NCBI GenBank assembly: GCA_020831765.1
Contig: JAFIFY010000091.1
Location: forward strand, 1 to 60,794
DNA: 60,794 bases
Source: Phycisphaeraceae bacterium
Lineage (GTDB): Bacteria > Planctomycetota > Phycisphaerae > Phycisphaerales > Phycisphaeraceae
Reading direction: 5' to 3'
Every line of letters begins with the position of its first letter. Within the stretch, counting starts at the first letter, position 1. This document shows, piece by piece, positions 1-60,794 of this stretch. Made by a program: the position numbers and the translations under genes. A model generated the notes under the pieces. That model did not search any database. It saw nothing but the letters and a program-made list of their open reading frames with translations, and was not told where the DNA came from.

Positions 1-187
1 GCTCGGTCCCTCCGACCACGTCGAGCCCCAGATTGCGCATCGCCTGCCAATCTTCTCCCGTCCACTCATCCCAGTTGAAAGCAACCAGCGCGATCCCCAG
101 ACTGACCACGATCCCAAGGGCGAATCCCATGGCCACCAACCAATACTTACGCCACTTTCCCCGCTTGGCCGTACGTGATGAATCCAT
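1..187 (-). CDS. Hypothetical single-pass membrane protein, cut by the window edge
   Basis: The reading frame starts at an ATG on the minus strand at 187 and runs off the left edge, so only the first 62 residues are visible. AAGGAG lies about 7 bases upstream of the ATG and fixes the start. A basic N-terminus (MDSSRTAKRGKWRKYW) is followed by one hydrophobic segment at about residues 17-37, and then by a polar stretch rich in Trp, Glu and Asp that would lie outside the membrane. This looks like a signal anchor. No family is recognised and the function is unknown. Confidence 0.6.
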   Translation of the reverse strand, partial: MDSSRTAKRGKWRKYWLVAMGFALGIVVSLGIALVAFNWDEWTGEDWQAMRNLGLDVVGGTE

Positions 188-323
188 CGATAAACTCCTT
201 GAATGGTTATGGAGTCGGACCGCCGCGCGCCATTCGGCACCAAACAGCAAAATGCCACTCAAATCATATCAACGCACTTGCGCCCAATCCGTTCCCGCCC
301 CGCCCGGCTCACACCAGCCCGCC

Positions 324-1418
324 CTACCCCCAGACCGTTATTCGCCGCTCGATCTCGCTCTCGACAAACTCCAGGCCCAGTCCCGGGCCCGTCGGCAACT
401 CATATGCCCCATCCATCGGAATCGGCGGATTGGCCACAGCCGCATGCTGGCGACCGGGGCGCTCGTTGCTCTCCACCGGATGATGGCCATGCAGAAGCGT
501 GGATACCAAGTGAAGGTTCGCCACCATGCCGATGAGCGGTTGGGTCTGATGCGGCACAAGGTCCACACCATAAGTCCGCGCCAGCGCTGCCATCTGCATC
601 AGGCCGGTGAAGCCGCCGGTCTTGACGATATCCGGCTGCACGATGCCCACCCCCGCATCGATCAATCGCCCGATACCCTGGAGCGTGTATTCCTGCTCGC
701 CCGCCGCGACGGGAATATCCAATGCCCCGGCGACCTTCTCAAAACTCTGAGTATGAAACGGCTGCACCGGCTCTTCGAACCAGACATACTCCAGTTCCTC
801 CAGGAGCCGGCCGACTCGGATCGCGCCCTGGACCGAATATCCGTTGTTGGCATCGAAACTCAGCCCGATCGAATCACCGACGAGCTGGCGCACAGCGCGT
901 GCCTTGGCCATGTCGCCGGGCAAGTCCACATCGCGCCGTGTCCGATCCGCATCAAAGCGAATCTTGATCAGTGACGGCTTCAGATCGAGCCATGATTCCA
1001 CCGCCTTGAGCACCTCATCCACGGTGCGCACCCCATTACCCCCGATCGAGGCGTAGAACGGCAAAACCGGACGATGCGCCCCGCCCAGCAGCTTGTGGAT
1101 CGGCATGCCCATCGCCTTGCCGCGAATGTCCCACAAGGCGATATCCAGCGCCGCCAGCGCCGCGGCCATCGCGCCGTCCGGCCCGAGCTTGGCCATCTTG
1201 AAAAAGAGATGATCCTGAATCACCTGCTGATCCAACGGGTCGCGGCCGATCAGCCAATCGCGGCAATCTGCGATCACCTGAAGCGATGCGTGCCCGCCGT
1301 ACATCGGACTGGCCTCGCCGTACCCGGTCAACCCCGAGTCGGTTCGAATACGGACCCACGAGCTCGAACCGCCCTGGTCCCAGCGGATACTCAGCGGCTG
1401 CACCTCGATGATCTTCAT
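324..1418 (-). CDS. Mandelate racemase/muconate lactonizing enzyme family protein (enolase superfamily)
   Basis: This 364-residue protein has the two-domain layout of the enolase superfamily: an N-terminal capping domain to about residue 125 and a (beta/alpha)7-beta barrel after it. The active-site positions are visible. K152-I-R154 sits at the KxK site, the metal ligands are D189 (FDANNG), E215 (WFEEP) and E241 (AAGEQE), and H290 (LVPH) is the second catalytic base, with D263 near it. The family abstracts a proton alpha to a carboxylate, as in racemases, cycloisomerases and sugar-acid dehydratases. Arg at the second lysine position makes a dehydratase-type reaction plausible, but the substrate cannot be read from sequence. 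The ATG at 1418 was chosen because the protein then begins MKIIEV, typical of the family, with GGAG 8 bases upstream. It is transcribed divergently from purE. Confidence 0.85.
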
Positions 1419-1457
1419 GCTCTGCTCCAGGCGATGGGAGGAAGCCATCTTACGGAT

Positions 1458-1486
1458 TTGTGGCTTTGCCGCCCCTGCCTTATCTT
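1458..1486 (+). promoter_or_regulatory. Candidate sigma70 promoter of purEK
   Basis: TTGTGG and TATCTT are separated by 17 bases, and the -10 ends 34 bases before the purE start. Only three or four positions of each hexamer match consensus, but the spacing and the place in a short divergent intergenic region are right. Confidence 0.35.
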
Positions 1487-1520
1487 TCCGGTTCGCCCGG
1501 AACCCAGGAGCATGGCCGCG

Positions 1521-2027
1521 ATGACTACGCCCGTCCAGAATTCGCCCGACCCCATCGTGGGCATCATCATGGGCAGCAAGTCCGACTGGGAGACGATGCA
1601 ACGGGCCCACCAGACGCTGGAAGAGCTCGGGGTGCCGCACGAATGTCGCATCGTCTCGGCCCATCGAACGCCGCAATGGATGGATGAATATGCGCGCACC
1701 GCCGCGCAACGCGGCCTGAAGGTGATCATCGCCGGTGCCGGCGGGGCCGCGCATCTGCCGGGTATGGGCGCCGGCCAGACGAACCTTCCGGTTCTGGGGG
1801 TGCCGATTCGCAGCCGCGCCCTGAGCGGCATGGATTCACTGCTGAGCATCGTTCAGATGCCCGCCGGCGTTCCCGTCGGCACGCTGGCGATCGGCGAAGC
1901 CGGGGCGGGCAACGCGGCCCTGCTGGCCGCCCGGATTCTGGCCCTGTCCGATGCGGCACTGGCCGATCGTCTGGAAGCCTTCAGCCGCGCCCAGACCCAG
2001 CGCGTGATGAAAGAGACACTGGAATGA
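1521..2027 (+). CDS. purE: N5-carboxyaminoimidazole ribonucleotide mutase PurE
   Basis: PurE moves the carboxyl group of N5-CAIR to C4, giving CAIR, in de novo purine synthesis in the cytoplasm. The 168 residues have the usual class I length. GSKSDW (18-23) binds the phosphate, SAHRTP contains the conserved H48, and [12 protein letters not shown] and [20 protein letters not shown] follow as in all PurE proteins. A second in-frame ATG lies at 1512, but AGGAG at 1506-1510 is one base from it and ten bases from the ATG at 1521, so 1521 is preferred. The stop overlaps the start of purK by four bases (ATGA), which implies coupled translation and supports the PurE rather than the animal-type PurE2 role. 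Confidence 0.96.
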
Positions 2028-3178
2028 GCCGGCTCATTCCCCCCGGCTCGACCCTCGGCGTTCTGGGCAGCGGGCAGCTTGGCCGCATGTTCACTCTGGC
2101 CGCGCGACGCATGGGCTATCGCGTTCATGTTCTCTCGCCCGATGACGATACGCCCACCGGGCAGGTGGCCGATGTCGAGATCAAGGCGGCATATGACGAT
2201 CTGGACCAGGTGGCGGATTTCGCCCGGGGGGTCCGGGTTGTGACCTTCGAATTCGAGAACGTGCCCGCTTCGACGACCGAGGCCGCTTCACGCTTCGCCC
2301 CCATACGGCCGGCGGGCTCGGTCCTGCAAACCACACAGAACCGGCTCATCGAGAAGAACTACCTCCGATCCATCGGCCTGCCGGTGACCGACTTCGCCCG
2401 CGTGGACAGCCTCGCATCGCTGAACGAGGCGGTGGCCAAGCTCGGACTGCCCGCGGTGCTCAAGACCTCGGCATGGGGCTATGACGGTAAGGGGCAGATT
2501 CTTTTGCGCAGTCAGGAAGAGATTCCCAGCGCATGGGAACGCATGGCCGGGCAGGAGTGCATCCTGGAAGCATGGGTTGATTTCGCCGGGGAAATCTCCG
2601 TGATCGGCGCGCGTGCTCTGGACGGTGGCATCGAAACCTTCGGGCCGGTGGCCAACGTTCATCATCGCCACATCCTGGATATCTCGGTCTGCCCCGCGCC
2701 GGGCCTTGGTGAGAAGGTCCGCCGCCGGGCCGTTGAGATGACCCGCGCTGTGTTGGAATCGCTCGAGGTGGTCGGGGTTCTGTGCGTGGAGATGTTCGTC
2801 ACGGCCGACGGCGAGTTGCTCATCAACGAACTCGCCCCTCGACCACACAATTCCGGCCACCTGACGATTGATGCGTGCGATTCGTGCCAGTTCGAGCAGC
2901 AGGTGCGGGCGATTTGCGGTTTGCCGCTGGGCTCGACGCGCATGCGCGCGGCCGCCGCGATGGCCAATCTGCTGGGCGACCTGTGGGCCGGGCCGATGGA
3001 TTATTCGCGCGCATTGGCTTTTCCCGAATTGAAGCTGCATCTTTATGGCAAGGCCGCCGCGCGGCCGGGAAGGAAGATGGGCCACCTCACCGCCCTGGCC
3101 GATACCCCACAAGAGGCTGAGCAAATCGTTCGACAGGCGCGACTTGCGCTGACCGGCTCCGCGGAGCGTTCCTCTTGA
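2024..3178 (+). CDS. purK: N5-carboxyaminoimidazole ribonucleotide synthase PurK
   Basis: PurK uses ATP and bicarbonate to carboxylate 5-aminoimidazole ribonucleotide to N5-CAIR, the substrate of the PurE encoded just upstream. The protein is an ATP-grasp enzyme of normal length (384 residues). LGSGQLGRM (14-22) opens the N-terminal preATP-grasp fold, [13 protein letters not shown] is the ATP-binding loop, and [16 protein letters not shown] contains the metal-binding Glu and Asn of the catalytic site. The start codon is fixed by the ATGA overlap with purE, so the two are a two-gene operon. Nothing in the sequence suggests loss of function. Confidence 0.96.
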
Positions 3179-3284
3179 TGCCTTGCGCGGCGATTGCCTC
3201 CGGCCGGACCCATGGCAAACCAAAGCACGTCCTGCCACCTTGGGTTATGCTCAAACACGAAGGCATTGCGGCAGGAGTGAATCC

Positions 3285-3770
3285 GTGAGTGGCACCGGGA
3301 CCGAAAAAAAACAGATTTTCTCGCTACTCAAGCGCCTGCCCGGCGCCGTCTATCTCCTGACCGCCCGACATGAAGACCGCCGCTCCGGAATGCTCGTGCG
3401 TTGGGTCCAGGTCTGTTCAGAGCGGCCGCCCATGATCAGTGTCGCCGTGCCCAAGGGCCGGCCCATCATGCTCCTGATCTCGGATTCAGCCATGTTCGGC
3501 CTCTGTCTGCTGGCCGAGAAGGACCGCATCATCCCGCGGCGATTCCAGGATGAATTCAACCTGCCCGAGGATCCGTTCCTCGGCACGACCCTGGCGCCGG
3601 CCAGCCGATCCATGATCCCTCTGATCGCCCAGTGCGCGGCGACGATGGAGTGCAGCGTCGTCTGCCACATGGATGTGGACGGCGACCATGACCTGTTCAT
3701 CGCCGAAGTGGTGCATGCCCAGGCTTACCCGGAACACCCACCGGCCCTGAGCATTCCGCTGCCGTGGTGA
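3285..3770 (+). CDS. Flavin reductase-like FMN-binding domain protein
   Basis: The 161-residue product resembles the split-barrel flavin reductase/FMN-binding family: a beta strand ending in TARHEDRRSGMLVRWVQVCSERPPM matches the segment that holds the FMN phosphate, and ISVAVPKGRP precedes the next strand. Members are flavin:NAD(P)H oxidoreductases or bind FMN in oxygenases. No oxygenase partner is adjacent, so the role is open. I chose GTG at 3285 because AGGAG lies seven bases upstream and an initial basic segment of the longer frame looks like non-coding translation. It is 106 bases downstream of purK on the same strand and may share its transcript. Confidence 0.7.
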   Translation: MSGTGTEKKQIFSLLKRLPGAVYLLTARHEDRRSGMLVRWVQVCSERPPMISVAVPKGRPIMLLISDSAMFGLCLLAEKDRIIPRRFQDEFNLPEDPFLGTTLAPASRSMIPLIAQCAATMECSVVCHMDVDGDHDLFIAEVVHAQAYPEHPPALSIPLPW

Positions 3771-3919
3771 GTGGTGAGCGGAGCCCGGACCGGGCAACGG
3801 CCATTTGACCAACCGGATAGGATATCGGCAAGGTTGTCCCAGCTTCGGGGCGCGCTGCGCATCGGCATGGCCGGTCGCCTCCACGCGCAAGCCGCTCGCC
3901 TGATGAAAGGTCGCGGGTA

Positions 3920-4714
3920 ATGTTCAAGTCCAGTAAGAAAGCGGCGTCACCCAAGGCGGTCGTCTTTTATTCGTATCCCAAACTACTCTTCTGCTGGCCG
4001 CTCATCCTGCTGGGCGTTCTGCTCTATTTCATCACCTCACCGGAAACCGGCGATGGGCGTTTGGCGTTCTTCGGCTGGGTCTATCTTCTGGCGGCGTTCT
4101 TCGTCGTCCTGACGGTCAGTGTGGATATCGAGCGCAACTACGCCGCGTTCTGGCTGGTGTTCTTCGGGCTATTCTTCTTTTTGGGCCGATGGCTTCAGGA
4201 TGTGCAGGGCTTCACGCTCTTCGGCGACGTTTACACCTGGTTCGCGGATCTGGAGGTGCGGCATAACCGCGACATGGGCCTGGCCATGAGCGTCCTGCTG
4301 GGCATTCCCTACTTGGTGATGATGTTCTGGGCGCGTGTACAGCACAAATGGCGGGTCACGCACAATGAATTCGAGCATTATTCCTGGGGCCGGGCCGATG
4401 ACTCCCTGGCACGCGGCGCCAAGCGCGTGCGCACGACCTACCCGGACCTGCTGGAACTGATCCTCGCCGGCGCTGGAACAATGATCGTCTACAGCGCCAC
4501 CGGACGCACCGAGCTTCGCCGCATCAACCACGTGCCGCTGCTTTTCCTGCTCCGCCGAAAGCTCGACACCATCCTCGAAAGCAAGGCCGTGACCATCACC
4601 CAGCAGGAAGCCATCAACCGGGATGCCGCCGCCGAAGCCGAGGCCGAGGAAGAAGAACGAAGCGAACGACTCGAAGGCGAAACGACCCAAGGCCCCAACA
4701 CCGATCGACTCTGA
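3920..4714 (+). CDS. Conserved hypothetical membrane protein
   Basis: The 264-residue protein has four hydrophobic segments (about 22-40, 50-68, 75-93 and 122-140), then a soluble part with a PH-like look (WRVTHNEFEHYSWGRADDSL, followed by beta-prone stretches and RRINHVPLLF). The C-terminus is a highly acidic tail (AAAEAEAEEEERSERLEGE). GAAAGG lies nine bases before the ATG. It converges with the next gene, with 22 bases between the stops. I do not recognise a named family. The architecture of membrane bundle plus possible PH-like domain would suit an envelope protein, but that is inference. Confidence 0.7.
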   Translation: MFKSSKKAASPKAVVFYSYPKLLFCWPLILLGVLLYFITSPETGDGRLAFFGWVYLLAAFFVVLTVSVDIERNYAAFWLVFFGLFFFLGRWLQDVQGFTLFGDVYTWFADLEVRHNRDMGLAMSVLLGIPYLVMMFWARVQHKWRVTHNEFEHYSWGRADDSLARGAKRVRTTYPDLLELILAGAGTMIVYSATGRTELRRINHVPLLFLLRRKLDTILESKAVTITQQEAINRDAAAEAEAEEEERSERLEGETTQGPNTDRL

Positions 4715-4736
4715 AGCGGCATCAGACCAATCGGCC

Positions 4737-7700
4737 TCACTCGGGTTCAATCGCCCGCTCGATCAGCATGACGCTGTGCTGGGCACGCAGGCTCAGGTTC
4801 AGGTTGTCGCTTTCCTGCAACTGCTTGAGGCTGGCCAGGGCCGATTCCGCATCGCGACCCAGCCGTCCCAGTGAGGATACCGCGACCATGCGTACCTGCA
4901 TGTTGTTTGAATTGAGCAATCGTTCGAGGGTCGGCGCGCTGGAGGGCGGCAGACGCCGCAGGGAACCCAGTTCCCGCGCCGCGACCATCTGCTGGTTCTC
5001 GTTACCGACTTCCAGAATCTCCAGCAGGGCATCGGTCACCGATTCGTGTCCGGGCGAGGCGGCGCTCATGGCCCGTACCCACGGCTCGATATTGGGAATC
5101 AGGCGGCGATTCACCCGCATCGTTTCGGCAACCGTCGGAACCAGCTCAGCCATCCGCGGCCCCAGCCGGCGCATCACCTCCAAGCCAAAACCGCGATGCT
5201 GGTCATCGCGCCCCGTGATCATCGCCAGCACGGTCGGCCCGGCCAGTTGGGCGGCATCGCCGGTGCGCTCCAGCAGCCCCAGCCCGTGCATCGCCCGCGC
5301 CCGGTCCGCCCCGGTCAGCATCCGCGAATAGATCGGAACCGCGGGCGCCGCATCCTCACCCATCGCGATCAGAAACCGCATCGCAACATCAGCCACACGC
5401 TCATCGCACCGTTCGACCAGTTCGGCCAGCTTCATCGCCAGCCCCGGAAAGCTTTGCATCGCCACCTTGTGCGTCGGTCGTCCCAGCGACTCGTGACGCA
5501 AGACCAGCTTCCGTTCCAGAAACTGAAGCCCCCGCCAGGAGGAGACCGGATCGTCGGCGTCGAAATAACCGAGGATGTCCTGTTCCAACGATACCTTCCC
5601 GTGCCACAGGACGGTGAAAGCCTCAAGCGCCGCGATCAGCGGTGCCTTTCGCATCTGCTCCCGCAGGCGCGGCAGATCGGAATCGCCAATGCCCGCGACG
5701 GTCAGCCCACGAAGCGCCGCGGCCTGAAGCCGCACATCCACCGGTTCTTGCGGATAGGCAAAGCTCCGCAGCAACTGGGCGATGCGATTACGTACAAGCG
5801 GGTTGCGACCCATCGCGGCCACGGTGGCAATCACCTGAACCTGGATCGCCATCTCCGACTCACCGGCCGGGGGTTTCCGCAACATCTCCAGCAGGTCTTC
5901 AAACGCCGCCGCGCCGACCGTGCCCTGCCGTTCCAGTGCCCGAAGCACTTCAATCTTCCGACGCGAGAACAGCGGATCGTTCAATCGCCGCCGCAACGAA
6001 TCCGCCGCCACCTGGTCGATGATCTCGATGCGCGGCCATACTTCAAAAACCTGAACCCGTTCCGGCCCCTGGCCCACTTCCATCAACTCGGCCAGCCGCA
6101 ACGCGATGCGCTGTCGCTGCGAAGGCTCCCACGTCGCCCGATACTCACGAATCAGCGAAAGACCCAACGCACGCTCCCCCGCCCGATCACTGATCAAGAG
6201 CCGCCAGGTCGCCTGCTGGCCGATCGGATCGGCCTGAAACCGGGTCATGAGCTTGGCGCGCAGGTCGCCGGCGCGCTGCATCAGCGGCAGCAGCAGCTCA
6301 AGGTCCGAGTCATCGAGTGAGCCTTCCAGCAAAGGTCGCAGGAGCAACCCGGCCACCATGGGCTCGGCGGCCCAGGCACGGAGCATCCGGGCCAGGTGTG
6401 CCCGGTCCTGCCGCGTCACATCGAATGTGTTCAGCCAACCTTCGGCCAGCAGCGCGGCAATGTCCGGATCACTTTCCGAGGCGATGGCATCCCACCATCG
6501 TCGCCGCGCCTCGGCGGGAAAGGTCAGCGGCGTGTCCATGCGGATCAGCCGAACAAGACGCTGGGCCGCTGTCCTGCGCCATACCGGGTTCTCATGGAAG
6601 AGTCGCGAGAACGGCGCAGCGCCGATATAGCGGTGATTGGCGGGTTCTTCGGCCAGCCAGTCGAACAACTCACACCACTCGGCCATCACGGGCATGGCGT
6701 CCAGGCTCATCAACGCAGCGCGCAACGATTGAAGAACATCATCCCGCCTCTGACCGGCCGCGTAGCTTTGTATCGCCCGAAGCATGTTCGAGCGCGCGCT
6801 ATTCGGGCCACTGAGCGGAGCCGTTCTTGAACCCTCTGCGACATCGTCGCGCTTCACCACCCACTCAACGACCGACCGCAGTCCACCCTCGGCCATCATC
6901 CGCCTTGCGGTCCAGTGGCCGGAAATGGCCAACCCCCCGGCGGGAGCGGCATCGAGTTCCATGACCGTGCCCCGGATCGGCATCACTCCGTTCCAGGCCA
7001 GAAAGTGACCATCACCGGCGAACGGCGGCGACTGATCGACCGCACCGGCCAGCCAGAGCTCCTCGGCGGTGTCGATCAGGTAGCGATCCATGAACAGGCG
7101 CTGGGCCGGGCCATGCTCATCCAGCAGAATGCCGAACCCACTGCCCCGCGAAACCACGCCCAGCACCCGGCCGGTGGTGAGCCCGCGGATCGGGATCAGT
7201 TGTTCATCCAACAGCAGTTGCCACGAAGGACCGGCCGGGCCGCGGGCATGGGCGTGAATCACGGCCTCATCGCCGCGACTGTCTCTCCGGATGCGTTCCT
7301 GATGCTGTGGGCTCACCACGGCATCGAGCCATTCCGCGCGGTGATCGGTTCGACCGTCCGGACGCGCGACAAGGTGATGCCCGCTCCAATCGCCCAGCCA
7401 GTGCCAGTCGGCCCGGAAACCAGGAACTTCGAGCAGGTCACGCCCCGTCGCCGGGTCCCAGAAAAATGGCATCCGGCTCATCGCGTGGGAGTAGACCGCG
7501 ATGCGTTGGGCATCGATCACAAGCCGATGCGCCTCCTGTCGAAATGCTCGCCGCCATCGGGGCTGACCGGTCTCTGGATCGAGATTCAAGTACTCGCGGG
7601 TATGGGGGCTGAATGTCAGAAAGCCGCCGCAGGGCAGTCGATGAGCCGGTGGGATGACCAGATTGGGATAATCCAACGGTGATGCCCGACCGCCAAGTTG

Positions 7701-8402
7701 ATACACCCGCCAAGGCCGCTTGGGAGCATCGCCGGCCGCCGACCGGTTTGAAGTGGCCGAGGGTGACGATTTGGGCGGCGCGCCATCGGCTTCCGCCGCG
7801 CTCCATCGCTCGGCGATCACCCACCAACGCTTGTCCGTCAATGAACGCCCCAGTATCCGAGCAACACGCCATCCCTCCGGCAGTTCGGGCGGAGCAACGG
7901 CGTTGCCCGTCAGCGGGTCGAGCAGGATTGGCGGATACCGGCCACCATTGACGGACACCACCAGTACGCCATGCTGCAAGTCCATTTCCAGCGCTTGGGG
8001 CCCGGCTAGGCTGGCACCGCCCAGGCGCTCGATCAGCGCGGCATCATCGAGCACCCAATGCATTTCGGCCTTATCGGCATCGATGCCCACCAGTCGATCG
8101 GTGCTGTTGCCATCGGGCGCTCGCCGATGCAGGTGGGCCACGATCGTGGGCGATGATTCGTGAGCGATGGTGATCGAGCTGATGATGCGCTCGCCCGGTT
8201 CGATGATCCAGTCGGCGCGATCAAAGATGGCCGCGCCTCGTTCGCGGTCGGGAAGTTCCATGGCGCTGGCGTCCATGGCTGAAATCAGTACCCCGGCCAC
8301 GATGGCCACGAAGAATGCCATGCACGACCACACGCCAACTCGTGATTTCTTCAAGCGACGATCAGCCAAGCGCACCGTCAAGCAAGAGCATGTCCGCCAC
8401 AT
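4737..8402 (-). CDS. Large exported protein with beta-propeller-like N-terminal half and HEAT-like C-terminal half
   Basis: This is the longest gene here (1221 residues). A Cys- and Arg-containing N-terminus precedes one hydrophobic segment at about residues 28-44, so the protein is probably exported or membrane-anchored. Residues about 50-500 contain repeated beta-strand blocks with phrases such as DPETGQPRWRR and DPATGRDLLEV, the pattern of PQQ/quinoprotein-like propeller blades. The second half is alpha-helical and ends in HEAT/Armadillo-like units (LERLLNSNNMQVRMVAVSSL). Both domains normally serve as interaction scaffolds. ATG at 8402 was preferred to the ATG at 8465 because GAGG is seven bases upstream. 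No enzymatic motif is seen. Confidence 0.8.
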   Translation of the reverse strand: MWRTCSCLTVRLADRRLKKSRVGVWSCMAFFVAIVAGVLISAMDASAMELPDRERGAAIFDRADWIIEPGERIISSITIAHESSPTIVAHLHRRAPDGNSTDRLVGIDADKAEMHWVLDDAALIERLGGASLAGPQALEMDLQHGVLVVSVNGGRYPPILLDPLTGNAVAPPELPEGWRVARILGRSLTDKRWWVIAERWSAAEADGAPPKSSPSATSNRSAAGDAPKRPWRVYQLGGRASPLDYPNLVIPPAHRLPCGGFLTFSPHTREYLNLDPETGQPRWRRAFRQEAHRLVIDAQRIAVYSHAMSRMPFFWDPATGRDLLEVPGFRADWHWLGDWSGHHLVARPDGRTDHRAEWLDAVVSPQHQERIRRDSRGDEAVIHAHARGPAGPSWQLLLDEQLIPIRGLTTGRVLGVVSRGSGFGILLDEHGPAQRLFMDRYLIDTAEELWLAGAVDQSPPFAGDGHFLAWNGVMPIRGTVMELDAAPAGGLAISGHWTARRMMAEGGLRSVVEWVVKRDDVAEGSRTAPLSGPNSARSNMLRAIQSYAAGQRRDDVLQSLRAALMSLDAMPVMAEWCELFDWLAEEPANHRYIGAAPFSRLFHENPVWRRTAAQRLVRLIRMDTPLTFPAEARRRWWDAIASESDPDIAALLAEGWLNTFDVTRQDRAHLARMLRAWAAEPMVAGLLLRPLLEGSLDDSDLELLLPLMQRAGDLRAKLMTRFQADPIGQQATWRLLISDRAGERALGLSLIREYRATWEPSQRQRIALRLAELMEVGQGPERVQVFEVWPRIEIIDQVAADSLRRRLNDPLFSRRKIEVLRALERQGTVGAAAFEDLLEMLRKPPAGESEMAIQVQVIATVAAMGRNPLVRNRIAQLLRSFAYPQEPVDVRLQAAALRGLTVAGIGDSDLPRLREQMRKAPLIAALEAFTVLWHGKVSLEQDILGYFDADDPVSSWRGLQFLERKLVLRHESLGRPTHKVAMQSFPGLAMKLAELVERCDERVADVAMRFLIAMGEDAAPAVPIYSRMLTGADRARAMHGLGLLERTGDAAQLAGPTVLAMITGRDDQHRGFGLEVMRRLGPRMAELVPTVAETMRVNRRLIPNIEPWVRAMSAASPGHESVTDALLEILEVGNENQQMVAARELGSLRRLPPSSAPTLERLLNSNNMQVRMVAVSSLGRLGRDAESALASLKQLQESDNLNLSLRAQHSVMLIERAIEPE

Positions 8403-8567
8403 CCACTTTCCTCGCCATTTACTGAGGCGGCCATCGCGCCGGGTCTTGTCGGGCCGGCGGCCCAACCATCGCCTCGCTGTGGGCCATCGACGGCTGGAGC
8501 GACCGCGCCACCGACATCGGCCCCGGTTACCCGAGCCATCGATCGCCCGATGGCCGGGCTTTCCCAG

Positions 8568-9632
8568 TTAGCTTTCGACGACTTGAAGTGCCTGGTCCAG
8601 ATCGGACCGAAGCTTCCGGGCGATTTCCCGGGGATCCGAGGCGTTACAGATGGCACCACATACCGCGATGCCGCGCACCCCCGCCTCGAGCAGGATGCCG
8701 AGGTTATCCGGGCCCACCCCGCTGATGGCAAGATGGGGCATATCCGGGAAGCGGGCGCAGAACGCCCTTGCGTATTCCGGGCCGGAGAGCTCGGGCTTGG
8801 CCTTGGTCGTCGAGGTGAACATGGGCCCGATCCCGACATAATCCGCACCGGCCCGAACCGCCTGCTCCGCATCGGCCATGTTCGCGGTGCTCAGGCCGAT
8901 CAGCAGCCTTTCCCGGGTCAGCCGGCGGGCCGCCTCGATGGGCAGATCATTCCGCCCGAGATGGACGCCGTCCGCTTCGCTGGCCAGGGCGATATCCGTG
9001 CGATCGTTGATGATCACATCCGCGCCCAGCGAACGGCCCAGCTCGACCAGGGCGATGGCATCCTCCAGCCAGAGCCGGTCATCCCCCTGCTTGATGCGAA
9101 GCTGAAGGCAATCCACGCCGCCTTCCACCGCCGCGCGGGCCACGTCCAGCCACGGCCGGTCGCCAGTGACGTGACGGCTGATCAGAAGGCAGAGCCTCCA
9201 CTGCCGCTTCGCCTCGTGCCCCAGCGCCAGGTCCAATTGCCTGGCCAGTTCATATCCCCGGTAACGCAGGGCTTCGAATCGTCCGGCGGGCGAAGGCATC
9301 CCGGCGGGCACATCCAGCGTCTTGCTGAACTCCTCGAGGGAGCGGAGCGCTTCGGAAAGCCGTGATGCGGCCGCCCGCACCACATGCCCGACGCCCGTGC
9401 GGACCTGCTCGGTGCCCGTGGTGATCTCGGTGCCGACATCGCCGGGTGTGTCGCGATCGAGAACGATGGCGGGGAACGCCGAACAGGTTTCGGTCAGATC
9501 GTGCCGCAGATTCTTGAGCGCGGCGGCCAACTCGACGTGGTCCAGCAGGAACCGCGCGGCATCCTCCATCACGCGAATCGCTTCGCGTGCGCGATTGTGA
9601 TTGGCATCAAGGATGCGAAAGACCGTATTCAT
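8568..9632 (-). CDS. thiE: Thiamine phosphate synthase ThiE with an N-terminal accessory domain
   Basis: ThiE joins HMP pyrophosphate to thiazole phosphate to give thiamine phosphate. The catalytic TIM barrel occupies about residues 145-354, with DCLQLRIKQGD, VIINDRTDIA, GVHLGRNDLP, ADYVGIGPMFTSTTK and AISGVGPDN in the usual order. It is preceded by about 140 residues (MNTVFRILDANHNRAREAIR onward, all helical) that match the N-terminal domain found on ThiE of cyanobacteria and other phyla; typical short ThiE proteins have about 210 residues. The gene follows the ABC ATPase gene after 17 bases and so should be co-transcribed with it. I saw no TPP riboswitch (THI box) upstream of that operon. 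Confidence 0.93.
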   Translation of the reverse strand: MNTVFRILDANHNRAREAIRVMEDAARFLLDHVELAAALKNLRHDLTETCSAFPAIVLDRDTPGDVGTEITTGTEQVRTGVGHVVRAAASRLSEALRSLEEFSKTLDVPAGMPSPAGRFEALRYRGYELARQLDLALGHEAKRQWRLCLLISRHVTGDRPWLDVARAAVEGGVDCLQLRIKQGDDRLWLEDAIALVELGRSLGADVIINDRTDIALASEADGVHLGRNDLPIEAARRLTRERLLIGLSTANMADAEQAVRAGADYVGIGPMFTSTTKAKPELSGPEYARAFCARFPDMPHLAISGVGPDNLGILLEAGVRGIAVCGAICNASDPREIARKLRSDLDQALQVVES

Positions 9633-9649
9633 GAACGCCGATGCGCTCG

Positions 9650-10816
9650 TCAGGCCGCGCCGACCGGATCAAGCGTGCCGCTTTCGATCGCCGGCAGGGT
9701 CAGGTTGCGACCGTAGGTGCCCGGTTCGAACAGGTGAACCTTGGTCATGTCCACATGCAGGGTGATCTGCTGATCAGGTTCCAGAGGCTCGGCCCGGACA
9801 CGGGCCACCAGGCGGTTGCCATCCTGCGTGTCGCAATAGACATCCATCGCGCTGCCCAGGGGTTCGATGACGTTGGCGACCATGGAGAACGACTGGCCCG
9901 GTTGCGCCTCGCGGCCGTCCAGCGGCCGGAGGGAGAGCCCTTCGGGCCGAATACCCAGTGCGACCTCAACCCCCTGGGAGGCCGAACCAGCTTCTTCCAC
10001 CGACTGGATATGGGCCTTGGGAAGACGAAGCCTGATGCCGCCGCCTTCGAAATAAGACTCCCCGCCATCACGTCGAAGCTTGCCTTCGAAGAAGTTCATC
10101 GGCGGCGTCCCGAGGAAGCCAGCCACAAAGCGATTCTTGGGCGCGTTGTAGATGTTCAGCGGTGTATCGCACTGCTGCACCAGACCATCGCTCATGACCA
10201 CCACGCGGTCGCCCAGCGTCATGGCCTCTTCCTGATCGTGGGTCACGTAGATCGTGGTGGTGGCCAGGCGGCGATGCAGCCGCTTGAGCTCGGCCCGCGT
10301 TTCCACGCGCAGCTTGGCATCGAGGTTGGATAGCGGCTCATCGAAGAGAAACGCCGCCGGCTGACGGACAATGGCGCGGCCAACCGCGACGCGCTGCCGC
10401 TGTCCGCCGGACAGCGCCCTGGGTTTGCGCTGAAGGAGCTCCTTGAGTCCAAGTATCTCCGCCGCCCACTGCACTCGCTGGTCGATCTCCACGCGCGGCA
10501 TGCCGCGAAGCTTCAGGCCAAACGCCATGTTCTTATAGACCGTCATGTGTGGATAAAGGGCGTAATTCTGAAACACCATCGCGATGTCGCGGTCCTTGGG
10601 CGGCACATCGTTCACCACGCGGTCGCCGATGCGGATGACGCCCTCGGTGATGTCCTCCAGCCCCGCCACCATGCGCAACGTCGTGCTCTTGCCGCAGCCT
10701 GATGGGCCGACCAGCACGATGAATTCGGCGTTCTCAATGGTCAGGTTCAGGTCCGAAACGGCAAGAACATTGCCCGGATAAACCTTCACGACATTCTCAA
10801 AATGAACCTCAGCCAC
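9650..10816 (-). CDS. ugpC: ABC transporter ATP-binding protein, UgpC/MalK type
   Basis: The protein energises import of sugars or glycerol-3-phosphate by a type I ABC importer. Walker A is GPSGCGKST (37-45), followed by the Q-loop (FQNYALYPHM), the signature LSGGQRQRV, Walker B FLFDEPLSNLDA and the switch histidine in YVTHDQEEAM. The last 150 residues form the TOBE/regulatory domain of the MalK-UgpC-MsmK group (GIRPEGLSL). No permease or binding-protein gene is nearby, so it probably serves several importers, as MsmK does. GTG at 10816 gives the usual VAEVHFENV start with GAGG five bases upstream; ATG at 10822 is the alternative. thiE follows directly. Confidence 0.92.
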   Translation of the reverse strand: MAEVHFENVVKVYPGNVLAVSDLNLTIENAEFIVLVGPSGCGKSTTLRMVAGLEDITEGVIRIGDRVVNDVPPKDRDIAMVFQNYALYPHMTVYKNMAFGLKLRGMPRVEIDQRVQWAAEILGLKELLQRKPRALSGGQRQRVAVGRAIVRQPAAFLFDEPLSNLDAKLRVETRAELKRLHRRLATTTIYVTHDQEEAMTLGDRVVVMSDGLVQQCDTPLNIYNAPKNRFVAGFLGTPPMNFFEGKLRRDGGESYFEGGGIRLRLPKAHIQSVEEAGSASQGVEVALGIRPEGLSLRPLDGREAQPGQSFSMVANVIEPLGSAMDVYCDTQDGNRLVARVRAEPLEPDQQITLHVDMTKVHLFEPGTYGRNLTLPAIESGTLDPVGAA

Positions 10817-10838
10817 ATGCACCTCAATCCAGGTCTGG

Positions 10839-10859
10839 AGACGAATGGATCGTTCGTCT
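10839..10859. promoter_or_regulatory. Inverted repeat in the ugpC-thiE leader, possible operator
   Basis: AGACGAA and TTCGTCT form a perfect 7-bp inverted repeat around a 7-base spacer, 23 bases upstream of ugpC. A second perfect 7-bp inverted repeat (GAATCCG/CGGATTC, 10935-10959) lies between this and the promoter. Either could be an operator or an mRNA hairpin. Confidence 0.3.
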
Positions 10860-10972
10860 GGCCATGAAAACGCCCCGTCGCGGCCGGCGACCAGGCAATT
10901 CCCAACAGCCCGACCCGATCAGGCCAGGCCGCACGAATCCGTCACGTTGAACCGGATTCACAACCAACTCGG

Positions 10973-10981
10973 AGTATAGCA
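10973..10981 (-). promoter_or_regulatory. Extended -10 promoter candidate for ugpC-thiE
   Basis: On the minus strand TGCTATACT matches an extended -10 element (TGnTATAAT with one mismatch). It lies about 155 bases before ugpC. No good -35 hexamer precedes it, which is tolerated by extended -10 promoters. Confidence 0.4.
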
Positions 10982-11239
10982 GATTCCGTCGTCCGGCCCG
11001 GCTCATCGTATGCCGCCGTCTTTTCAGCATGGTGGCGGCTGGATGCCGTCGTCAAGACCGCGTTTCAGCCTGTGGGCTCCGCAACATGAGCCATGCCGGC
11101 CCGTGAGCCGTGGCCAGAGTCAGCTTGCGGCATGAGCCGGCATGTGGCCGAGAACCGGGGTGGCGTTATCGGATCGCCCCTGCGGCGAAATGTTGCCCGA
11201 GGCATGGGCGGGCGACGCCGCGGGGGCTGCTATGGAGTT
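10982..11239. other. Intergenic region between ugpC and the rRNA terminator
   Basis: About 260 bases hold no reading frame with a ribosome binding site or recognisable product, and no tRNA-like fold was seen. Short frames on both strands here look like chance. Confidence 0.5.
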
Positions 11240-11278
11240 AAAAAAAACAACCCCGACGCCTTTAGGGCGTCGGGGTTG
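11240..11278 (-). terminator. Intrinsic terminator of the rRNA operon
   Basis: On the minus strand a perfect 13-bp stem (CAACCCCGACGCC with GGCGTCGGGGTTG, loop of five bases at 11261-11265) is followed at once by eight T residues. It begins five bases after the end of 5S rRNA, so it ends the ribosomal transcript. Confidence 0.93.
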
Positions 11279-11283
11279 AAAAA

Positions 11284-11390
11284 GCCGGCGATGACCTACT
11301 TTCCCGCTGATGCAGTATCATCGGCGCGACGGGCTTAACGACCGAGTTCGGGATGGGATCGGGTGGGGCCCCGTCGCTATGGTCACCGGC
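11284..11390 (-). rRNA. rrf: 5S ribosomal RNA
   Basis: The minus strand reads GCCGGTGACCATAGCG, then CCCATCCCGAACTCGG, and ends TAGGTCATCGCCGGC. These are the 5' strand of helix I, the loop C consensus and the closing strand of helix I of 5S rRNA. The length of about 107 bases is slightly short but normal. It is 239 bases downstream of 23S in the same transcript. Confidence 0.95.
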
Positions 11391-11629
11391 AAAGGCATCG
11401 ATTCCGGTCAGGGAATCGACACCGATTTTCTCGGATGTCGCCGCGCGGCCATGCCGGGCGGCGGACACCGTGATGTTCGGTGGTAGTCTGGTTTCGTTGA
11501 GTCACCGGCCAGGTGGCCAGTGCGATGATCGAGCAAGATTCTCGAATCTCCGATCAAGCACCTGCTTCACGGTTGAAGCATGACTCAGCGGCGCCGTTCC
11601 GAGGTTGGAACGGGACCGGGAGTCGGTGT
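11391..11629 (-). other. 23S-5S internal transcribed spacer
   Basis: The spacer holds no tRNA. It includes one arm of the 23S processing stem (11622-11637) and a GGAATCGA-type inverted repeat near 11399-11421. Confidence 0.7.
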
Positions 11630-14466
<2,837 letters not shown>

Positions 14467-14772
14467 ACACCGACCTCCAGCCGCGCTTCCACCACGCCGG
14501 AGCCGCTTCCTCGCGGAAACGGAACCGGCAAAGCTTCGACGCCGCCGAGCATTCGGCATTCCAGGGCCACAAGCACCCCAGTCCGGCCACCAATAGGGCA
14601 TGTGGCCGGATAAGCTCTCTCAGAGCACGAGAATCTTGTCTCGGTGATCACCTTGGATCAACGAAACCAAACTATCCACTTGTCAAACATCCCGCCGACT
14701 TTCGTCGGCCCCGCTCGCCGCGGGTCGGAACCCCGTTCCAACAACGGGCCTCCCAATCGAGGCGAGCCGAGC
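14467..14772 (-). other. Transcribed leader of the 23S-5S unit
   Basis: The 300-base leader between the promoter-proximal region and 23S has no tRNA or 16S sequence. It contains one arm of the processing stem (14459-14474) and a small hairpin CCGAC-GAAA-GTCGG on the minus strand (14695-14708), capped by a GNRA tetraloop. Antitermination boxes were not identified with confidence. Confidence 0.5.
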
Positions 14773-14800
14773 ATTGTATCCCGATCCGTTTTACTGTCAA
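14773..14800 (-). promoter_or_regulatory. Proximal rRNA promoter (P2)
   Basis: On the minus strand a perfect -35 TTGACA (14795-14800) is followed after 16 bases by TACAAT (14773-14778), five of six matches to the -10 consensus. It lies about 300 bases upstream of 23S. Confidence 0.8.
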
Positions 14801-14949
14801 ACGTCCTGGCTCCGGCAAGCGACCCAAGCCGCCTTCAAAAGCAGCCCGCCCACCAAACCGAAACTCGGATACCCAGGTCCGAATTGGGCCGTTCCCGGGC
14901 GCCCAAGTCGCCCGCAGGCCGAACTAACCATCGTCGAACCGGGAGAAAA

Positions 14950-14977
14950 AGTTTACCCGCTTCCCCCTTCCTGTCAA
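14950..14977 (-). promoter_or_regulatory. Distal rRNA promoter (P1)
   Basis: A second perfect TTGACA (14972-14977), again with a 16-base spacer, precedes TAAACT (14950-14955). The equal spacer in both promoters supports a tandem P1-P2 arrangement. Confidence 0.65.
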
Positions 14978-15025
14978 ACACAATCCTCACGAGCCACCGA
15001 TCCCACGCCCTTTGTGGAAAAGGTG

Positions 15026-15223
15026 TTACTCCAGCCCCTGAACCTCGGTCGCCTCCATCTCCAGAACCACCGGCTTGGTGGAGCCTGTCTGTTGCCCATT
15101 GATCCGGCTGTCCGAAATCTGGGCTCCACCTCTACTGCTCAATCCCGTCTGCTCGCTGGTAACCTCGGTGCCGCCGTCGGCATCAGAGCATCGCCCAGCC
15201 GCCAAACCGCCCCCAACCGCCAC
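15026..15223 (-). CDS. Doubtful small protein
   Basis: A GTG-started frame of 65 residues has a reasonable third-position GC bias and a polar C-terminal half (TGSTKPVVLEMEATEVQGLE), but lacks a Shine-Dalgarno sequence and resembles nothing known. It could be a small protein, the tail of a decayed gene, or chance. It ends just upstream of the distal rRNA promoter. The remaining sequence between 14978 and 15411 shows nothing else. Confidence 0.2.
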   Translation of the reverse strand: MAVGGGLAAGRCSDADGGTEVTSEQTGLSSRGGAQISDSRINGQQTGSTKPVVLEMEATEVQGLE

Positions 15224-15411
15224 CCCCCGAAGGTGTCAGGAACCGTTTTGGCACTCGAAACAGCGGAACGACGGGGCCAGGAACTTCTTCAATGGTCGCC
15301 CACCGGATAAACATCGGCAAGCCACGATTATCAGCGTGTATTTGCCCTAAAAACACAGCAGAAGCAGCAAGAACGGTCCCTGACGCTTTTTGGATTTGAG
15401 GATCGACGCCC

Positions 15412-16488
15412 ATGACCGACCCAGCCGCCGCCGGAACCGCCCCTGAATCCGCCGCCCCAGCCAGCGGTAGCCGAACGCCGACTTCCACGCCCGCTCAGAC
15501 GCTCGAAATGCCGCCCCGCCTCCGCAGCTTCCACATCACCTTCTATGCCATCGTCCTCGGTATGGCCGGTTTCGCCCTGGCGGTTCAACGCGTGGGCGGG
15601 CGTGGCGACGAGGGCATGCTACCGGCGCTCCAAAGCGTGTCGACCGTGCTGTTGAGCCTGACGCTACTGCTATTTGCTGCCGTCACCGTCTTTTATGTTG
15701 CCAAGATCGTGCGATATCCCCAGACCCTTGCCAAAGAGTTCAATCATCCGATCAAGATCAACTTCTTTCCTTTGATTGCCAAGATTCTGCTGGTGCTCAG
15801 CATCGCGTTTCTGGATCGGAGCATGGCGGCCTCGCTCTACCTTTGGATCATCGGAACGTTGCTGCAGTTCGTCGCCGCCCTCGTGATCATCTCGGTCTGG
15901 ATCCGCCACACTCAGTTCAAGATCGAACACATGACCCCGGCATGGTTTATCCCCATCGTGGGTTGCCTGATCGTTCCCATTGCTGGCGTGCCCCACGGAT
16001 TCTTCGAGGTTTCCTGGTTCTTCTTCGCCGTCGGGCTGGTGTTCTGGCTGGCTCTGTTCACCATCGTGCTCTACCGTATGTTCTTCCACGCCCCGATCCC
16101 CGATCGACTCCTGCCGACGCTCTTTATCCTCTTCGCACCGCCGGCGATCGCCGTTATCTCCTACATCCGCCTCGAAGGCCTTACCGCCGAAACCGGCATC
16201 GACGCCTTCGTCCGCATCCTCTACAACTTCTCCCTGTTCCTGCTGATGCTGGTGCTGCTGAAGGTCGGCATCCTGGCCAGGCTCAAGTTCTTCCTGTCCT
16301 GGTGGGCCTACTCATTCCCCTTGGCGGCCAAGACGCTGGCGACCGTGCTGATGTGGCAGATGACCGGCAACCCGTTCTATTACACCCTGGCCCTGACCGA
16401 ACTGGTGCTGCTGACCCTTGTCATCATCCTGCTCCTGATCGTCACCACGCGGGCCATCCTGCGGGCTGAAATCTGCGTTGAAGACTAG
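15412..16488 (+). CDS. SLAC1/TehA-type anion channel family protein (TDT family)
   Basis: The 358-residue protein has about ten membrane helices after a Pro/Ala/Ser-rich N-terminal tail of about 35 residues. FNHPIKINFFPLIAKILL, MTPAWFIPIVGCLIVPIAG and SWWAYSFPLAAKTLATVLMW match the conserved helix ends of the tellurite-resistance/dicarboxylate transporter family that includes TehA, the malate permease Mae1 and plant SLAC1. These proteins pass small anions through a central five-helix pore gated by a Phe. The specific anion cannot be predicted. No operon partner is present, since it converges with the next gene. Confidence 0.85.
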   Translation: MTDPAAAGTAPESAAPASGSRTPTSTPAQTLEMPPRLRSFHITFYAIVLGMAGFALAVQRVGGRGDEGMLPALQSVSTVLLSLTLLLFAAVTVFYVAKIVRYPQTLAKEFNHPIKINFFPLIAKILLVLSIAFLDRSMAASLYLWIIGTLLQFVAALVIISVWIRHTQFKIEHMTPAWFIPIVGCLIVPIAGVPHGFFEVSWFFFAVGLVFWLALFTIVLYRMFFHAPIPDRLLPTLFILFAPPAIAVISYIRLEGLTAETGIDAFVRILYNFSLFLLMLVLLKVGILARLKFFLSWWAYSFPLAAKTLATVLMWQMTGNPFYYTLALTELVLLTLVIILLLIVTTRAILRAEICVED

Positions 16489-16506
16489 CCGCTTACCCCA
16501 AATCCC

Positions 16507-16563
16507 CGGACCCCCGGACCCCCCGACCGGCCCCCGACCCACGGCCCCGACCCCGAACCCCGG
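16507..16563. repeat. C-rich tract between convergent genes
   Basis: At least seven runs of four to six C residues, separated by one to five bases, follow the SLAC1-family gene. The minus strand could form a G-quadruplex. The rest of 16489-16740 holds no gene; CCAAA/TTTGG arms near 16693-16713 form only a weak hairpin. Confidence 0.5.
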
Positions 16564-16740
16564 AGCCGCGTGCAACGCTCCAGAGAACGCTCCGCCGGCC
16601 TATGGGCGAGATTTGCCAATAAACCGAGAACATAAGGGCTTTTCAGCGGCGACCACAAACGTGCGGCGCTTCGGGATCAATGCGCCGGCGTTCCAAAAGA
16701 CGCTGCGTTTTGGATGAAGCGACACGGACTCAGTTCAATC

Positions 16741-17883
16741 TCAATTCCGCCGCCGTCTCAGCAGCAACCCGGCCAGAGCCGGCAGAAGCAAACCGGCGGG
16801 TTCTGGAATGACAACAATGCCATAGGAACTGAAGGAGCCGGCTTCCGGAATGATCAGATGCCCGTTCCGGTACAGCCATTGATCGGCGCCAAGTTTTTCT
16901 TGGTGCGTTCCGCTGAAATACCAGACTTCAATTTCATCCTCGATGCCTTCTCCGATATCGATCATGAGCCTGACTGATTCGCCCGGCTCCAAGGTCAGAT
17001 CGAAGTCAGCCAGAAATGCGACATCGCCCAACGCTCGTAAGAACGCGTACGCCTCGTTGCCCTCATCAAGCATCGTCACACTTCGAAGCAAAGCCGAGTA
17101 ACCCGGATTGGCCTCGATGAACAGCATGCCATCAGCCATCACGGCAAGTTGGGAATCATCGATCACAATCTCCACTTGTTGCCCCGGACTAAATTCAACT
17201 CGAGCCGGTCCGTGGTGGCCGGCAACAATCGCACGTCCCGGAACTTGTTCAACGCCCCATCCCAAGACCTTTAGTTCCACCTTGGAGTTGTCAATATACG
17301 TTTGAATCTCCATCCAGCCGTAATGAACCTCATCCCAAGGGCTTGTCAAGGCGAAACCGAGGTAGCCGCTCACCGGCGAGGGATTCAGCGAGTCGTTGAC
17401 AAAGCCACCAATGACCTGAGAAACCCGATCCCCCCGGAGCGGGTGCCTTTCAAGTCGCCGTAAGGCCGCGAACATATCGGGCTCCCCCACGTCAACTGCG
17501 TCAAACATGCGATGGTGATCAATCGTTTCCCCGCCGGTGAACCTGATAACCTCCTGCATCCAGTCAAAAGTAGGATTCGGCTCCACCACGGTCTCTGAAA
17601 TCTGGGTGCAAATCCATCCAAGGAAGGTGGTACCGGAGCCGTAGGGGGTACTGAAATTGCTCTTCGAACCGAGAACTTCGAACAGCACAGTGGACCAAGG
17701 CTGACCGGAAATGGTTTCCACTGACAGATACTCTTTTTCCACCTCCCAGGCAGCACCCCAAGAGACATCCGTCGTCGCTACAAGGGGACCATCAGAGAGA
17801 TCTTGGAACCAGACGGCTGCGCCGGCCGGCGGCGTGAAGACAAAAAGACACAGGATCGAAAACACGATGAGTGATCGGCTCAT
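16741..17883 (-). CDS. PEP-CTERM sorting domain protein, secreted
   Basis: The 380-residue protein has a signal peptide (about residues 1-23, ending PPAGAA) and ends in a complete PEP-CTERM tail: VIPEPAG, a hydrophobic helix (LLLPALAGLLL) and RRRRN. Such tails are recognised and cut by exosortase, releasing the protein to the envelope or to exopolysaccharide. The body is beta-rich with acidic loops and no enzyme motif. ATG at 17883 has GAGAGG eight bases upstream; a GTG three codons earlier is the alternative. A good promoter lies about 80 bases upstream. No exosortase gene is in this window. Confidence 0.88.
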   Translation of the reverse strand: MSRSLIVFSILCLFVFTPPAGAAVWFQDLSDGPLVATTDVSWGAAWEVEKEYLSVETISGQPWSTVLFEVLGSKSNFSTPYGSGTTFLGWICTQISETVVEPNPTFDWMQEVIRFTGGETIDHHRMFDAVDVGEPDMFAALRRLERHPLRGDRVSQVIGGFVNDSLNPSPVSGYLGFALTSPWDEVHYGWMEIQTYIDNSKVELKVLGWGVEQVPGRAIVAGHHGPARVEFSPGQQVEIVIDDSQLAVMADGMLFIEANPGYSALLRSVTMLDEGNEAYAFLRALGDVAFLADFDLTLEPGESVRLMIDIGEGIEDEIEVWYFSGTHQEKLGADQWLYRNGHLIIPEAGSFSSYGIVVIPEPAGLLLPALAGLLLRRRRN

Positions 17884-17963
17884 GATCGGCACCTCTCTCT
17901 TGACGAAATGTGAAACTTCCCAGCCGCCCCTCGGCCTGCACCCTTATCAACAGATCGAAAGGT

Positions 17964-17992
17964 ATTTTACTAAAAATCGCGTTCAATTGCAA
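17964..17992 (-). promoter_or_regulatory. Sigma70 promoter of the PEP-CTERM gene
   Basis: On the minus strand TTGCAA (17987-17992) and TAAAAT (17964-17969) are separated by 17 bases, in an A/T-rich stretch about 80 bases before the start codon. Confidence 0.65.
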
Positions 17993-18313
17993 GGGTTTCG
18001 ATGAGCCAGTCAAGGAAACTGCGGAAATTTTTCCTAAATTGCAACATAACTTTTTTATTCATATCAACTTAACGAAATAGCTTCATCGGCAGCTGAGTCC
18101 TGAAAAACAGGGCCTGGCCTCGATATGTAGCCAAAAAGATACTTCTAATATGCACTTTTTTAATGGCCGATTCCAGCAACCGGTGTCCCGTGCATGAAAG
18201 AGGAGGTTTTTGTGCTTCAATCAGCCAACCCCTCGGGCGCCGCCGGCGCGCTCTAAACAGCGGTCCCAATGCACATCGCCCGACGGCACAACAATGCGTC
18301 GCTGAAATGATTG

Positions 18314-18327
18314 TGAGGTGCTCCCCA
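18314..18327 (+). repeat. Left terminal inverted repeat of the IS3-family element
   Basis: TGAGGTGCTCCCCA matches the right end at 13 of 14 positions. The TTG target repeat is directly outside it. Confidence 0.85.
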
Positions 18328-18376
18328 TGCGCTGGGCGCGCCGAGGGGTCTTTTAAGGTGGACTCGGCGTGGGGTT

Positions 18377-19300
18377 TCACGCTGTCGTCACGTAGGGAGC
18401 CCGTAGGGCGACCGGAGTGACGACAGCGTGCGCGGGTTCGGCCCGGACCCTCGTGCCGGGTTGGTACACCTCCGCCGGTGTACGGCCTTCAAGTCCCTGG
18501 TGGGGACGTTGCCCATTGTACCAGGCAAAGTAACGCTCCAGACCCGCACGGGCCTCGTCGGGGGTTCCGTAGCCGCGCAGGTACACATCTTCGTACTTCA
18601 CGCTCCGCCAGAGCCGCTCGATGAACACGTTGTCCAACGCCCGGCCCCGACCATCCATGCTGATCCGCACGCCGGCCTCGGTCAGCCGACCGGTGAACGC
18701 CTCGCTGGTGAACTGGCTGCCCTGATCGCTGTTGAAAATCTCCGGCCTGCCCGACGCCAGAGCCGACTCCAACGGCCGCATGCACAACGACACATCCAGC
18801 GTATTGCTCAGCCACCAACTCAGCACGAACCGGCTGTGCCAGTCCATCACCGCCGCCAGGTACGCCCAGCCCGCTTCCAGCGGGATGTACGTGATGTCCG
18901 AGGCCCACACCTGGTCCGGCCGCGTGATCGCCAGGTCGCGCAGCAGGTAGGGGTAAATCCGGTGCCCGGGATGCGGTAAACTCAGCCGTGGCTTGGGGTA
19001 AACCGCCTCCAGACCCATCAGACGCAGCAGACGACGCACCCGCTTGATGTTCACCCGATGGCCCTCGCGTCTGAGGGTGTCGCGCATCATCCGTACACCC
19101 ATGCTCGGACGCTCGGTGTACAACTGGTCCATCCGGTTCATCAGCCGCCGGTTCACCGCCGCCTCGGCCGGATCGGCGTGGCCTCGGTAGTAACAACTGC
19201 TGCGCGGCAGGCCCAGAAGCACGCACTGCCGCTGGACCGCCAGGTCCGCGTGATCCGGTTCGATCCGCTGACGCTTCTGATCCACGGTCAGCCCGTCCAC
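18377..19300 (-). CDS. IS3-family transposase OrfB (DDE integrase domain)
   Basis: The 307-residue product carries an HTH_21-like region (SMGVRMMRDTLRREGHRVNI) and an rve integrase core. The catalytic triad is D in VWASDITYIP, D in IFNSDQGSQF and E in NVFIERLWRSVKYEDVY. WYNGQRPHQGLEGRTPAEVY is the typical C-terminal end of the family. It lies in the -1 frame relative to OrfA and overlaps it by 13 bases. In this family the active transposase is the OrfAB fusion made by programmed frameshifting; OrfB alone would start at the GTG at 19300. Confidence 0.95.
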   Translation of the reverse strand: MDGLTVDQKRQRIEPDHADLAVQRQCVLLGLPRSSCYYRGHADPAEAAVNRRLMNRMDQLYTERPSMGVRMMRDTLRREGHRVNIKRVRRLLRLMGLEAVYPKPRLSLPHPGHRIYPYLLRDLAITRPDQVWASDITYIPLEAGWAYLAAVMDWHSRFVLSWWLSNTLDVSLCMRPLESALASGRPEIFNSDQGSQFTSEAFTGRLTEAGVRISMDGRGRALDNVFIERLWRSVKYEDVYLRGYGTPDEARAGLERYFAWYNGQRPHQGLEGRTPAEVYQPGTRVRAEPAHAVVTPVALRAPYVTTA

Positions 19301-19584
19301 GACTTTTTTTGAAGCCAGTCCAACTCGACCTTGAGCTTGCCGATCTGCTCGTACAGCCGCGCCGTCAACGCCTCCTGGTCCTGCTCAACCCGGTCGCGGC
19401 GGCCGGCGAACAATTCCTCAGCGCCCTGGAGCAACTGCCGCTTCCATTCGCTGATCTGGTTGGGATGGACCTGGTACTGACCAGCCAACTGCGCGATCGT
19501 CTTCTGCTCCCGAACCGCCTCCAAGGCCACCCGGGCCTTGAACTGCGCCGAAAACCGCCGACGCTTGCGTACGCTCGTTGCCAT
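19288..19584 (-). CDS. IS3-family transposase OrfA (helix-turn-helix)
   Basis: This 98-residue protein has the transposase_8 layout: a basic start (RKRRRFSAQFKARVALEAVR), a helix-turn-helix (TIAQLAGQYQVHPNQISEWK) that binds the IS ends, and a coiled coil with heptad leucines (about residues 68-92) for multimerisation. Length is typical of the family. It ends LDWLQKKSWTG in the zero frame, just after a slippery A7G run used to enter OrfB. Confidence 0.95.
   Translation of the reverse strand: MATSVRKRRRFSAQFKARVALEAVREQKTIAQLAGQYQVHPNQISEWKRQLLQGAEELFAGRRDRVEQDQEALTARLYEQIGKLKVELDWLQKKSWTG
19303..19310 (-). promoter_or_regulatory. Programmed -1 frameshift site (A7G)
   Basis: The minus strand reads CAA AAA AAG in the OrfA frame. 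Slipping back one base on A AAA AAG gives the OrfB frame continuing K-V-V-D-G-L-T. This is the classical IS3-family slippery heptamer at the right place in the overlap. Confidence 0.85.
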
Positions 19585-19639
19585 GATTCGACTCCTTCAA
19601 TCAGGACGCCGAATCCACCTTAACCGAGCGCCCAGTTTT

Positions 19640-19653
19640 TGGGGAGCAGCTCA
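19640..19653 (-). repeat. Right terminal inverted repeat of the IS3-family element
   Basis: Read inward on the minus strand it is TGAGCTGCTCCCCA, matching the left end at 13 of 14 positions. The TTG target repeat follows at 19654-19656. Confidence 0.85.
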
Positions 19654-19656
19654 TTG

Positions 19657-20053
19657 ATCGGCGGCCCGGGTTTCGGGCCAATTGGGCTGTTTTATGTTGA
19701 AATCTTGGCTTGTCACCGCAGCGCAGCGTTGTTGCGTCAATAGCCACAGTCGGTTGCGGAATTTCGAACCGGCGTTCGGAATCTCGTAAACAGACCAGAG
19801 CATCCGCCCGATCTTGCGGCGGGCGAGGATTGACCCGGCCGCGTTCGCTGAAGAGCGTCGCAATGTGCCAGTTGATCTCGGTGTACACCCGACTCGTGCT
19901 GAAGCTCATGACGTGATCAGAAGCATTGTCGAGCGCTTGAATGAATCTCAGGGTCTCCATGCCGCTCCTGGTGCGGGAGACACGCGTTCCATCCACGCGA
20001 ACCGTCGACGAATCTACGTATGTGCATCGGTACGGATGCCGTCGCTGGCGTCA
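19657..20053. other. Region between the IS and the glycosidase gene, no confident gene
   Basis: About 400 bases contain several overlapping short frames on both strands and none has a ribosome binding site or family resemblance. One of them may be the front part of the frame broken by the IS. Confidence 0.4.
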
Positions 20054-21460
20054 TCAGATCGTCTGCCCCACCCTGTCCGGCAATCCTTCCACATAAAAGG
20101 GCTCGATCCCGCCTCGGGCGATCGCCTCGAGTCGCGGATGAATTTGTCGGAAGAGCGCTGCATTGAACGTGTTCAACTCGCCATGGTTGTTCACCACGGC
20201 TCCGAAGGGCTGATCCTTGGCCAGACCATACTCGTCCTGCGTGAACTCCCGGCCGCTGTACCACTTGAACCATGTGTAGCCGATCAGACCAGGATGGGTG
20301 AAGGCCCGCTCCAGGGCCATTCGGCCCCGCAGCCGAATCTGCTCCTTCTCTTCCTCGCTGAACCGTTCCTCGCGCAGAAACCTGCCCCAGTCGAGAAAGT
20401 GGCCGGAACACCAACTGAATTCGCCATTGAGAACGGGCATCGGGGCGACACGATAAAACTCGTCAATGCGTTCAAAAAAGCGGTCGCGGTAGCAATTCAT
20501 GGCCAACACATCGATCAGTCCGTCCTTGAAGCAGGCGTGCATTTCTTCAAGCACGATTTTTTCCGGCGGCGCGGGGCATCGAGTGGTCATGATCAAATGG
20601 TGGGGATCGTAGCGGCGGATGATCTCGTGCTGTCTGCGGTAATACTCGCGCACATAAAGACGGGTGAACGCCACGTGGTCCCTGGAATAACCATCCGAGG
20701 TCAGAATCTGCCGGTGCTCGTGGGTCAGGGCACGAAGGGCGGCGGGGTCGGTGAATGGGGCTTGCCAGTCACGTGCCAGCCGCGCCATCTGACCGTCATG
20801 CCGTTGTAGCACCCAGTCCCACGCGGCCCGATGCCCAGCGCGATCCGGAGGCAGGGCCAAGTATTCCTGTAACAGCGTTGGTGCGGCCGGCGGGTTGTCC
20901 AGGTCCGACAGCCTGCCCGTCCACGCCGAATCGGTCATGGGCTGGCCATACATGCACTCATTGTCGCAGAAGTAGCCCAGGAGGTTGCGGTTATCCTTGA
21001 GCTCCGCCCAGGATTCCTGAAAACGCCGGTCGATCCGCCGCCAGCAATGCTCGTCGAACACGTCGATATTTCCGCAGACGATGCGCTCTGGGCCGGCCAA
21101 CTCGCGAGAGCTGATGATCTCGACAAAGGGCATGCCCAACTCGCGATGGCCCTCCCGCGGCGTAAAAAGCATCGACCAACCGCCAAAACCGTTGAATCCG
21201 GCCTCGCGAAGCACAGCCACCGCATCCGCGATGAATGAAGCGATATCGTCCCCATAGCGCTGCTCCACCCACTGGAAGTAGAGGTACTCACCGGCCTGAC
21301 CCGGAACTTGGCGGAGCACGGCATTGCAGCCCTTGTAAATCATGGGTCGGTTGTCGGGGTCAATCAGCCACCAGCGGCCCCCCTCACTGCGTCCCACACG
21401 AAAGTATCCATCCGTTCCGCGCACAGAGGAGGCGTCAAAATCGATCGAGGTATAGAGCAT
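20054..21460 (-). CDS. Glycoside hydrolase of clan GH-A type, beta-agarase-like
   Basis: The 468-residue protein begins with a YFRV...GGRWWLIDPDNRP motif followed by KGCN, found at the N-terminus of beta-agarase-like and related TIM-barrel glycosidases. The two glutamates of a retaining clan A enzyme are visible: E168 in GYFCDNE (acid/base, preceded by Asn) and E347 in VLNGEFSW (nucleophile). No signal peptide is present, so it may act on imported oligosaccharides or leave by another route. ATG at 21460 is preferred to a GTG at 21484, with AAGGA 11 bases upstream. It is transcribed away from the large secreted protein gene at 21928, and the two may belong to one glycan-use locus. Confidence 0.7.
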   Translation of the reverse strand: MLYTSIDFDASSVRGTDGYFRVGRSEGGRWWLIDPDNRPMIYKGCNAVLRQVPGQAGEYLYFQWVEQRYGDDIASFIADAVAVLREAGFNGFGGWSMLFTPREGHRELGMPFVEIISSRELAGPERIVCGNIDVFDEHCWRRIDRRFQESWAELKDNRNLLGYFCDNECMYGQPMTDSAWTGRLSDLDNPPAAPTLLQEYLALPPDRAGHRAAWDWVLQRHDGQMARLARDWQAPFTDPAALRALTHEHRQILTSDGYSRDHVAFTRLYVREYYRRQHEIIRRYDPHHLIMTTRCPAPPEKIVLEEMHACFKDGLIDVLAMNCYRDRFFERIDEFYRVAPMPVLNGEFSWCSGHFLDWGRFLREERFSEEEKEQIRLRGRMALERAFTHPGLIGYTWFKWYSGREFTQDEYGLAKDQPFGAVVNNHGELNTFNAALFRQIHPRLEAIARGGIEPFYVEGLPDRVGQTI

Positions 21461-21927
21461 GGTTGTGCGGTCCTTCGGTACCACAGCCGTTGCGTGCTCG
21501 TGGCCGTCCTGAAAGCAATGTGCCAGCCAATCCGGCAGCCGGTTGAGTACGGGCCGATACTATCGCTGGGCATTCCCTGGTGGAAGCGAGGAATATGGCC
21601 CGCATCACTGGCATCCGGGCTTGGCGGGGGGACTGCGCGGCCGAATGCACACTGTGGTGCCGATCCTTTGGCGATGCGCCCAGTCGCCGGACACCGGGTC
21701 CCCCAACCGGGTCGATCCACCATCACAACGTAACGGAAATTGCGCGATATGCCATCGACCAGGCAGGTACGAAATCCCCCGCCGTCCGGATCGCTGATAG
21801 ACTTCCCCGAGTGGCTGGTCGCGGTCCGCAGCGCGAGGCCGTGTTCGGAGTCTGGCCTGCGCTGGCGACATTCGTGGCCAAGCGGGGCTCGAAGGTGAAT
21901 ACTTACTCACTGCAAACGAGGAGTTCG
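21461..21927. other. Divergent intergenic region, no clear signal
   Basis: This 467-base region must hold the promoters of the glycosidase and secreted-protein genes. I saw no convincing sigma70 hexamer pair, palindrome or RNA fold in it. Confidence 0.4.
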
Positions 21928-23859
21928 ATGATGATCAAACGTGTAACCATCCTGGCGGCGGCGGTGATGATGATGGGGTGGGCGACACTGGCCAGCGCGG
22001 ATGGGGACCGGGTGCGGACGGATGATCGGGGGCGGATCGTGCCCGTGCCGCTGCCGACCCCGGAACGGTTGATCAACCCGTGGCCGGCCGAATGGGAGGA
22101 TGCGCTGATCGATCGCGCCAACCAGTCGATCGCCCACCACAGCGGCGGCAATTACGGCAACAAGTTTTTCGAAAACGAGAAATCCTCCTACCCCCGCGCC
22201 ATGCTGGATTTCCTGGCCGGCAATCGCCAGCGCGCCATCGCCTTTCTCCAGGCCGAGGATGTCAACCGCGACTGGCACACGCACACCGAGGGCATCGACT
22301 TCTTCCCCTCCTTCACGCTCAAGGGGCAGATGCGCAAGTATTTCTTCTTCGGGCAATATCTCGATGAGGAATACCGCAATCGCATGCGCCGCGGCGCCAC
22401 CACCTGGACCGAACGCGATCCGCTCAGACGCCCCCACCACGCCTTCAGGAACGCCCAGGGCTGGACCCCCGAAGCACGCAATTCATGGGTCGATATCCGC
22501 GGCACGGACAATCTCCGCATGATGCGCGACACCTCCATCTATCTCATGGCCGAGGAAACCGGCAACGAGCGGACACGACGCGTTGCGTTGGATCGGCTCC
22601 AGTATGAAGTCTCGGCGATGTTCAACATCGGCATGGGCGAGTGGGATTCGGAAAACTACCTCGGCCATTCGTTCGCCCCGTGGCTTAATCTCTACGATTT
22701 CGCCCGGGACGAGGAAGTTCGCATGCTGGCCAAGGCGGCCCTGGACTGGATGTCCGCAGCCGCCGCCGTCAAGTACTGGCGCTCGGGTTGGAACGGCCCG
22801 ACCAAGCGTGACTACTACCACCCCGCGGCCTGGCGAACACCGGCCGCCAGTGACTTTGGCTTCTACTTCGCCGACGCCCCCCAGCCCGATCCCACGCCAT
22901 CGCTTGAACACATCCACATGATGACCAGCGCCTATCGTCCGCCCCGCGCGGTCGTCGCCATGGCTCGCAAGAAGTTCGAACGCCCCGTCGAACTCCTCCT
23001 CTCCCATCCGCCCTACGGCCATTACAGCGGCCAGCGCAGCGCCGACCGCCCGGAATTCCACGAAACCCAGTACATCGCCAATACCTTCATGCTCGGCTCC
23101 CTGCCGACCGGCAACATCGGCGATACCAACGGTTTCAAAATGCTCACCTACAACCAGGAGCGCGGCGTCGATTTCTTCATGGCCGCGACCGGCAACCGGC
23201 CGGACCGGATCGTCACCAGCACCAATAACCGGGATCGCGTCGCCCAGTACCGCAATCTCATCATCTTTCTCAATGGCGATGCGGAAGCCGATTTCCACTT
23301 CTGGGTGCCCAACTCCATGGACGTCGAGCGCGAACGCGGTGTCATCTTTCTCCGATTCGAACGCACCTGGGCTGCGCTCAAGCCGATCAACCTCGACTGG
23401 CGCGGCAACAACCCCCAGGCCACCGAACGGATTCGCCAACAACGCTACGAAGCCGAGCAGATTCTCGCCGCCAAGGGCACCGGAGGGCGATTCAGCGGGT
23501 TTGCGATGATCGTCGGCGAGGCCGAATCGCACGGCAGCTACGAAGCCTTCAAACGAGCTGCCCATGCCGCCCGCCTCGACCTGCGCGCCCTGGCCAACGG
23601 CGAAGCGCGGCTCGATGCCGGCGACTGCGGCAGCGTCGGCATCCGCTTTGGCGAAGGCAACCTTCCAACCGTCTGGCGCAATGGCCAGCAGCACGACTGG
23701 GACGACCACTTTGCCCAGTATCAGCCGGTCGGAGGCGATAAGCCCATCAAACAGGGCTGGAAGACCGGCCGGTTCCGCGTCGAAGCCGGCGGCTGGGTCT
23801 TTCAGGGCCGACTTGATGCCGATGGCCGCTATACGTTCGAAGAACGCTCCGCCGATTGA
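21928..23859 (+). CDS. Large secreted protein, possibly (alpha/alpha) toroid, function unknown
   Basis: The 643-residue protein has a clear signal peptide (MMIKRVTILAAAVMMMGWAT, cut after LASA). The mature N-terminal two thirds are alpha-helical and rich in aromatic and His/Asp/Glu residues; NIGMGEWDSENYLGHSFAPW followed by LNLYDFARDEEVRMLAKAAL resembles helical-hairpin segments of (alpha/alpha)n toroid enzymes such as polysaccharide lyases. The C-terminal third is beta-rich (WVFQGRLDADGRYTFEE). GAGGAG lies four bases before the first ATG and seven before the second at 21931. I cannot assign a CAZy family. Context beside a glycosidase suggests action on a polysaccharide, which is inference. 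Confidence 0.75.
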   Translation: MMIKRVTILAAAVMMMGWATLASADGDRVRTDDRGRIVPVPLPTPERLINPWPAEWEDALIDRANQSIAHHSGGNYGNKFFENEKSSYPRAMLDFLAGNRQRAIAFLQAEDVNRDWHTHTEGIDFFPSFTLKGQMRKYFFFGQYLDEEYRNRMRRGATTWTERDPLRRPHHAFRNAQGWTPEARNSWVDIRGTDNLRMMRDTSIYLMAEETGNERTRRVALDRLQYEVSAMFNIGMGEWDSENYLGHSFAPWLNLYDFARDEEVRMLAKAALDWMSAAAAVKYWRSGWNGPTKRDYYHPAAWRTPAASDFGFYFADAPQPDPTPSLEHIHMMTSAYRPPRAVVAMARKKFERPVELLLSHPPYGHYSGQRSADRPEFHETQYIANTFMLGSLPTGNIGDTNGFKMLTYNQERGVDFFMAATGNRPDRIVTSTNNRDRVAQYRNLIIFLNGDAEADFHFWVPNSMDVERERGVIFLRFERTWAALKPINLDWRGNNPQATERIRQQRYEAEQILAAKGTGGRFSGFAMIVGEAESHGSYEAFKRAAHAARLDLRALANGEARLDAGDCGSVGIRFGEGNLPTVWRNGQQHDWDDHFAQYQPVGGDKPIKQGWKTGRFRVEAGGWVFQGRLDADGRYTFEERSAD

Positions 23860-23979
23860 CACCGCCGCGCACCACCAGCCTTGCCACCCCGTGAGCGTTC
23901 CAGCGACCGGTCAGACACGGAGCCGAATCGACCTGGAGTCCACCTCTCGATGCCCGATCCTTCCCCGCCCCGATCGGGG

Positions 23980-24008
23980 TTGAGTGTCCTGTGGGCAGTC
24001 CGTAGACT
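23980..24008 (+). promoter_or_regulatory. Sigma70 promoter of atpC
   Basis: TTGAGT (23980-23985) and TAGACT (24003-24008) are separated by 17 bases, about 105 bases before atpC. TAGACT also forms the -10 of the rpsR promoter at 57343. Confidence 0.6.
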
Positions 24009-24113
24009 ATGGCCTGAGTCGGGAACCGGATCCGGCACGGTTTCGGGACGTTTCCCGGAGGCTGCCAGCGGTCGCGGCCGCCACCGTTTCGCCCAATCCC
24101 AGGAGTTTCGCCC

Positions 24114-24518
24114 TTGCCCGCCACGTTCACCTGCTCGGTCATCACACCCGAAAGCCACGCGATTGAGGGCGAGTTCATCTATGCCTCGATTCCGGCGTGG
24201 GACGGCCTGCTCGGCGTTGCGCCGGGACGCGCGGCCATGGTGATCAAACTTGGGGATGGCCTGCTGCGGCTGGAAGAGGAAGACGGCAAATCGAGGTGGT
24301 ACTTCGTCGGCGGCGGGTTCGCGCAGATGAAGCGTAACGTCTTGTGCCTGTTGACCTCGGAACTGATCCCCGCATCCGAAGCCGATGCCCGGGCGGCCGC
24401 CAAGGCGCTGGAGGAAGTCGAGGGCAAGCTGGCCGTGACCGAGCAGGAAGTTCAGAGGCGGGATGCCCGGGCCGAGCGTGCGCGGCTGCTGATCAATCTC
24501 TCGCGCAAGGCTGGCTGA
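24114..24518 (+). CDS. atpC: F-type ATP synthase epsilon subunit AtpC
   Basis: AtpC is part of the central rotor stalk of F1 and links gamma to the c-ring while restraining ATP hydrolysis. The 134-residue protein has the standard N-terminal beta-sandwich (FTCSVITPES, GEFIYASIPAWDGLLGVAPG, GGGFAQMKRNVLCLLTSE) and a C-terminal helical hairpin (ADARAAAKALEEVEG, DARAERARLLINLS). The start is TTG, supported by AGGAG eight bases upstream. It normally follows atpD; here it stands alone, with its own promoter, behind a secreted-protein gene and with no other ATP synthase gene in the window. Confidence 0.92.
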   Translation: MPATFTCSVITPESHAIEGEFIYASIPAWDGLLGVAPGRAAMVIKLGDGLLRLEEEDGKSRWYFVGGGFAQMKRNVLCLLTSELIPASEADARAAAKALEEVEGKLAVTEQEVQRRDARAERARLLINLSRKAG

Positions 24519-24576
24519 TTCGCCGCCCCGCCCACCTGCACCAGAGACCACAACCGACTCTGCGGGGTTTCATCCG

Positions 24577-24598
24577 CCGATGGGGGCTTGTCCATCGG
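24577..24598 (+). terminator. Weak hairpin after atpC
   Basis: CCGATGG and CCATCGG form a 7-bp stem with an 8-base loop 58 bases after atpC. No T run follows, so it may be only an mRNA end structure. Nothing else was seen between atpC and mrdA except a TAGACT hexamer near 24693 without a good -35. Confidence 0.25.
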
Positions 24599-24779
24599 AT
24601 CCGAGTGCCCGTATTGATGCCCGCCACACCGGCCGGACGAAATTAACCCGGGAGATTGAAGCCCCGAGCAAGACCGATGGGCCCGGTGTCGTCTAGACTT
24701 TTGACAATCCGGATCGCGTTCCGGACAGCGAGGCGGGGGATTTGAAGTCCGAGGCGTGCGGATTCGCCCGGATACAGGC

Positions 24780-27134
24780 ATGGAGGCACGACCTGTCAGC
24801 GCCATGATGCGAAGCATCAAGAAGATCTGGCCCCTGATGTTTCACCGTCGGCTGGTGCTGCTGGCGGTGATGTTTGTCGTGATCAGTCTGCTCTGGGCGG
24901 CGCAACTGGCCAGCCTGACCGTGGTCCATGCCGATCGCCATCGCGAGCGTGCCGAATCCGTCCTGGAAACCCGCGAGCTGGTCCCCACGCGGCGAGGGGC
25001 GATCTACGACCGATATGGCCGACCGCTGGCCGTGGACCGCGTCAGCCACGATCTTGCCGTCAATTTCTCCCTGATCAGTGGTCGCTGGGCATACCTTCGC
25101 GCCCTTCGCGAAGCCCGGCGGGTCCATCGTCATCAATGGGCGGAACTCGCCCCGGCCGAGCGCGATCACCTGATCGACCGCTATCGGCCCGAGTACGAAG
25201 CGCAGGTCGATCGACTCTGGGAAGAAATCTCCGAGATGACCGGGGTTTCGCTGACCGAGCTTGATCAACGCAAGGATGAAATCCGCCGGCGCGTGGCGCA
25301 GATTCGCGGCTCGGTCCTGCACCGGCGGTTGCAGAGGCGGATGGAGGAAGTCGATGAACCGCCCACCACCGCCGCCGGGCTGGCCGTGCCCATTCGCGAG
25401 GAGACCGAGTATCACGCCATTGCCGAGGGGCTCGACGAGGAGACGCGAAGACGGCTCGAATCGCTGACGCTCCTGGCCCGGGGCTCCGACGATCCGGAGC
25501 ACATCATCTGGCGACTGGTCTCGGTGCAGCCATCCACACGGCGCGAGTATCCGGTCGACAAAGTGGTCATCCCAATCGACACCTCGACGTTTCCTTCGAC
25601 TTTGAGACGGTCCGAACCGCTGCGAATCGAAGTGGACGGCGCTGAGACGCTGCTGGTCGGTCTGATGCGCCCGGTCTGGAGCGAGGACATCGCGCGAAGG
25701 CCGTTTCGTCGGCCACGGACGGCGGATACCGGCCGCCGGCCGGAGTTGGACCTGGGCGGCTATCTCGTTGGTGACACCATCGGCCGCATGGGGCTTGAAC
25801 TGAGCCTCGAATCCTCCCTGCGCGGCCGGCGGGGCGAGCGGGTGATTCAACTCGACACCATGGAAAGCACCTCCCGGGCGCCCGAGCCGGGAAGCGATGT
25901 CCACCTGACACTGGACCTCAGGCTTCAGCAACGCATCCAGGCGATGATGCATCCGGATGCCGGGCTGATGCGTTCCCAGCCGTGGCATCTTCGGCGCGAT
26001 GTTCACGATCCCCGATACGGCGAGAACCCCGATCGGACTTTGGTCCAGCCGGGCGACCCGTTGACCGGCGGCGCGGTTGTTCTGGATGTGCGTACGGGCG
26101 AAATCCTGGCCGCCGTCAGTGTGCCGCAACTCAGCCGCGCCCAGCTCGAGGACGATCCGAGATCGGTCTGGGGCGATGTGCTCAATCGTCCGTTCGTGAA
26201 TCGGGCGGTCGGATTGAACTGGAAGCCCGGATCCACGCTCAAGTCCATGGTCCTGGCCGGTGCGATGGCCGATGGGGTTCACCGGGTGGGTCAGACGATC
26301 AACTGCACCGGTGCCCTGGACCCGCGCAACCCTGAGATCATGCGATGCTGGATCTACCGGCAGTTCGGTCAGACGCACGGCCATCTGGAAGCGCCCGAGG
26401 CGCTGGCCCGAAGCTGCAATATCTTTTTCTACGTGCTGGGCCGCGATCTGGGCGCGCGGCGGGTCATTGATTGGTACGAACGCTTCGGACTGGGCCAACA
26501 TCAGCAGAGTGGTGTGGCGGACTTGAGCGGCAGCCTGCCTCGATCGGGACCGCGAACCACCTCGAACACGCCCGGTTTCACTCAGAGCGATGCGATCTTC
26601 ATGGCCATCGGCCAGGGACCGGTGGAGTGGACGCTGCTGCAATCGGCCAACGCCTACGCGGCGCTGGGGCGCGGCGGCATTTACATGCATCCCACGATCG
26701 TGCGCGACCGGGAAGCGCTGGGCTTGCCGGTGGTGCGCCAGGACATGGCGATACCACCCGATGTGATCGAGTATGTGCTGCGCGGACTGGATGAATCCAG
26801 CAATACTTCCTACGGGACGACCTATCGCCTGAGCCTGTTGGGCGGCGAGCGCATCTTCAACGTGCCGGGCGTTCGCGTCATGGCCAAGAGCGGCACAGCC
26901 CAGGCTGTGCCCTTGCGATGGGATTCGGATGGCGACGGGCGGATTACCACCCGTGATCAGATCATTCGCCAGGGCAGCCATGCGTGGTGCATCGCGCTGG
27001 TCCGCCGTGAGGGGTCGGACACGCCGGACTATGTCGTGGCCGTGGCGGTGGAGTTCGCCGGCAGCGGCGGCGCGGTGGCCGGGCCGATCGTCAACCAGAT
27101 ACTTCATGCCCTGCGGGCCGAGGGATACCTTTGA
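24780..27134 (+). CDS. mrdA: Penicillin-binding protein 2, elongation-specific transpeptidase
   Basis: PBP2 is the class B transpeptidase that cross-links peptidoglycan during cell elongation with RodA. After a short cytoplasmic tail one membrane helix (about residues 20-38) leads to the pedestal/dimerisation domain, with RRGAIYDRYGRPLA typical of the family. The transpeptidase domain carries S485-T-L-K488, S545-C-N547 and K703-S-G-T, all intact. The protein has 784 residues against about 630 in E. coli; the extra length lies mainly in the region before the catalytic domain. The start is uncertain (GTG 24756, ATG 24780 or ATG 24804). rodA overlaps its stop. Confidence 0.9.
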   Translation: MEARPVSAMMRSIKKIWPLMFHRRLVLLAVMFVVISLLWAAQLASLTVVHADRHRERAESVLETRELVPTRRGAIYDRYGRPLAVDRVSHDLAVNFSLISGRWAYLRALREARRVHRHQWAELAPAERDHLIDRYRPEYEAQVDRLWEEISEMTGVSLTELDQRKDEIRRRVAQIRGSVLHRRLQRRMEEVDEPPTTAAGLAVPIREETEYHAIAEGLDEETRRRLESLTLLARGSDDPEHIIWRLVSVQPSTRREYPVDKVVIPIDTSTFPSTLRRSEPLRIEVDGAETLLVGLMRPVWSEDIARRPFRRPRTADTGRRPELDLGGYLVGDTIGRMGLELSLESSLRGRRGERVIQLDTMESTSRAPEPGSDVHLTLDLRLQQRIQAMMHPDAGLMRSQPWHLRRDVHDPRYGENPDRTLVQPGDPLTGGAVVLDVRTGEILAAVSVPQLSRAQLEDDPRSVWGDVLNRPFVNRAVGLNWKPGSTLKSMVLAGAMADGVHRVGQTINCTGALDPRNPEIMRCWIYRQFGQTHGHLEAPEALARSCNIFFYVLGRDLGARRVIDWYERFGLGQHQQSGVADLSGSLPRSGPRTTSNTPGFTQSDAIFMAIGQGPVEWTLLQSANAYAALGRGGIYMHPTIVRDREALGLPVVRQDMAIPPDVIEYVLRGLDESSNTSYGTTYRLSLLGGERIFNVPGVRVMAKSGTAQAVPLRWDSDGDGRITTRDQIIRQGSHAWCIALVRREGSDTPDYVVAVAVEFAGSGGAVAGPIVNQILHALRAEGYL

Positions 27135-28378
27135 GCGATCACAACTGGTCATTGCTCAGGCCCACCGCGGCATGGATCGTGGCGATCTGCGCCCTGGCGC
27201 TGTCGGCCATCGGCATCGCGGCGATCCATACCGCCGATTTGAGCGCCGCCAATCCAACCGGGTTCGCCCAGCGACAGATGATCTGGCTGGCGCTGGGCAT
27301 CATCGTCATGCTCGCCTGCGCCTTTCCCCATCCCAAGCGGATCGGCGCGGTGTCCTGGCCGTTCTTCGGGGTCTGCTGTTTTCTGCTGCTGATCCTGCTG
27401 ATGCCGTTCATGCCCCGATGGCTGGTGCCCGTGATCAACGGTTCGCGGCGTTGGATCGACCTCCAGGTGCTGACGATCCAGCCTTCGGAGATGGCGCGGC
27501 TGGCGTTCATCCTCGCCGTGGCCTGGTTTCTGCGCCATCGCGGAAGCCATCGCAACCTTCACGGACTTCTGCTGCCCTTTGGCATCATGTTCATCCCGGC
27601 CATCCTGATCACGCTGGAGCCGGACCTGGGCGGAGCGATCCTCATGCCGCCGGTGCTGTTCGCCATGCTGATCGCCGCGGGGGCCAAACTCCGCCACATG
27701 GCGGCCCTGCTCACGATCGTGATCGCCGTCGCCGCATCGAGCATCGCATCGATCTACGTCCTGCCCGATTCCATGCAGGTACTGCGCGGCTATCAGCGCG
27801 CGCGGATCGATGCCACCATCCGGCAGACATTCTTCGATGATCAGACCTATGTGCAGACCACCGGCTTTCAGCAGGACCGGGCACGGACACTGGTCGGGGC
27901 CGGCGGCGTGTCGGGCTATGGAGCGGAACGCTCATCCGTGATTCTTCGCTTCAACCGCCTGCCCGAGAACCACAACGACATGATCTACGCCGTCATCGTC
28001 AATCGCTTCGGCATGGTGGGCGGCATGGCCGTCCTGGGGCTGTTCGTCGTGATGTGTTTCGGTTGGCTGTATATTTCCGCGATGAGCCGCGATCCTTTCG
28101 CGCGGCTGGTCTGCGTGGGCTTTGCGGCGCAGATGTTTTTTCAGATGACCTTGAACACAGGCATGTCCATGGGGCTGGTGCCGATCATCGGCGCCAACCT
28201 GCCCTTTGTCTCCTACGGCGGATCGAGCCTGATCATCTCCTACTGCCTGATCGGTCTGACATTGAACTTCGCCGCGCGTAAGCCCGAGATCATGGCCCGC
28301 AAGAGCTTTGAATTCGAGCATCCGAGCGAGGACATTCCCAAGGCGCGCGGCTTCAAGTCGCTATCCTCTTCAACATGA
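27131..28378 (+). CDS. rodA: Peptidoglycan glycosyltransferase RodA (SEDS family)
   Basis: RodA polymerises lipid II into glycan strands for lateral wall growth and works as a pair with PBP2 encoded immediately upstream. The 415-residue protein has about ten membrane helices and SEDS landmarks: NGSRRWIDL, QPSEMARLAFILAVAWFL, LEPDLGGAI, RLPENHNDMIYAVI and GANLPFVSYGGSSLI. TTG is the start codon and overlaps the mrdA stop as TTGA. The product is longer at the C-terminus than E. coli RodA by a polar tail ending GFKSLSSST. RodA rather than FtsW is chosen because of the mrdA partner. Confidence 0.93.
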   Translation: MSDHNWSLLRPTAAWIVAICALALSAIGIAAIHTADLSAANPTGFAQRQMIWLALGIIVMLACAFPHPKRIGAVSWPFFGVCCFLLLILLMPFMPRWLVPVINGSRRWIDLQVLTIQPSEMARLAFILAVAWFLRHRGSHRNLHGLLLPFGIMFIPAILITLEPDLGGAILMPPVLFAMLIAAGAKLRHMAALLTIVIAVAASSIASIYVLPDSMQVLRGYQRARIDATIRQTFFDDQTYVQTTGFQQDRARTLVGAGGVSGYGAERSSVILRFNRLPENHNDMIYAVIVNRFGMVGGMAVLGLFVVMCFGWLYISAMSRDPFARLVCVGFAAQMFFQMTLNTGMSMGLVPIIGANLPFVSYGGSSLIISYCLIGLTLNFAARKPEIMARKSFEFEHPSEDIPKARGFKSLSSST

Positions 28379-29154
28379 ACCGATCCCCCGAGCCGGTGAA
28401 TCCCGATCAACCCCGAACGCCTTGGACCGATGCGCCCATGCCTCCTTCATGGGTCATCGAGAAAGCCGCCCTGCTGCATGCCGACCTCGGGGGCGACCAT
28501 TGGCGGAAGCTGGCGGCATTGCTTGAACTGATCGATCAAGCCAACGCGAAGATGAACCTGACGGCGATCCGCGACCATCAACAGGCCTGGGAACGTCACA
28601 TCCTCGACAGTCTCACACTGCTGGATTTTCTCGCCCCGATGGCGAGCGGACAGCGCATCGCCGATGTCGGCTCGGGGGCGGGACTGCCGGGCATCCCCCT
28701 GGCGATCGCCCGGCCCGATCTGACCTGGCTGCTGATCGAGGCCACGGGCAAAAAGGCCCGGTTTCTGGAAGAGACTCGAGCGGCATTGGAGCTGGAGAAT
28801 GTGAAGGTGCTTGCCCAGCGGGCCGAGGATGCCGGGCGCGATCCGCGATTCCGCCAGAAGCTGGATGCGGTCGTCTGCCGCGCGGTCGGCCCCATGCGCG
28901 AGCTTCTGGAATACACCCTGCCGCTGCTGACGATCGGCGGAGTGCTTCTGGCGATGAAGGGGCCAAAGGCCAAGGATGAGTTGACCGAATCCGGCGATGC
29001 GCTGCAGTTGCTTGGAGCGGATGAAGTCGAGGTCTTCGATGCGTGGCCCGAGGGCAGCGAATGGAACACCGTGGTCGTCCGCGTGGTCAAAGGCCGCGCC
29101 ACACCCCGCGATTACCCCCGCCCCGCCGGCACGGCGCGGCGGTCTCCCTTGTAG
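28375..29154 (+). CDS. rsmG: 16S rRNA (guanine-527-N7) methyltransferase RsmG
   Basis: RsmG makes m7G527 in the 530 loop of 16S rRNA; its loss gives low-level streptomycin resistance in several bacteria. The 259-residue protein has the GidB fold: MNLTAIRDHQQAWERHILDS binds the substrate side, IADVGSGAGLPGIPLAIARP is the SAM-binding motif I, and AVCRAVGPMRELLEY-like sequence (VVCRAVGPM) follows. About 30 residues before the domain and 20 after it are extra, the latter basic and Pro-rich. Its ATG overlaps the rodA stop (ATGA), so it is the third gene of a coupled mrdA-rodA-rsmG operon. RsmG is more often found beside mnmG or parAB. Confidence 0.94.
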   Translation: MNRSPEPVNPDQPRTPWTDAPMPPSWVIEKAALLHADLGGDHWRKLAALLELIDQANAKMNLTAIRDHQQAWERHILDSLTLLDFLAPMASGQRIADVGSGAGLPGIPLAIARPDLTWLLIEATGKKARFLEETRAALELENVKVLAQRAEDAGRDPRFRQKLDAVVCRAVGPMRELLEYTLPLLTIGGVLLAMKGPKAKDELTESGDALQLLGADEVEVFDAWPEGSEWNTVVVRVVKGRATPRDYPRPAGTARRSPL

Positions 29155-29191
29155 GACGTGATGTCCAGCGATACTGAGCCCAGGCGTCTGG

Positions 29192-29833
29192 CTAACCCGA
29201 AGGCTTCTCGGCCACGATCAATGTGTTATGAATGGGCACCCATCGCATGGATCGGCCCATGGGGACGGTGCGGCGGATCAAGAACCCCTCGTGTTCCAGC
29301 AGCCGGCGCCACTCATGCGTGGGCTTGAATCCGCCGGGATTGAACGGCATCTTTTCAACCCAGTTCAGATAATGATGAAAGCCGATGACACCCAGCTCAT
29401 CCAACTTGCTGTCGAAACGGTCTTCAATCAGAAGGAAGCGATGTCGTGTGACCCGGGCGATCTCGCGGACGACCTGTTCGATGTCATCACAATGATGGAG
29501 TACGGCAACGCAGATGGCGATGTCGAATGTCTGGTCCTCAACGGGAATGTGATGTCCGTCGTAAAGTTCGACGGCAAAGTCGGCCAATTCGCGGGCCTCG
29601 ATGTCAAAGCCGCGAACCTCACATTGGGCCTGGTCGCGGATCGCCGATGCCAGAAGTCCATCGCCGGCTCCCACATCCACGACGGATGACCCCCGGGGAA
29701 TCCACGGCAACAGGTGCCCAAGGTTGAAGCCGGCCCGGGCCTGGTGGATCGCCTCATCGGCCTTGCGGGTCACGGCAAGGCGACGGCTCAACCTTCCATC
29801 ATGGCTTGTTTCCACGAGACCAGGCTGGTTCAT
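29192..29833 (-). CDS. Class I SAM-dependent methyltransferase
   Basis: The 213-residue protein has motif I VVDVGAGDG, motif II acidic residue in VRGFDIEA, and the post-motif region FDIAICVAVLHHCDD typical of small-molecule methyltransferases (Methyltransf_11 type). Its substrate is unknown. The start ATG overlaps the stop of the upstream glycosyltransferase gene by four bases, so both are translated from one mRNA and probably act on the same lipid or glycan. It converges with rsmG, 37 bases apart. Confidence 0.85.
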   Translation of the reverse strand: MNQPGLVETSHDGRLSRRLAVTRKADEAIHQARAGFNLGHLLPWIPRGSSVVDVGAGDGLLASAIRDQAQCEVRGFDIEARELADFAVELYDGHHIPVEDQTFDIAICVAVLHHCDDIEQVVREIARVTRHRFLLIEDRFDSKLDELGVIGFHHYLNWVEKMPFNPGGFKPTHEWRRLLEHEGFLIRRTVPMGRSMRWVPIHNTLIVAEKPSG

Positions 29834-31044
29834 TCGACCACCATCCTTCGCTCATCCTGGATACGGTAGGTTACGCCCGCCCAGCGGATGCGTCGAGTCA
29901 AGAGCGATGCGAAGCTGTTGAGACCCTGCAAGAGGCTGGCCAATGGTGCCACAAGCACCAGCAGCCACCGCTTCGGGCCGAGCTCGATCGAACAACGACT
30001 GAGCATCGACTCAAGGGCACCGGACAGCATCGCCGCGATCAGCCAGAAATGGGCGATCCAAAGCCCTCCGGCGAAAAGCGCCAATCCGTAACCCGTGCCA
30101 CCACCGCCGAATACGGTTCCCAACAAGCCCGTCAGCAGCAGACCCCAGCCCAGCAGGTTGCCCACACCGTGTAGCAACAGGGCAATGAGCCAGAAGGGAC
30201 GGTTATAGAAACGTGTTACCAGCGTCTGGCGATTGGTCCAGTGAATCAACGAACGGAAGGTGTCTTCCTCGCGGCTTTCGACGATGCACTCAGGAACGAA
30301 GGCGAGCTGATAGCCCCGTTCCTTCAACCGCTTGCTCATGGTCATATCGTCGCTGAGCGCATGCGCCCAGACATCTCCGATGCCGCAGGCCTCAAAGACC
30401 TCTCGCCTCACGGCCATGGCTCCGCCCCAGACGAATCGCGTTCTGGGGTTGACCAGAAACGCGAAGCCGCCGGCGTTCCAAGCCGTGCGAAGCACGCGCG
30501 GCAGGCTGGACCAATCCGGCGAATACCATCGAAACCCACTGGAAGCGCCGATAGCCGGGTCTGCGAGCGGCGCGGTCAGCTTGGCGATGAAGCGGCGATC
30601 CGAGCGGCCATCCGAATCCATGATGACCAGGATGCGGCTGTCCGGGTCGGCCGCTTCAACACCCTTGATCTGGTTGTTGTTCTGCTGGCTGCACGTTGTC
30701 GGCAAGCCGGCAACCACGGTCTTGATGCGAAGCTCAGGCGACTGGCCGATCACCTCCTCGAACACCGCCTGAGCGGGGTCTTCCCGGGTCGCGGTGACCA
30801 GGACGAACTCGATGGCCGGGTGATCCTGGCTGACGATCGATCGCAAGTTATCGGACAGACTTCCATCGTCACCTTTGCAGGGAATGATGACGCTGGTCGC
30901 CAGGGACTCGGCCTGTTGCGGCGACGCTTCAGGCCGGATACTGAGCAGCGACAGCATGGCGGCAATGCTGAGTCCGGTAAACACCAAAGCCAGGATTGAA
31001 AGTGGAGTAAGCAGCATCTCTTGCCATCCGCCGGCCGCGCACAT
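29830..31044 (-). CDS. Family 2/21-type membrane glycosyltransferase, ceramide glucosyltransferase-like
   Basis: The 404-residue protein has an N-terminal membrane helix (about residues 12-32), a GT-A domain and three to four C-terminal helices. TSVIIPCKGDDGSL, the metal-binding VIMDSDGRSD, the catalytic HALSDDMTMSKRLKERGY and HWTNRQTLVTRF match the D-DxD-D-(R/Q)XXRW plan of GT21 enzymes (ceramide glucosyltransferase, HpnI). Such enzymes put a sugar on a membrane lipid. ATG at 31044 has AAGG seven bases upstream. The gene is coupled to the methyltransferase gene after it. Acceptor could be a sphingolipid-like or hopanoid lipid, but this is not shown. Confidence 0.8.
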   Translation of the reverse strand: MCAAGGWQEMLLTPLSILALVFTGLSIAAMLSLLSIRPEASPQQAESLATSVIIPCKGDDGSLSDNLRSIVSQDHPAIEFVLVTATREDPAQAVFEEVIGQSPELRIKTVVAGLPTTCSQQNNNQIKGVEAADPDSRILVIMDSDGRSDRRFIAKLTAPLADPAIGASSGFRWYSPDWSSLPRVLRTAWNAGGFAFLVNPRTRFVWGGAMAVRREVFEACGIGDVWAHALSDDMTMSKRLKERGYQLAFVPECIVESREEDTFRSLIHWTNRQTLVTRFYNRPFWLIALLLHGVGNLLGWGLLLTGLLGTVFGGGGTGYGLALFAGGLWIAHFWLIAAMLSGALESMLSRCSIELGPKRWLLVLVAPLASLLQGLNSFASLLTRRIRWAGVTYRIQDERRMVVE

Positions 31045-31145
31045 CGCCCGGCCTTTTCCTTTTCTCGACACGATCAGCCCCAAGGGTGACCATGCCGGGC
31101 GGCCGGCATGTATTTGTCGAGTTTTTCTGCCGCCGGAAGTTAAAG

Positions 31146-31175
31146 AGCAGAACCCGCTCGAGAGCGGGTTCTGCT
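31146..31175 (-). terminator. Terminator hairpin after the second PEP-CTERM gene
   Basis: AGCAGAACCCGCTC and GAGCGGGTTCTGCT form a perfect 14-bp stem with a 2-base centre, 28 bases after the stop at 31204. The minus strand continues CTTTAAC, a weak T run, so termination is likely but not certain to be intrinsic. Confidence 0.65.
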
Positions 31176-31203
31176 GAGGAATTCAAGTTGTGGGGGCCAC
31201 CGA

Positions 31204-32187
31204 TCAGTCGCGTCGGCGACGGGTCGCGGCACCGGCTGCGGCCAGCAGACCAAGACCAGCCAGACCGACCGAGACGGGCTCAGGAATCGGGTTGTAGAAG
31301 AAGGTCAGCGGATCATCCAGATCAAGCTGCCAACCACCATCGAAGACATCCTGACGCTGTGGGCTGAATCCTGGAGGCGTGGTGCCATCGAAACCGGTGA
31401 ACCCGAAATCGAATTGGGCCTGAGTCACTTCACCATCCAGGAACCACTTGCCGCCGTCAACAACAACGGCGTAGATATCGGTTTGACCGGTGAAGGCAAT
31501 ACCCGGCGAGGGACTTTCGAACAGGTTCAGCAGCAGGCCATCGTCCCCAACGCCAGCATGAAAGAGCGGAACGATGTAACCGGTGAGCAGAAGATCGTAC
31601 TGGTTGTTGGCCGCATCGCGGCTGAAACCGGTCAGGTGGTCGATACCCCAACTGTTGACACCGTCGGTAACCGTATTCGGGTTCATGATGGGATCGTACC
31701 AATCGACATCTCCGGGGCCGGTATTGGTGAAGTCCGCCGCGATCCCACCGATGTCCGGCGTTGAGTCAAACAGGAAAAAGCGACCGATGCCGCCCGGAGT
31801 CGGGTCCGGATTGCGGGCCGCATCGTCAAGAAGAACGCGGGCGAGATCGGGCAACGGTGTAACAAACTGCTTGACCTCGAGGAAGGTCACGATGCCGGTG
31901 ATTTCGGTGTTGACCGCAGGAATCACGCCCGGCAGGGGGCTGCCGTTGACCGTGAGGTCATTGGCGCGAAGCGCGGTGTAGTCAGCGCCACCAATCGGGG
32001 GTGAACCGGCTCCGCCGAGCGGGCTACGGGGAAGCGCGTTGAGGCCAAGGTCATAGAGATTTCCACCGCCGTAGAAACCAATCTCGACATCGCCAAACGT
32101 CAGGCTGATCGCATCGGCCTGCTGCGGCGCGGCGGTGATCAGGGCACCACCCACGGCCGCGACTGAAAGAATCGATCGAATTTTCAT
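31204..32187 (-). CDS. PEP-CTERM sorting domain protein, secreted
   Basis: The 327-residue protein starts with a signal peptide (MKIRSILSVAAVGGALITAA, cut near ADA) and ends NPIPEPVSVGLAGLGLL, a hydrophobic segment and RRRRD, a complete PEP-CTERM signal for exosortase. The body is rich in Gly, Asp and Asn and probably all-beta; it contains a repeated NPDPTP/NPNTVTD-like loop composition but no catalytic motif. It would be exported and released to the envelope or matrix. The ATG has GGGAG nine bases upstream, and an AGGGC/GCCCT hairpin lies in the leader at 32198-32211. Confidence 0.9.
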   Translation of the reverse strand: MKIRSILSVAAVGGALITAAPQQADAISLTFGDVEIGFYGGGNLYDLGLNALPRSPLGGAGSPPIGGADYTALRANDLTVNGSPLPGVIPAVNTEITGIVTFLEVKQFVTPLPDLARVLLDDAARNPDPTPGGIGRFFLFDSTPDIGGIAADFTNTGPGDVDWYDPIMNPNTVTDGVNSWGIDHLTGFSRDAANNQYDLLLTGYIVPLFHAGVGDDGLLLNLFESPSPGIAFTGQTDIYAVVVDGGKWFLDGEVTQAQFDFGFTGFDGTTPPGFSPQRQDVFDGGWQLDLDDPLTFFYNPIPEPVSVGLAGLGLLAAAGAATRRRRD

Positions 32188-32640
32188 GATTGCATCTCCC
32201 AGGGCTATTGCCCTATTGCTTGCTTTCGGACCCCCACGCACACGCCTACACGGCGCCGGCAGGCCCAGACACCTGTTTCTTGTTTTCGAGGTCCCCTCGC
32301 TTATCACGAAAGGTGCCTCTCCCCGAGGATCACGCATCCTCGACCGCGGCACGGTTCAAGAGGTTTCATGCTCCGCCACCGATTCGCACCCCCCTACTCT
32401 ACTCGATTTCGCCGACAATGCAAGTGCATTCGCTCAATTTTCGTGAGGAGATTTTTCTTAAGGTCGGGCCGATGCGGGATCGTAACTCCCCAGATTAACA
32501 TCCCTGGCATCCTGCTATACCGTCAGGAATATGCCGGCAGCCGGCTTCGGCGTCATGGCCCGGCCATGGCCATGTTAATCGGTGCCCAGCTCGGAGTTTC
32601 GACCGGACCCTCACACGGGCATGCTCAACGCGCTCCTGCC
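32188..32640. other. Leader and promoter region of the PEP-CTERM gene
   Basis: About 450 bases without a credible gene. A weak minus-strand promoter (TTGCAT 32418-32423, 16 bases, TAGAGT 32396-32401) would give a 200-base leader. No terminator for the SRPBCC gene was evident. Confidence 0.35.
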
Positions 32641-33132
32641 TCAGGCACTGGCCGTGACCCTCGGACTTGCCAACTCGCGCCAACCGTCTTTTCCCAGCAG
32701 TTCGCCCAGTTTCCGTTGCCGAAAGGTGAAGATGTCGACGACACGGCTCCGGACGAAGCATCGGTCGACCCATCGCCCCCCCGGAACGGCGTAATCCACA
32801 CGGTCCCGGCAAAGCGTGCCGCCATCGACCGATTCAAAGGTGTGTTCGTGGACCCATCGCCGGTATGGGCCCCGCAACTGCTCATCGACAAAGCGGTATG
32901 GCGGCTCCCACGCGGCGATCCGGGTCCGCCAGCGGATCGGGAAATGGTTGAGCCGAAGCGAGTAGTCGATCAGCGTGCCTTCGGTCATGGCGATCGGCTG
33001 GGGCGTCCGGATCTGAAAACGAAGGTATTCCGGGGTGATCAGCTCCAGATTCCCAGCGTCGGCGAAGAAAGCGAACACTTCGTCTCGCGGCCCTGGCAGC
33101 CAGATCGCGGCGGTCAGCGTGCGTGTTGTCAC
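32641..33132 (-). CDS. SRPBCC superfamily ligand-binding protein
   Basis: The 163-residue protein shows the START/Bet v1-like fold seen in cyclase/dehydrase and coenzyme-binding proteins: TRTLTAAIWLPGPRDEVFAF opens the first strand and helix, followed by LELITPEYLRFQI, a series of beta strands (TLIDYSLRL, RWRTRIAAWEPPYRF) and a long C-terminal helix (VDIFTFRQRKLGELL). Such proteins bind hydrophobic ligands in a deep pocket. The start is a GTG with a perfect GGAGG six bases upstream; the longer frame before it is not coding. No functional partner is next to it. Confidence 0.8.
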   Translation of the reverse strand: MTTRTLTAAIWLPGPRDEVFAFFADAGNLELITPEYLRFQIRTPQPIAMTEGTLIDYSLRLNHFPIRWRTRIAAWEPPYRFVDEQLRGPYRRWVHEHTFESVDGGTLCRDRVDYAVPGGRWVDRCFVRSRVVDIFTFRQRKLGELLGKDGWRELASPRVTASA

Positions 33133-33318
33133 TGGTATCCTCCGATCTTCCGCAAAGCCGATCGTAGGGGGATTCCTGCCCGGTGGTGAGCCGGCAGTTC
33201 GCGTTCCGAGCGGCGGACCGCCACGGCCGATGCTGATGCCGGCAACCTCGATGTTCGACAGGGGACGGACGGCGAGTGGCATTGGGCTCAGGCCGACGTT
33301 GACAGGGGCCGGTCATGC

Positions 33319-34269
33319 TCAGCGATTTAGGCCGCCCCTCTGGCGGGCGAGATTCCTGAAATAAACCGCGTTACGGAAGAGGTCGGACGACGGATCTTGA
33401 AACACTTCCAGCACCCGGGAAAAGGCACGGTCGGCGGCGACGAAATCATTGGTTCGATGGGCATCGAGCCCGCGCTGGTAAAGCGTGATGATCCGCTCGG
33501 TGAGCCGCCGCTCCACTTCGAGATAGACCGTTCGATGATCGGGGTCTGGCAGGCCGAGATAGGAATCGCGCCGGTAATGCCGAAGGGCTTCGCGAAACGA
33601 GCGGTAAGCCGGAAACAGCCGCTCGGGCTGAATATCAACCGCCAGGGCGTGTTCCAGCGCCTCGGCCAGCGCCTGATCGCCGCGCTGCTGGTTGAACGGG
33701 TACATTTCATCTTCGGTCAACCGTCGCCTGACCAGGTTTTCGATATCCGTCGCGGTAAGTTGCTGACGCTGGATATCGGGAGGACCGGGTTCACCCCGAT
33801 CGAGCACCTGCCCGATCACGATGAATATCCCGACGATGACCAGCACATAGATGCCGACGAACAGCCAGAGGTTCGAACGTTTGCCCTTCTTGGCCGGTCC
33901 TTCCTGGTCACCGTCCTCCCAGTCCTCGTCATCCTGATCCTCGGCCGCGCGAGGCCCACCACCTGAGTGCAATCCCACGCCCAGCAGGTCAACCTCCCCG
34001 ACCTTCAGCGTATCCCCATCGCGCAGGCGCAGCCCCTTCTTCCCGGCGGATCGCCAACCGACCCGGACACCATTGGAGCTCAGACTCTCCACCCGCCACT
34101 GATCACCCTCCAGAATCAGCCTGCCGTGATGCCGCGATACACGGGGGTCATCGAGGATGATGCGGTTATCCACATCACGTCCGAAGGTGACCGGTGAGTC
34201 GCTCTCGGTCAGGAGGACTCGCTTGCCGGTCTGGCTTCCCAAGAGAATCGAAACCTGTATCGCTGGCAT
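33319..34269 (-). CDS. FHA domain membrane protein with a C-terminal helical domain
   Basis: The 316-residue protein has an N-terminal FHA domain (about residues 5-100): FGRDVDNRI, then RVSRHHGRLI and SSNGVRV are the phosphothreonine-binding landmarks (G-R, S-R-x-H, N-G). A linker rich in Asp and Glu precedes a single membrane helix (WLFVGIYVLVIVGIFIVIG, about 137-155), and a helical, TPR-like domain lies outside (LYQRGLDAHRTNDFVAADRA). The FHA domain would face the cytoplasm and report Ser/Thr kinase signalling across the membrane. No Shine-Dalgarno sequence precedes the ATG; see the promoter just upstream, which suggests a leaderless mRNA. Confidence 0.85.
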   Translation of the reverse strand: MPAIQVSILLGSQTGKRVLLTESDSPVTFGRDVDNRIILDDPRVSRHHGRLILEGDQWRVESLSSNGVRVGWRSAGKKGLRLRDGDTLKVGEVDLLGVGLHSGGGPRAAEDQDDEDWEDGDQEGPAKKGKRSNLWLFVGIYVLVIVGIFIVIGQVLDRGEPGPPDIQRQQLTATDIENLVRRRLTEDEMYPFNQQRGDQALAEALEHALAVDIQPERLFPAYRSFREALRHYRRDSYLGLPDPDHRTVYLEVERRLTERIITLYQRGLDAHRTNDFVAADRAFSRVLEVFQDPSSDLFRNAVYFRNLARQRGGLNR

Positions 34270-34275
34270 CCGGGT

Positions 34276-34304
34276 ATTCTATTGCCGTTAAGATTCGCTG
34301 TGTA
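34276..34304 (-). promoter_or_regulatory. Promoter of the FHA gene, predicted leaderless
   Basis: On the minus strand TACACA (34299-34304), 17 bases, TAGAAT (34276-34281), then six bases to the ATG. Transcription should begin at or next to the start codon. Confidence 0.55.
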
Positions 34305-34384
34305 ACCAACCGTATCGATTGCAGTTGAGCGGAACGATCCGACTCGTTGCGATTGATGGGCTCCGGCCAGGGATTCGACCGTTC

Positions 34385-35413
34385 ATGAGCTTGACCCTGC
34401 CCCGACTTCAACTGGCGGCCCGCGCCGTGGCCCAGGCCGCGACGCTCTGCCGACGCCTGCAACCCACGCTCGGGGGCGATTCGGTCCAGTACAAGGCCGA
34501 CGAGGCCGGGCCGGTCACGGTGGCCGATTTCGCCAGCCAGGCGCTGGTTTCCATGACCCTGGAAGCCGCCGAACGGGGAACCGCCCTGCTGGCCGAGGAG
34601 CACGCCGATGATCTGTCCGGCGACCACCGACGCCCACTACTTAGCGCGGTTACCGAGGCGATTCGGCCCATCGTCGGCTCACAGGCGGGCGAGGATCGTG
34701 TGATCCAGGCGATCAGCCGGTCCGGGCCGACGCTGGACGGGGCTGGTTCATACTGGACGCTGGATCCGATCGACGGGACCAAGGGATTTCTGCGAGGTGG
34801 GCAGTTCGCCGTGGCGCTGGCCTGGATTGAACAGGGCACTGTGGAGCTGGCGGCACTGGCATGCCCAGCATGGAACCGTCCATCCCGCCCGACGGTCCGC
34901 GGGTGGGTTCTCGCGGCGGCCAGGGGCCAGGGGCTCTGGGCAGCGCCCCTGGACGACAGTCATATCGGGCACGCCTGGTTTGACCGCTTCGACGTCGTCG
35001 GCCCGCACCTTCCCCGGGCGGTGCGTTTCTGCGAGTCGGCCGAAAGCGCACACTCCCGCCATGAGCTTTCCGCCGAAGTCGCCCGCATTCTGGGCATCAC
35101 GGAGCCGCCCCTGCGGATGGACAGTCAGACCAAGTACGCCGCGGTCGCCCTCGGTGATGCATCGATCTACCTGCGGCTTCCCACACGGGCCGGTTATGTG
35201 GAAAAGGTCTGGGACCACGCGGCGGGCAAACTCTGCGTGGAGGAAGCCGGCGGCGCTACCAGCGATACCCTCGGCAAACCGTTGGATTTTTCGCAAGGCA
35301 GCACACTGTCGGCCAATCAGGGCGTTGTGGCGACGCATGGCTTCGACATCGCCCGCGTGATCCATGCGATCACCCGGGCCAGAGAAGCGATGGGCCCAAC
35401 CGAGCGGGAATGA
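34385..35413 (+). CDS. Inositol monophosphatase family protein, 3'(2'),5'-bisphosphate nucleotidase-like
   Basis: The 342-residue protein has the Li-sensitive phosphatase motifs E71-E72, D127-P-I-D-G-T132 and VWDHAAGKLCVEEAGG, which bind two or three metal ions and the phosphate. The spacing and the long insert between them match the eukaryotic Hal2/SAL1 type more than the short bacterial CysQ or SuhB types. Hal2-type enzymes hydrolyse PAP to AMP and relieve inhibition of sulfate assimilation and RNA decay. ATG at 34385 was chosen (AGGGA 11 bases upstream); a TTG at 34319 would add 22 residues. No sulfate genes are adjacent. Confidence 0.82.
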   Translation: MSLTLPRLQLAARAVAQAATLCRRLQPTLGGDSVQYKADEAGPVTVADFASQALVSMTLEAAERGTALLAEEHADDLSGDHRRPLLSAVTEAIRPIVGSQAGEDRVIQAISRSGPTLDGAGSYWTLDPIDGTKGFLRGGQFAVALAWIEQGTVELAALACPAWNRPSRPTVRGWVLAAARGQGLWAAPLDDSHIGHAWFDRFDVVGPHLPRAVRFCESAESAHSRHELSAEVARILGITEPPLRMDSQTKYAAVALGDASIYLRLPTRAGYVEKVWDHAAGKLCVEEAGGATSDTLGKPLDFSQGSTLSANQGVVATHGFDIARVIHAITRAREAMGPTERE

Positions 35414-35449
35414 GGTCAGACCCGAGCCGGCATGAGGGCATTTTGCCCA

Positions 35450-35938
35450 TTACGGAGACGGCTCGGAGCGGTTGATGGACTTGGAGCCGGGTTCGGGCGC
35501 GGCCAGAGGTCGGCCGGATTGCTCACGTTTCTGGCGATAGTCGCGGCTCATGTCGGCAAGCGTCGTGGTCTTGAGGAAATCGAGGATTTCCTTGCGAATG
35601 CTGGAAAACTGGTCGTGCTGCGGGCAGGGCTGTCTGTCGTCGCAGTTGCTCAGCCCGACAACGCATTGCTCGAATTTCCGCGCGCCATCGATGGCCTCGA
35701 CGATCTCGTAGAGCAGAATCTCCTCCGGTGGCCGGGCCAGCCCGAACCCACCGCCCCGGCCTTTGGCACTGATGAGCAGGCCCTTTCGCGTCAATCCCTG
35801 AAAGACCTTGGCCAGGAAATGGCGCGGCAGGTCATGCTCGCGGCAGAGATCGTTGATGAGCACAAAGCCGTCGGGACGGACGGCCGCGAGGTGAGAAAGG
35901 CCACGAATCGCATAGGCACAGGCTTGAGAGTAGATCAT
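35450..35938 (-). CDS. Rrf2 family transcriptional regulator with Fe-S type cysteines
   Basis: The 162-residue protein begins MIYSQACAYAIRGLSHLA, the typical first helix of Rrf2 proteins, followed by the winged helix-turn-helix with recognition helix around HFLAKVFQGLTRKGLL and the wing GRGGGFGLAR. Three cysteines at C92, C99 and C105 sit where IscR and NsrR hold their [2Fe-2S] or [4Fe-4S] cluster, so it may sense iron-sulfur status, redox or NO. The tail (residues 140-162) is polar. It is divergent from a second Rrf2 gene 430 bases away. A palindrome overlaps its -10 element. Confidence 0.9.
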   Translation of the reverse strand: MIYSQACAYAIRGLSHLAAVRPDGFVLINDLCREHDLPRHFLAKVFQGLTRKGLLISAKGRGGGFGLARPPEEILLYEIVEAIDGARKFEQCVVGLSNCDDRQPCPQHDQFSSIRKEILDFLKTTTLADMSRDYRQKREQSGRPLAAPEPGSKSINRSEPSP

Positions 35939-36022
35939 CTTGGGCGTTGCTCCGTCGCGAAGGCTTGGGTCCACCGCCGGAAGCCTCGGGGGTCGGCCAA
36001 AGTGGCCTGGCCGGGCTAAACC

Positions 36023-36041
36023 ATTATAAATCAGACATTTA
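36023..36041 (-). promoter_or_regulatory. Promoter and operator candidate of the first Rrf2 gene
   Basis: The minus strand has a perfect -10 TATAAT (36023-36028). It overlaps a perfect inverted repeat TAAAT-5-ATTTA (36027-36041), a good place for repression of the gene by its own product. No strong -35 is present. Confidence 0.5.
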
Positions 36042-36299
36042 CTTCACTTTTTCGCCGTAAAGCCGTAACCGGCCATGCTGCCTGCATATTCCCAAGGCTG
36101 TGCTTCCGGGCCAGGACAGGCGGACGGATTCTGTCATGGGCGTTGCGGGGCGCTCGTCAGTATGGGGACATGCATATCCAAGAGTCTTTAATCTTATCTT
36201 TTCGGCCATCGGAAGCAAGTGGTTGAGTCTCCGCTGCGCATTCACCAGTCTCAGGCCGACAAAAGTTATTCGTGTCTGGAATTCGAGTCTACCTTCTGG

Positions 36300-36331
36300 T
36301 ACAATAGACGTCAATATCTTTTTGTCGTCTA
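36300..36331 (+). promoter_or_regulatory. -10 element and inverted repeat before the second Rrf2 gene
   Basis: TACAAT (36300-36305) is followed at once by TAGACG-15-CGTCTA (36305-36310 and 36326-36331), an inverted repeat that would cover the transcription start. It differs from the palindrome of the divergent gene. Confidence 0.4.
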
Positions 36332-36368
36332 ATGCGAGGCGCATCGCAACCCAACCAGGAGCCTTCGA

Positions 36369-36827
36369 ATGATCTCGCAAACCGCCGAATACGCGCTCAG
36401 GGCCGCCGTCGTACTGGCCGAACATGCCGGAGAATGCCTGACCACCTCCAAGATCGCCGCCGCCGCAACCATTCCCGGCGATTACCTCTCCAAAGTGCTG
36501 CAACTGATGAGCCGCGCGGGCCTGGTGCATGCTCAGCGGGGCCTGCACGGTGGATTCCGCCTGATCCGCGACCCCGATGCGCTCTCAGCGCTGGAAGTCA
36601 TCACCTCCGTTGAGCAGATTCCGCGCTTTAAAGGATGCCCTGCCAATCGACAGGAACACCAGGAGACGATGTGCCTTCTCCATCAGCGCCTCGATCAGGC
36701 GATGAAGCAGGTCGAGGATGTCTTCGCCTCGACCCGGATCAGTGAGTTGGTCGAACGAAACTGCTGCAAGCCATCGCCCGCCCCCGCCGAGGAAGTGGAT
36801 AGCGATTCCCTGGCCGGTCGATCCTGA
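36369..36827 (+). CDS. Rrf2 family transcriptional regulator
   Basis: This 152-residue Rrf2 protein starts MISQTAEYALRAAVVLAEHA, with the DNA-binding helices around TTSKIAAAATIPGDYLSKVL and the wing RGLHGGFRLI. Cysteines C90 and C102 lie at the outer positions of the Rrf2 cluster site, but the middle one is missing; a CC pair (C132-C133) near the C-terminus is an extra possible ligand. AGGAG precedes the ATG at suitable distance. It differs clearly from the divergent Rrf2 protein, so the two probably respond to different signals or form a switch. Confidence 0.9.
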   Translation: MISQTAEYALRAAVVLAEHAGECLTTSKIAAAATIPGDYLSKVLQLMSRAGLVHAQRGLHGGFRLIRDPDALSALEVITSVEQIPRFKGCPANRQEHQETMCLLHQRLDQAMKQVEDVFASTRISELVERNCCKPSPAPAEEVDSDSLAGRS

Positions 36828-36983
36828 ACGATTTCCACACGAGCACTTGAGGATCGATTCATCTCATCATCCAACCCGGGGCCGCATGTCTTGCCGGGAT
36901 TCAACGCACTGCGGACGGCCATCACCTTGGGGTTTGTGTAAACTTCCGGCCGGTCAGTATTTGGTCGGCTTCGAAGGTGTCCG

Positions 36984-38168
36984 TTGACTGAAGCGCTACA
37001 CCCCCACCTACCGCAATTGTTTCTGGGCTTGATCGCCACACTCATCGCAACGCCTGTCTTTCGCGCGTTGGCGATCCGCAATCGCATCGTCGATCGGCCC
37101 GATGACAAGCGCAAATGGCAAAAGACGCCGATCGCCTATCTGGGAGGCATGGCCGTGTTCGTCGGTTGGCTCGTGGCCATGCTGGCGTTTCTGATCCGCA
37201 GCCAGGACCCGGCCTCGCCGACCGCGGGCGCCGAGCTGCCCATCTACATCATCCTGGGTGCCTTCGTGATCGTGCTGGTCGGCCTGCTGGATGATGTGGT
37301 CGATCTGTCGCCGAGCCTGAAGGTCGCCGGGCAGTTCGTCGCCGCCGCGTGCCTGGCCAATCAGACATTTGTGCTTCCCTATTCCGAACCGATGATCCTT
37401 GGCCAGGCACTGGTGATCGGCCTATTCAACCTTGTCGGCGTCACGCTTCCGCCGATGATCAGCTACACCGCCGGGACACTGCTCCTGGGCCTTTTCGTGC
37501 TCGGCGGCTGCAATGCGGTCAACCTGATCGACGGGCTCGATGGCCTTTGCACGGGCATCACCGCCATCACGGCCTCGGCCTTTCTTTTCTTCGCGCTGAC
37601 GGTGATGCAACTGGCCAACTTCTGGGCCGAACTGCCCACCGGCCCGCAACTTCTCATGCAGGCCGATTTCCAGATCGCCATGTGCATCGCGATCATCGCG
37701 GCCATGCTCGGCTTCCTGCCCTACAACTTCAACCCCGCGGTCATCTTCCTGGGTGATGCCGGATCAATGCTCATCGGCTATCTCTGCGTGGCCCTGATCC
37801 TCATGTTCGCGACCACCGGAGGCATCGGACCATTGCTCGTGGTCGCGGCCATGATCGCATTCGCCATCCCCGTTCTCGACACCGGACTCACCATCGCCAG
37901 GCGATATTTCCAGGGCCAGCCCTTGTTCAAGCCGGGGCCGCAGCACACCTATGTGCAACTGGTTCGCTGGCTGGAGAGCCGCGGACATTCCTTCGAGTCC
38001 CGCGTGCGAACCGGCGTTCTCCTGCTGTACGCCATCGCGATCGCGCTGGCTGTTGTCAGTTGCCTGGTGGTGGTCAATCGGTGGTTCCTGGCGTTGGCCG
38101 CCCTGCTGATTCTGGCCTTGATCCTTGTCACCTGCCTGCATCGCTCGGCGAAGACGGCCAGAGCCTGA
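36984..38168 (+). CDS. WecA/TagO-type undecaprenyl-phosphate sugar-1-phosphate transferase
   Basis: The 394-residue protein has about eleven membrane helices and the polyprenyl-phosphate N-acetylhexosamine-1-phosphate transferase motifs VGLLDDVVDL, NAVNLIDGLDGL (nucleophile Asp) and FLGDAGSMLIGY, plus PGPQHTYVQLVRW in the last cytoplasmic loop. These enzymes start surface glycans by moving a sugar-1-phosphate from UDP to undecaprenyl phosphate. It is the WecA/TagO branch rather than MraY, judged by DRPDDKRKWQKTPIAYLGG and the last loop. TTG is the start, with GAAGGTG six bases upstream. A GT4 gene follows on the same strand after 64 bases. Confidence 0.88.
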   Translation: MTEALHPHLPQLFLGLIATLIATPVFRALAIRNRIVDRPDDKRKWQKTPIAYLGGMAVFVGWLVAMLAFLIRSQDPASPTAGAELPIYIILGAFVIVLVGLLDDVVDLSPSLKVAGQFVAAACLANQTFVLPYSEPMILGQALVIGLFNLVGVTLPPMISYTAGTLLLGLFVLGGCNAVNLIDGLDGLCTGITAITASAFLFFALTVMQLANFWAELPTGPQLLMQADFQIAMCIAIIAAMLGFLPYNFNPAVIFLGDAGSMLIGYLCVALILMFATTGGIGPLLVVAAMIAFAIPVLDTGLTIARRYFQGQPLFKPGPQHTYVQLVRWLESRGHSFESRVRTGVLLLYAIAIALAVVSCLVVVNRWFLALAALLILALILVTCLHRSAKTARA

Positions 38169-38232
38169 TGCGCCCCGGCGGTCAATCCGCCGAATCAGGA
38201 AGCCACGCCCCCAACCGGCGGTCACGGTCACC

Positions 38233-39354
38233 ATGAAACGAATCGCCCACCTAACTTCGGCCCACGCGCATCCGGATAATCGCATCTTCCGCAAGGAATG
38301 CCGATCAATCGCGGCGATGGGATACGAGGTCACCCTCGTGGTTCCACTGGATGCCGATCAGCGGGTGGATGGGGTCAAGGTGGCCGCCGTGCGGAGGTTT
38401 TCCAGCCGCCCGCTGCGCATGTTGCTGACACCATGGCTGGTCCTGTTCAAGGCATGGTGCCTGCGAAGCGACCTTTATCATTTCCACGATCCGGAACTGA
38501 TCCCCATCGGCTTGATGCTGGCGCTCACCGGCAAGCCCGTGGTGTATGACATCCACGAGGACTACGTCACCTCGATCGCCCAAAAGCCTTACCTGCCGCG
38601 TGCGGCGCGGCGGCTGATCGCCGGGGCTTTTGGAGCGTTGGAGCGATGTTGTCGGCAATGCTTTCATACGGTGATCGCCGAGCGGTATTACCGTCGTCGA
38701 TTTCCCGAAGCCGTCGAGGTACTGAACTATCCGCCTCGCCCCGAGTCAGCGGAGATGCTCGCCGCGCCCCAGCGTTCGGAGTCCGGTCGATACCGGCTGC
38801 TCTACACCGGCACGATCTCCGAGGATCGCGGAGCGATCCTGATGGCCGCGCTGCCCGCCGCGATCGAAGAGATCGAAATTCACCTGATCGGCCGCTGCGA
38901 CCGGGGCTTGATCCAGCGGATGAAAGCGACCGCCGGGCCCCATGCGGATCGGTTGATCTTCCGCAACGATGGCGCTTTTGTCGAATTCGCCGCGATCGAA
39001 CGTGTCTACCGCGAGGGCCACTGGCTGGCGGGGCTGGCGCTGTTTCCGCGCACGCCGCATTACATCGACAAGGAACTGACCAAGTTCTTCGAATACATGC
39101 GTTACGGCCTGCCGGTGCTCTGCTCGGATTTCCCGACCTGGCGCCGCTTGATTGTCGCCGATGCCGCCTGTGGGCGGACCGTTGATGCCGAAGATGTGGC
39201 GTCAATCGTTCGGGGCATACGCGCCCTGATCGACGATCCCGCCGGATGGGAGCGGATGGCGCGGAACGGTCACCGGGCGGCACGGGAGCGATTCGCCTGG
39301 GAATCGCAGGCCGAGGCGTTGGCGGCCGTTTATCAACGGGCGCTGGGCTCGTAA
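38233..39354 (+). CDS. GT4-type glycosyltransferase
   Basis: The 373-residue protein has the GT-B fold: an N-terminal Rossmann domain (RIAHLTSAHAHPDNRIFRKE, PVVYDIHEDYVTSI) and a C-terminal nucleotide-sugar domain (LLYTGTISEDRGAILM, then LFPRTPHYIDKELTKFFEYM and a conserved acidic residue in KFFEYMRYGLPVLCSD). It probably extends the lipid-linked glycan begun by the WecA-type enzyme upstream. The ATG at 38233 gives the usual short strand start; its Shine-Dalgarno is weak. The last 22 bases overlap the convergent methyltransferase gene. Confidence 0.85.
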   Translation: MKRIAHLTSAHAHPDNRIFRKECRSIAAMGYEVTLVVPLDADQRVDGVKVAAVRRFSSRPLRMLLTPWLVLFKAWCLRSDLYHFHDPELIPIGLMLALTGKPVVYDIHEDYVTSIAQKPYLPRAARRLIAGAFGALERCCRQCFHTVIAERYYRRRFPEAVEVLNYPPRPESAEMLAAPQRSESGRYRLLYTGTISEDRGAILMAALPAAIEEIEIHLIGRCDRGLIQRMKATAGPHADRLIFRNDGAFVEFAAIERVYREGHWLAGLALFPRTPHYIDKELTKFFEYMRYGLPVLCSDFPTWRRLIVADAACGRTVDAEDVASIVRGIRALIDDPAGWERMARNGHRAARERFAWESQAEALAAVYQRALGS

Positions 39355-39929
39355 CCATCCGCGTCTGAAGCCTCCTCGCTGCGTGAGACCGGCTTGCGCG
39401 CCACGACGGTGTAGTGAATCGGCATGAGGAAGCGGTCTTCACATTCCAGCGCGGCAAGCTCGATGATCTGGAAATCCTGGAAAAGTCGGCGAAGGCCGTG
39501 TTCGGTGAATCGCCAGCAATCGGGCAGCGGCCCGTGCATGCGGAAGTTGAACGGCGTCGAGACGAACACCAGGCCGCCAGGCTTGAGCATCGCGTGGATA
39601 TTGTCCACCGCATCGAAGGGTTGAAGCGTGTGTTCGAGCACTTCGGTGCAGACGACCATGTCATAGCCGCCGGGGACGCGGGCGATCTGTTGCCGATCGC
39701 AGAGATCGGCGATGAACGTTGCGCCGCTGTCCGGATCGATATCCAGGGTGTCCACATGCACATGCGGGCCGAAAAAAGGCCTGGCCCCCTTGTGGACCTG
39801 GGGCGCGATATCCAGCAGCCGCGCCGGTTCGATCCCATATCGCGCCGCCACATCGGCCATGAACCGCTCCACGTTCTCGCGGAGCAGTCGAAGATGCTCG
39901 ATGTCCATGGGGGAGGGAGTTCGTTCCAT
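39333..39929 (-). CDS. Class I SAM-dependent methyltransferase
   Basis: About 198 residues with motif I LLDIAPQVH, an acidic residue after strand 2 (VDTLDIDPDSG), FIADLCD and the motif DMVVCTEVLEHTLQPFDAVD typical of Methyltransf_11/23 proteins linked to polysaccharide or lipid biosynthesis. Motif I lacks the GxG of classical members, which is common in this subgroup. The start is uncertain: ATG 39950, 39929 or 39908, none with a good Shine-Dalgarno. Its 3' end overlaps the GT4 gene on the other strand. Confidence 0.78.
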   Translation of the reverse strand: MERTPSPMDIEHLRLLRENVERFMADVAARYGIEPARLLDIAPQVHKGARPFFGPHVHVDTLDIDPDSGATFIADLCDRQQIARVPGGYDMVVCTEVLEHTLQPFDAVDNIHAMLKPGGLVFVSTPFNFRMHGPLPDCWRFTEHGLRRLFQDFQIIELAALECEDRFLMPIHYTVVARKPVSRSEEASDADGYEPSAR

Positions 39930-40134
39930 CCAACGAGTCTGTCGAGCCATGCGACGTTTGTCAATGAGTCGATCCGGCCAACCTGTGAGGATTTGGTTGG
40001 CCCCAACCTGCCCGCCGGCCGATGAGAAAAGCGACTGGCTCTGGAACTCGCCGGATGATCTGGCGTTGTATGATGACAAGGCGATCGCGGGTGGTTCGAG
40101 AATGGGGTCCGCTATTTAGAATCGAGGGATGGGC

Positions 40135-41805
40135 ATGCGTAAGCCAGACCATAGCCCGGTAAATGACACGCGTCTGTCGTTCCGCGCCATCTTCCAAGCA
40201 CCCCTGCTCCTTGTCTTCGTTGTGCTCATGGTGACGGCGCTTACCCGGCCGAATCCCGCGTCCGGTGACCGGCCCCCGATCATTGTCCAGGCGTTGTCGG
40301 AACTGCCCCGGGGTTTTACCCGTGTCGCACGGGAGCCGGGGGTGGTGGAGTTTCTTGGGCCTGATGGCCGGCGCTGGCAGGTGCGGGGCGACATGCGGGC
40401 GAGGCCGGGGATTTCGCTTGAGGAGATCGAGCGGCACATCGAGCAGTCGTGGTCCGCGGCCATGCCGCGCCTGGAGCATGCGCGGCCGGCTTTGTTTGAA
40501 GAAGGCCCCGGAGGCGGAGGCGTTTCCGGGGGCGGGGGTCGGATCTGGTTCATCGTGCATGGGAATCGGCATTTGCTGGGGTACGATGGCAAAGAGTGGA
40601 TACGCCGCGAGGCCGTGACCGCCCGCGGGTTCGTCGGACGCCCGCCCGGTCATGGCCGCCTCTTCTGGGCCGAGGCGAACCTACATGTCGGAGACGACCG
40701 CTATTTCCTGGAAGGCGATGGTGTCCACGTTTTTGATGGCCGCGACTGGGATTTCCAGAGCTTCGAACCCGTCGCCACGCAAGGCACTTTCGGTCGCCCC
40801 GTGTTGCTGCCCGTGGTGCAAGTCGATGGCGTCCGCAAAAATCCAAGGACTCAGGTCTTTGTGGTCCTGCCGACCGGGAGCCACCAGTTCGGTCAAGTGC
40901 TGGTGCATCAACCCGGAAGGTGGCTGATACATCAGCAGGGACGATGGCGACTTGCGGAGATGGGTGGGCGGGAAGGCCCGAGCCAGACCAACATCACCCA
41001 TGCCGCATCGACACCCGAAGGATTGCTCGTCCTGCATGGCCTCGGAGGGGCCGGCCTCCTCACTGCCCCGCAGGTCGATGAGATCACAGCCCAGGCCCTC
41101 GCGGAGGTACCGGGCCTGATCCAGCAGTTGGGTGATCCCCGATGGCGGGAACGGGAAGCGGCCCATGAAAGGCTTTTCGAGCTTCGCGATCTGATCGAAC
41201 AGCCCTTGCGGCAAGCCCGGGAACAGGCGAACGATCCCGATCTCAGAGCCCGTCTTGATGAAATCCTTGGCGATGCAACATTCACGGTTCCATTGCAGTT
41301 CTCACCAATCGACGTGGCGAACACCGCGGGCGACAAGCATTTCCCGGGGCTACTGTCGTCGCCTGATCAGTTGGCGACCGTGAGCATTGTTCAGGGCAAT
41401 GATGGGATGGTGATGATCTTGAGCGGGCCGAGGGGTAAGGGGCGGGACGCGGAGTGGATGGCCAGAATTCGCCAACCCAATGGAACCTGGCGCGATCTGC
41501 CGATCGATGAATCGATCGCTCGCTCGCAGATGGTCAACCCGATGCCGGCGCTGCATGCCGGCCATCAGCGCTACTGGCTCGGCGGCAACCGCGCAACGCC
41601 AAGGGCCACCCTGATCGATATCAGCGGTGACCGCGTCCGCGTGCTCGCCCGATCCCCGGAACCGTATGCCACGGTGCTCTACGCCCGCTCGAACGGCGAA
41701 GCACTTCTGGCCCCGTTCGATCCCCTGAACTTACACACCGATCAACCGCTGCTGCGCTATGAGTCGGACATCCTGATGGAACTGGGCATCCACCTTCCGC
41801 CGTAG
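40135..41805 (+). CDS. Hypothetical exported protein
   Basis: The 556-residue protein has an N-terminal hydrophobic segment (about residues 18-36) that acts as signal peptide or anchor. The middle is beta-rich with repeated short blades (GYDGKEWIRRE, FDGRDWDFQSF), suggesting a propeller-like fold. Near residue 330 a helical segment LGDPRWREREAAHERLFELR resembles the single HEAT-like unit common in planctomycete exported proteins. GAGGG lies six bases before the ATG at 40135, preferred to that at 40129. Function unknown. Confidence 0.75.
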   Translation: MRKPDHSPVNDTRLSFRAIFQAPLLLVFVVLMVTALTRPNPASGDRPPIIVQALSELPRGFTRVAREPGVVEFLGPDGRRWQVRGDMRARPGISLEEIERHIEQSWSAAMPRLEHARPALFEEGPGGGGVSGGGGRIWFIVHGNRHLLGYDGKEWIRREAVTARGFVGRPPGHGRLFWAEANLHVGDDRYFLEGDGVHVFDGRDWDFQSFEPVATQGTFGRPVLLPVVQVDGVRKNPRTQVFVVLPTGSHQFGQVLVHQPGRWLIHQQGRWRLAEMGGREGPSQTNITHAASTPEGLLVLHGLGGAGLLTAPQVDEITAQALAEVPGLIQQLGDPRWREREAAHERLFELRDLIEQPLRQAREQANDPDLRARLDEILGDATFTVPLQFSPIDVANTAGDKHFPGLLSSPDQLATVSIVQGNDGMVMILSGPRGKGRDAEWMARIRQPNGTWRDLPIDESIARSQMVNPMPALHAGHQRYWLGGNRATPRATLIDISGDRVRVLARSPEPYATVLYARSNGEALLAPFDPLNLHTDQPLLRYESDILMELGIHLPP

Positions 41806-41829
41806 CCCCCGCCCATCCGACGATCCCGC

Positions 41830-43071
41830 TCAGTGCATGCCCGCGTTAAGAAAATAATCCATCAGCTCGTGGCCGAACTCCACGTGCATGTCCGATTCGG
41901 TGGCGTTGGCTTCGCTGAACGCCCGGGGCACGACGCCACGCAGCTTGTGGCCACAGACCAGAAACGGCACCGGCGTCGGATCATGCTTCCGCGTGGAACA
42001 GAGCGTGTAATGATCAGGCAGAAAGAGCATGCGCCAGCGATCACCGTAACGATCCTTGAGCGCGGCGTGTACTGGCCCGACAATGTGCTTGTCGATCGCT
42101 TCGAGGCTTTCCCGCTTGGTCATCGGATCGCCGGCGTGAGATGCCTCATCGGGCGCTTCGATGTGGATGCAGACGATGTCGTAATGCTCCAGGGCATCGA
42201 TTCCGTGCGTTCCGGCGGCGGCGTAGTCGGTGTCGTGGTAGCTGGTCTGTCCGGGCACATCGAGCCTGTCCCACCCCATGAACCCGGACAATCCAGCCAG
42301 CAGGTCCACGGCGGTGATCATCGCGCCCTTGAGACCGAAGCGCACTTCGAACGGCTCCATGGTGGGCTTGCGCCCCTGTCCCCACGGCCAGAGATGGGTC
42401 GCCGGAAGCTCGTTGAGATCGATGCGGGTCAGGTTGATGTCGTGTTCGGCAAAGAGCGCTTCGCTCTTTTCGATCAGGTTGTGAAGCAGCCGGCAGTCGG
42501 CGTTGGCCGAGGCATGGAGCGGCGCGGGCAGATGTTTGGCCAGCGGTTGATCGGGCACATCATGGGGCGGCACGGTCCGCACCTTCGACCAGTCGTGAGC
42601 ACCGGTGGTGTCGATCATGATGTTGCGATAGCTGACCCCGGGGTGGAAGGCGAAACCCGGCAGGTCGCAGGCGCCGGCGATATCCTCCAGCAGGATGCGG
42701 CCTTCGCGCGAGGTGATGTGCCCGGCCGAGTGATCGAGGAACAGCCCCTCGCGCACGGCAATGAAGTTGACCCGAAACACCCAATGATCGGGCTCGATAT
42801 CAAGGCCCAGCGCCGCGGCCTCCAGGGGAGCGCGGCCGGTGTGATACTTCGCCGGGTTGTACCCCAGAAGGCTCATGCAGCAGATGTCCGAACCGCACGG
42901 CATACCCGGTGGCGTGGTGGCGACCGTACCCAGCCGCCCGGTCGGGGCCAGTTCCCGAAGATTGGGCATGGCGGCCGACTCCAGCGGCGTCTTGCCTTCC
43001 AGCTCTTCAAGCGGAAGGTCCGCCGCGCCGTCGGCGATGATCACCACGTACTTGAGCTTGGCGGACTGCAT
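41830..43071 (-). CDS. apgM: Cofactor-independent phosphoglycerate mutase, archaeal ApgM type
   Basis: The enzyme interconverts 3- and 2-phosphoglycerate in glycolysis and gluconeogenesis without 2,3-bisphosphoglycerate. It is in the alkaline phosphatase superfamily: D14 (IIADGAAD) and S61 (PCGSD, the nucleophile) with HIEAPDEASHAGD, FLPDHYT and EFGHEL provide the two-metal site. GYNPAKYHTGRAPLEA and the 413-residue length are ApgM type, distinct from GpmI (about 510) and GpmA. ATG at 43071 starts MQSAKLKYVV as expected. It is the last gene of the minus-strand run that begins with the AsmA-like gene, 88 bases after mlaD. Confidence 0.92.
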   Translation of the reverse strand: MQSAKLKYVVIIADGAADLPLEELEGKTPLESAAMPNLRELAPTGRLGTVATTPPGMPCGSDICCMSLLGYNPAKYHTGRAPLEAAALGLDIEPDHWVFRVNFIAVREGLFLDHSAGHITSREGRILLEDIAGACDLPGFAFHPGVSYRNIMIDTTGAHDWSKVRTVPPHDVPDQPLAKHLPAPLHASANADCRLLHNLIEKSEALFAEHDINLTRIDLNELPATHLWPWGQGRKPTMEPFEVRFGLKGAMITAVDLLAGLSGFMGWDRLDVPGQTSYHDTDYAAAGTHGIDALEHYDIVCIHIEAPDEASHAGDPMTKRESLEAIDKHIVGPVHAALKDRYGDRWRMLFLPDHYTLCSTRKHDPTPVPFLVCGHKLRGVVPRAFSEANATESDMHVEFGHELMDYFLNAGMH

Positions 43072-43159
43072 GATCGGAATCTGGAACTCCTGGCCGGTAA
43101 AGTTGGCCGGTGGCGTGGCCGGTGAAGGTGGCCGGCGGTTTGCCGGGTCCGGACATGGG

Positions 43160-44230
43160 CTATCGCAGGCGAAGCCCCTCTTCCTTGAACTTTTCAATAA
43201 GCAGCTTCAATTCATCCAGCGCCTCGCCGGCCCGGCTCGCGGCATCTTCCAGATTCCTATAAAGACCTGGATCACGCACCAACAGGCCGATGGTGCCCTC
43301 GCCCTCGCGCGCCTCATCGATCAAACGCGAGGCCGAACGAACGGCGTCTGAAAGGTCATCCGCCACGGCGTAGTAGCGCGTCGTGAGCCGTTCGAACTGG
43401 GCATCGAGGTTTTCCAGGGTCTTCTCGGCCCGGCCGGTCAATTGGGCCACCCCATCGGCCGCGCCCTCGAACTTGCCCGACGCCGAATCCATGTTGGCGA
43501 CGATCCGATCGACCTTGGCACGGAACTCCGGATCATTGACAAAAGCATTGATGCCCTCGATCACCTTGGCGGCTTCACGAAGCCCGGTATCCAGCCGCTG
43601 GGCGGCACTGGCCAGGTTGCCCGCGACCTGGCCCTCATCGACCTCTTCGGGATTGCGGACATCGGTCAGAAGGCGGAGGTTGCGCCCGACGTGAATCCAT
43701 TCTTCGCTCAGCTCATCAAACCGCGCAACGACGTGCGAAATCTGCTCTCCCACAGGCGCCAACGCCATCGACAATTCGGCGATCAGCGACTCTTCGATCC
43801 CCTTGGCGCCGCGCCCGGTCAGCCTGCCGCTGCCGTCCTTGGCCAGATATTCGGTCACCGGCGGCTCGATATCGGCGATGGAAAGGTCAAGCACGGGACT
43901 GCCGCCCAGGGGGGATGTGGCCTTGACCGACACTTGAACCCCGGCGGGAATCCGGTATTCATGCCGGATGCGGGCGCGGACGTGTACGCCTTGGGTCGGA
44001 TCACCCGGATCGACCATCCGCACCTCGTTGACCCGCCCGACATCGACATCGGCCATTCTCACCCGACTTCCCGGCGCAAGGCCCCCCGAGGCGTTGAGCT
44101 GAACCTGAATGTCATACCCCGGCTCGAATGCCGCCGGCACATAACCGAACAGCAACAGCAGGGCCGCAAGGCCGATCAGGGAGAGCAGGCCGGTCAGGCC
44201 CACGGCGATGTTCATTTTCCTGGTGACCAT
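43160..44230 (-). CDS. MCE domain lipid-transport protein, MlaD type
   Basis: The 356-residue protein has one N-terminal membrane helix (about residues 9-29), a single MCE domain (GYDIQVQLNASGGLAPGSRV to LDLSIADIEPP, about 38-115) and a long C-terminal helical region (150-356) that would form a coiled-coil needle or tether. MCE proteins form rings that move phospholipids between membranes together with an MlaF ATPase and an MlaE permease. It follows the ATPase gene after five bases. The helical region is longer than in E. coli MlaD and resembles those of PqiB/LetB-like or plant TGD2 proteins. No MlaE gene is in the window. Confidence 0.88.
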   Translation of the reverse strand: MVTRKMNIAVGLTGLLSLIGLAALLLLFGYVPAAFEPGYDIQVQLNASGGLAPGSRVRMADVDVGRVNEVRMVDPGDPTQGVHVRARIRHEYRIPAGVQVSVKATSPLGGSPVLDLSIADIEPPVTEYLAKDGSGRLTGRGAKGIEESLIAELSMALAPVGEQISHVVARFDELSEEWIHVGRNLRLLTDVRNPEEVDEGQVAGNLASAAQRLDTGLREAAKVIEGINAFVNDPEFRAKVDRIVANMDSASGKFEGAADGVAQLTGRAEKTLENLDAQFERLTTRYYAVADDLSDAVRSASRLIDEAREGEGTIGLLVRDPGLYRNLEDAASRAGEALDELKLLIEKFKEEGLRLR

Positions 44231-44235
44231 GTGCC

Positions 44236-45492
44236 TTACTCAACGTTCGATGGCTGGTATCCCTGTTGCACGATCGCACTCAGATCGTCCGAGTCGGCCT
44301 GTCCATTGATGAACCGCTGGATACGCTCATCCTTGAGGTTGACAAAATGTTCCGCATCATCTTCGGCCAAGATGCGGCCATCGTAAAGCATGACCATGCG
44401 GTCGGCAATGCGCCGGGCGCTGGCCATGTCGTGGGTCACGACGATGCTGGTGATGCCCAGTCGCTTGGCAAGTGAATCGATCAGCTCGTTGATCAGCGCC
44501 GACCGGATCGGATCCAGCCCGGTGGTCGGTTCATCATAAAAGACGACCTCCGGTTCCAGAACAATGGCCCGCGCCAGGGCGACGCGCTTGCGCTGTCCTC
44601 CGGACAGGTCGGCGGGCATCTTGTCACCCTGACCGGCCAACCCCACCATCTCCAGAACCTCTTCGCAACGCTCCACCATGCGCCGGCGCGGCCAATCGGT
44701 GTGCTCGACCAGCGGAAAGGTGATGTTCTCACGCACCGTCATCGAATCGAACAACGCGCCAAGCTGAAACAGAAAACCCATCCGCTGACGAAACCCGGTG
44801 ATCGCCCGCTCCGGCAACTGATCGATCCGCTCGTTTCGAAACCACACCTCACCACGATCAGGCTCCAGCAGGCCGACCATCAACTTCAAGAGCACACTCT
44901 TGCCCGTCCCGCTCGGACCGAGAATGACCGTACACTTCTTCTCCGGAAACGCCAGGCTGACCGAATCCAGCACGATGTTGTCGCCAAACCGCTTGCACAG
45001 ATCACGCACCTCCATGATCGCCGGCACGGACTCCGCCGCCGTCCGGGTCATGGCAAGACGATTGGCTTCCTCGATCCGGGCCAGCTCGCCGGCAGCCAGA
45101 CGGGGCTCAGCGGCCAATTCCGTTTTCAGAGCATCGGCATCGGGAGCGTCGGCTGGAGACTCAGACGCCGCCTGACCACTCGATCCATCCCCGCCCCCGG
45201 AAGTCTCACCCCCGGAAGTATCACCCCCGGAAGCATCGCTTCCGAAAGTAACCCCATCCCCGGAAGTAACCCCGCCCTCGGAAGGCTCGGTCCAGTCCTG
45301 CCCGCCGGGTCGCCGGTCATCCGAATCATCCGTCTGCCCGCTCCGCTCGCCTTCGGCCGGGCGATTGAACAGCGTGCCCTTTTCTTCACTGGGCTTGGCC
45401 GGCGTTTGCCGCGAGTCGGTTTCGGGCTCGCCGCCGGACCGCTCCCACAGATCGCCCTTCTCCAGGCAAAGTGGAATATCCAGCGGATTCAT
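44236..45492 (-). CDS. MlaF-type ABC ATPase with a long disordered N-terminal extension
   Basis: The ATPase domain (about residues 158-418) has Walker A GPSGTGKSV (192-200), signature LSGGQRKRVALARA, Walker B VVFYDEPTTGLDP and VTHDMASARRIADR, all intact and of the MlaF/Ttg2A type that powers MCE lipid transport. It is preceded by about 158 residues of low complexity, rich in Gly, Ser, Asp and Glu, encoded partly by a tandem repeat (45193-45285). E. coli MlaF has about 269 residues and lacks this part. The ATG at 45492 overlaps the stop of the aminotransferase gene by four bases. A later start would remove the extension, but none has a better ribosome site. Confidence 0.87.
   Translation of the reverse strand: MNPLDIPLCLEKGDLWERSGGEPETDSRQTPAKPSEEKGTLFNRPAEGERSGQTDDSDDRRPGGQDWTEPSEGGVTSGDGVTFGSDASGGDTSGGETSGGGDGSSGQAASESPADAPDADALKTELAAEPRLAAGELARIEEANRLAMTRTAAESVPAIMEVRDLCKRFGDNIVLDSVSLAFPEKKCTVILGPSGTGKSVLLKLMVGLLEPDRGEVWFRNERIDQLPERAITGFRQRMGFLFQLGALFDSMTVRENITFPLVEHTDWPRRRMVERCEEVLEMVGLAGQGDKMPADLSGGQRKRVALARAIVLEPEVVFYDEPTTGLDPIRSALINELIDSLAKRLGITSIVVTHDMASARRIADRMVMLYDGRILAEDDAEHFVNLKDERIQRFINGQADSDDLSAIVQQGYQPSNVE
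45193..45285. repeat. Degenerate 15-18 bp tandem repeat within the MlaF gene
   Basis: About six copies of a unit like CCCCCGGAAGTATCA encode the Ser/Gly/Asp/Glu-rich linker. Copy number could vary by slippage without changing the frame when units are multiples of three. Confidence 0.75.
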
Positions 45493-46595
45493 GAAAAATA
45501 ATCCTTGATCGCCCGGCAGACCTCTTCCTGCTGCCCGGACGTAAGTTCGGGAAAAATCGGCAGGCTCATCACCTGTCCGCAAGCCGCTTCACTGGCCTCG
45601 AGCCGGCCGCTGAGCCCCTTCAGGTGGGCGAAGCAGGGCTGCAAGTGCAGTGGCTTGGGATAATAGACCCGCGCGGCGATCCCTTGCTCCTGAAGCCTGG
45701 ACAGCAGAGCATCGCGCCGGCCGTCGGGCACACGTACGGTGTATTGATTGTAGACGTGTACCGCATGATCCGGAGCATCGGGCAGGACCAGCGGCGACCC
45801 CGCCAGCGCCTGGTGATACCGGCACGCCGCCTGCCGCCGGAGTTGGGTGTAGTTGTCCAGCAGTTTGATCTTCAAGCCCAACGCCGCGCCCTGGATGGCA
45901 TCGAGTCTGAAATTGCCTCCCACCCACTGGTGTTCGTACGTCCCCGTCTGTCCGTGGTTGCGCAGGCTTCGGCAACGCGCGGCAAGCTCGGCATCCCCGG
46001 TCACCACCGCCCCGCCATCACCGATGCCGGCCAGATTCTTGGTGGGATAGAAGCTCAGGCACCCGATCCGGCCCACGCCCCCCGCCGGACGGCCGCGCCA
46101 CCGCGCCGCAATGGCCTGGGCCGCATCCTCGATGATCTGGATGTCGTGCTTCTGGGCCAGTTCGAGCAGGCGATCCATATCAGCCATCAGGCCGAACAGA
46201 TGCACCGGCATGATCGCGCGGGTTCGCGGGGTGATGGCCGCCTCGACCGCCGCCGGATCGAGATTGAAACTGCCCGGCTCGATATCGACGAAAACCGGTG
46301 TCGCGCCGACACGATGAACCGAACCGGCCGTGGCGAAGAACGTGAACGATGGAACGATCACCTCATCACCCGGCCCTATATCCAGCGCCATCAGCGCGAC
46401 CAGGAGCGCATCGGTACCGCTGGCCAGCGCGACGGCGTGATCACACTCGCAAAGGCGCGCCAGCTCGGTCTCAAACGACTCGACATAGGGCCCAAGCAGA
46501 AAGCCACCGGTCGCCAGTATCCGCGAAAACGCCTGCTCAAGCTCCTGCGCGATGGCCTGGTTCTGCGCGATCAGATCAAGTTGAGGGACAGCCAT
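45489..46595 (-). CDS. DegT/DnrJ/EryC1/StrS family PLP-dependent aminotransferase
   Basis: Enzymes of this family aminate nucleotide-linked keto-sugars used in surface glycans. The 368-residue protein has the expected landmarks: SGTDALLVAL, PSFTFFATAGSV, EDAAQAIAA and the PLP lysine in SFYPTKNLAGIGDGG, then NFRLDAIQGAAL. The ATG at 46595 has AGGA six bases upstream and overlaps the stop of the oxidoreductase gene by one base; its own stop overlaps mlaF. Its place inside a lipid-transport operon is unusual and may mean that an amino-sugar lipid is the cargo, which is speculative. Confidence 0.9.
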   Translation of the reverse strand: MAVPQLDLIAQNQAIAQELEQAFSRILATGGFLLGPYVESFETELARLCECDHAVALASGTDALLVALMALDIGPGDEVIVPSFTFFATAGSVHRVGATPVFVDIEPGSFNLDPAAVEAAITPRTRAIMPVHLFGLMADMDRLLELAQKHDIQIIEDAAQAIAARWRGRPAGGVGRIGCLSFYPTKNLAGIGDGGAVVTGDAELAARCRSLRNHGQTGTYEHQWVGGNFRLDAIQGAALGLKIKLLDNYTQLRRQAACRYHQALAGSPLVLPDAPDHAVHVYNQYTVRVPDGRRDALLSRLQEQGIAARVYYPKPLHLQPCFAHLKGLSGRLEASEAACGQVMSLPIFPELTSGQQEEVCRAIKDYFS

Positions 46596-47674
46596 CAGGA
46601 TTCCTGTTCGTCGGGGATCAGGGCGAGCTTGCCCAGGTGGGTTGCTTGTTCCATCCACGCCTGCGCCTGTCGCGCCTCGCGGAGCGAGAAGGTTCGATCC
46701 ATTCGAATCTTGAAACGACCGTCAGCCAGCCCATCCAGGATCGTCCGGCAGCCGGGCAGGTAAGCCTCCGGGCCGCTTGCGGTCAGCTCCGAAAGCGCCC
46801 AGCCGCGAATGGCGGCATGCTTGCGGATCAGCGGTGTCAGATCGACCGCCGCAGGCTTGCCCAGGAGACCGTAGATGTAGATGGTTCCGTGTTCGGCCAG
46901 GGAGACGATCTCGCTGTTGAGCAGTGACCCGGCGGCGACCGGATCAAAGAAGATGTCCACGCCCCGGCCGTCGGTGATCTTGCGAACCTCCCGGTGCCAT
47001 GGCTCATCCTCACCATCCCGCCGCGTCACCAGAAGATGATCGTAAGGGGCCTCGGGGCATTCGCTCAGCTTCTGGCGTTTCTCGGGCGAACGGGTCAGGC
47101 CGATCACGACGTTGGCCGGGTTGAGCGCCTTGAGCAACTGAGCACCGGCCATGGCCACCGGGCTGGATGCGGCGGGAAAGCAGGCGGTCACCGTGCCGCC
47201 GGCATCGAGCCCGTGCTTCCAGACCAGGCAACCCCATGCGGTCAGGTACGCCAGCCAGACGCAGCCAAGCTGCTCATCGGGAAGGTTCGCCGGGGCCGGC
47301 AGGCAGCTGTCTTCATCGCAGAAATAGTGCGTGCGGTAGGTGCCCTCCATCCCGGCAAGCTGGCCGCCGGGCTGGCGCGGCCCACCGAGGCGCGGCAGGG
47401 CAACATCGAGCAGAACCCGGTCGCCCACTTTCCAGCGCGTGACGCCATCACCGACTCGATCGACGATGCCGCCACCCTCGAGCCCGGGCGTGAACGGTGT
47501 CGGGCCGGATGAGAGCTTGTAGTGCCCTCGGCGCGCCATCAGGTCGGCGTGGTTCATGCCGATGCTGGTGAGCCGGACGCGAACCTGTCCGGGCGGAGGC
47601 TCGGCAGGTTCGACGCGATGGAATTCAAGCACTTCCACGCCCCCGAACGCTGGAATCACGACCTGCATACTCAT
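46595..47674 (-). CDS. Zinc-independent quinone oxidoreductase-like MDR protein
   Basis: The 359-residue protein belongs to the medium-chain dehydrogenase/reductase superfamily: GroES-like N-terminal half (GMNHADLMARRGHYKLSSGP, PFTPGLEGGGIVDRVGDGV, WKVGDRVLL) and Rossmann half (AWGCLVWKHGLDAGGTVT, KITDGRGVDIFFDPVAAG). The catalytic zinc ligands of alcohol dehydrogenases are absent, and the NADPH-binding AxxGxxG glycine motif is degenerate (FPAASSPVAMAG). This fits quinone oxidoreductase or enoyl reductase types. It is first in a chain of overlapping genes leading to degT, mlaF, mlaD and apgM. Confidence 0.85.
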   Translation of the reverse strand: MSMQVVIPAFGGVEVLEFHRVEPAEPPPGQVRVRLTSIGMNHADLMARRGHYKLSSGPTPFTPGLEGGGIVDRVGDGVTRWKVGDRVLLDVALPRLGGPRQPGGQLAGMEGTYRTHYFCDEDSCLPAPANLPDEQLGCVWLAYLTAWGCLVWKHGLDAGGTVTACFPAASSPVAMAGAQLLKALNPANVVIGLTRSPEKRQKLSECPEAPYDHLLVTRRDGEDEPWHREVRKITDGRGVDIFFDPVAAGSLLNSEIVSLAEHGTIYIYGLLGKPAAVDLTPLIRKHAAIRGWALSELTASGPEAYLPGCRTILDGLADGRFKIRMDRTFSLREARQAQAWMEQATHLGKLALIPDEQES

Positions 47675-47740
47675 GCACGAAGTGTAACCGATTCAGTGGC
47701 GTTCGCCGTCGGTGCCAGGCGAGCGGACCGGGCGGCACGA

Positions 47741-50218
47741 TCAGCGTTGGGGACGGTCGAGAATGCCGCGGAGCACATCACTGATGACATCTTCCGGGCG
47801 CGTGGGTTGAGGCTTGGCCGGTTCTTCGGGTTTGGCATCCGATTCCGGGGGTGATTCCGGGGGTGATTCCGGGGGCGCGTCCGGGGGCGGCCGGTCGGTC
47901 GGGCGTTGGCTCAGTCCAGCGCGCAAGCCGAGGTTCAGAAGCTCGCGGGCCAGGCCGCCGGTATCCAGTCGCGGCGAATCCAACGTTCCAGTCAGCGGAA
48001 TGCGGAAGCGATACCCTTCGGGCAGCACCCGTTGCACGCCCGGGGCAAAGGCCAGGGTCCGGTTGGTGATGCTCAGATGCAGGTTAAAGCGGTTCTGGAC
48101 CAGGTCCACCTGCCCACCAATGCCCATCGGCATGTCCTGAATGTTCAGCGTCAGGTCGTCGTACTGCACCCGGCCGTTGGTAATGCTCAGTTGGAACGGG
48201 GCAAGATTGGTTCGTATCTGCTCAACCCTGGCCGGCCTTGGCGTTTCCGTTCGGGGCGCGGCGGGCGCATCACGCCCCCGGCCGAGGATGTCGATCAATG
48301 GCCCCACCGCCCCGGCCGCGGCCGACGCGGGATCGCGCGGTCCCTCAGCGCTGGCCAGCGTCTGGCGCATCAGGTTGGTCATGCTGAGCAGGTCCAGAAG
48401 CAGGCCACGCGATTCCATATTGACCGCGCCGATGGTGATTGCCGCCTCTGCGTTGAGCAGCGCGGGATCGAACCCGGCGGTTGAAGTCGTCAATCCACGC
48501 GGACCAAGCTCGGCATGAACCAGCGTCGTTGCCGGGGCCAGGGTCAACAGCGGCAGATACGTCTCGGTGAACCGTGAGAGGTCCACCGTAATCGGCAGCG
48601 AGACGGTCGAACCTTCGGCGATGTGCAGTTCTTCGCCCAGGGTGCCGGTCGCGTTCAAGTTCGGCCCGGGCGAGGTGAAAGCAAGGCGAAACGGCCTTGG
48701 CGTCTCGGGCTGGTGCGGCATCTCAAGTTCCGCCTCAAGCTCGCCGGTGTGCCGGCCGCCGTAGCCCAGCAGATCGCCATCCATGCCCAGAACCTGATCG
48801 ACGATGGCGACGCTCAGGCGATCGATGCCCGCATTCAATCGATCACTTTCAGCCCCGGGCGTCCATTTCAGATCGACCCGCACAGGGGATGCGGCCAGTT
48901 CGGGAAGGGTTTCGGTCCTGATGCGCCCGAGGCTGGTTTCCAGGGCCACGGAAATCCCCGGCTCGACTGAGCTTCGCGTGGCCTTCAGATCGATCGGATT
49001 CAGGGAAAGCCCATCCAATCGCGGTGAGCCGCGCAGCACCAACGGCTTTTGTCCTGAATGCGGGTCGGATCGAACGCCAAGCTCCAACGCCAGGTCGGAG
49101 ACATCAAACCGGCCATCGACAATCGGGATTCGGATCGGCCCGCTGGAGAGCGCAAAGCGATGGCTGTCCGTGATCGTCAGCGGTCGATACGCCTCGGGCA
49201 GATGCGGTTCGATCCAGGGCAAGGCCAACGCAAGCAACTGTGGAGTCAGCGTCAGGCCGTTGATTTCGAACGGATCGGCACGTAGCGCATCCTCGGTCAA
49301 GCCCAAGGCAAGGGTAAACGGCCGATCCGCGGGGCCATCCATCTTGAGCAGGACGGTGGCATCGGGCAACTTGCCCCTCGTGTTGCGGGCAAGCACTTCG
49401 ATTTCGACCATGCCTTCGGTCGGGGCGGGGGTTTGCGCGCCGGACGCCCCGGAGACCGGAACCAGGCCGGCCGCGCGCGTTGGGCTTGATCGCCTGTTGG
49501 TCAACGCCTGTCGTGAATCCGGGCCATCGACCCACGCATACCTGGCCTCAAGCGATGTCGAGGCTTGGTCCCGGTCCGCCGAAAGACCGGCCACAAAATC
49601 GCTGATCGACAGCACCGACCCATCGGGCAGATGCACGTCGAAACCACCATTAACGCTCAAGACGATTCCCTTACGGGGTATCTCCGGCCAGGTAAACGGT
49701 TCGGCTGGTCGATCCGGATCCGGCGGGCCGGCAATGGCGGTGACCAGCGAGAGGTTGCCGGATTCATCAAGGTGAATGGCCGAATCGCCATCGATCATGA
49801 CATCGATCCGTTCGGGCAACGATCGTCGGAGCACCAGCCCCATCAGCGAGAAATCCGGAAGCTCAACGTGGTCCAAGGTGAACACATGCCCCTGTCCATC
49901 GTCGATATGGACGCCCCAGGCCTGCTGGCCCGAGCCCCAGCGCAGCCTCAGCCGGTCGATCTTGATGCTGCCATGGATGCGATCGCTGGCGAAGCTGGCG
50001 ACCATGGCGCGGCCGGGGGCGGTCGAAAGCAGAAACGGGGCAAAAAACACCAGAAGCGCAAGGATGACGGCCAGTTCAATGGGGACGTAATACCAACGAT
50101 GCCAGGACTTCCGACGCCGATGCGGGCGCGAAGGCTTGGCTTCGCTCGAAGGTTCACCTTGCGCGGCGGATTCGGTTGCAGGCTGATCGGCTTGGGCATC
50201 GGGTGTGCTCATGTTCAT
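47741..50218 (-). CDS. AsmA-like exported protein
   Basis: The 825-residue protein has a basic start (PSRPHRRRKSWHRW), one membrane helix (about residues 44-65) and a long beta-rich periplasmic part. The region after the helix (GSIKIDRLRLRWGSGQQAWGV) and the last domain (ITNGRVQYDDLTLNIQDMPM, then VDLVQNRFNLHLSI and IPLTGTLDSPRLD) match the AsmA/DUF3971/TamB-like superfamily, whose members form lipid-conducting beta-grooves between membranes. The C-terminus is Pro/Glu/Asp-rich with a short repeat. GTG 50224 and ATG 50218 are both possible. It lies 66 bases upstream of the oxidoreductase gene on the same strand. Confidence 0.78.
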   Translation of the reverse strand: MNMSTPDAQADQPATESAAQGEPSSEAKPSRPHRRRKSWHRWYYVPIELAVILALLVFFAPFLLSTAPGRAMVASFASDRIHGSIKIDRLRLRWGSGQQAWGVHIDDGQGHVFTLDHVELPDFSLMGLVLRRSLPERIDVMIDGDSAIHLDESGNLSLVTAIAGPPDPDRPAEPFTWPEIPRKGIVLSVNGGFDVHLPDGSVLSISDFVAGLSADRDQASTSLEARYAWVDGPDSRQALTNRRSSPTRAAGLVPVSGASGAQTPAPTEGMVEIEVLARNTRGKLPDATVLLKMDGPADRPFTLALGLTEDALRADPFEINGLTLTPQLLALALPWIEPHLPEAYRPLTITDSHRFALSSGPIRIPIVDGRFDVSDLALELGVRSDPHSGQKPLVLRGSPRLDGLSLNPIDLKATRSSVEPGISVALETSLGRIRTETLPELAASPVRVDLKWTPGAESDRLNAGIDRLSVAIVDQVLGMDGDLLGYGGRHTGELEAELEMPHQPETPRPFRLAFTSPGPNLNATGTLGEELHIAEGSTVSLPITVDLSRFTETYLPLLTLAPATTLVHAELGPRGLTTSTAGFDPALLNAEAAITIGAVNMESRGLLLDLLSMTNLMRQTLASAEGPRDPASAAAGAVGPLIDILGRGRDAPAAPRTETPRPARVEQIRTNLAPFQLSITNGRVQYDDLTLNIQDMPMGIGGQVDLVQNRFNLHLSITNRTLAFAPGVQRVLPEGYRFRIPLTGTLDSPRLDTGGLARELLNLGLRAGLSQRPTDRPPPDAPPESPPESPPESDAKPEEPAKPQPTRPEDVISDVLRGILDRPQR
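47841..47888. repeat. 12-bp tandem repeat, four copies, in the AsmA-like gene
   Basis: Three close copies of GATTCCGGGGGT and one variant encode PPES/PPDA units near the C-terminus. Confidence 0.85.
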
Positions 50219-50518
50219 ATCCACCTTCTACGCCTGAACGGCCGGTCAGGGTCCGGATACCGGGCTTCTGGGCAGAACGCCGAGCCAGTGCATCGTCGGG
50301 CCGCGGTCCGAAAGCCAGACGGCCTGGACCTTAAGATTCTTAGCACTCATCCACCATTAAACCGTCCCTTTGACCGCCGCGTGCTTGTCAATTGGTCGAT
50401 ATCGTTCTAAGCAATGAGTATCGGGCACTTGAGCCTTGGTGCCGCAATCCAGGCGTGGCTTCCGTCGCTGGATAGGCGGGGGAATAACTTAGGCAACCAA
50501 CTGGTTTGATTATCAGCC
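50219..50518. other. Divergent intergenic region
   Basis: Three hundred bases with no gene. TTGTCA at about 50386 lacks a good -10 partner; no strong promoter, palindrome or RNA fold was identified. Confidence 0.4.
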
Positions 50519-51562
50519 ATGGTCGAAAATCCAACCCCACAACCCGGCCGCAAATCTCGATCTGATCAAGAATTAGATCAAAACATCGAGTCCGAACTCC
50601 AAGGCTGGGCATCCACCGGCTGGCTGATGGCGATCTCGGACAACGAGTTGGACGCTGAATCGGCCTTGAATCAGCCGGAGTTGGCCCATCTCGAGCCCGA
50701 AGGGCTGCGGGCCCGGGTGGCGGACCACCAGGCCGTGCGGAGCTGGGCGAAGAAGGCCCTGATCAGGACCTCGGGCCCTTCCGAATCGCTTCGAACCTCC
50801 ATCGCCCAGCTTCTGTCCGAATCCAGTCCGCACACCACGACCCGCGAACCCTCATCGACTCGCCCGGCCCTCGTCGCGGCTGCGTTAAACGAACCTCAAT
50901 CCGATCGCAACGACACGACCCGCTACACCCGGCCGACCTGGTGGTGGCGCTGGTCACCGGCGTTGGCCGCCGCGGTGCTGCTGATGCTGACCTTGAGCAT
51001 CGCCTTCAACGCATCGAGCAGCAGGGTTGTCGGCTCCGAGACCTGGGCCGCCATGGGTGTCGATCAGCCCCCGGAATGGCTCTCGGCCGGCGACTTCAAT
51101 CGGTTCAGTCGTCGCCATGTTCGAAGTTCGCGCGGCGTCGAAACGCTTGATCAAACCGAGCGCTTCAGCGAAAGCGACGCCATCTCGCTCGGTCAGGTCG
51201 CAAGTTTCCTGCAAGTCAGCCGTGTTCCGGATTCACTGGATTTTTCCCCGCAGGGGTTCGTGCTCAGTGAAGCGGGTTTCTGCCGCATCCCCGGTCGTGA
51301 TTCGGTACACCTGGTCTATCGACACGAAGCCGATGAGCGCCGAGCGGATTCGTTCAGCATCTGGGTCATCCGCGCCGATGGCCAGTGGCGTGAACGCGTG
51401 ATCGACCGCGATTTCGTCACCATTGATGGCCGCAACGTGCCGCACCCCATGAACGTCTGGCGCGAGGGTGACCTAGTCTTCTTCATGGTCGCCGATTGCA
51501 GCGATGCGATCCTGATGCCGATGCTGAAGCTTCGCCCACCGAAGCCCAGAGCCGATCGCTGA
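50519..51562 (+). CDS. Membrane-anchored protein, possible anti-sigma-like regulator
   Basis: The 347-residue protein has a hydrophilic, acidic N-terminal domain of about 140 residues (rich in Asp, Glu, Ser and Arg), one membrane helix (WSPALAAAVLLMLTLSIAFN, about 144-163) and an extracytoplasmic domain of about 180 residues, partly beta (FVLSEAGFCRIPGRDSVHLV, VYRHEADERRADSFSIWVIR). This topology is that of many transmembrane anti-sigma factors, but I see no HxxxCxxC zinc motif and no sigma factor gene beside it. No clear Shine-Dalgarno sequence lies before the ATG. The function is therefore unassigned. Confidence 0.65.
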   Translation: MVENPTPQPGRKSRSDQELDQNIESELQGWASTGWLMAISDNELDAESALNQPELAHLEPEGLRARVADHQAVRSWAKKALIRTSGPSESLRTSIAQLLSESSPHTTTREPSSTRPALVAAALNEPQSDRNDTTRYTRPTWWWRWSPALAAAVLLMLTLSIAFNASSSRVVGSETWAAMGVDQPPEWLSAGDFNRFSRRHVRSSRGVETLDQTERFSESDAISLGQVASFLQVSRVPDSLDFSPQGFVLSEAGFCRIPGRDSVHLVYRHEADERRADSFSIWVIRADGQWRERVIDRDFVTIDGRNVPHPMNVWREGDLVFFMVADCSDAILMPMLKLRPPKPRADR

Positions 51563-51642
51563 TCCAACGCCAGTCGATGACGCGCCCAACGCGGCAAGCC
51601 GAGTCCATCACCTCTTCCCGGCCGGGCTTATGATATCGCTTC

Positions 51643-52551
51643 ATGCCTGAACCCCAGGGCCATCCTGATGCCCGAAGGCTGCGGCGGGTGGCACTTGTCG
51701 CCCTTCTGGGCGCAAGCCTGATTACCGCAGGCAAGTTCGCGGCGTTCGTGGTGACCGACAGCGCGGCGGTACTGTCCGATGCCCTGGAATCACTGGTGAA
51801 TGTCGCCGCGGCGGGGTTCCTGGTCTTCACCGTGCGACTGGCCCACAAGCCCGCGGATCGCGACCATCCCTATGGGCACGGCAAGATCGAGTTCATCGGT
51901 GTCGGTATCGAGGGTGGACTGATCCTGGCCGCCGGACTGTTCATTGCCTACGAATCCATCCGACGGCTCATCACCGCCCAGCCACCGGTCAATCTGGATA
52001 TCGGCATCTGGATTCTCGTGGCGCTGAGCATCGTGAACTTCCTACTGGCTTCCTGGCTCATGCGCGTCGGTCGAACGTGCGATTCGCCGGCCATGATCGC
52101 CGATGGTCGTCACCTGATGACCGATGTGGTCACCACCGGCTGCGTCGTGACCGGACTGGTGATGGTGCGCTGGACCGGGCTTGCATGGCTGGACCCGGTC
52201 TTCGCCCTGCTCATGGTGGTTTACATTTTCTACACCAGCACGCGGCTGATCCTGCAGTCCGCTTCCGGGCTGATGGACCAGATCGACCCGAAGGACGATC
52301 GGCTGATCCGCGAGATTCTCGACGATGAAGTGAGCCAGGGACGCATCGACGGTTATCACAAGGTCCGTCACCGCCATCAGGGCAGCTTCCACTGGGTGGA
52401 CATGCACCTGCAGATGGACCCGGGCATGACCGTTCGTGATGGCCACCGCTTGGCCAGTCGGATCGAGTCCCGGCTGGAAGAGGCACTGGGACAGGCCAAC
52501 GCCACGTCGCACATCGAGCCGTCATCCACGGAAGGTTCCAAGCCATCTTGA
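51643..52551 (+). CDS. Cation diffusion facilitator family transporter
   Basis: The 302-residue protein has six membrane helices and a C-terminal cytoplasmic domain, as in YiiP/FieF. DHPYGHGKIEFIGVGIEG after helix 2 is the family hallmark. In helix 5 the metal ligands H157 and D161 (ADGRHLMTDVV) are present, but the helix 2 ligands that are two Asp in YiiP align with E49 and N53 (SDALESLVN), which occurs in other subfamilies and may change the ion. Such proteins export Zn, Fe, Co or Mn in exchange for protons. A TATGAT hexamer eight bases before the ATG hints at a very short leader. Confidence 0.9.
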   Translation: MPEPQGHPDARRLRRVALVALLGASLITAGKFAAFVVTDSAAVLSDALESLVNVAAAGFLVFTVRLAHKPADRDHPYGHGKIEFIGVGIEGGLILAAGLFIAYESIRRLITAQPPVNLDIGIWILVALSIVNFLLASWLMRVGRTCDSPAMIADGRHLMTDVVTTGCVVTGLVMVRWTGLAWLDPVFALLMVVYIFYTSTRLILQSASGLMDQIDPKDDRLIREILDDEVSQGRIDGYHKVRHRHQGSFHWVDMHLQMDPGMTVRDGHRLASRIESRLEEALGQANATSHIEPSSTEGSKPS

Positions 52552-52619
52552 GACCGCACGGTCGCTTTCGGTCGCCCATCGCGGCGCGTTTTTCCCTGAA
52601 CCGGAGCCGCCAAATCCGC

Positions 52620-53624
52620 ATGACCAATCCGAATTCGCCGGGTGCTATGATGCCGACGATGGATGGTAAAGACGCCAAACTCGGCCGTGAGGCGTTGATT
52701 GTCGGTTGCGGCTACCTCGGACGCCGTCTGGCGACCCGTCTGCTGGCCCTGGGCCAGCCGGTCTGGGGGACGACGCGCTCGCCTCGCCGCGCTGAAGCCC
52801 TGGCGGCGGTGGGCATCCGCCCGCTTTTCCTCTCGGTCACCGAACTGATCACCACCGCCAGTCTGCACGCGGCCAACAAAGTCGATGGGCTGGATGTCTA
52901 CTACATGGTTCCGCCGGGACGGCCGGGAGGCACCCCCACACCCCGCGATGTGGTGCTCGATGGCCTGGCCAATGTCCTGGCGACCTTGCACGGGGGAAGT
53001 GTTCGCCGCGCGGTCATGGTCTCATCCACCGGGGTCTATCCACAGACCGATGGCCGCCGTGTCGATGCCGATACACCGATCGATCTCGAACAGGTCACCG
53101 ATCCTCGCGTTCGATTGCTCCTCGAGGGCGAGCGCCTCTGGCAACGCGCGGCCCTGCCTGGTTCGATCGTTCGCCTCGCCGGGCTTTACGGCCCCAATCG
53201 TGTCATCGGGCTTCAGCAGGTTCGCGAAGGACACCCACTGGCCGGCGATCCGACAGCGCTTTTGAATCTCATCCGCGTCGAGGATGCGGTCGAGCTTTTG
53301 ATCGCCTGCATGGGCATGGGGGACCGGATCGAGGATGGAGACCAGGCTCAGCGCATCGAGCTTGGCGTGGATGATGCCCCGACGCCGAGGCAGGAGTATT
53401 ACCATTATCTGGCTGAGCTTGGCGGCTATCCGCCTCCGCACCTCATCGATGAGCGCGAAGCGACTGAGTTGGGCGTGGACCTCTCCCGCTTTCGTCGCAC
53501 GGGTTCAAAGTTCTGTGACAATGGGCCAACCTGTCGGCGCACCGGCTGGCGGCCGCGATATCCAACGTTCAGGGAGGGACTGGCCGACCTGGTGAACCCG
53601 CGCAAGCCGGTCACCGGTGCTTGA
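52620..53624 (+). CDS. NAD(P)-dependent epimerase/dehydratase-like SDR
   Basis: About 334 residues with an N-terminal Rossmann motif ALIVGCGYLGRRLATRLLA, then MVSSTGVYPQ (catalytic Ser) and IVRLAGLYGPNRV of extended SDR proteins, similar to YeeZ/SDR family oxidoreductases. The usual YxxxK is not evident, so it may be a binding or divergent enzyme. The start is unclear. TTG at 52548 overlaps the transporter stop as TTGA, like rodA, while ATG at 52620 or 52659 gives a normal N-terminus. It may be co-transcribed with the transporter gene. Confidence 0.78.
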   Translation: MTNPNSPGAMMPTMDGKDAKLGREALIVGCGYLGRRLATRLLALGQPVWGTTRSPRRAEALAAVGIRPLFLSVTELITTASLHAANKVDGLDVYYMVPPGRPGGTPTPRDVVLDGLANVLATLHGGSVRRAVMVSSTGVYPQTDGRRVDADTPIDLEQVTDPRVRLLLEGERLWQRAALPGSIVRLAGLYGPNRVIGLQQVREGHPLAGDPTALLNLIRVEDAVELLIACMGMGDRIEDGDQAQRIELGVDDAPTPRQEYYHYLAELGGYPPPHLIDEREATELGVDLSRFRRTGSKFCDNGPTCRRTGWRPRYPTFREGLADLVNPRKPVTGA

Positions 53625-53715
53625 TGGCATCGGATCCTGCCCCGGCCGCGCGGCGTGATCGACGCCGGCGGGCTGTGCCGAACACCCGAGCGACAAGAGC
53701 GACAAGGAAGTTTGC

Positions 53716-55923
53716 ATGCCCCTGGAAACGGTTGACCTGGACAGCCTGACCGAGCCGCAGCGTTTGGCGGCGACTCACCTGGATGGCCCGATGCTGGTGC
53801 TGGCCGGGCCGGGCTCGGGCAAGACCCGGGTGATCACCAGTCGCGTGGCTTACCTGGTGCGTGAAGCCGGCATCGCGCCGTGGCAGGTGTGCGCGATCAC
53901 CTTCACCAACAAGGCCGCCGCCGAGATGCGCCGCCGCGTCGAGTGCTTTCTCACCGAGAGACAAGCCCGCGCCGCCAATCTCTCGACCTTCCATGCCCTC
54001 TGCGCCAAGCTGTTGCGGCAACACGGACAACGGGTCGGTCTAACGCCCAACTTCTCCATCTACGCCATGGACGAGCAACAAGCCCTGGCCAAGCAGGCCA
54101 TCGAGCAGGTCAAACTTCCGGCGACCTCGTTTCAGCCCTCAGCGCTTCTGGGCCGGATCAGCAGCGCGAAGAATGAACTGGTCGATTGCCACGCCTTCGC
54201 AGCGCAGGCCTCGGGGTTCGTCGAGAAGAACGCGGCCAAGGTCTATGTGGCCTATGAGAAATTGCTCCGGGCCAACCAGGCGGTGGATTTCGATGATCTG
54301 CTGGTGTTCGCCGTGCGATTGCTCAGCGAACATCAGGACATCCGCGGCCAGGTGCAGGATCGATGGGCCTACCTCCTGATCGATGAATACCAGGACACCA
54401 ACATCGCCCAGTTCCGATTGGCCGAGCTGATCGCCGGGCCGCGCGGCAATCTTGTGGTCGTCGGTGATCCGGATCAATCCATCTATCGCTGGCGCGGCGC
54501 TGATATCCGCAATATCCTCGATTTCGAATCCCATTTTCCCAATGCCCGGGTGGTGCGGCTTGAACAGAACTTCCGATCGACCCAGCACATTCTGACCGCC
54601 GCCGACCGGCTGATCGGCCACAACACCGGACGCAAACCCAAGAAGCTTTTCAGCGATCTGGGCGACGGCCAGCAGGTCAGAATCGTGCGCTATCTGGATG
54701 GCTCGGCCGAAGCCCAGCAGGTGGCGCGCTGGCTGATGGACCTGCATGTCACCCATGGCGTGCCGTATGCGCAGATGGCGGTTTTCTACCGCGTCAACGC
54801 GCTGAGCCGTGAACTGGAGACGGCGTTCCGCAACGCGGCCATCCCCTACCAGATCGCGCGCGGCACGGCGTTCTTCGAGCGCAAGGAAATCCGCGATGCC
54901 CTGGCCTACCTGCGAATGCTGGTGAACCCGGATGATTCGCTGGCCCTCGAGCGGATCGTCAACCTGCCGCCGCGCGGCATCGGCGCCCAATCCCTCAAGG
55001 CCGTCGAAGCCTGGCGCATCCAGCACGGTCTTTCGCTGTTCCAGGCCATGAAGCAGGCCGAACACATTACCGGCCTCAAAGCCCGCGCGATCGCATCGCT
55101 CAAGGCATTTACCGATCAGGTGGACCGCTGGCGACATGACCTGGACGCCCCACCGGATGATTCGCTCATCGGCGGGCAATCGGAATACCGCCTGCGGGCG
55201 TTCGTCGAGCGATTGATCCGCCAGTCCGGACTGGAAAAGTTCTACAAGGGCAAGGAACAGGAGCCGGACGAGGAACGCGCCTTGAACCTCGGCGAACTGG
55301 TGAGCTTCACGCAGCAGTTCGAGCAGGAGCTGCTGCGGACGATGGATGAGCCGCCGACACTGCGCGCCCGGCTGGAAGCCCTGATGGAACGCGTCGCCCT
55401 GGTCAGCGATGCCGATGGCCTGGAATCGGAAAGCGGCATGGTCAGCCTGATGACCATGCACACGGCCAAGGGGCTGGAGTTCGATGCCGTGGCCGTCATC
55501 GCCGCTGAGGATGGCCTGCTGCCCCATCAGCGGGCATCGCAGGAACTGGAAGAGCTCGAGGAAGAAAGGCGATTGCTCTTCGTGGCCATGACCAGGGCTC
55601 GAAAGTGGCTCCAGGTCAGCCACACCCAGCTACGCATGGTCTTCGGAAACATGCAGAGCGCCATCCCCAGCCGCTTCCTGAGGGAGATCAAGGGCGCCGG
55701 CGTCCGGGAGAAGCGCGACGACACGCCGGCCGAGTTCCAGGGCGGGCGAGGCGATGTGGAATCGGTCACCGGCTCGGCGTTCGCCCCCGGCGTGGAAGTG
55801 AACCACCCCATGTTCGGGCGCGGCCGAATCATCCAGGCATCCGGCGGCCGACTCACCGTCCGCTTCGAAACCTTCGGAATCAAAACCCTGATGCGCGACA
55901 TCGCCCCGCTCTCACGGGTGTAG
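53716..55923 (+). CDS. pcrA: UvrD/PcrA family superfamily 1A DNA helicase
   Basis: The 735-residue protein has all SF1A motifs: Q motif and Walker A GPGSGKTR (31-38), ITFTNKAAAEM, LIDEYQDTN (motif II, Walker B), VVGDPDQSIYRWRGA (motif III), QNFRST (IV), TMHTAKGLEFDAVAVI (V) and VAMTRARKWL (VI). The C-terminal 50 residues form a Tudor-like fold (VEVNHPMFGRGRIIQASGGR) as in PcrA and UvrD, which contacts RNA polymerase. It unwinds DNA 3' to 5' in nucleotide excision repair, mismatch repair and replication restart. AGGA lies eight bases before the ATG. Confidence 0.95.
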   Translation: MPLETVDLDSLTEPQRLAATHLDGPMLVLAGPGSGKTRVITSRVAYLVREAGIAPWQVCAITFTNKAAAEMRRRVECFLTERQARAANLSTFHALCAKLLRQHGQRVGLTPNFSIYAMDEQQALAKQAIEQVKLPATSFQPSALLGRISSAKNELVDCHAFAAQASGFVEKNAAKVYVAYEKLLRANQAVDFDDLLVFAVRLLSEHQDIRGQVQDRWAYLLIDEYQDTNIAQFRLAELIAGPRGNLVVVGDPDQSIYRWRGADIRNILDFESHFPNARVVRLEQNFRSTQHILTAADRLIGHNTGRKPKKLFSDLGDGQQVRIVRYLDGSAEAQQVARWLMDLHVTHGVPYAQMAVFYRVNALSRELETAFRNAAIPYQIARGTAFFERKEIRDALAYLRMLVNPDDSLALERIVNLPPRGIGAQSLKAVEAWRIQHGLSLFQAMKQAEHITGLKARAIASLKAFTDQVDRWRHDLDAPPDDSLIGGQSEYRLRAFVERLIRQSGLEKFYKGKEQEPDEERALNLGELVSFTQQFEQELLRTMDEPPTLRARLEALMERVALVSDADGLESESGMVSLMTMHTAKGLEFDAVAVIAAEDGLLPHQRASQELEELEEERRLLFVAMTRARKWLQVSHTQLRMVFGNMQSAIPSRFLREIKGAGVREKRDDTPAEFQGGRGDVESVTGSAFAPGVEVNHPMFGRGRIIQASGGRLTVRFETFGIKTLMRDIAPLSRV

Positions 55924-56019
55924 CTGCCCTGCCGTCATGCCTCAATCGGCCCAAGAAATCGAGCCTCCGGGCCGGACGGCCGACCCCCGGGCCATTCGCA
56001 ATGATGGGCGGCGAACGCG

Positions 56020-56076
56020 GTTTTGATTTCGGCAACGGGGCGGGTAGACCTTGGGCCTTGGCATCACCATCACCCG
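56020..56076 (+). repeat. Promoter module, copy A of a 57-bp direct repeat
   Basis: This stretch matches 57318-57374 at 48 of 57 positions. It holds TTGATT (56023-56028), 16 bases and TAGACC (56045-56050), so it may be a promoter pointing right, toward the 3' end of the convergent kinase-like gene. No gene follows it on the plus strand before rpsR. Confidence 0.75.
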
Positions 56077-56169
56077 ATGGCCCAATCGGCAGATCGGACG
56101 GGCAACTTCTTCAACTCGGCCTGGTTGTCGAGAACCCGGAAGATGCCTTGAGCAACTCGCATGACCAAA

Positions 56170-56976
56170 TTAGACGTGACCGACCGTATCCGCGGGATGA
56201 AGGTGGCTTTTTCCCAACCATCTCCTCACGATACGGCGGGCTTCGGTTCCGACGAAGCGGACAAGTGATCCACAGTATTTGTGCATCACAAGGCGAATCC
56301 GGAAAAAGTTGGAACGAATCGCCTTGATACGTGACTCCAAGGTGGCGTATTCGAAATCAATCAGAACACTCTGGCCGGATTTCGTGATCAAGACGTTCTT
56401 CCCATGGAGATCGTTGTGCGCGATTCCCCGCCACGACATTCGCCAGAGTGTGAGGCAGAGCCGTCCAGTGATCCGAAGCAGGCCTATTGGCCCGAACGTC
56501 ATATTCGCGACCCGCGATCCGGCAATATAGGGATAAATCATGACCTCGACATCACCGCCCCGCCCATGCAACAAGGGCGTCGCCACGCCCGGAATTCCAG
56601 CGCATTGCCGCCGGATGCGATAGTCCCACTCCAGGCCATCCTGTCGCTGATCCGGACGCCACGATTTGTCATGAATCCATATTTTGTAAACCAATCGCCC
56701 GTCAGTATAAAGACGCCGACTGGTGGACTTGTTCGCCTTAAGCAACCTGACATCGGACAATTGGAGTGTATTGAGCACAACCTGCCACCGCGAATCGTCC
56801 GCAGGCGGCTTACGGGAATTATCGGAGCGAACCGCCTGATCCGTCGAAGTCGTATTCGCTTCATCTTCGGCCGCGGCCGACGAGATCATGCTTTGATCCA
56901 AGCGGCTTAGCCGCTGGAAAAAGTCCTGTCGCCAAGCGGCATCTGGTCTGAATTGAACTGTATCCACATCTTCCAT
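56170..56976 (-). CDS. Protein kinase-like (LPS/RIO-type) protein
   Basis: The 268-residue protein has an N-terminal polar region of about 85 residues and a kinase-like core. VYKIW contains a probable beta-3 lysine K98, RGIAHNDLHGKNVLI contains the catalytic loop H187-N-D189 with N194, and LIDFEYA carries D207 of the metal motif (DFE in place of DFG). This fits the RIO/Kdo-kinase or aminoglycoside kinase-like group that phosphorylates surface sugars as well as proteins. The base composition is lower in G+C than the neighbours. It lies, in reverse orientation, between two copies of a promoter module and may have been inserted there. Confidence 0.75.
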   Translation of the reverse strand: MEDVDTVQFRPDAAWRQDFFQRLSRLDQSMISSAAAEDEANTTSTDQAVRSDNSRKPPADDSRWQVVLNTLQLSDVRLLKANKSTSRRLYTDGRLVYKIWIHDKSWRPDQRQDGLEWDYRIRRQCAGIPGVATPLLHGRGGDVEVMIYPYIAGSRVANMTFGPIGLLRITGRLCLTLWRMSWRGIAHNDLHGKNVLITKSGQSVLIDFEYATLESRIKAIRSNFFRIRLVMHKYCGSLVRFVGTEARRIVRRWLGKSHLHPADTVGHV

Positions 56977-57317
56977 CGAGCAAGCCTGAAAACGCTGGTG
57001 AATACCACGTTTAGCACAATGCCACAGCGGCCAACCAAGTGCCGGGACGCCTTCACCCGCCAACCCCGGACGTGCCGAACACCCCAGCGCGCTACCCTAA
57101 AACCACTATCGGCTGCTTGACGGCAAAGAATACATCATGTCGGCGGCATGCGGAAGTCGGGCAACGCTCGCCCTGGGCGACGAAAGCCCTCCATACCCAT
57201 CATAATCGACACAGTCCGGGACTTTCGCGCCGGAGGCCCGCCATGCAAAGGGGCCCATGACCAGCGCGGCCGGACGATCATCCCCGGGACGATCGGTGAC
57301 TACGGCTGGTAAATGGA

Positions 57318-57374
57318 GTTTTGATTTCAGCTCCGGGGCGGGTAGACTACGGGGCTTGGCATCACCGTCGCCCG
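57318..57374 (+). repeat. Promoter module, copy B of a 57-bp direct repeat
   Basis: This copy matches copy A at 48 of 57 positions, 1298 bases to the right. It contains the rpsR promoter. The rest of 56977-57317 has no recognisable gene. Confidence 0.75.
57321..57348 (+). promoter_or_regulatory. Promoter of rpsR
   Basis: TTGATT, 16 bases and TAGACT, with 76 bases from the -10 to the rpsR ATG. The match in copy A shows that both hexamers are in the conserved part. Confidence 0.65.
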
Positions 57375-57424
57375 GGCATGCCAGAGGTGGCTCGGGCTGG
57401 TAACTCATGACGGAGTATTGAATT

Positions 57425-57664
57425 ATGGCAGAGTTTTCGCGATTTCAAAGTGGGCCGACCAAGGTCAAGACCAAGGCCAGCACCGGCCGGTACTACGTGG
57501 ACTACAAGAACGTGGAAGTGCTCCGGCGGATGCTGACGCCCAACGGCAAGATCCTCAGCCGCAAGCGCACCGGCCTCGATGCCCGTGAGCAGCGCATGGT
57601 CGCCCAGGCTATCCGCCGCGCCCGCTACATGGGCCTGCTCCCGTTCACCTCGGCAACGGTCTGA
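57425..57664 (+). CDS. rpsR: 30S ribosomal protein S18
   Basis: S18 binds with S6 to the central domain of 16S rRNA on the platform of the small subunit. The 79-residue protein has the family core YKNVEVLRRMLTPNGKILSR followed by KRTGLDAREQRMVAQAIRRA and RYMGLLPFT. It is of normal length and lacks the zinc-binding cysteines of C+ forms. GGAG lies nine bases before the ATG. In most bacteria rpsR is next to rpsF, ssb and rplI; here it stands alone behind its own promoter. Confidence 0.95.
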   Translation: MAEFSRFQSGPTKVKTKASTGRYYVDYKNVEVLRRMLTPNGKILSRKRTGLDAREQRMVAQAIRRARYMGLLPFTSATV

Positions 57665-57781
57665 TTGACTCATCAACCGGCATCCGGTTCGGCGGCAAGG
57701 CGACATCAACCGCTTATCGCCGGGCTGCTGCATGCGCGATCGGGCCTTGCAGGCGGCAAACGCGGCGGAAACTTCCCGTGC

Positions 57782-58336
57782 TTACTCGCCTTCCCGCCTG
57801 ATTTTCCGCTCCTTGATCGGCTTGGCCGGATTGCCGGCGACGACCGTCCAGGGCGGGACATCCCGTGTAACCACCGCACACGCTCCGACCACCACCCCTT
57901 CGCCAAGCGTCACACCCGGCCCGACAAACGCCCGCGCGGCGACCCATGACCACGAGCCGATCGTAATCGGACGAGTGATCAGGTCATGCGTCGGCGAGGT
58001 AAAGTCATGTGAAGCGGCGCAAAGATACGCGCCCTGACTGATCGTCACCTTGTCACCAATCGTGATTTTGTCAACTGAGTAACACTCAACGCCTTCGGCC
58101 AGGGCGACCAGTCTGCCCATGTGCAGATTCCAGGGTGCCCATATCCGGCACGACGGATGAATCTTGCAGCCCTTGCCAATCGTCGCGCCAAAGAGCCGAA
58201 GCAGGAAACGGCGGTAGCCATGCAACGTGAAACTTGGCGTGGGACGATACAGAAGCAGGCAGGCAATGTTCCAGAGCATACGGGCGGCCTTCGACCGCAG
58301 GCTCAACTTGTTCTGATAGGGTTTGACCTCAAGCAT
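57782..58336 (-). CDS. WcaF-like hexapeptide-repeat acetyltransferase
   Basis: The 184-residue protein has an N-terminal helix pair (LSLRSKAARMLWNIACLLL) and a left-handed beta helix built from hexapeptide repeats (IGKGCKIHPSC, ITIGDKVTISQGAYLC, VGPGVTLGEGVVVGACAVVT), ending GNPAKPIKER as in WcaF and related enzymes. ASHDF carries the probable catalytic histidine. It would move an acetyl group from acetyl-CoA to a sugar of an exopolysaccharide. Its start overlaps the upstream pyruvyl transferase gene by eight bases, so both are translated together. Confidence 0.9.
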   Translation of the reverse strand: MLEVKPYQNKLSLRSKAARMLWNIACLLLYRPTPSFTLHGYRRFLLRLFGATIGKGCKIHPSCRIWAPWNLHMGRLVALAEGVECYSVDKITIGDKVTISQGAYLCAASHDFTSPTHDLITRPITIGSWSWVAARAFVGPGVTLGEGVVVGACAVVTRDVPPWTVVAGNPAKPIKERKIRREGE

Positions 58337-59459
58337 CGATTCTTGCCAATGTTTCCTGAAGGAACCGATTGCCTGATGCCCGCAATTCGCTGATTCGAGG
58401 CATCACCGCATCCCAATCGATCGCCCGCTCCAGAATCGAATCGACCGTCGTTTCCCCGGAAGGGTCCAGCCAGCGATCCATCAGCCCCATCTGCTCCAGC
58501 AAAGCGGTGAGCCGACCGCTAAGCGATCGTTTCTTGCCATCAAGGCCAATGGCGACGAAAGGCTTCTGGAAGAGGATACAGAATACGGTGCCATGAAACG
58601 AATTGGTCACCACAAAACGAGCGCGTCGGATATGGGCAAGCCAATCGCCGGGGGAAAGCGTTCGCTGCTCAGCATCGAGTTTCCACCGCTGATGGGGATT
58701 GAATGGCGTGACGGCTTTGATCTTGAGTTTTTCGCCAAATTTGTGAATCAACTCGCCAATCAACCCCTGACCGCGAAGAACATACGCGAACAAAAACTCT
58801 TCGGATTCCGCCGTTCCCATGATCCGGCTGTAATCGTTAAGCAGAAACGTCGGATCGGGCGTGAGGATGGCTTTACGCCCCGTCAATCGATCGATCAGAT
58901 CGATTCCCGACTGCTCCCGCACGCCAAGATCATCCATCTGAAGCAGCAACTCCCGCAACCGGGGGTGATACTCCTCTTCAATGTCCGAGCGGCCGAAGCT
59001 CGCGGCGTAAGCGATCTTGCGAACCGACGGCGGGGCAAACGCGGCGAAATACGCCGGATCAAGCCCGTAACGCAGTGGTGGGTTCCATATCTGGTCGCTC
59101 CCACAAACCACCGCGTGATATTGATCGGCGACATGCCGCAATTCATCATGGGACGTGAGCGTCCGCTCCGAGAGAATCAGATGCTGACGCTGGAACTCGG
59201 TGAATTGATCGGCAAAACCCCGGCTCAGCAGTTTTGTCTTGAGATTCGCCCACTTGATGAAGAGCACCTGGGCATTGATCTTGAGGTTGCGGCGAGAGGT
59301 CGGAATCCGCAACCGCCCGCCGTGCGTCATGTATCGAGGGCGGTAATCAATCAATTCGGCATCATGGCCGAGGGACCGCAAATGGGCCATCAATGCATAT
59401 GCCTGCATGACAGCGCCATAGTTCTCAGCGAAGTGAAAGGTGAGAATTCCAATCTTCAT
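58329..59459 (-). CDS. Polysaccharide pyruvyl transferase family protein
   Basis: The 376-residue protein begins MKIGILTFHFAENYGAVMQA, the usual first strand and loop of this family, with VVCGSDQIWNP, YAASFGRSD, LTPDPTFLL and ARFVVTNSFHGTVFCILFQK (a GT-B-like sugar-nucleotide site with the SFH motif) as further landmarks. Members add a pyruvate ketal from phosphoenolpyruvate to sugars of capsules and secondary cell-wall polymers. The start at 59459 is preferred to an ATG at 59513 on family grounds; neither has a good Shine-Dalgarno. It is followed in overlap by the acetyltransferase gene. Confidence 0.9.
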   Translation of the reverse strand: MKIGILTFHFAENYGAVMQAYALMAHLRSLGHDAELIDYRPRYMTHGGRLRIPTSRRNLKINAQVLFIKWANLKTKLLSRGFADQFTEFQRQHLILSERTLTSHDELRHVADQYHAVVCGSDQIWNPPLRYGLDPAYFAAFAPPSVRKIAYAASFGRSDIEEEYHPRLRELLLQMDDLGVREQSGIDLIDRLTGRKAILTPDPTFLLNDYSRIMGTAESEEFLFAYVLRGQGLIGELIHKFGEKLKIKAVTPFNPHQRWKLDAEQRTLSPGDWLAHIRRARFVVTNSFHGTVFCILFQKPFVAIGLDGKKRSLSGRLTALLEQMGLMDRWLDPSGETTVDSILERAIDWDAVMPRISELRASGNRFLQETLARIDA

Positions 59460-59542
59460 TGGCAATCTGGGCGACACTGCGCATCCTGGCGGGTGGGACG
59501 AACCGAGATTCATGGTGCGAGAGTTTCAGCGAGGTTCATCAA

Positions 59543-60550
59543 CTAGGCTGAATGGACAAATAGAACCTCCGAAAGCGGCGGCCGCGGGGAAGGAGCGGCA
59601 AACTTGACCGAAGGGTTCGGCCTTCCAAAGCTTATCAGCATAAGCAGCCTTTCTGAATCGGGAATCCCACCGCATCGCCGCAGTCGGCGTTCCTTCGAGT
59701 TACGGAAGGCGATGTTCAGCGGGCATGCCGCCAGCCCTCGCGCATGGAGTGCTAAGAGAAGGTTCATCGCGAATAGACTGCCATCAATGTAATCTTGATT
59801 TCGTGAACTGCTGGCACTCCAAGCAGTGATTTCAGATGTGACGACAAAAAGGTTTCTTACCTCGTTGCTGAAGCCCGACGTGCCCCCCTGTATCGCCAAC
59901 AACTCCCGAATCTTCGCTTCATCCTGATAAAGATGCAAATTTGGCGACTGACGATTACACTGCGAAGGGGCCTGTTGCGCCGCCCTAACTATCAACTCCA
60001 CTTCCTTCAAGGGTATGACCTCCGGCAGATAGCTTCTACTGCTAAAACGTGACCGGATGAACTCCAAGTAGCTGAATCGTCGATCAGCAATCGATTCAAA
60101 AACCGTGGAGATATCGCGAAGACTGAATCCGGCACCGACTTTGTCCCGAAGGAATTTTTCGTTCCAGAGTTCTTGAAAATGCGCAACCTTTTCAATCCAC
60201 GGATCTGTAAGCTTTCGCTCGGTATGAAACCTCAGGTACTCATGGATGGCATGCATCGACATCTGGATGCTGAAATCAGCCTCATTCTTGGGGTAATCCA
60301 TCACCATCTCATGGAGAAGTTGGATATTCGCCTTGCCGAAGAACGGCCGCGGCTGCGCCAACGAAAGACCTTTTTCGACCGTGTGGGCAGTGAGAATAAT
60401 GTCAAAAAACAGGCGACGTTCTTTGGGTGCCAGCGGCGAACCTTTCCCATACCTAATAAAACGATAAAAATCCTTGATGTATTCAACAGGCAGTAGTGCC
60501 AACGACAATGCCTGCTGAAGTTTCCATTTTGTCAACGGGTTCATCATTCC
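59543..60550 (-). CDS. Nitroreductase family protein
   Basis: About 335 residues. The C-terminal part holds an FMN-binding nitroreductase domain (RSRFSSRSYLPEVIPLKEVE, then AAQQAPSQCNRQSPNLHLY and the C-terminal GRPNPSVKFA); the first 150 residues are helical and contain TAHTVEKGLSLAQPRPFFG. This long form is often found in polysaccharide loci beside pyruvyl transferases, as it is here. The start is unsure (60550, 60547 or further upstream at 60625 or 60685). G+C is visibly lower than in most of the window, suggesting transfer. Confidence 0.82.
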   Translation of the reverse strand, partial: GMMNPLTKWKLQQALSLALLPVEYIKDFYRFIRYGKGSPLAPKERRLFFDIILTAHTVEKGLSLAQPRPFFGKANIQLLHEMVMDYPKNEADFSIQMSMHAIHEYLRFHTERKLTDPWIEKVAHFQELWNEKFLRDKVGAGFSLRDISTVFESIADRRFSYLEFIRSRFSSRSYLPEVIPLKEVELIVRAAQQAPSQCNRQSPNLHLYQDEAKIRELLAIQGGTSGFSNEVRNLFVVTSEITAWSASSSRNQDYIDGSLFAMNLLLALHARGLAACPLNIAFRNSKERRLRRCGGIPDSERLLMLISFGRPNPSVKFAAPSPRPPLSEVLFVHSA

Positions 60551-60648
60551 GTTTTCCGCAAAGATTCCGGGCCAAGGGTGTGCCCAAGGCATTCGGAAAT
60601 ACCTGAGTCTCGACAGGCTCACCATCGGATGCGTTTGAAGAGAAAATT

Positions 60649-60658
60649 CCCCCCCCCC
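60649..60658 (-). repeat. Homopolymer tract of ten G (minus strand)
   Basis: Ten consecutive C on the plus strand, about 100 bases upstream of the likely nitroreductase start and 23 bases past the stop of the gene at the window edge. Such tracts slip during replication. Confidence 0.9.
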
Positions 60659-60681
60659 GCTCGACGGTTCCGCATCCCGTC

Positions 60682-60794
60682 TCAATCCAGCGGCCGCAGC
60701 GGCGGCGCGAGCCCCGCGGCGGGTCCGGGCACGAAGCCGAGTTCGCGTAGCCGATTCGCCGCCGTCTGGTTTTCTTCATCCAGGAACAGCACGT
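60682..60794 (-). CDS. C-terminal end of a gene cut by the window edge
   Basis: A minus-strand frame enters from the right edge and ends with TGA at 60682-60684. The visible 36 residues include DEENQTAANRLRELGFVPGP and end in LRPLD. Codon use is G+C-rich, unlike the nitroreductase gene that follows. No family can be named from so short a piece. Confidence 0.5.
   Translation of the reverse strand, partial: VLFLDEENQTAANRLRELGFVPGPAAGLAPPLRPLD

Follow-up and report, generated by a model that had tools for sequence, protein, structure and literature searches.

The nearest known counterpart of the element reported here is the RpsF leader of E. coli (RF02893). According to Babina 2015 (PMC4647458), S6:S18 represses translation through this leader, changing two conserved cytosines abolishes the regulation, and the location of the Shine-Dalgarno sequence in stem H1 is supported. 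In our control, the sequence matched by RF02893 reads CCUUGCCUCC...GGAGGCUGAAUAAUCCGUAAGGAG: a CCUU strand, a hairpin GCCUCC...GGAGGC, a 3' bulge whose last bases are AAUCCGU, and a strand AAGG that carries the Shine-Dalgarno sequence. The r-leaders listed in PMC7247131 include an S6:S18 leader in Chlorobi, and the S6:S18 leader is termed widespread there. The Chlorobi leader resembles the one described below in being specific to a lineage and in its presumed binding of the same proteins, but it precedes rpsF, ssbA, rpsR and L9 genes; the comparison is by description only. The term planctomycet is absent from the main text of that paper. In the literature searched, which covered titles and the beginnings of abstracts among the matches listed, with the founding papers on the S6:S18 motif outside its scope, no rpsR or S18 leader is reported in this group of Planctomycetota, and the phrases "rpsR leader" and "S18 leader" are found in no paper.

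The window analysed here is a stretch of 60,794 nucleotides from a Phycisphaeraceae bacterium, and makes up all of contig C8 of its genome. It contains two copies of a control region, A and B, and only B lies in front of rpsR. The reading that we prefer, with a probability of roughly 0.7, is that B is a working, autoregulated control region of rpsR, and A an old duplicate, most likely without function.

The duplicated unit and its surroundings

From left to right, the locus consists of a UvrD-type helicase gene (+), copy A, a kinase-like gene (-), copy B, rpsR (+) and three genes on the - strand. The features needed below are:

53716..55923, + strand: UvrD/PcrA-type helicase gene (Pfam UvrD-helicase 2.4e-86, UvrD_C 9.4e-65)
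55932..56107, + strand: copy A of the duplicated unit, from local alignment to B; best preserved part 56020-56076
56170..56976, - strand: kinase-like gene with a catalytic motif of APH / Kdo-kinase type (Pfam APH 5.2e-5, barely above the cut-off)
57238..57405, + strand: copy B of the duplicated unit, from repeat finder and local alignment; best preserved part 57318-57374
57321..57348, + strand: promoter-like pair TTGATT, 16 nt, TAGACT (4/6 per hexamer; a second placement ties)
57362..57416, + strand: candidate rpsR leader RNA (model R1 49 bits, alignment, covariation, fold)
57425..57664, + strand: rpsR, ribosomal protein S18 (PF01084 1.4e-21; TIGR00165 67.7 bits, cut-off 38.75)

An earlier note on this DNA had reported a 57-bp repeat, and both its figures are recovered when recomputed: copy A at 56020-56076 and copy B at 57318-57374 are identical at 48 of 57 positions, and lie 1298 bases apart, start to start. 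The runner-up 57-base match to copy B inside the window reaches 31/57 on the + strand, and 29/57 on the - strand. The repeat had been called a promoter module. A promoter-like core is indeed present, but the 57 bases are only the best-kept part of a longer unit, and their 3'-terminal part belongs to the beginning of an RNA leader. A repeat finder stretches the repeat to 107 nt at 72% (55970/57268); local alignment pairs 55932-56107 with 57238-57405 at a score of 56, against 23 for the top of 500 dinucleotide shuffles; and a stricter scoring pairs 55970-56076 with 57268-57374 at a score of 71, against 33 for the top of 1000 shuffles. Leaving gaps aside, the copies are 84% identical in their core and less so in the flanks (left 76%, right 71%). 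The duplicated unit, of about 170 bp, begins 8 bases past the stop of uvrD and stops just short of the sequence bearing the Shine-Dalgarno of rpsR.

The assignment of the module to the rpsR control region is borne out, copy B sitting before a gene that matches PF01084, as is the description of copy A: no recognised gene follows it on its own strand, and the next feature is the 3' end of the kinase-like gene, on the opposite strand. A + strand open frame does span copy A (55605-56327), and it starts far upstream within uvrD, in a different frame. The duplication as such also stands: when 63 bases of copy B are searched against the 193 contigs (4.71 Mb) of the window's own genome, the two copies are the sole matches at E <= 0.001. 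A genome-wide repeat or mobile element was considered and dismissed, there being just these two copies. In relatives, a direct repeat of the rpsR control region is absent from the 44 other loci tested (flanks of 1.5-4 kb), so that the window is the sole case among 45; the self-matches seen in ten of the other loci are inverted, not direct.

The kinase-like gene had been described as poorer in G+C than its surroundings. This holds with respect to the whole window (54.9% vs 61.9%), but the three genes past rpsR are similarly low, at 59.6, 55.6 and 51.3%. These genes, a WcaF-like acetyltransferase, a polysaccharide pyruvyl transferase and a nitroreductase-like gene, form a low-G+C block that adjoins rpsR at 57782-60685 (-); rpsR stands alone on the + strand between the kinase-like gene and this block.

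The kinase-like protein has one clear, distant family match (G023, 29% identity, E 2.9e-18), and its NCBIfam matches are all far under cut-off. Four of 60 relatives have a match to its gene, a weak one in three of the four. In a sample of the class, 39 of 297 other genomes have matches, at E 4e-6 or weaker, and nearly all of them around the catalytic motif. The structure predicted from the one sequence has a mean pLDDT of 32.1. The same genome has a second kinase-motif fragment, 46% identical over 50 residues to the window kinase, where another contig ends (L038, G000:C60:7-156).

A conserved, covarying leader before rpsR

Copy B combines the promoter-like pair with the first half of a structured 5' leader that continues into the Shine-Dalgarno sequence. 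The promoter call before rpsR is a weak one, made from sequence; a promoter scan returned no promoter-like site over its threshold at either copy. In the leader, stem 1 pairs 57365-57369 with 57409-57413, stem 2 pairs 57370-57377 with 57390-57397, and the 3' bulge occupies 57398-57408, with UCA at 57405-57407. The outer stem 1, CCGUC with GACGG, overlaps the Shine-Dalgarno GGAG of rpsR at 57412-57415. Folded alone, the 56-nt leader has a z of -1.81; a 78-nt piece of B adopts a somewhat different outer pairing, no better than shuffles (z -0.51). The leader has no match in Rfam. Membership of a known Rfam family was rejected: the one weak match, to an L31 leader, has 27.3 bits for a cut-off of 33 and falls within the kinase gene (56222-56259, on the strand opposite to rpsR).

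A conserved, covarying leader precedes rpsR in relatives. Their upstream regions share, right before the start codon, the pattern CCGUCGCCC, a variable hairpin, GGGC, a bulge and GACGGAG. When 28 leaders are aligned to the two-stem structure, 95.9% of the cells are paired. Changes on both sides of a pair occur in 34 cells, vs a shuffle mean of 11.4; none of 500 shuffles is as high, and slid controls give at most 10. The same 500 shuffles fail to attain any of five covariation measures, and sliding the partners abolishes the signal. Most of the covariation lies in stem 2; stem 1 is paired in all leaders, and shows both-side changes in 2 of its 5 pairs. The 28 leaders were chosen out of 56 listed, those omitted being mostly very long hairpins, near-copies and leaders with a variant outer stem. 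Six of 51 automatic picks had been dropped as misparsed (L015, L053, L057, L071, L072, L073), and L015 and ten others were added manually.

The 28 leaders were used to build a covariance model, R1; the window leader is one of them, so that its 49-bit match is a match of the model to its own input. Over 84 loci, R1 yields 57 matches at E <= 0.1, including the leader in L072, one of the picks dropped earlier. In a first set, which is the best 30 of 59 places, an R1 match stands immediately upstream of rpsR in the window and in 28 of the 29 relatives, 29 of 30 loci in all; in a second set, it does so in 25 of 52. Restricted to loci outside the model, the counts are 7 of 8 and 19 of 46; five of those 19 recur from the first set (three of the five being in the model), which leaves 14 of 41 as new. 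The misses are L008 and 27 loci of the second set, among which are leaders with a variant outer stem and members of other orders and phyla (L086-L090). Upstream of rpsR in L061, L063-L066, L069 and L070, a variant of the leader can be seen by eye, with an outer stem UCGUC/GACGA and an AAAGG Shine-Dalgarno; these have no R1 match at E 0.1.

Outside the order, the leader is found before rpsR in none of 29 loci taken from the best S18 matches of a 118-genome sample of the phylum; the single R1 match in this set is weak (L246, E 0.19), and not upstream of rpsR. In eight of these loci (L226, L227, L228, L231, L232, L237, L238, L253), rpsR seems to come after the end of an ssb-like gene, a reading made by eye from the tail motif. 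A scan of 392 genomes of the phylum with R1 gives matches in at least 15, of which 13 belong to the order, the window's own genome included. The tally is a lower bound: 15 candidates were scored per genome, and G030 was missed even though its rpsR locus, L018, has the leader. The matches outside the order, L133 and L134, are counted as false because there is no rpsR in the 1.8 and 3.1 kb around them.

In all 27 genomes with both genes placed, rpsF and rpsR are apart: 22 genomes have them on separate contigs, and the 5 that carry both on a single contig have them about 113 kb or more from each other. The rpsF of the window's own genome is on contig C181, separate from rpsR. An R1-like leader precedes rpsF in 1 of 28 rpsF loci, in G013 (L139, 1801-1845, - strand, E 0.015); no rpsR was found in that incomplete genome. 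A distinct pattern, in which the 5' side has CGG or UGG and the 3' side has ACCG, is shared by the upstream regions of rpsF in ten loci, as read by eye (L142, L144, L145, L151, L152, L156, L159, L160, L162, L163), and is perhaps another leader, on rpsF, in this family; an alignment of 13 rpsF upstream regions was too loose for model building.

Comparison with S6:S18 leaders and the 16S site

The rpsR leaders have two stacked stems, the outer one overlapping the Shine-Dalgarno, as in leaders of the RF02893 type, with covariation mainly in the inner stem. The order of elements is the same as in the RpsF leader: stem 1, stem 2, a long 3' bulge with CC, and the strand of stem 1 with the Shine-Dalgarno. 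In both, the inner hairpin starts with GCC and ends with GGC, and the CC motif comes just before the outer strand. The differences are that the RpsF leader precedes the rpsF operon and the leader of Phycisphaerales a lone rpsR, and that the triplet is CCG in the former, whereas in the latter it is mostly CCA, and UCA in the window genome. Applied to a 1.9-kb stretch of E. coli, R1 has its best match on the RpsF leader, weakly (6.8 bits, E 0.51). Conversely, RF02893 has no match over its cut-off in 61 genomes; weaker matches occur in 19 of the 61, and none of the 23 listed lies at an rpsR leader. That model is narrow, since it passes its own cut-off in only 1 of 14 control genomes.

Once 5 duplicate rows and the 3 matches that do not precede rpsR (L008, L133, L134) are set aside, 49 rpsR leaders remain: the bulge triplet is CCA in 38 of them, CCG in 5 and UCA in 3, and the other 3 were unread or misread; the raw counts over 57 matches are CCA 40, CCG 7, UCA 5, misread 1 and unread 4. 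A CC-purine triplet is thus present in 43 of 49 leaders, with CCG in just 5. The three leaders with UCA are those of the window, L004 and L005, and one of the two conserved cytosines is therefore missing from the window leader. Of 30 loci (the best 30 of 41 genomes with a 16S match), 21 have CCA and 9 have CCG in the 16S stretch that we compared, and which we take to be the S6:S18 site; the CC-purine rule is common to leaders and 16S. The third base of the triplet agrees in 10 of 15 pairs of leader and 16S from the same genome, the leader of L026 having been read by eye. All 5 pairs with a G in either triplet disagree, and there is therefore no sign that leaders track the 16S finely.

The leader is probably a lineage-specific autoregulatory RNA of S6:S18 type, carried by an rpsR apart from rpsF, as judged by analogy with E. 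coli. The promoter in copy B would transcribe rpsR with its 5' leader RNA. S18, probably as the S6:S18 complex, would bind the unit formed by stem 1, bulge and stem 2 when in excess over free 16S rRNA, and the bound protein or complex would keep stem 1 closed and block the translation of rpsR, as in the E. coli RpsF leader. We infer the promoter activity, the binding of S18 or S6:S18 and the translational repression; repression by S18, likely as S6:S18, is suggested by the E. coli architecture, the CC-purine triplet, the 16S likeness and the leader of G013. Against this reading stand the UCA triplet of the window and the want of an RF02893 match over cut-off in the 61 genomes. The leader might answer to something other than S18 or S6:S18, or merely set translation efficiency, an alternative in keeping with a key triplet that deviates in the very genome under study. 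We consider it unlikely, as position, architecture, CC-purine triplet and Shine-Dalgarno location all match the leader bound by S6:S18 in E. coli.

Copy A and the origin of the duplication

The promoter-like core of copy A reads TTGATT, 16 nt, TAGACC, where copy B has TAGACT. Three of the nine differences between the copies are this last T of the -10 (57348) and leader positions 57367 and 57370. Of 46 loci, window included, 42 keep the T in their best hexamer, a count to be read knowing that the consensus score itself favours T; the two leader positions are invariant in all 28 aligned leaders. A recognisable leader is absent from copy A: the 5' half is broken, the 3' half, with the closing strand of stem 1 and the Shine-Dalgarno, has been lost or replaced, no recognised gene follows, and R1 has no match, even with filters off. 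Model match, intact outer stem and Shine-Dalgarno, the marks of a functional rpsR leader, are all missing, and copy A was rejected as a second leader on the lack of an R1 match. It was also rejected as an unusually stable RNA (z 0.70 and -0.45).

On its sequence, copy A is most likely a relic, a decayed duplicate of the rpsR control region, and we infer that it is silent. The copies differ by 16% over the core and by 24-29% over the flanks, which would roughly suit a neutral A beside a constrained B; the 84% identity of the core could also mean that A is kept for some use. Compared with an ordinary duplicated promoter relic, copy A has the same conserved core, changed functional positions and lack of a recognised gene, and nothing was found that sets it apart.

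The earlier note had proposed instead that copy A is an active promoter, whose RNA, antisense to the 3' end of the kinase-like gene, couples the expression of the kinase with that of ribosomal proteins. The core at 84% identity to B, and the orientation of A towards a convergent gene about 115 bases away, speak for such a role. The -10 T to C change at a position where 42 of 46 loci have T, the lost leader, a control region without direct repeat in the 44 other loci, and a kinase-like gene so rarely matched in relatives leave this coupling without support, and we hold it to be very improbable. The arrangement itself, whose absence from every relative the note had named, together with a lack of transcription from A, as what would refute its proposal, is absent from all relatives examined. 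Still less credit can be given to the combined scenario in which rpsR of Phycisphaerales left the rpsF operon with its own S6:S18-type leader mimicking the order's CC-purine 16S site, one complex controlling unlinked mRNAs, and in which copy A of this genome still yields a leader-like RNA that carries no gene and extends antisense into the kinase gene.

The duplication may have arisen in more than one way, and the order of events is a conjecture from the present arrangement. The genes uvrD and rpsR are adjacent in none of the 30 relatives with both placed: 24 relatives have them on separate contigs, and in the other 6 a single contig carries both, about 141 kb or more from each other, many of these genomes being in pieces. 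The neighbourhood therefore looks special to the window genome; the search for relatives returned no genome of the same genus.

It is possible, though doubtful, that an insertion brought the kinase-like gene to its place between uvrD and rpsR and duplicated the rpsR control region in the same event. Direct repeats flank the gene, its G+C is lower, at 54.9%, and its homologues are patchy and distant; but a Pfam scan finds no integrase or transposase among six neighbouring proteins, the three genes past rpsR have a G+C about as low, and uvrD and rpsR are not neighbours in the 30 relatives. Usual target duplications are shorter than about 170 bp, and the repeat exceeds them. A tandem duplication of control region and rpsR, with later loss of the first rpsR or its replacement by the kinase gene, would account for a unit that begins right after uvrD and ends inside the leader, and yet no remnant of rpsR was found between A and B; we consider this history rather unlikely as well. 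The search for such a remnant gave a best DNA score of 19, vs a maximum of 25 in 200 shuffles, and a best tblastn E of 0.48.

By whichever route it arose, the duplicate itself looks like a case of ordinary decay, and the leader is the more interesting part. It is a candidate cis-regulatory RNA, supported by covariation, for a stand-alone rpsR in an order of Planctomycetota. As such, it offers a test of how autoregulation persists with rpsR and rpsF apart, and of whether the form of the leader follows the order's own 16S site.
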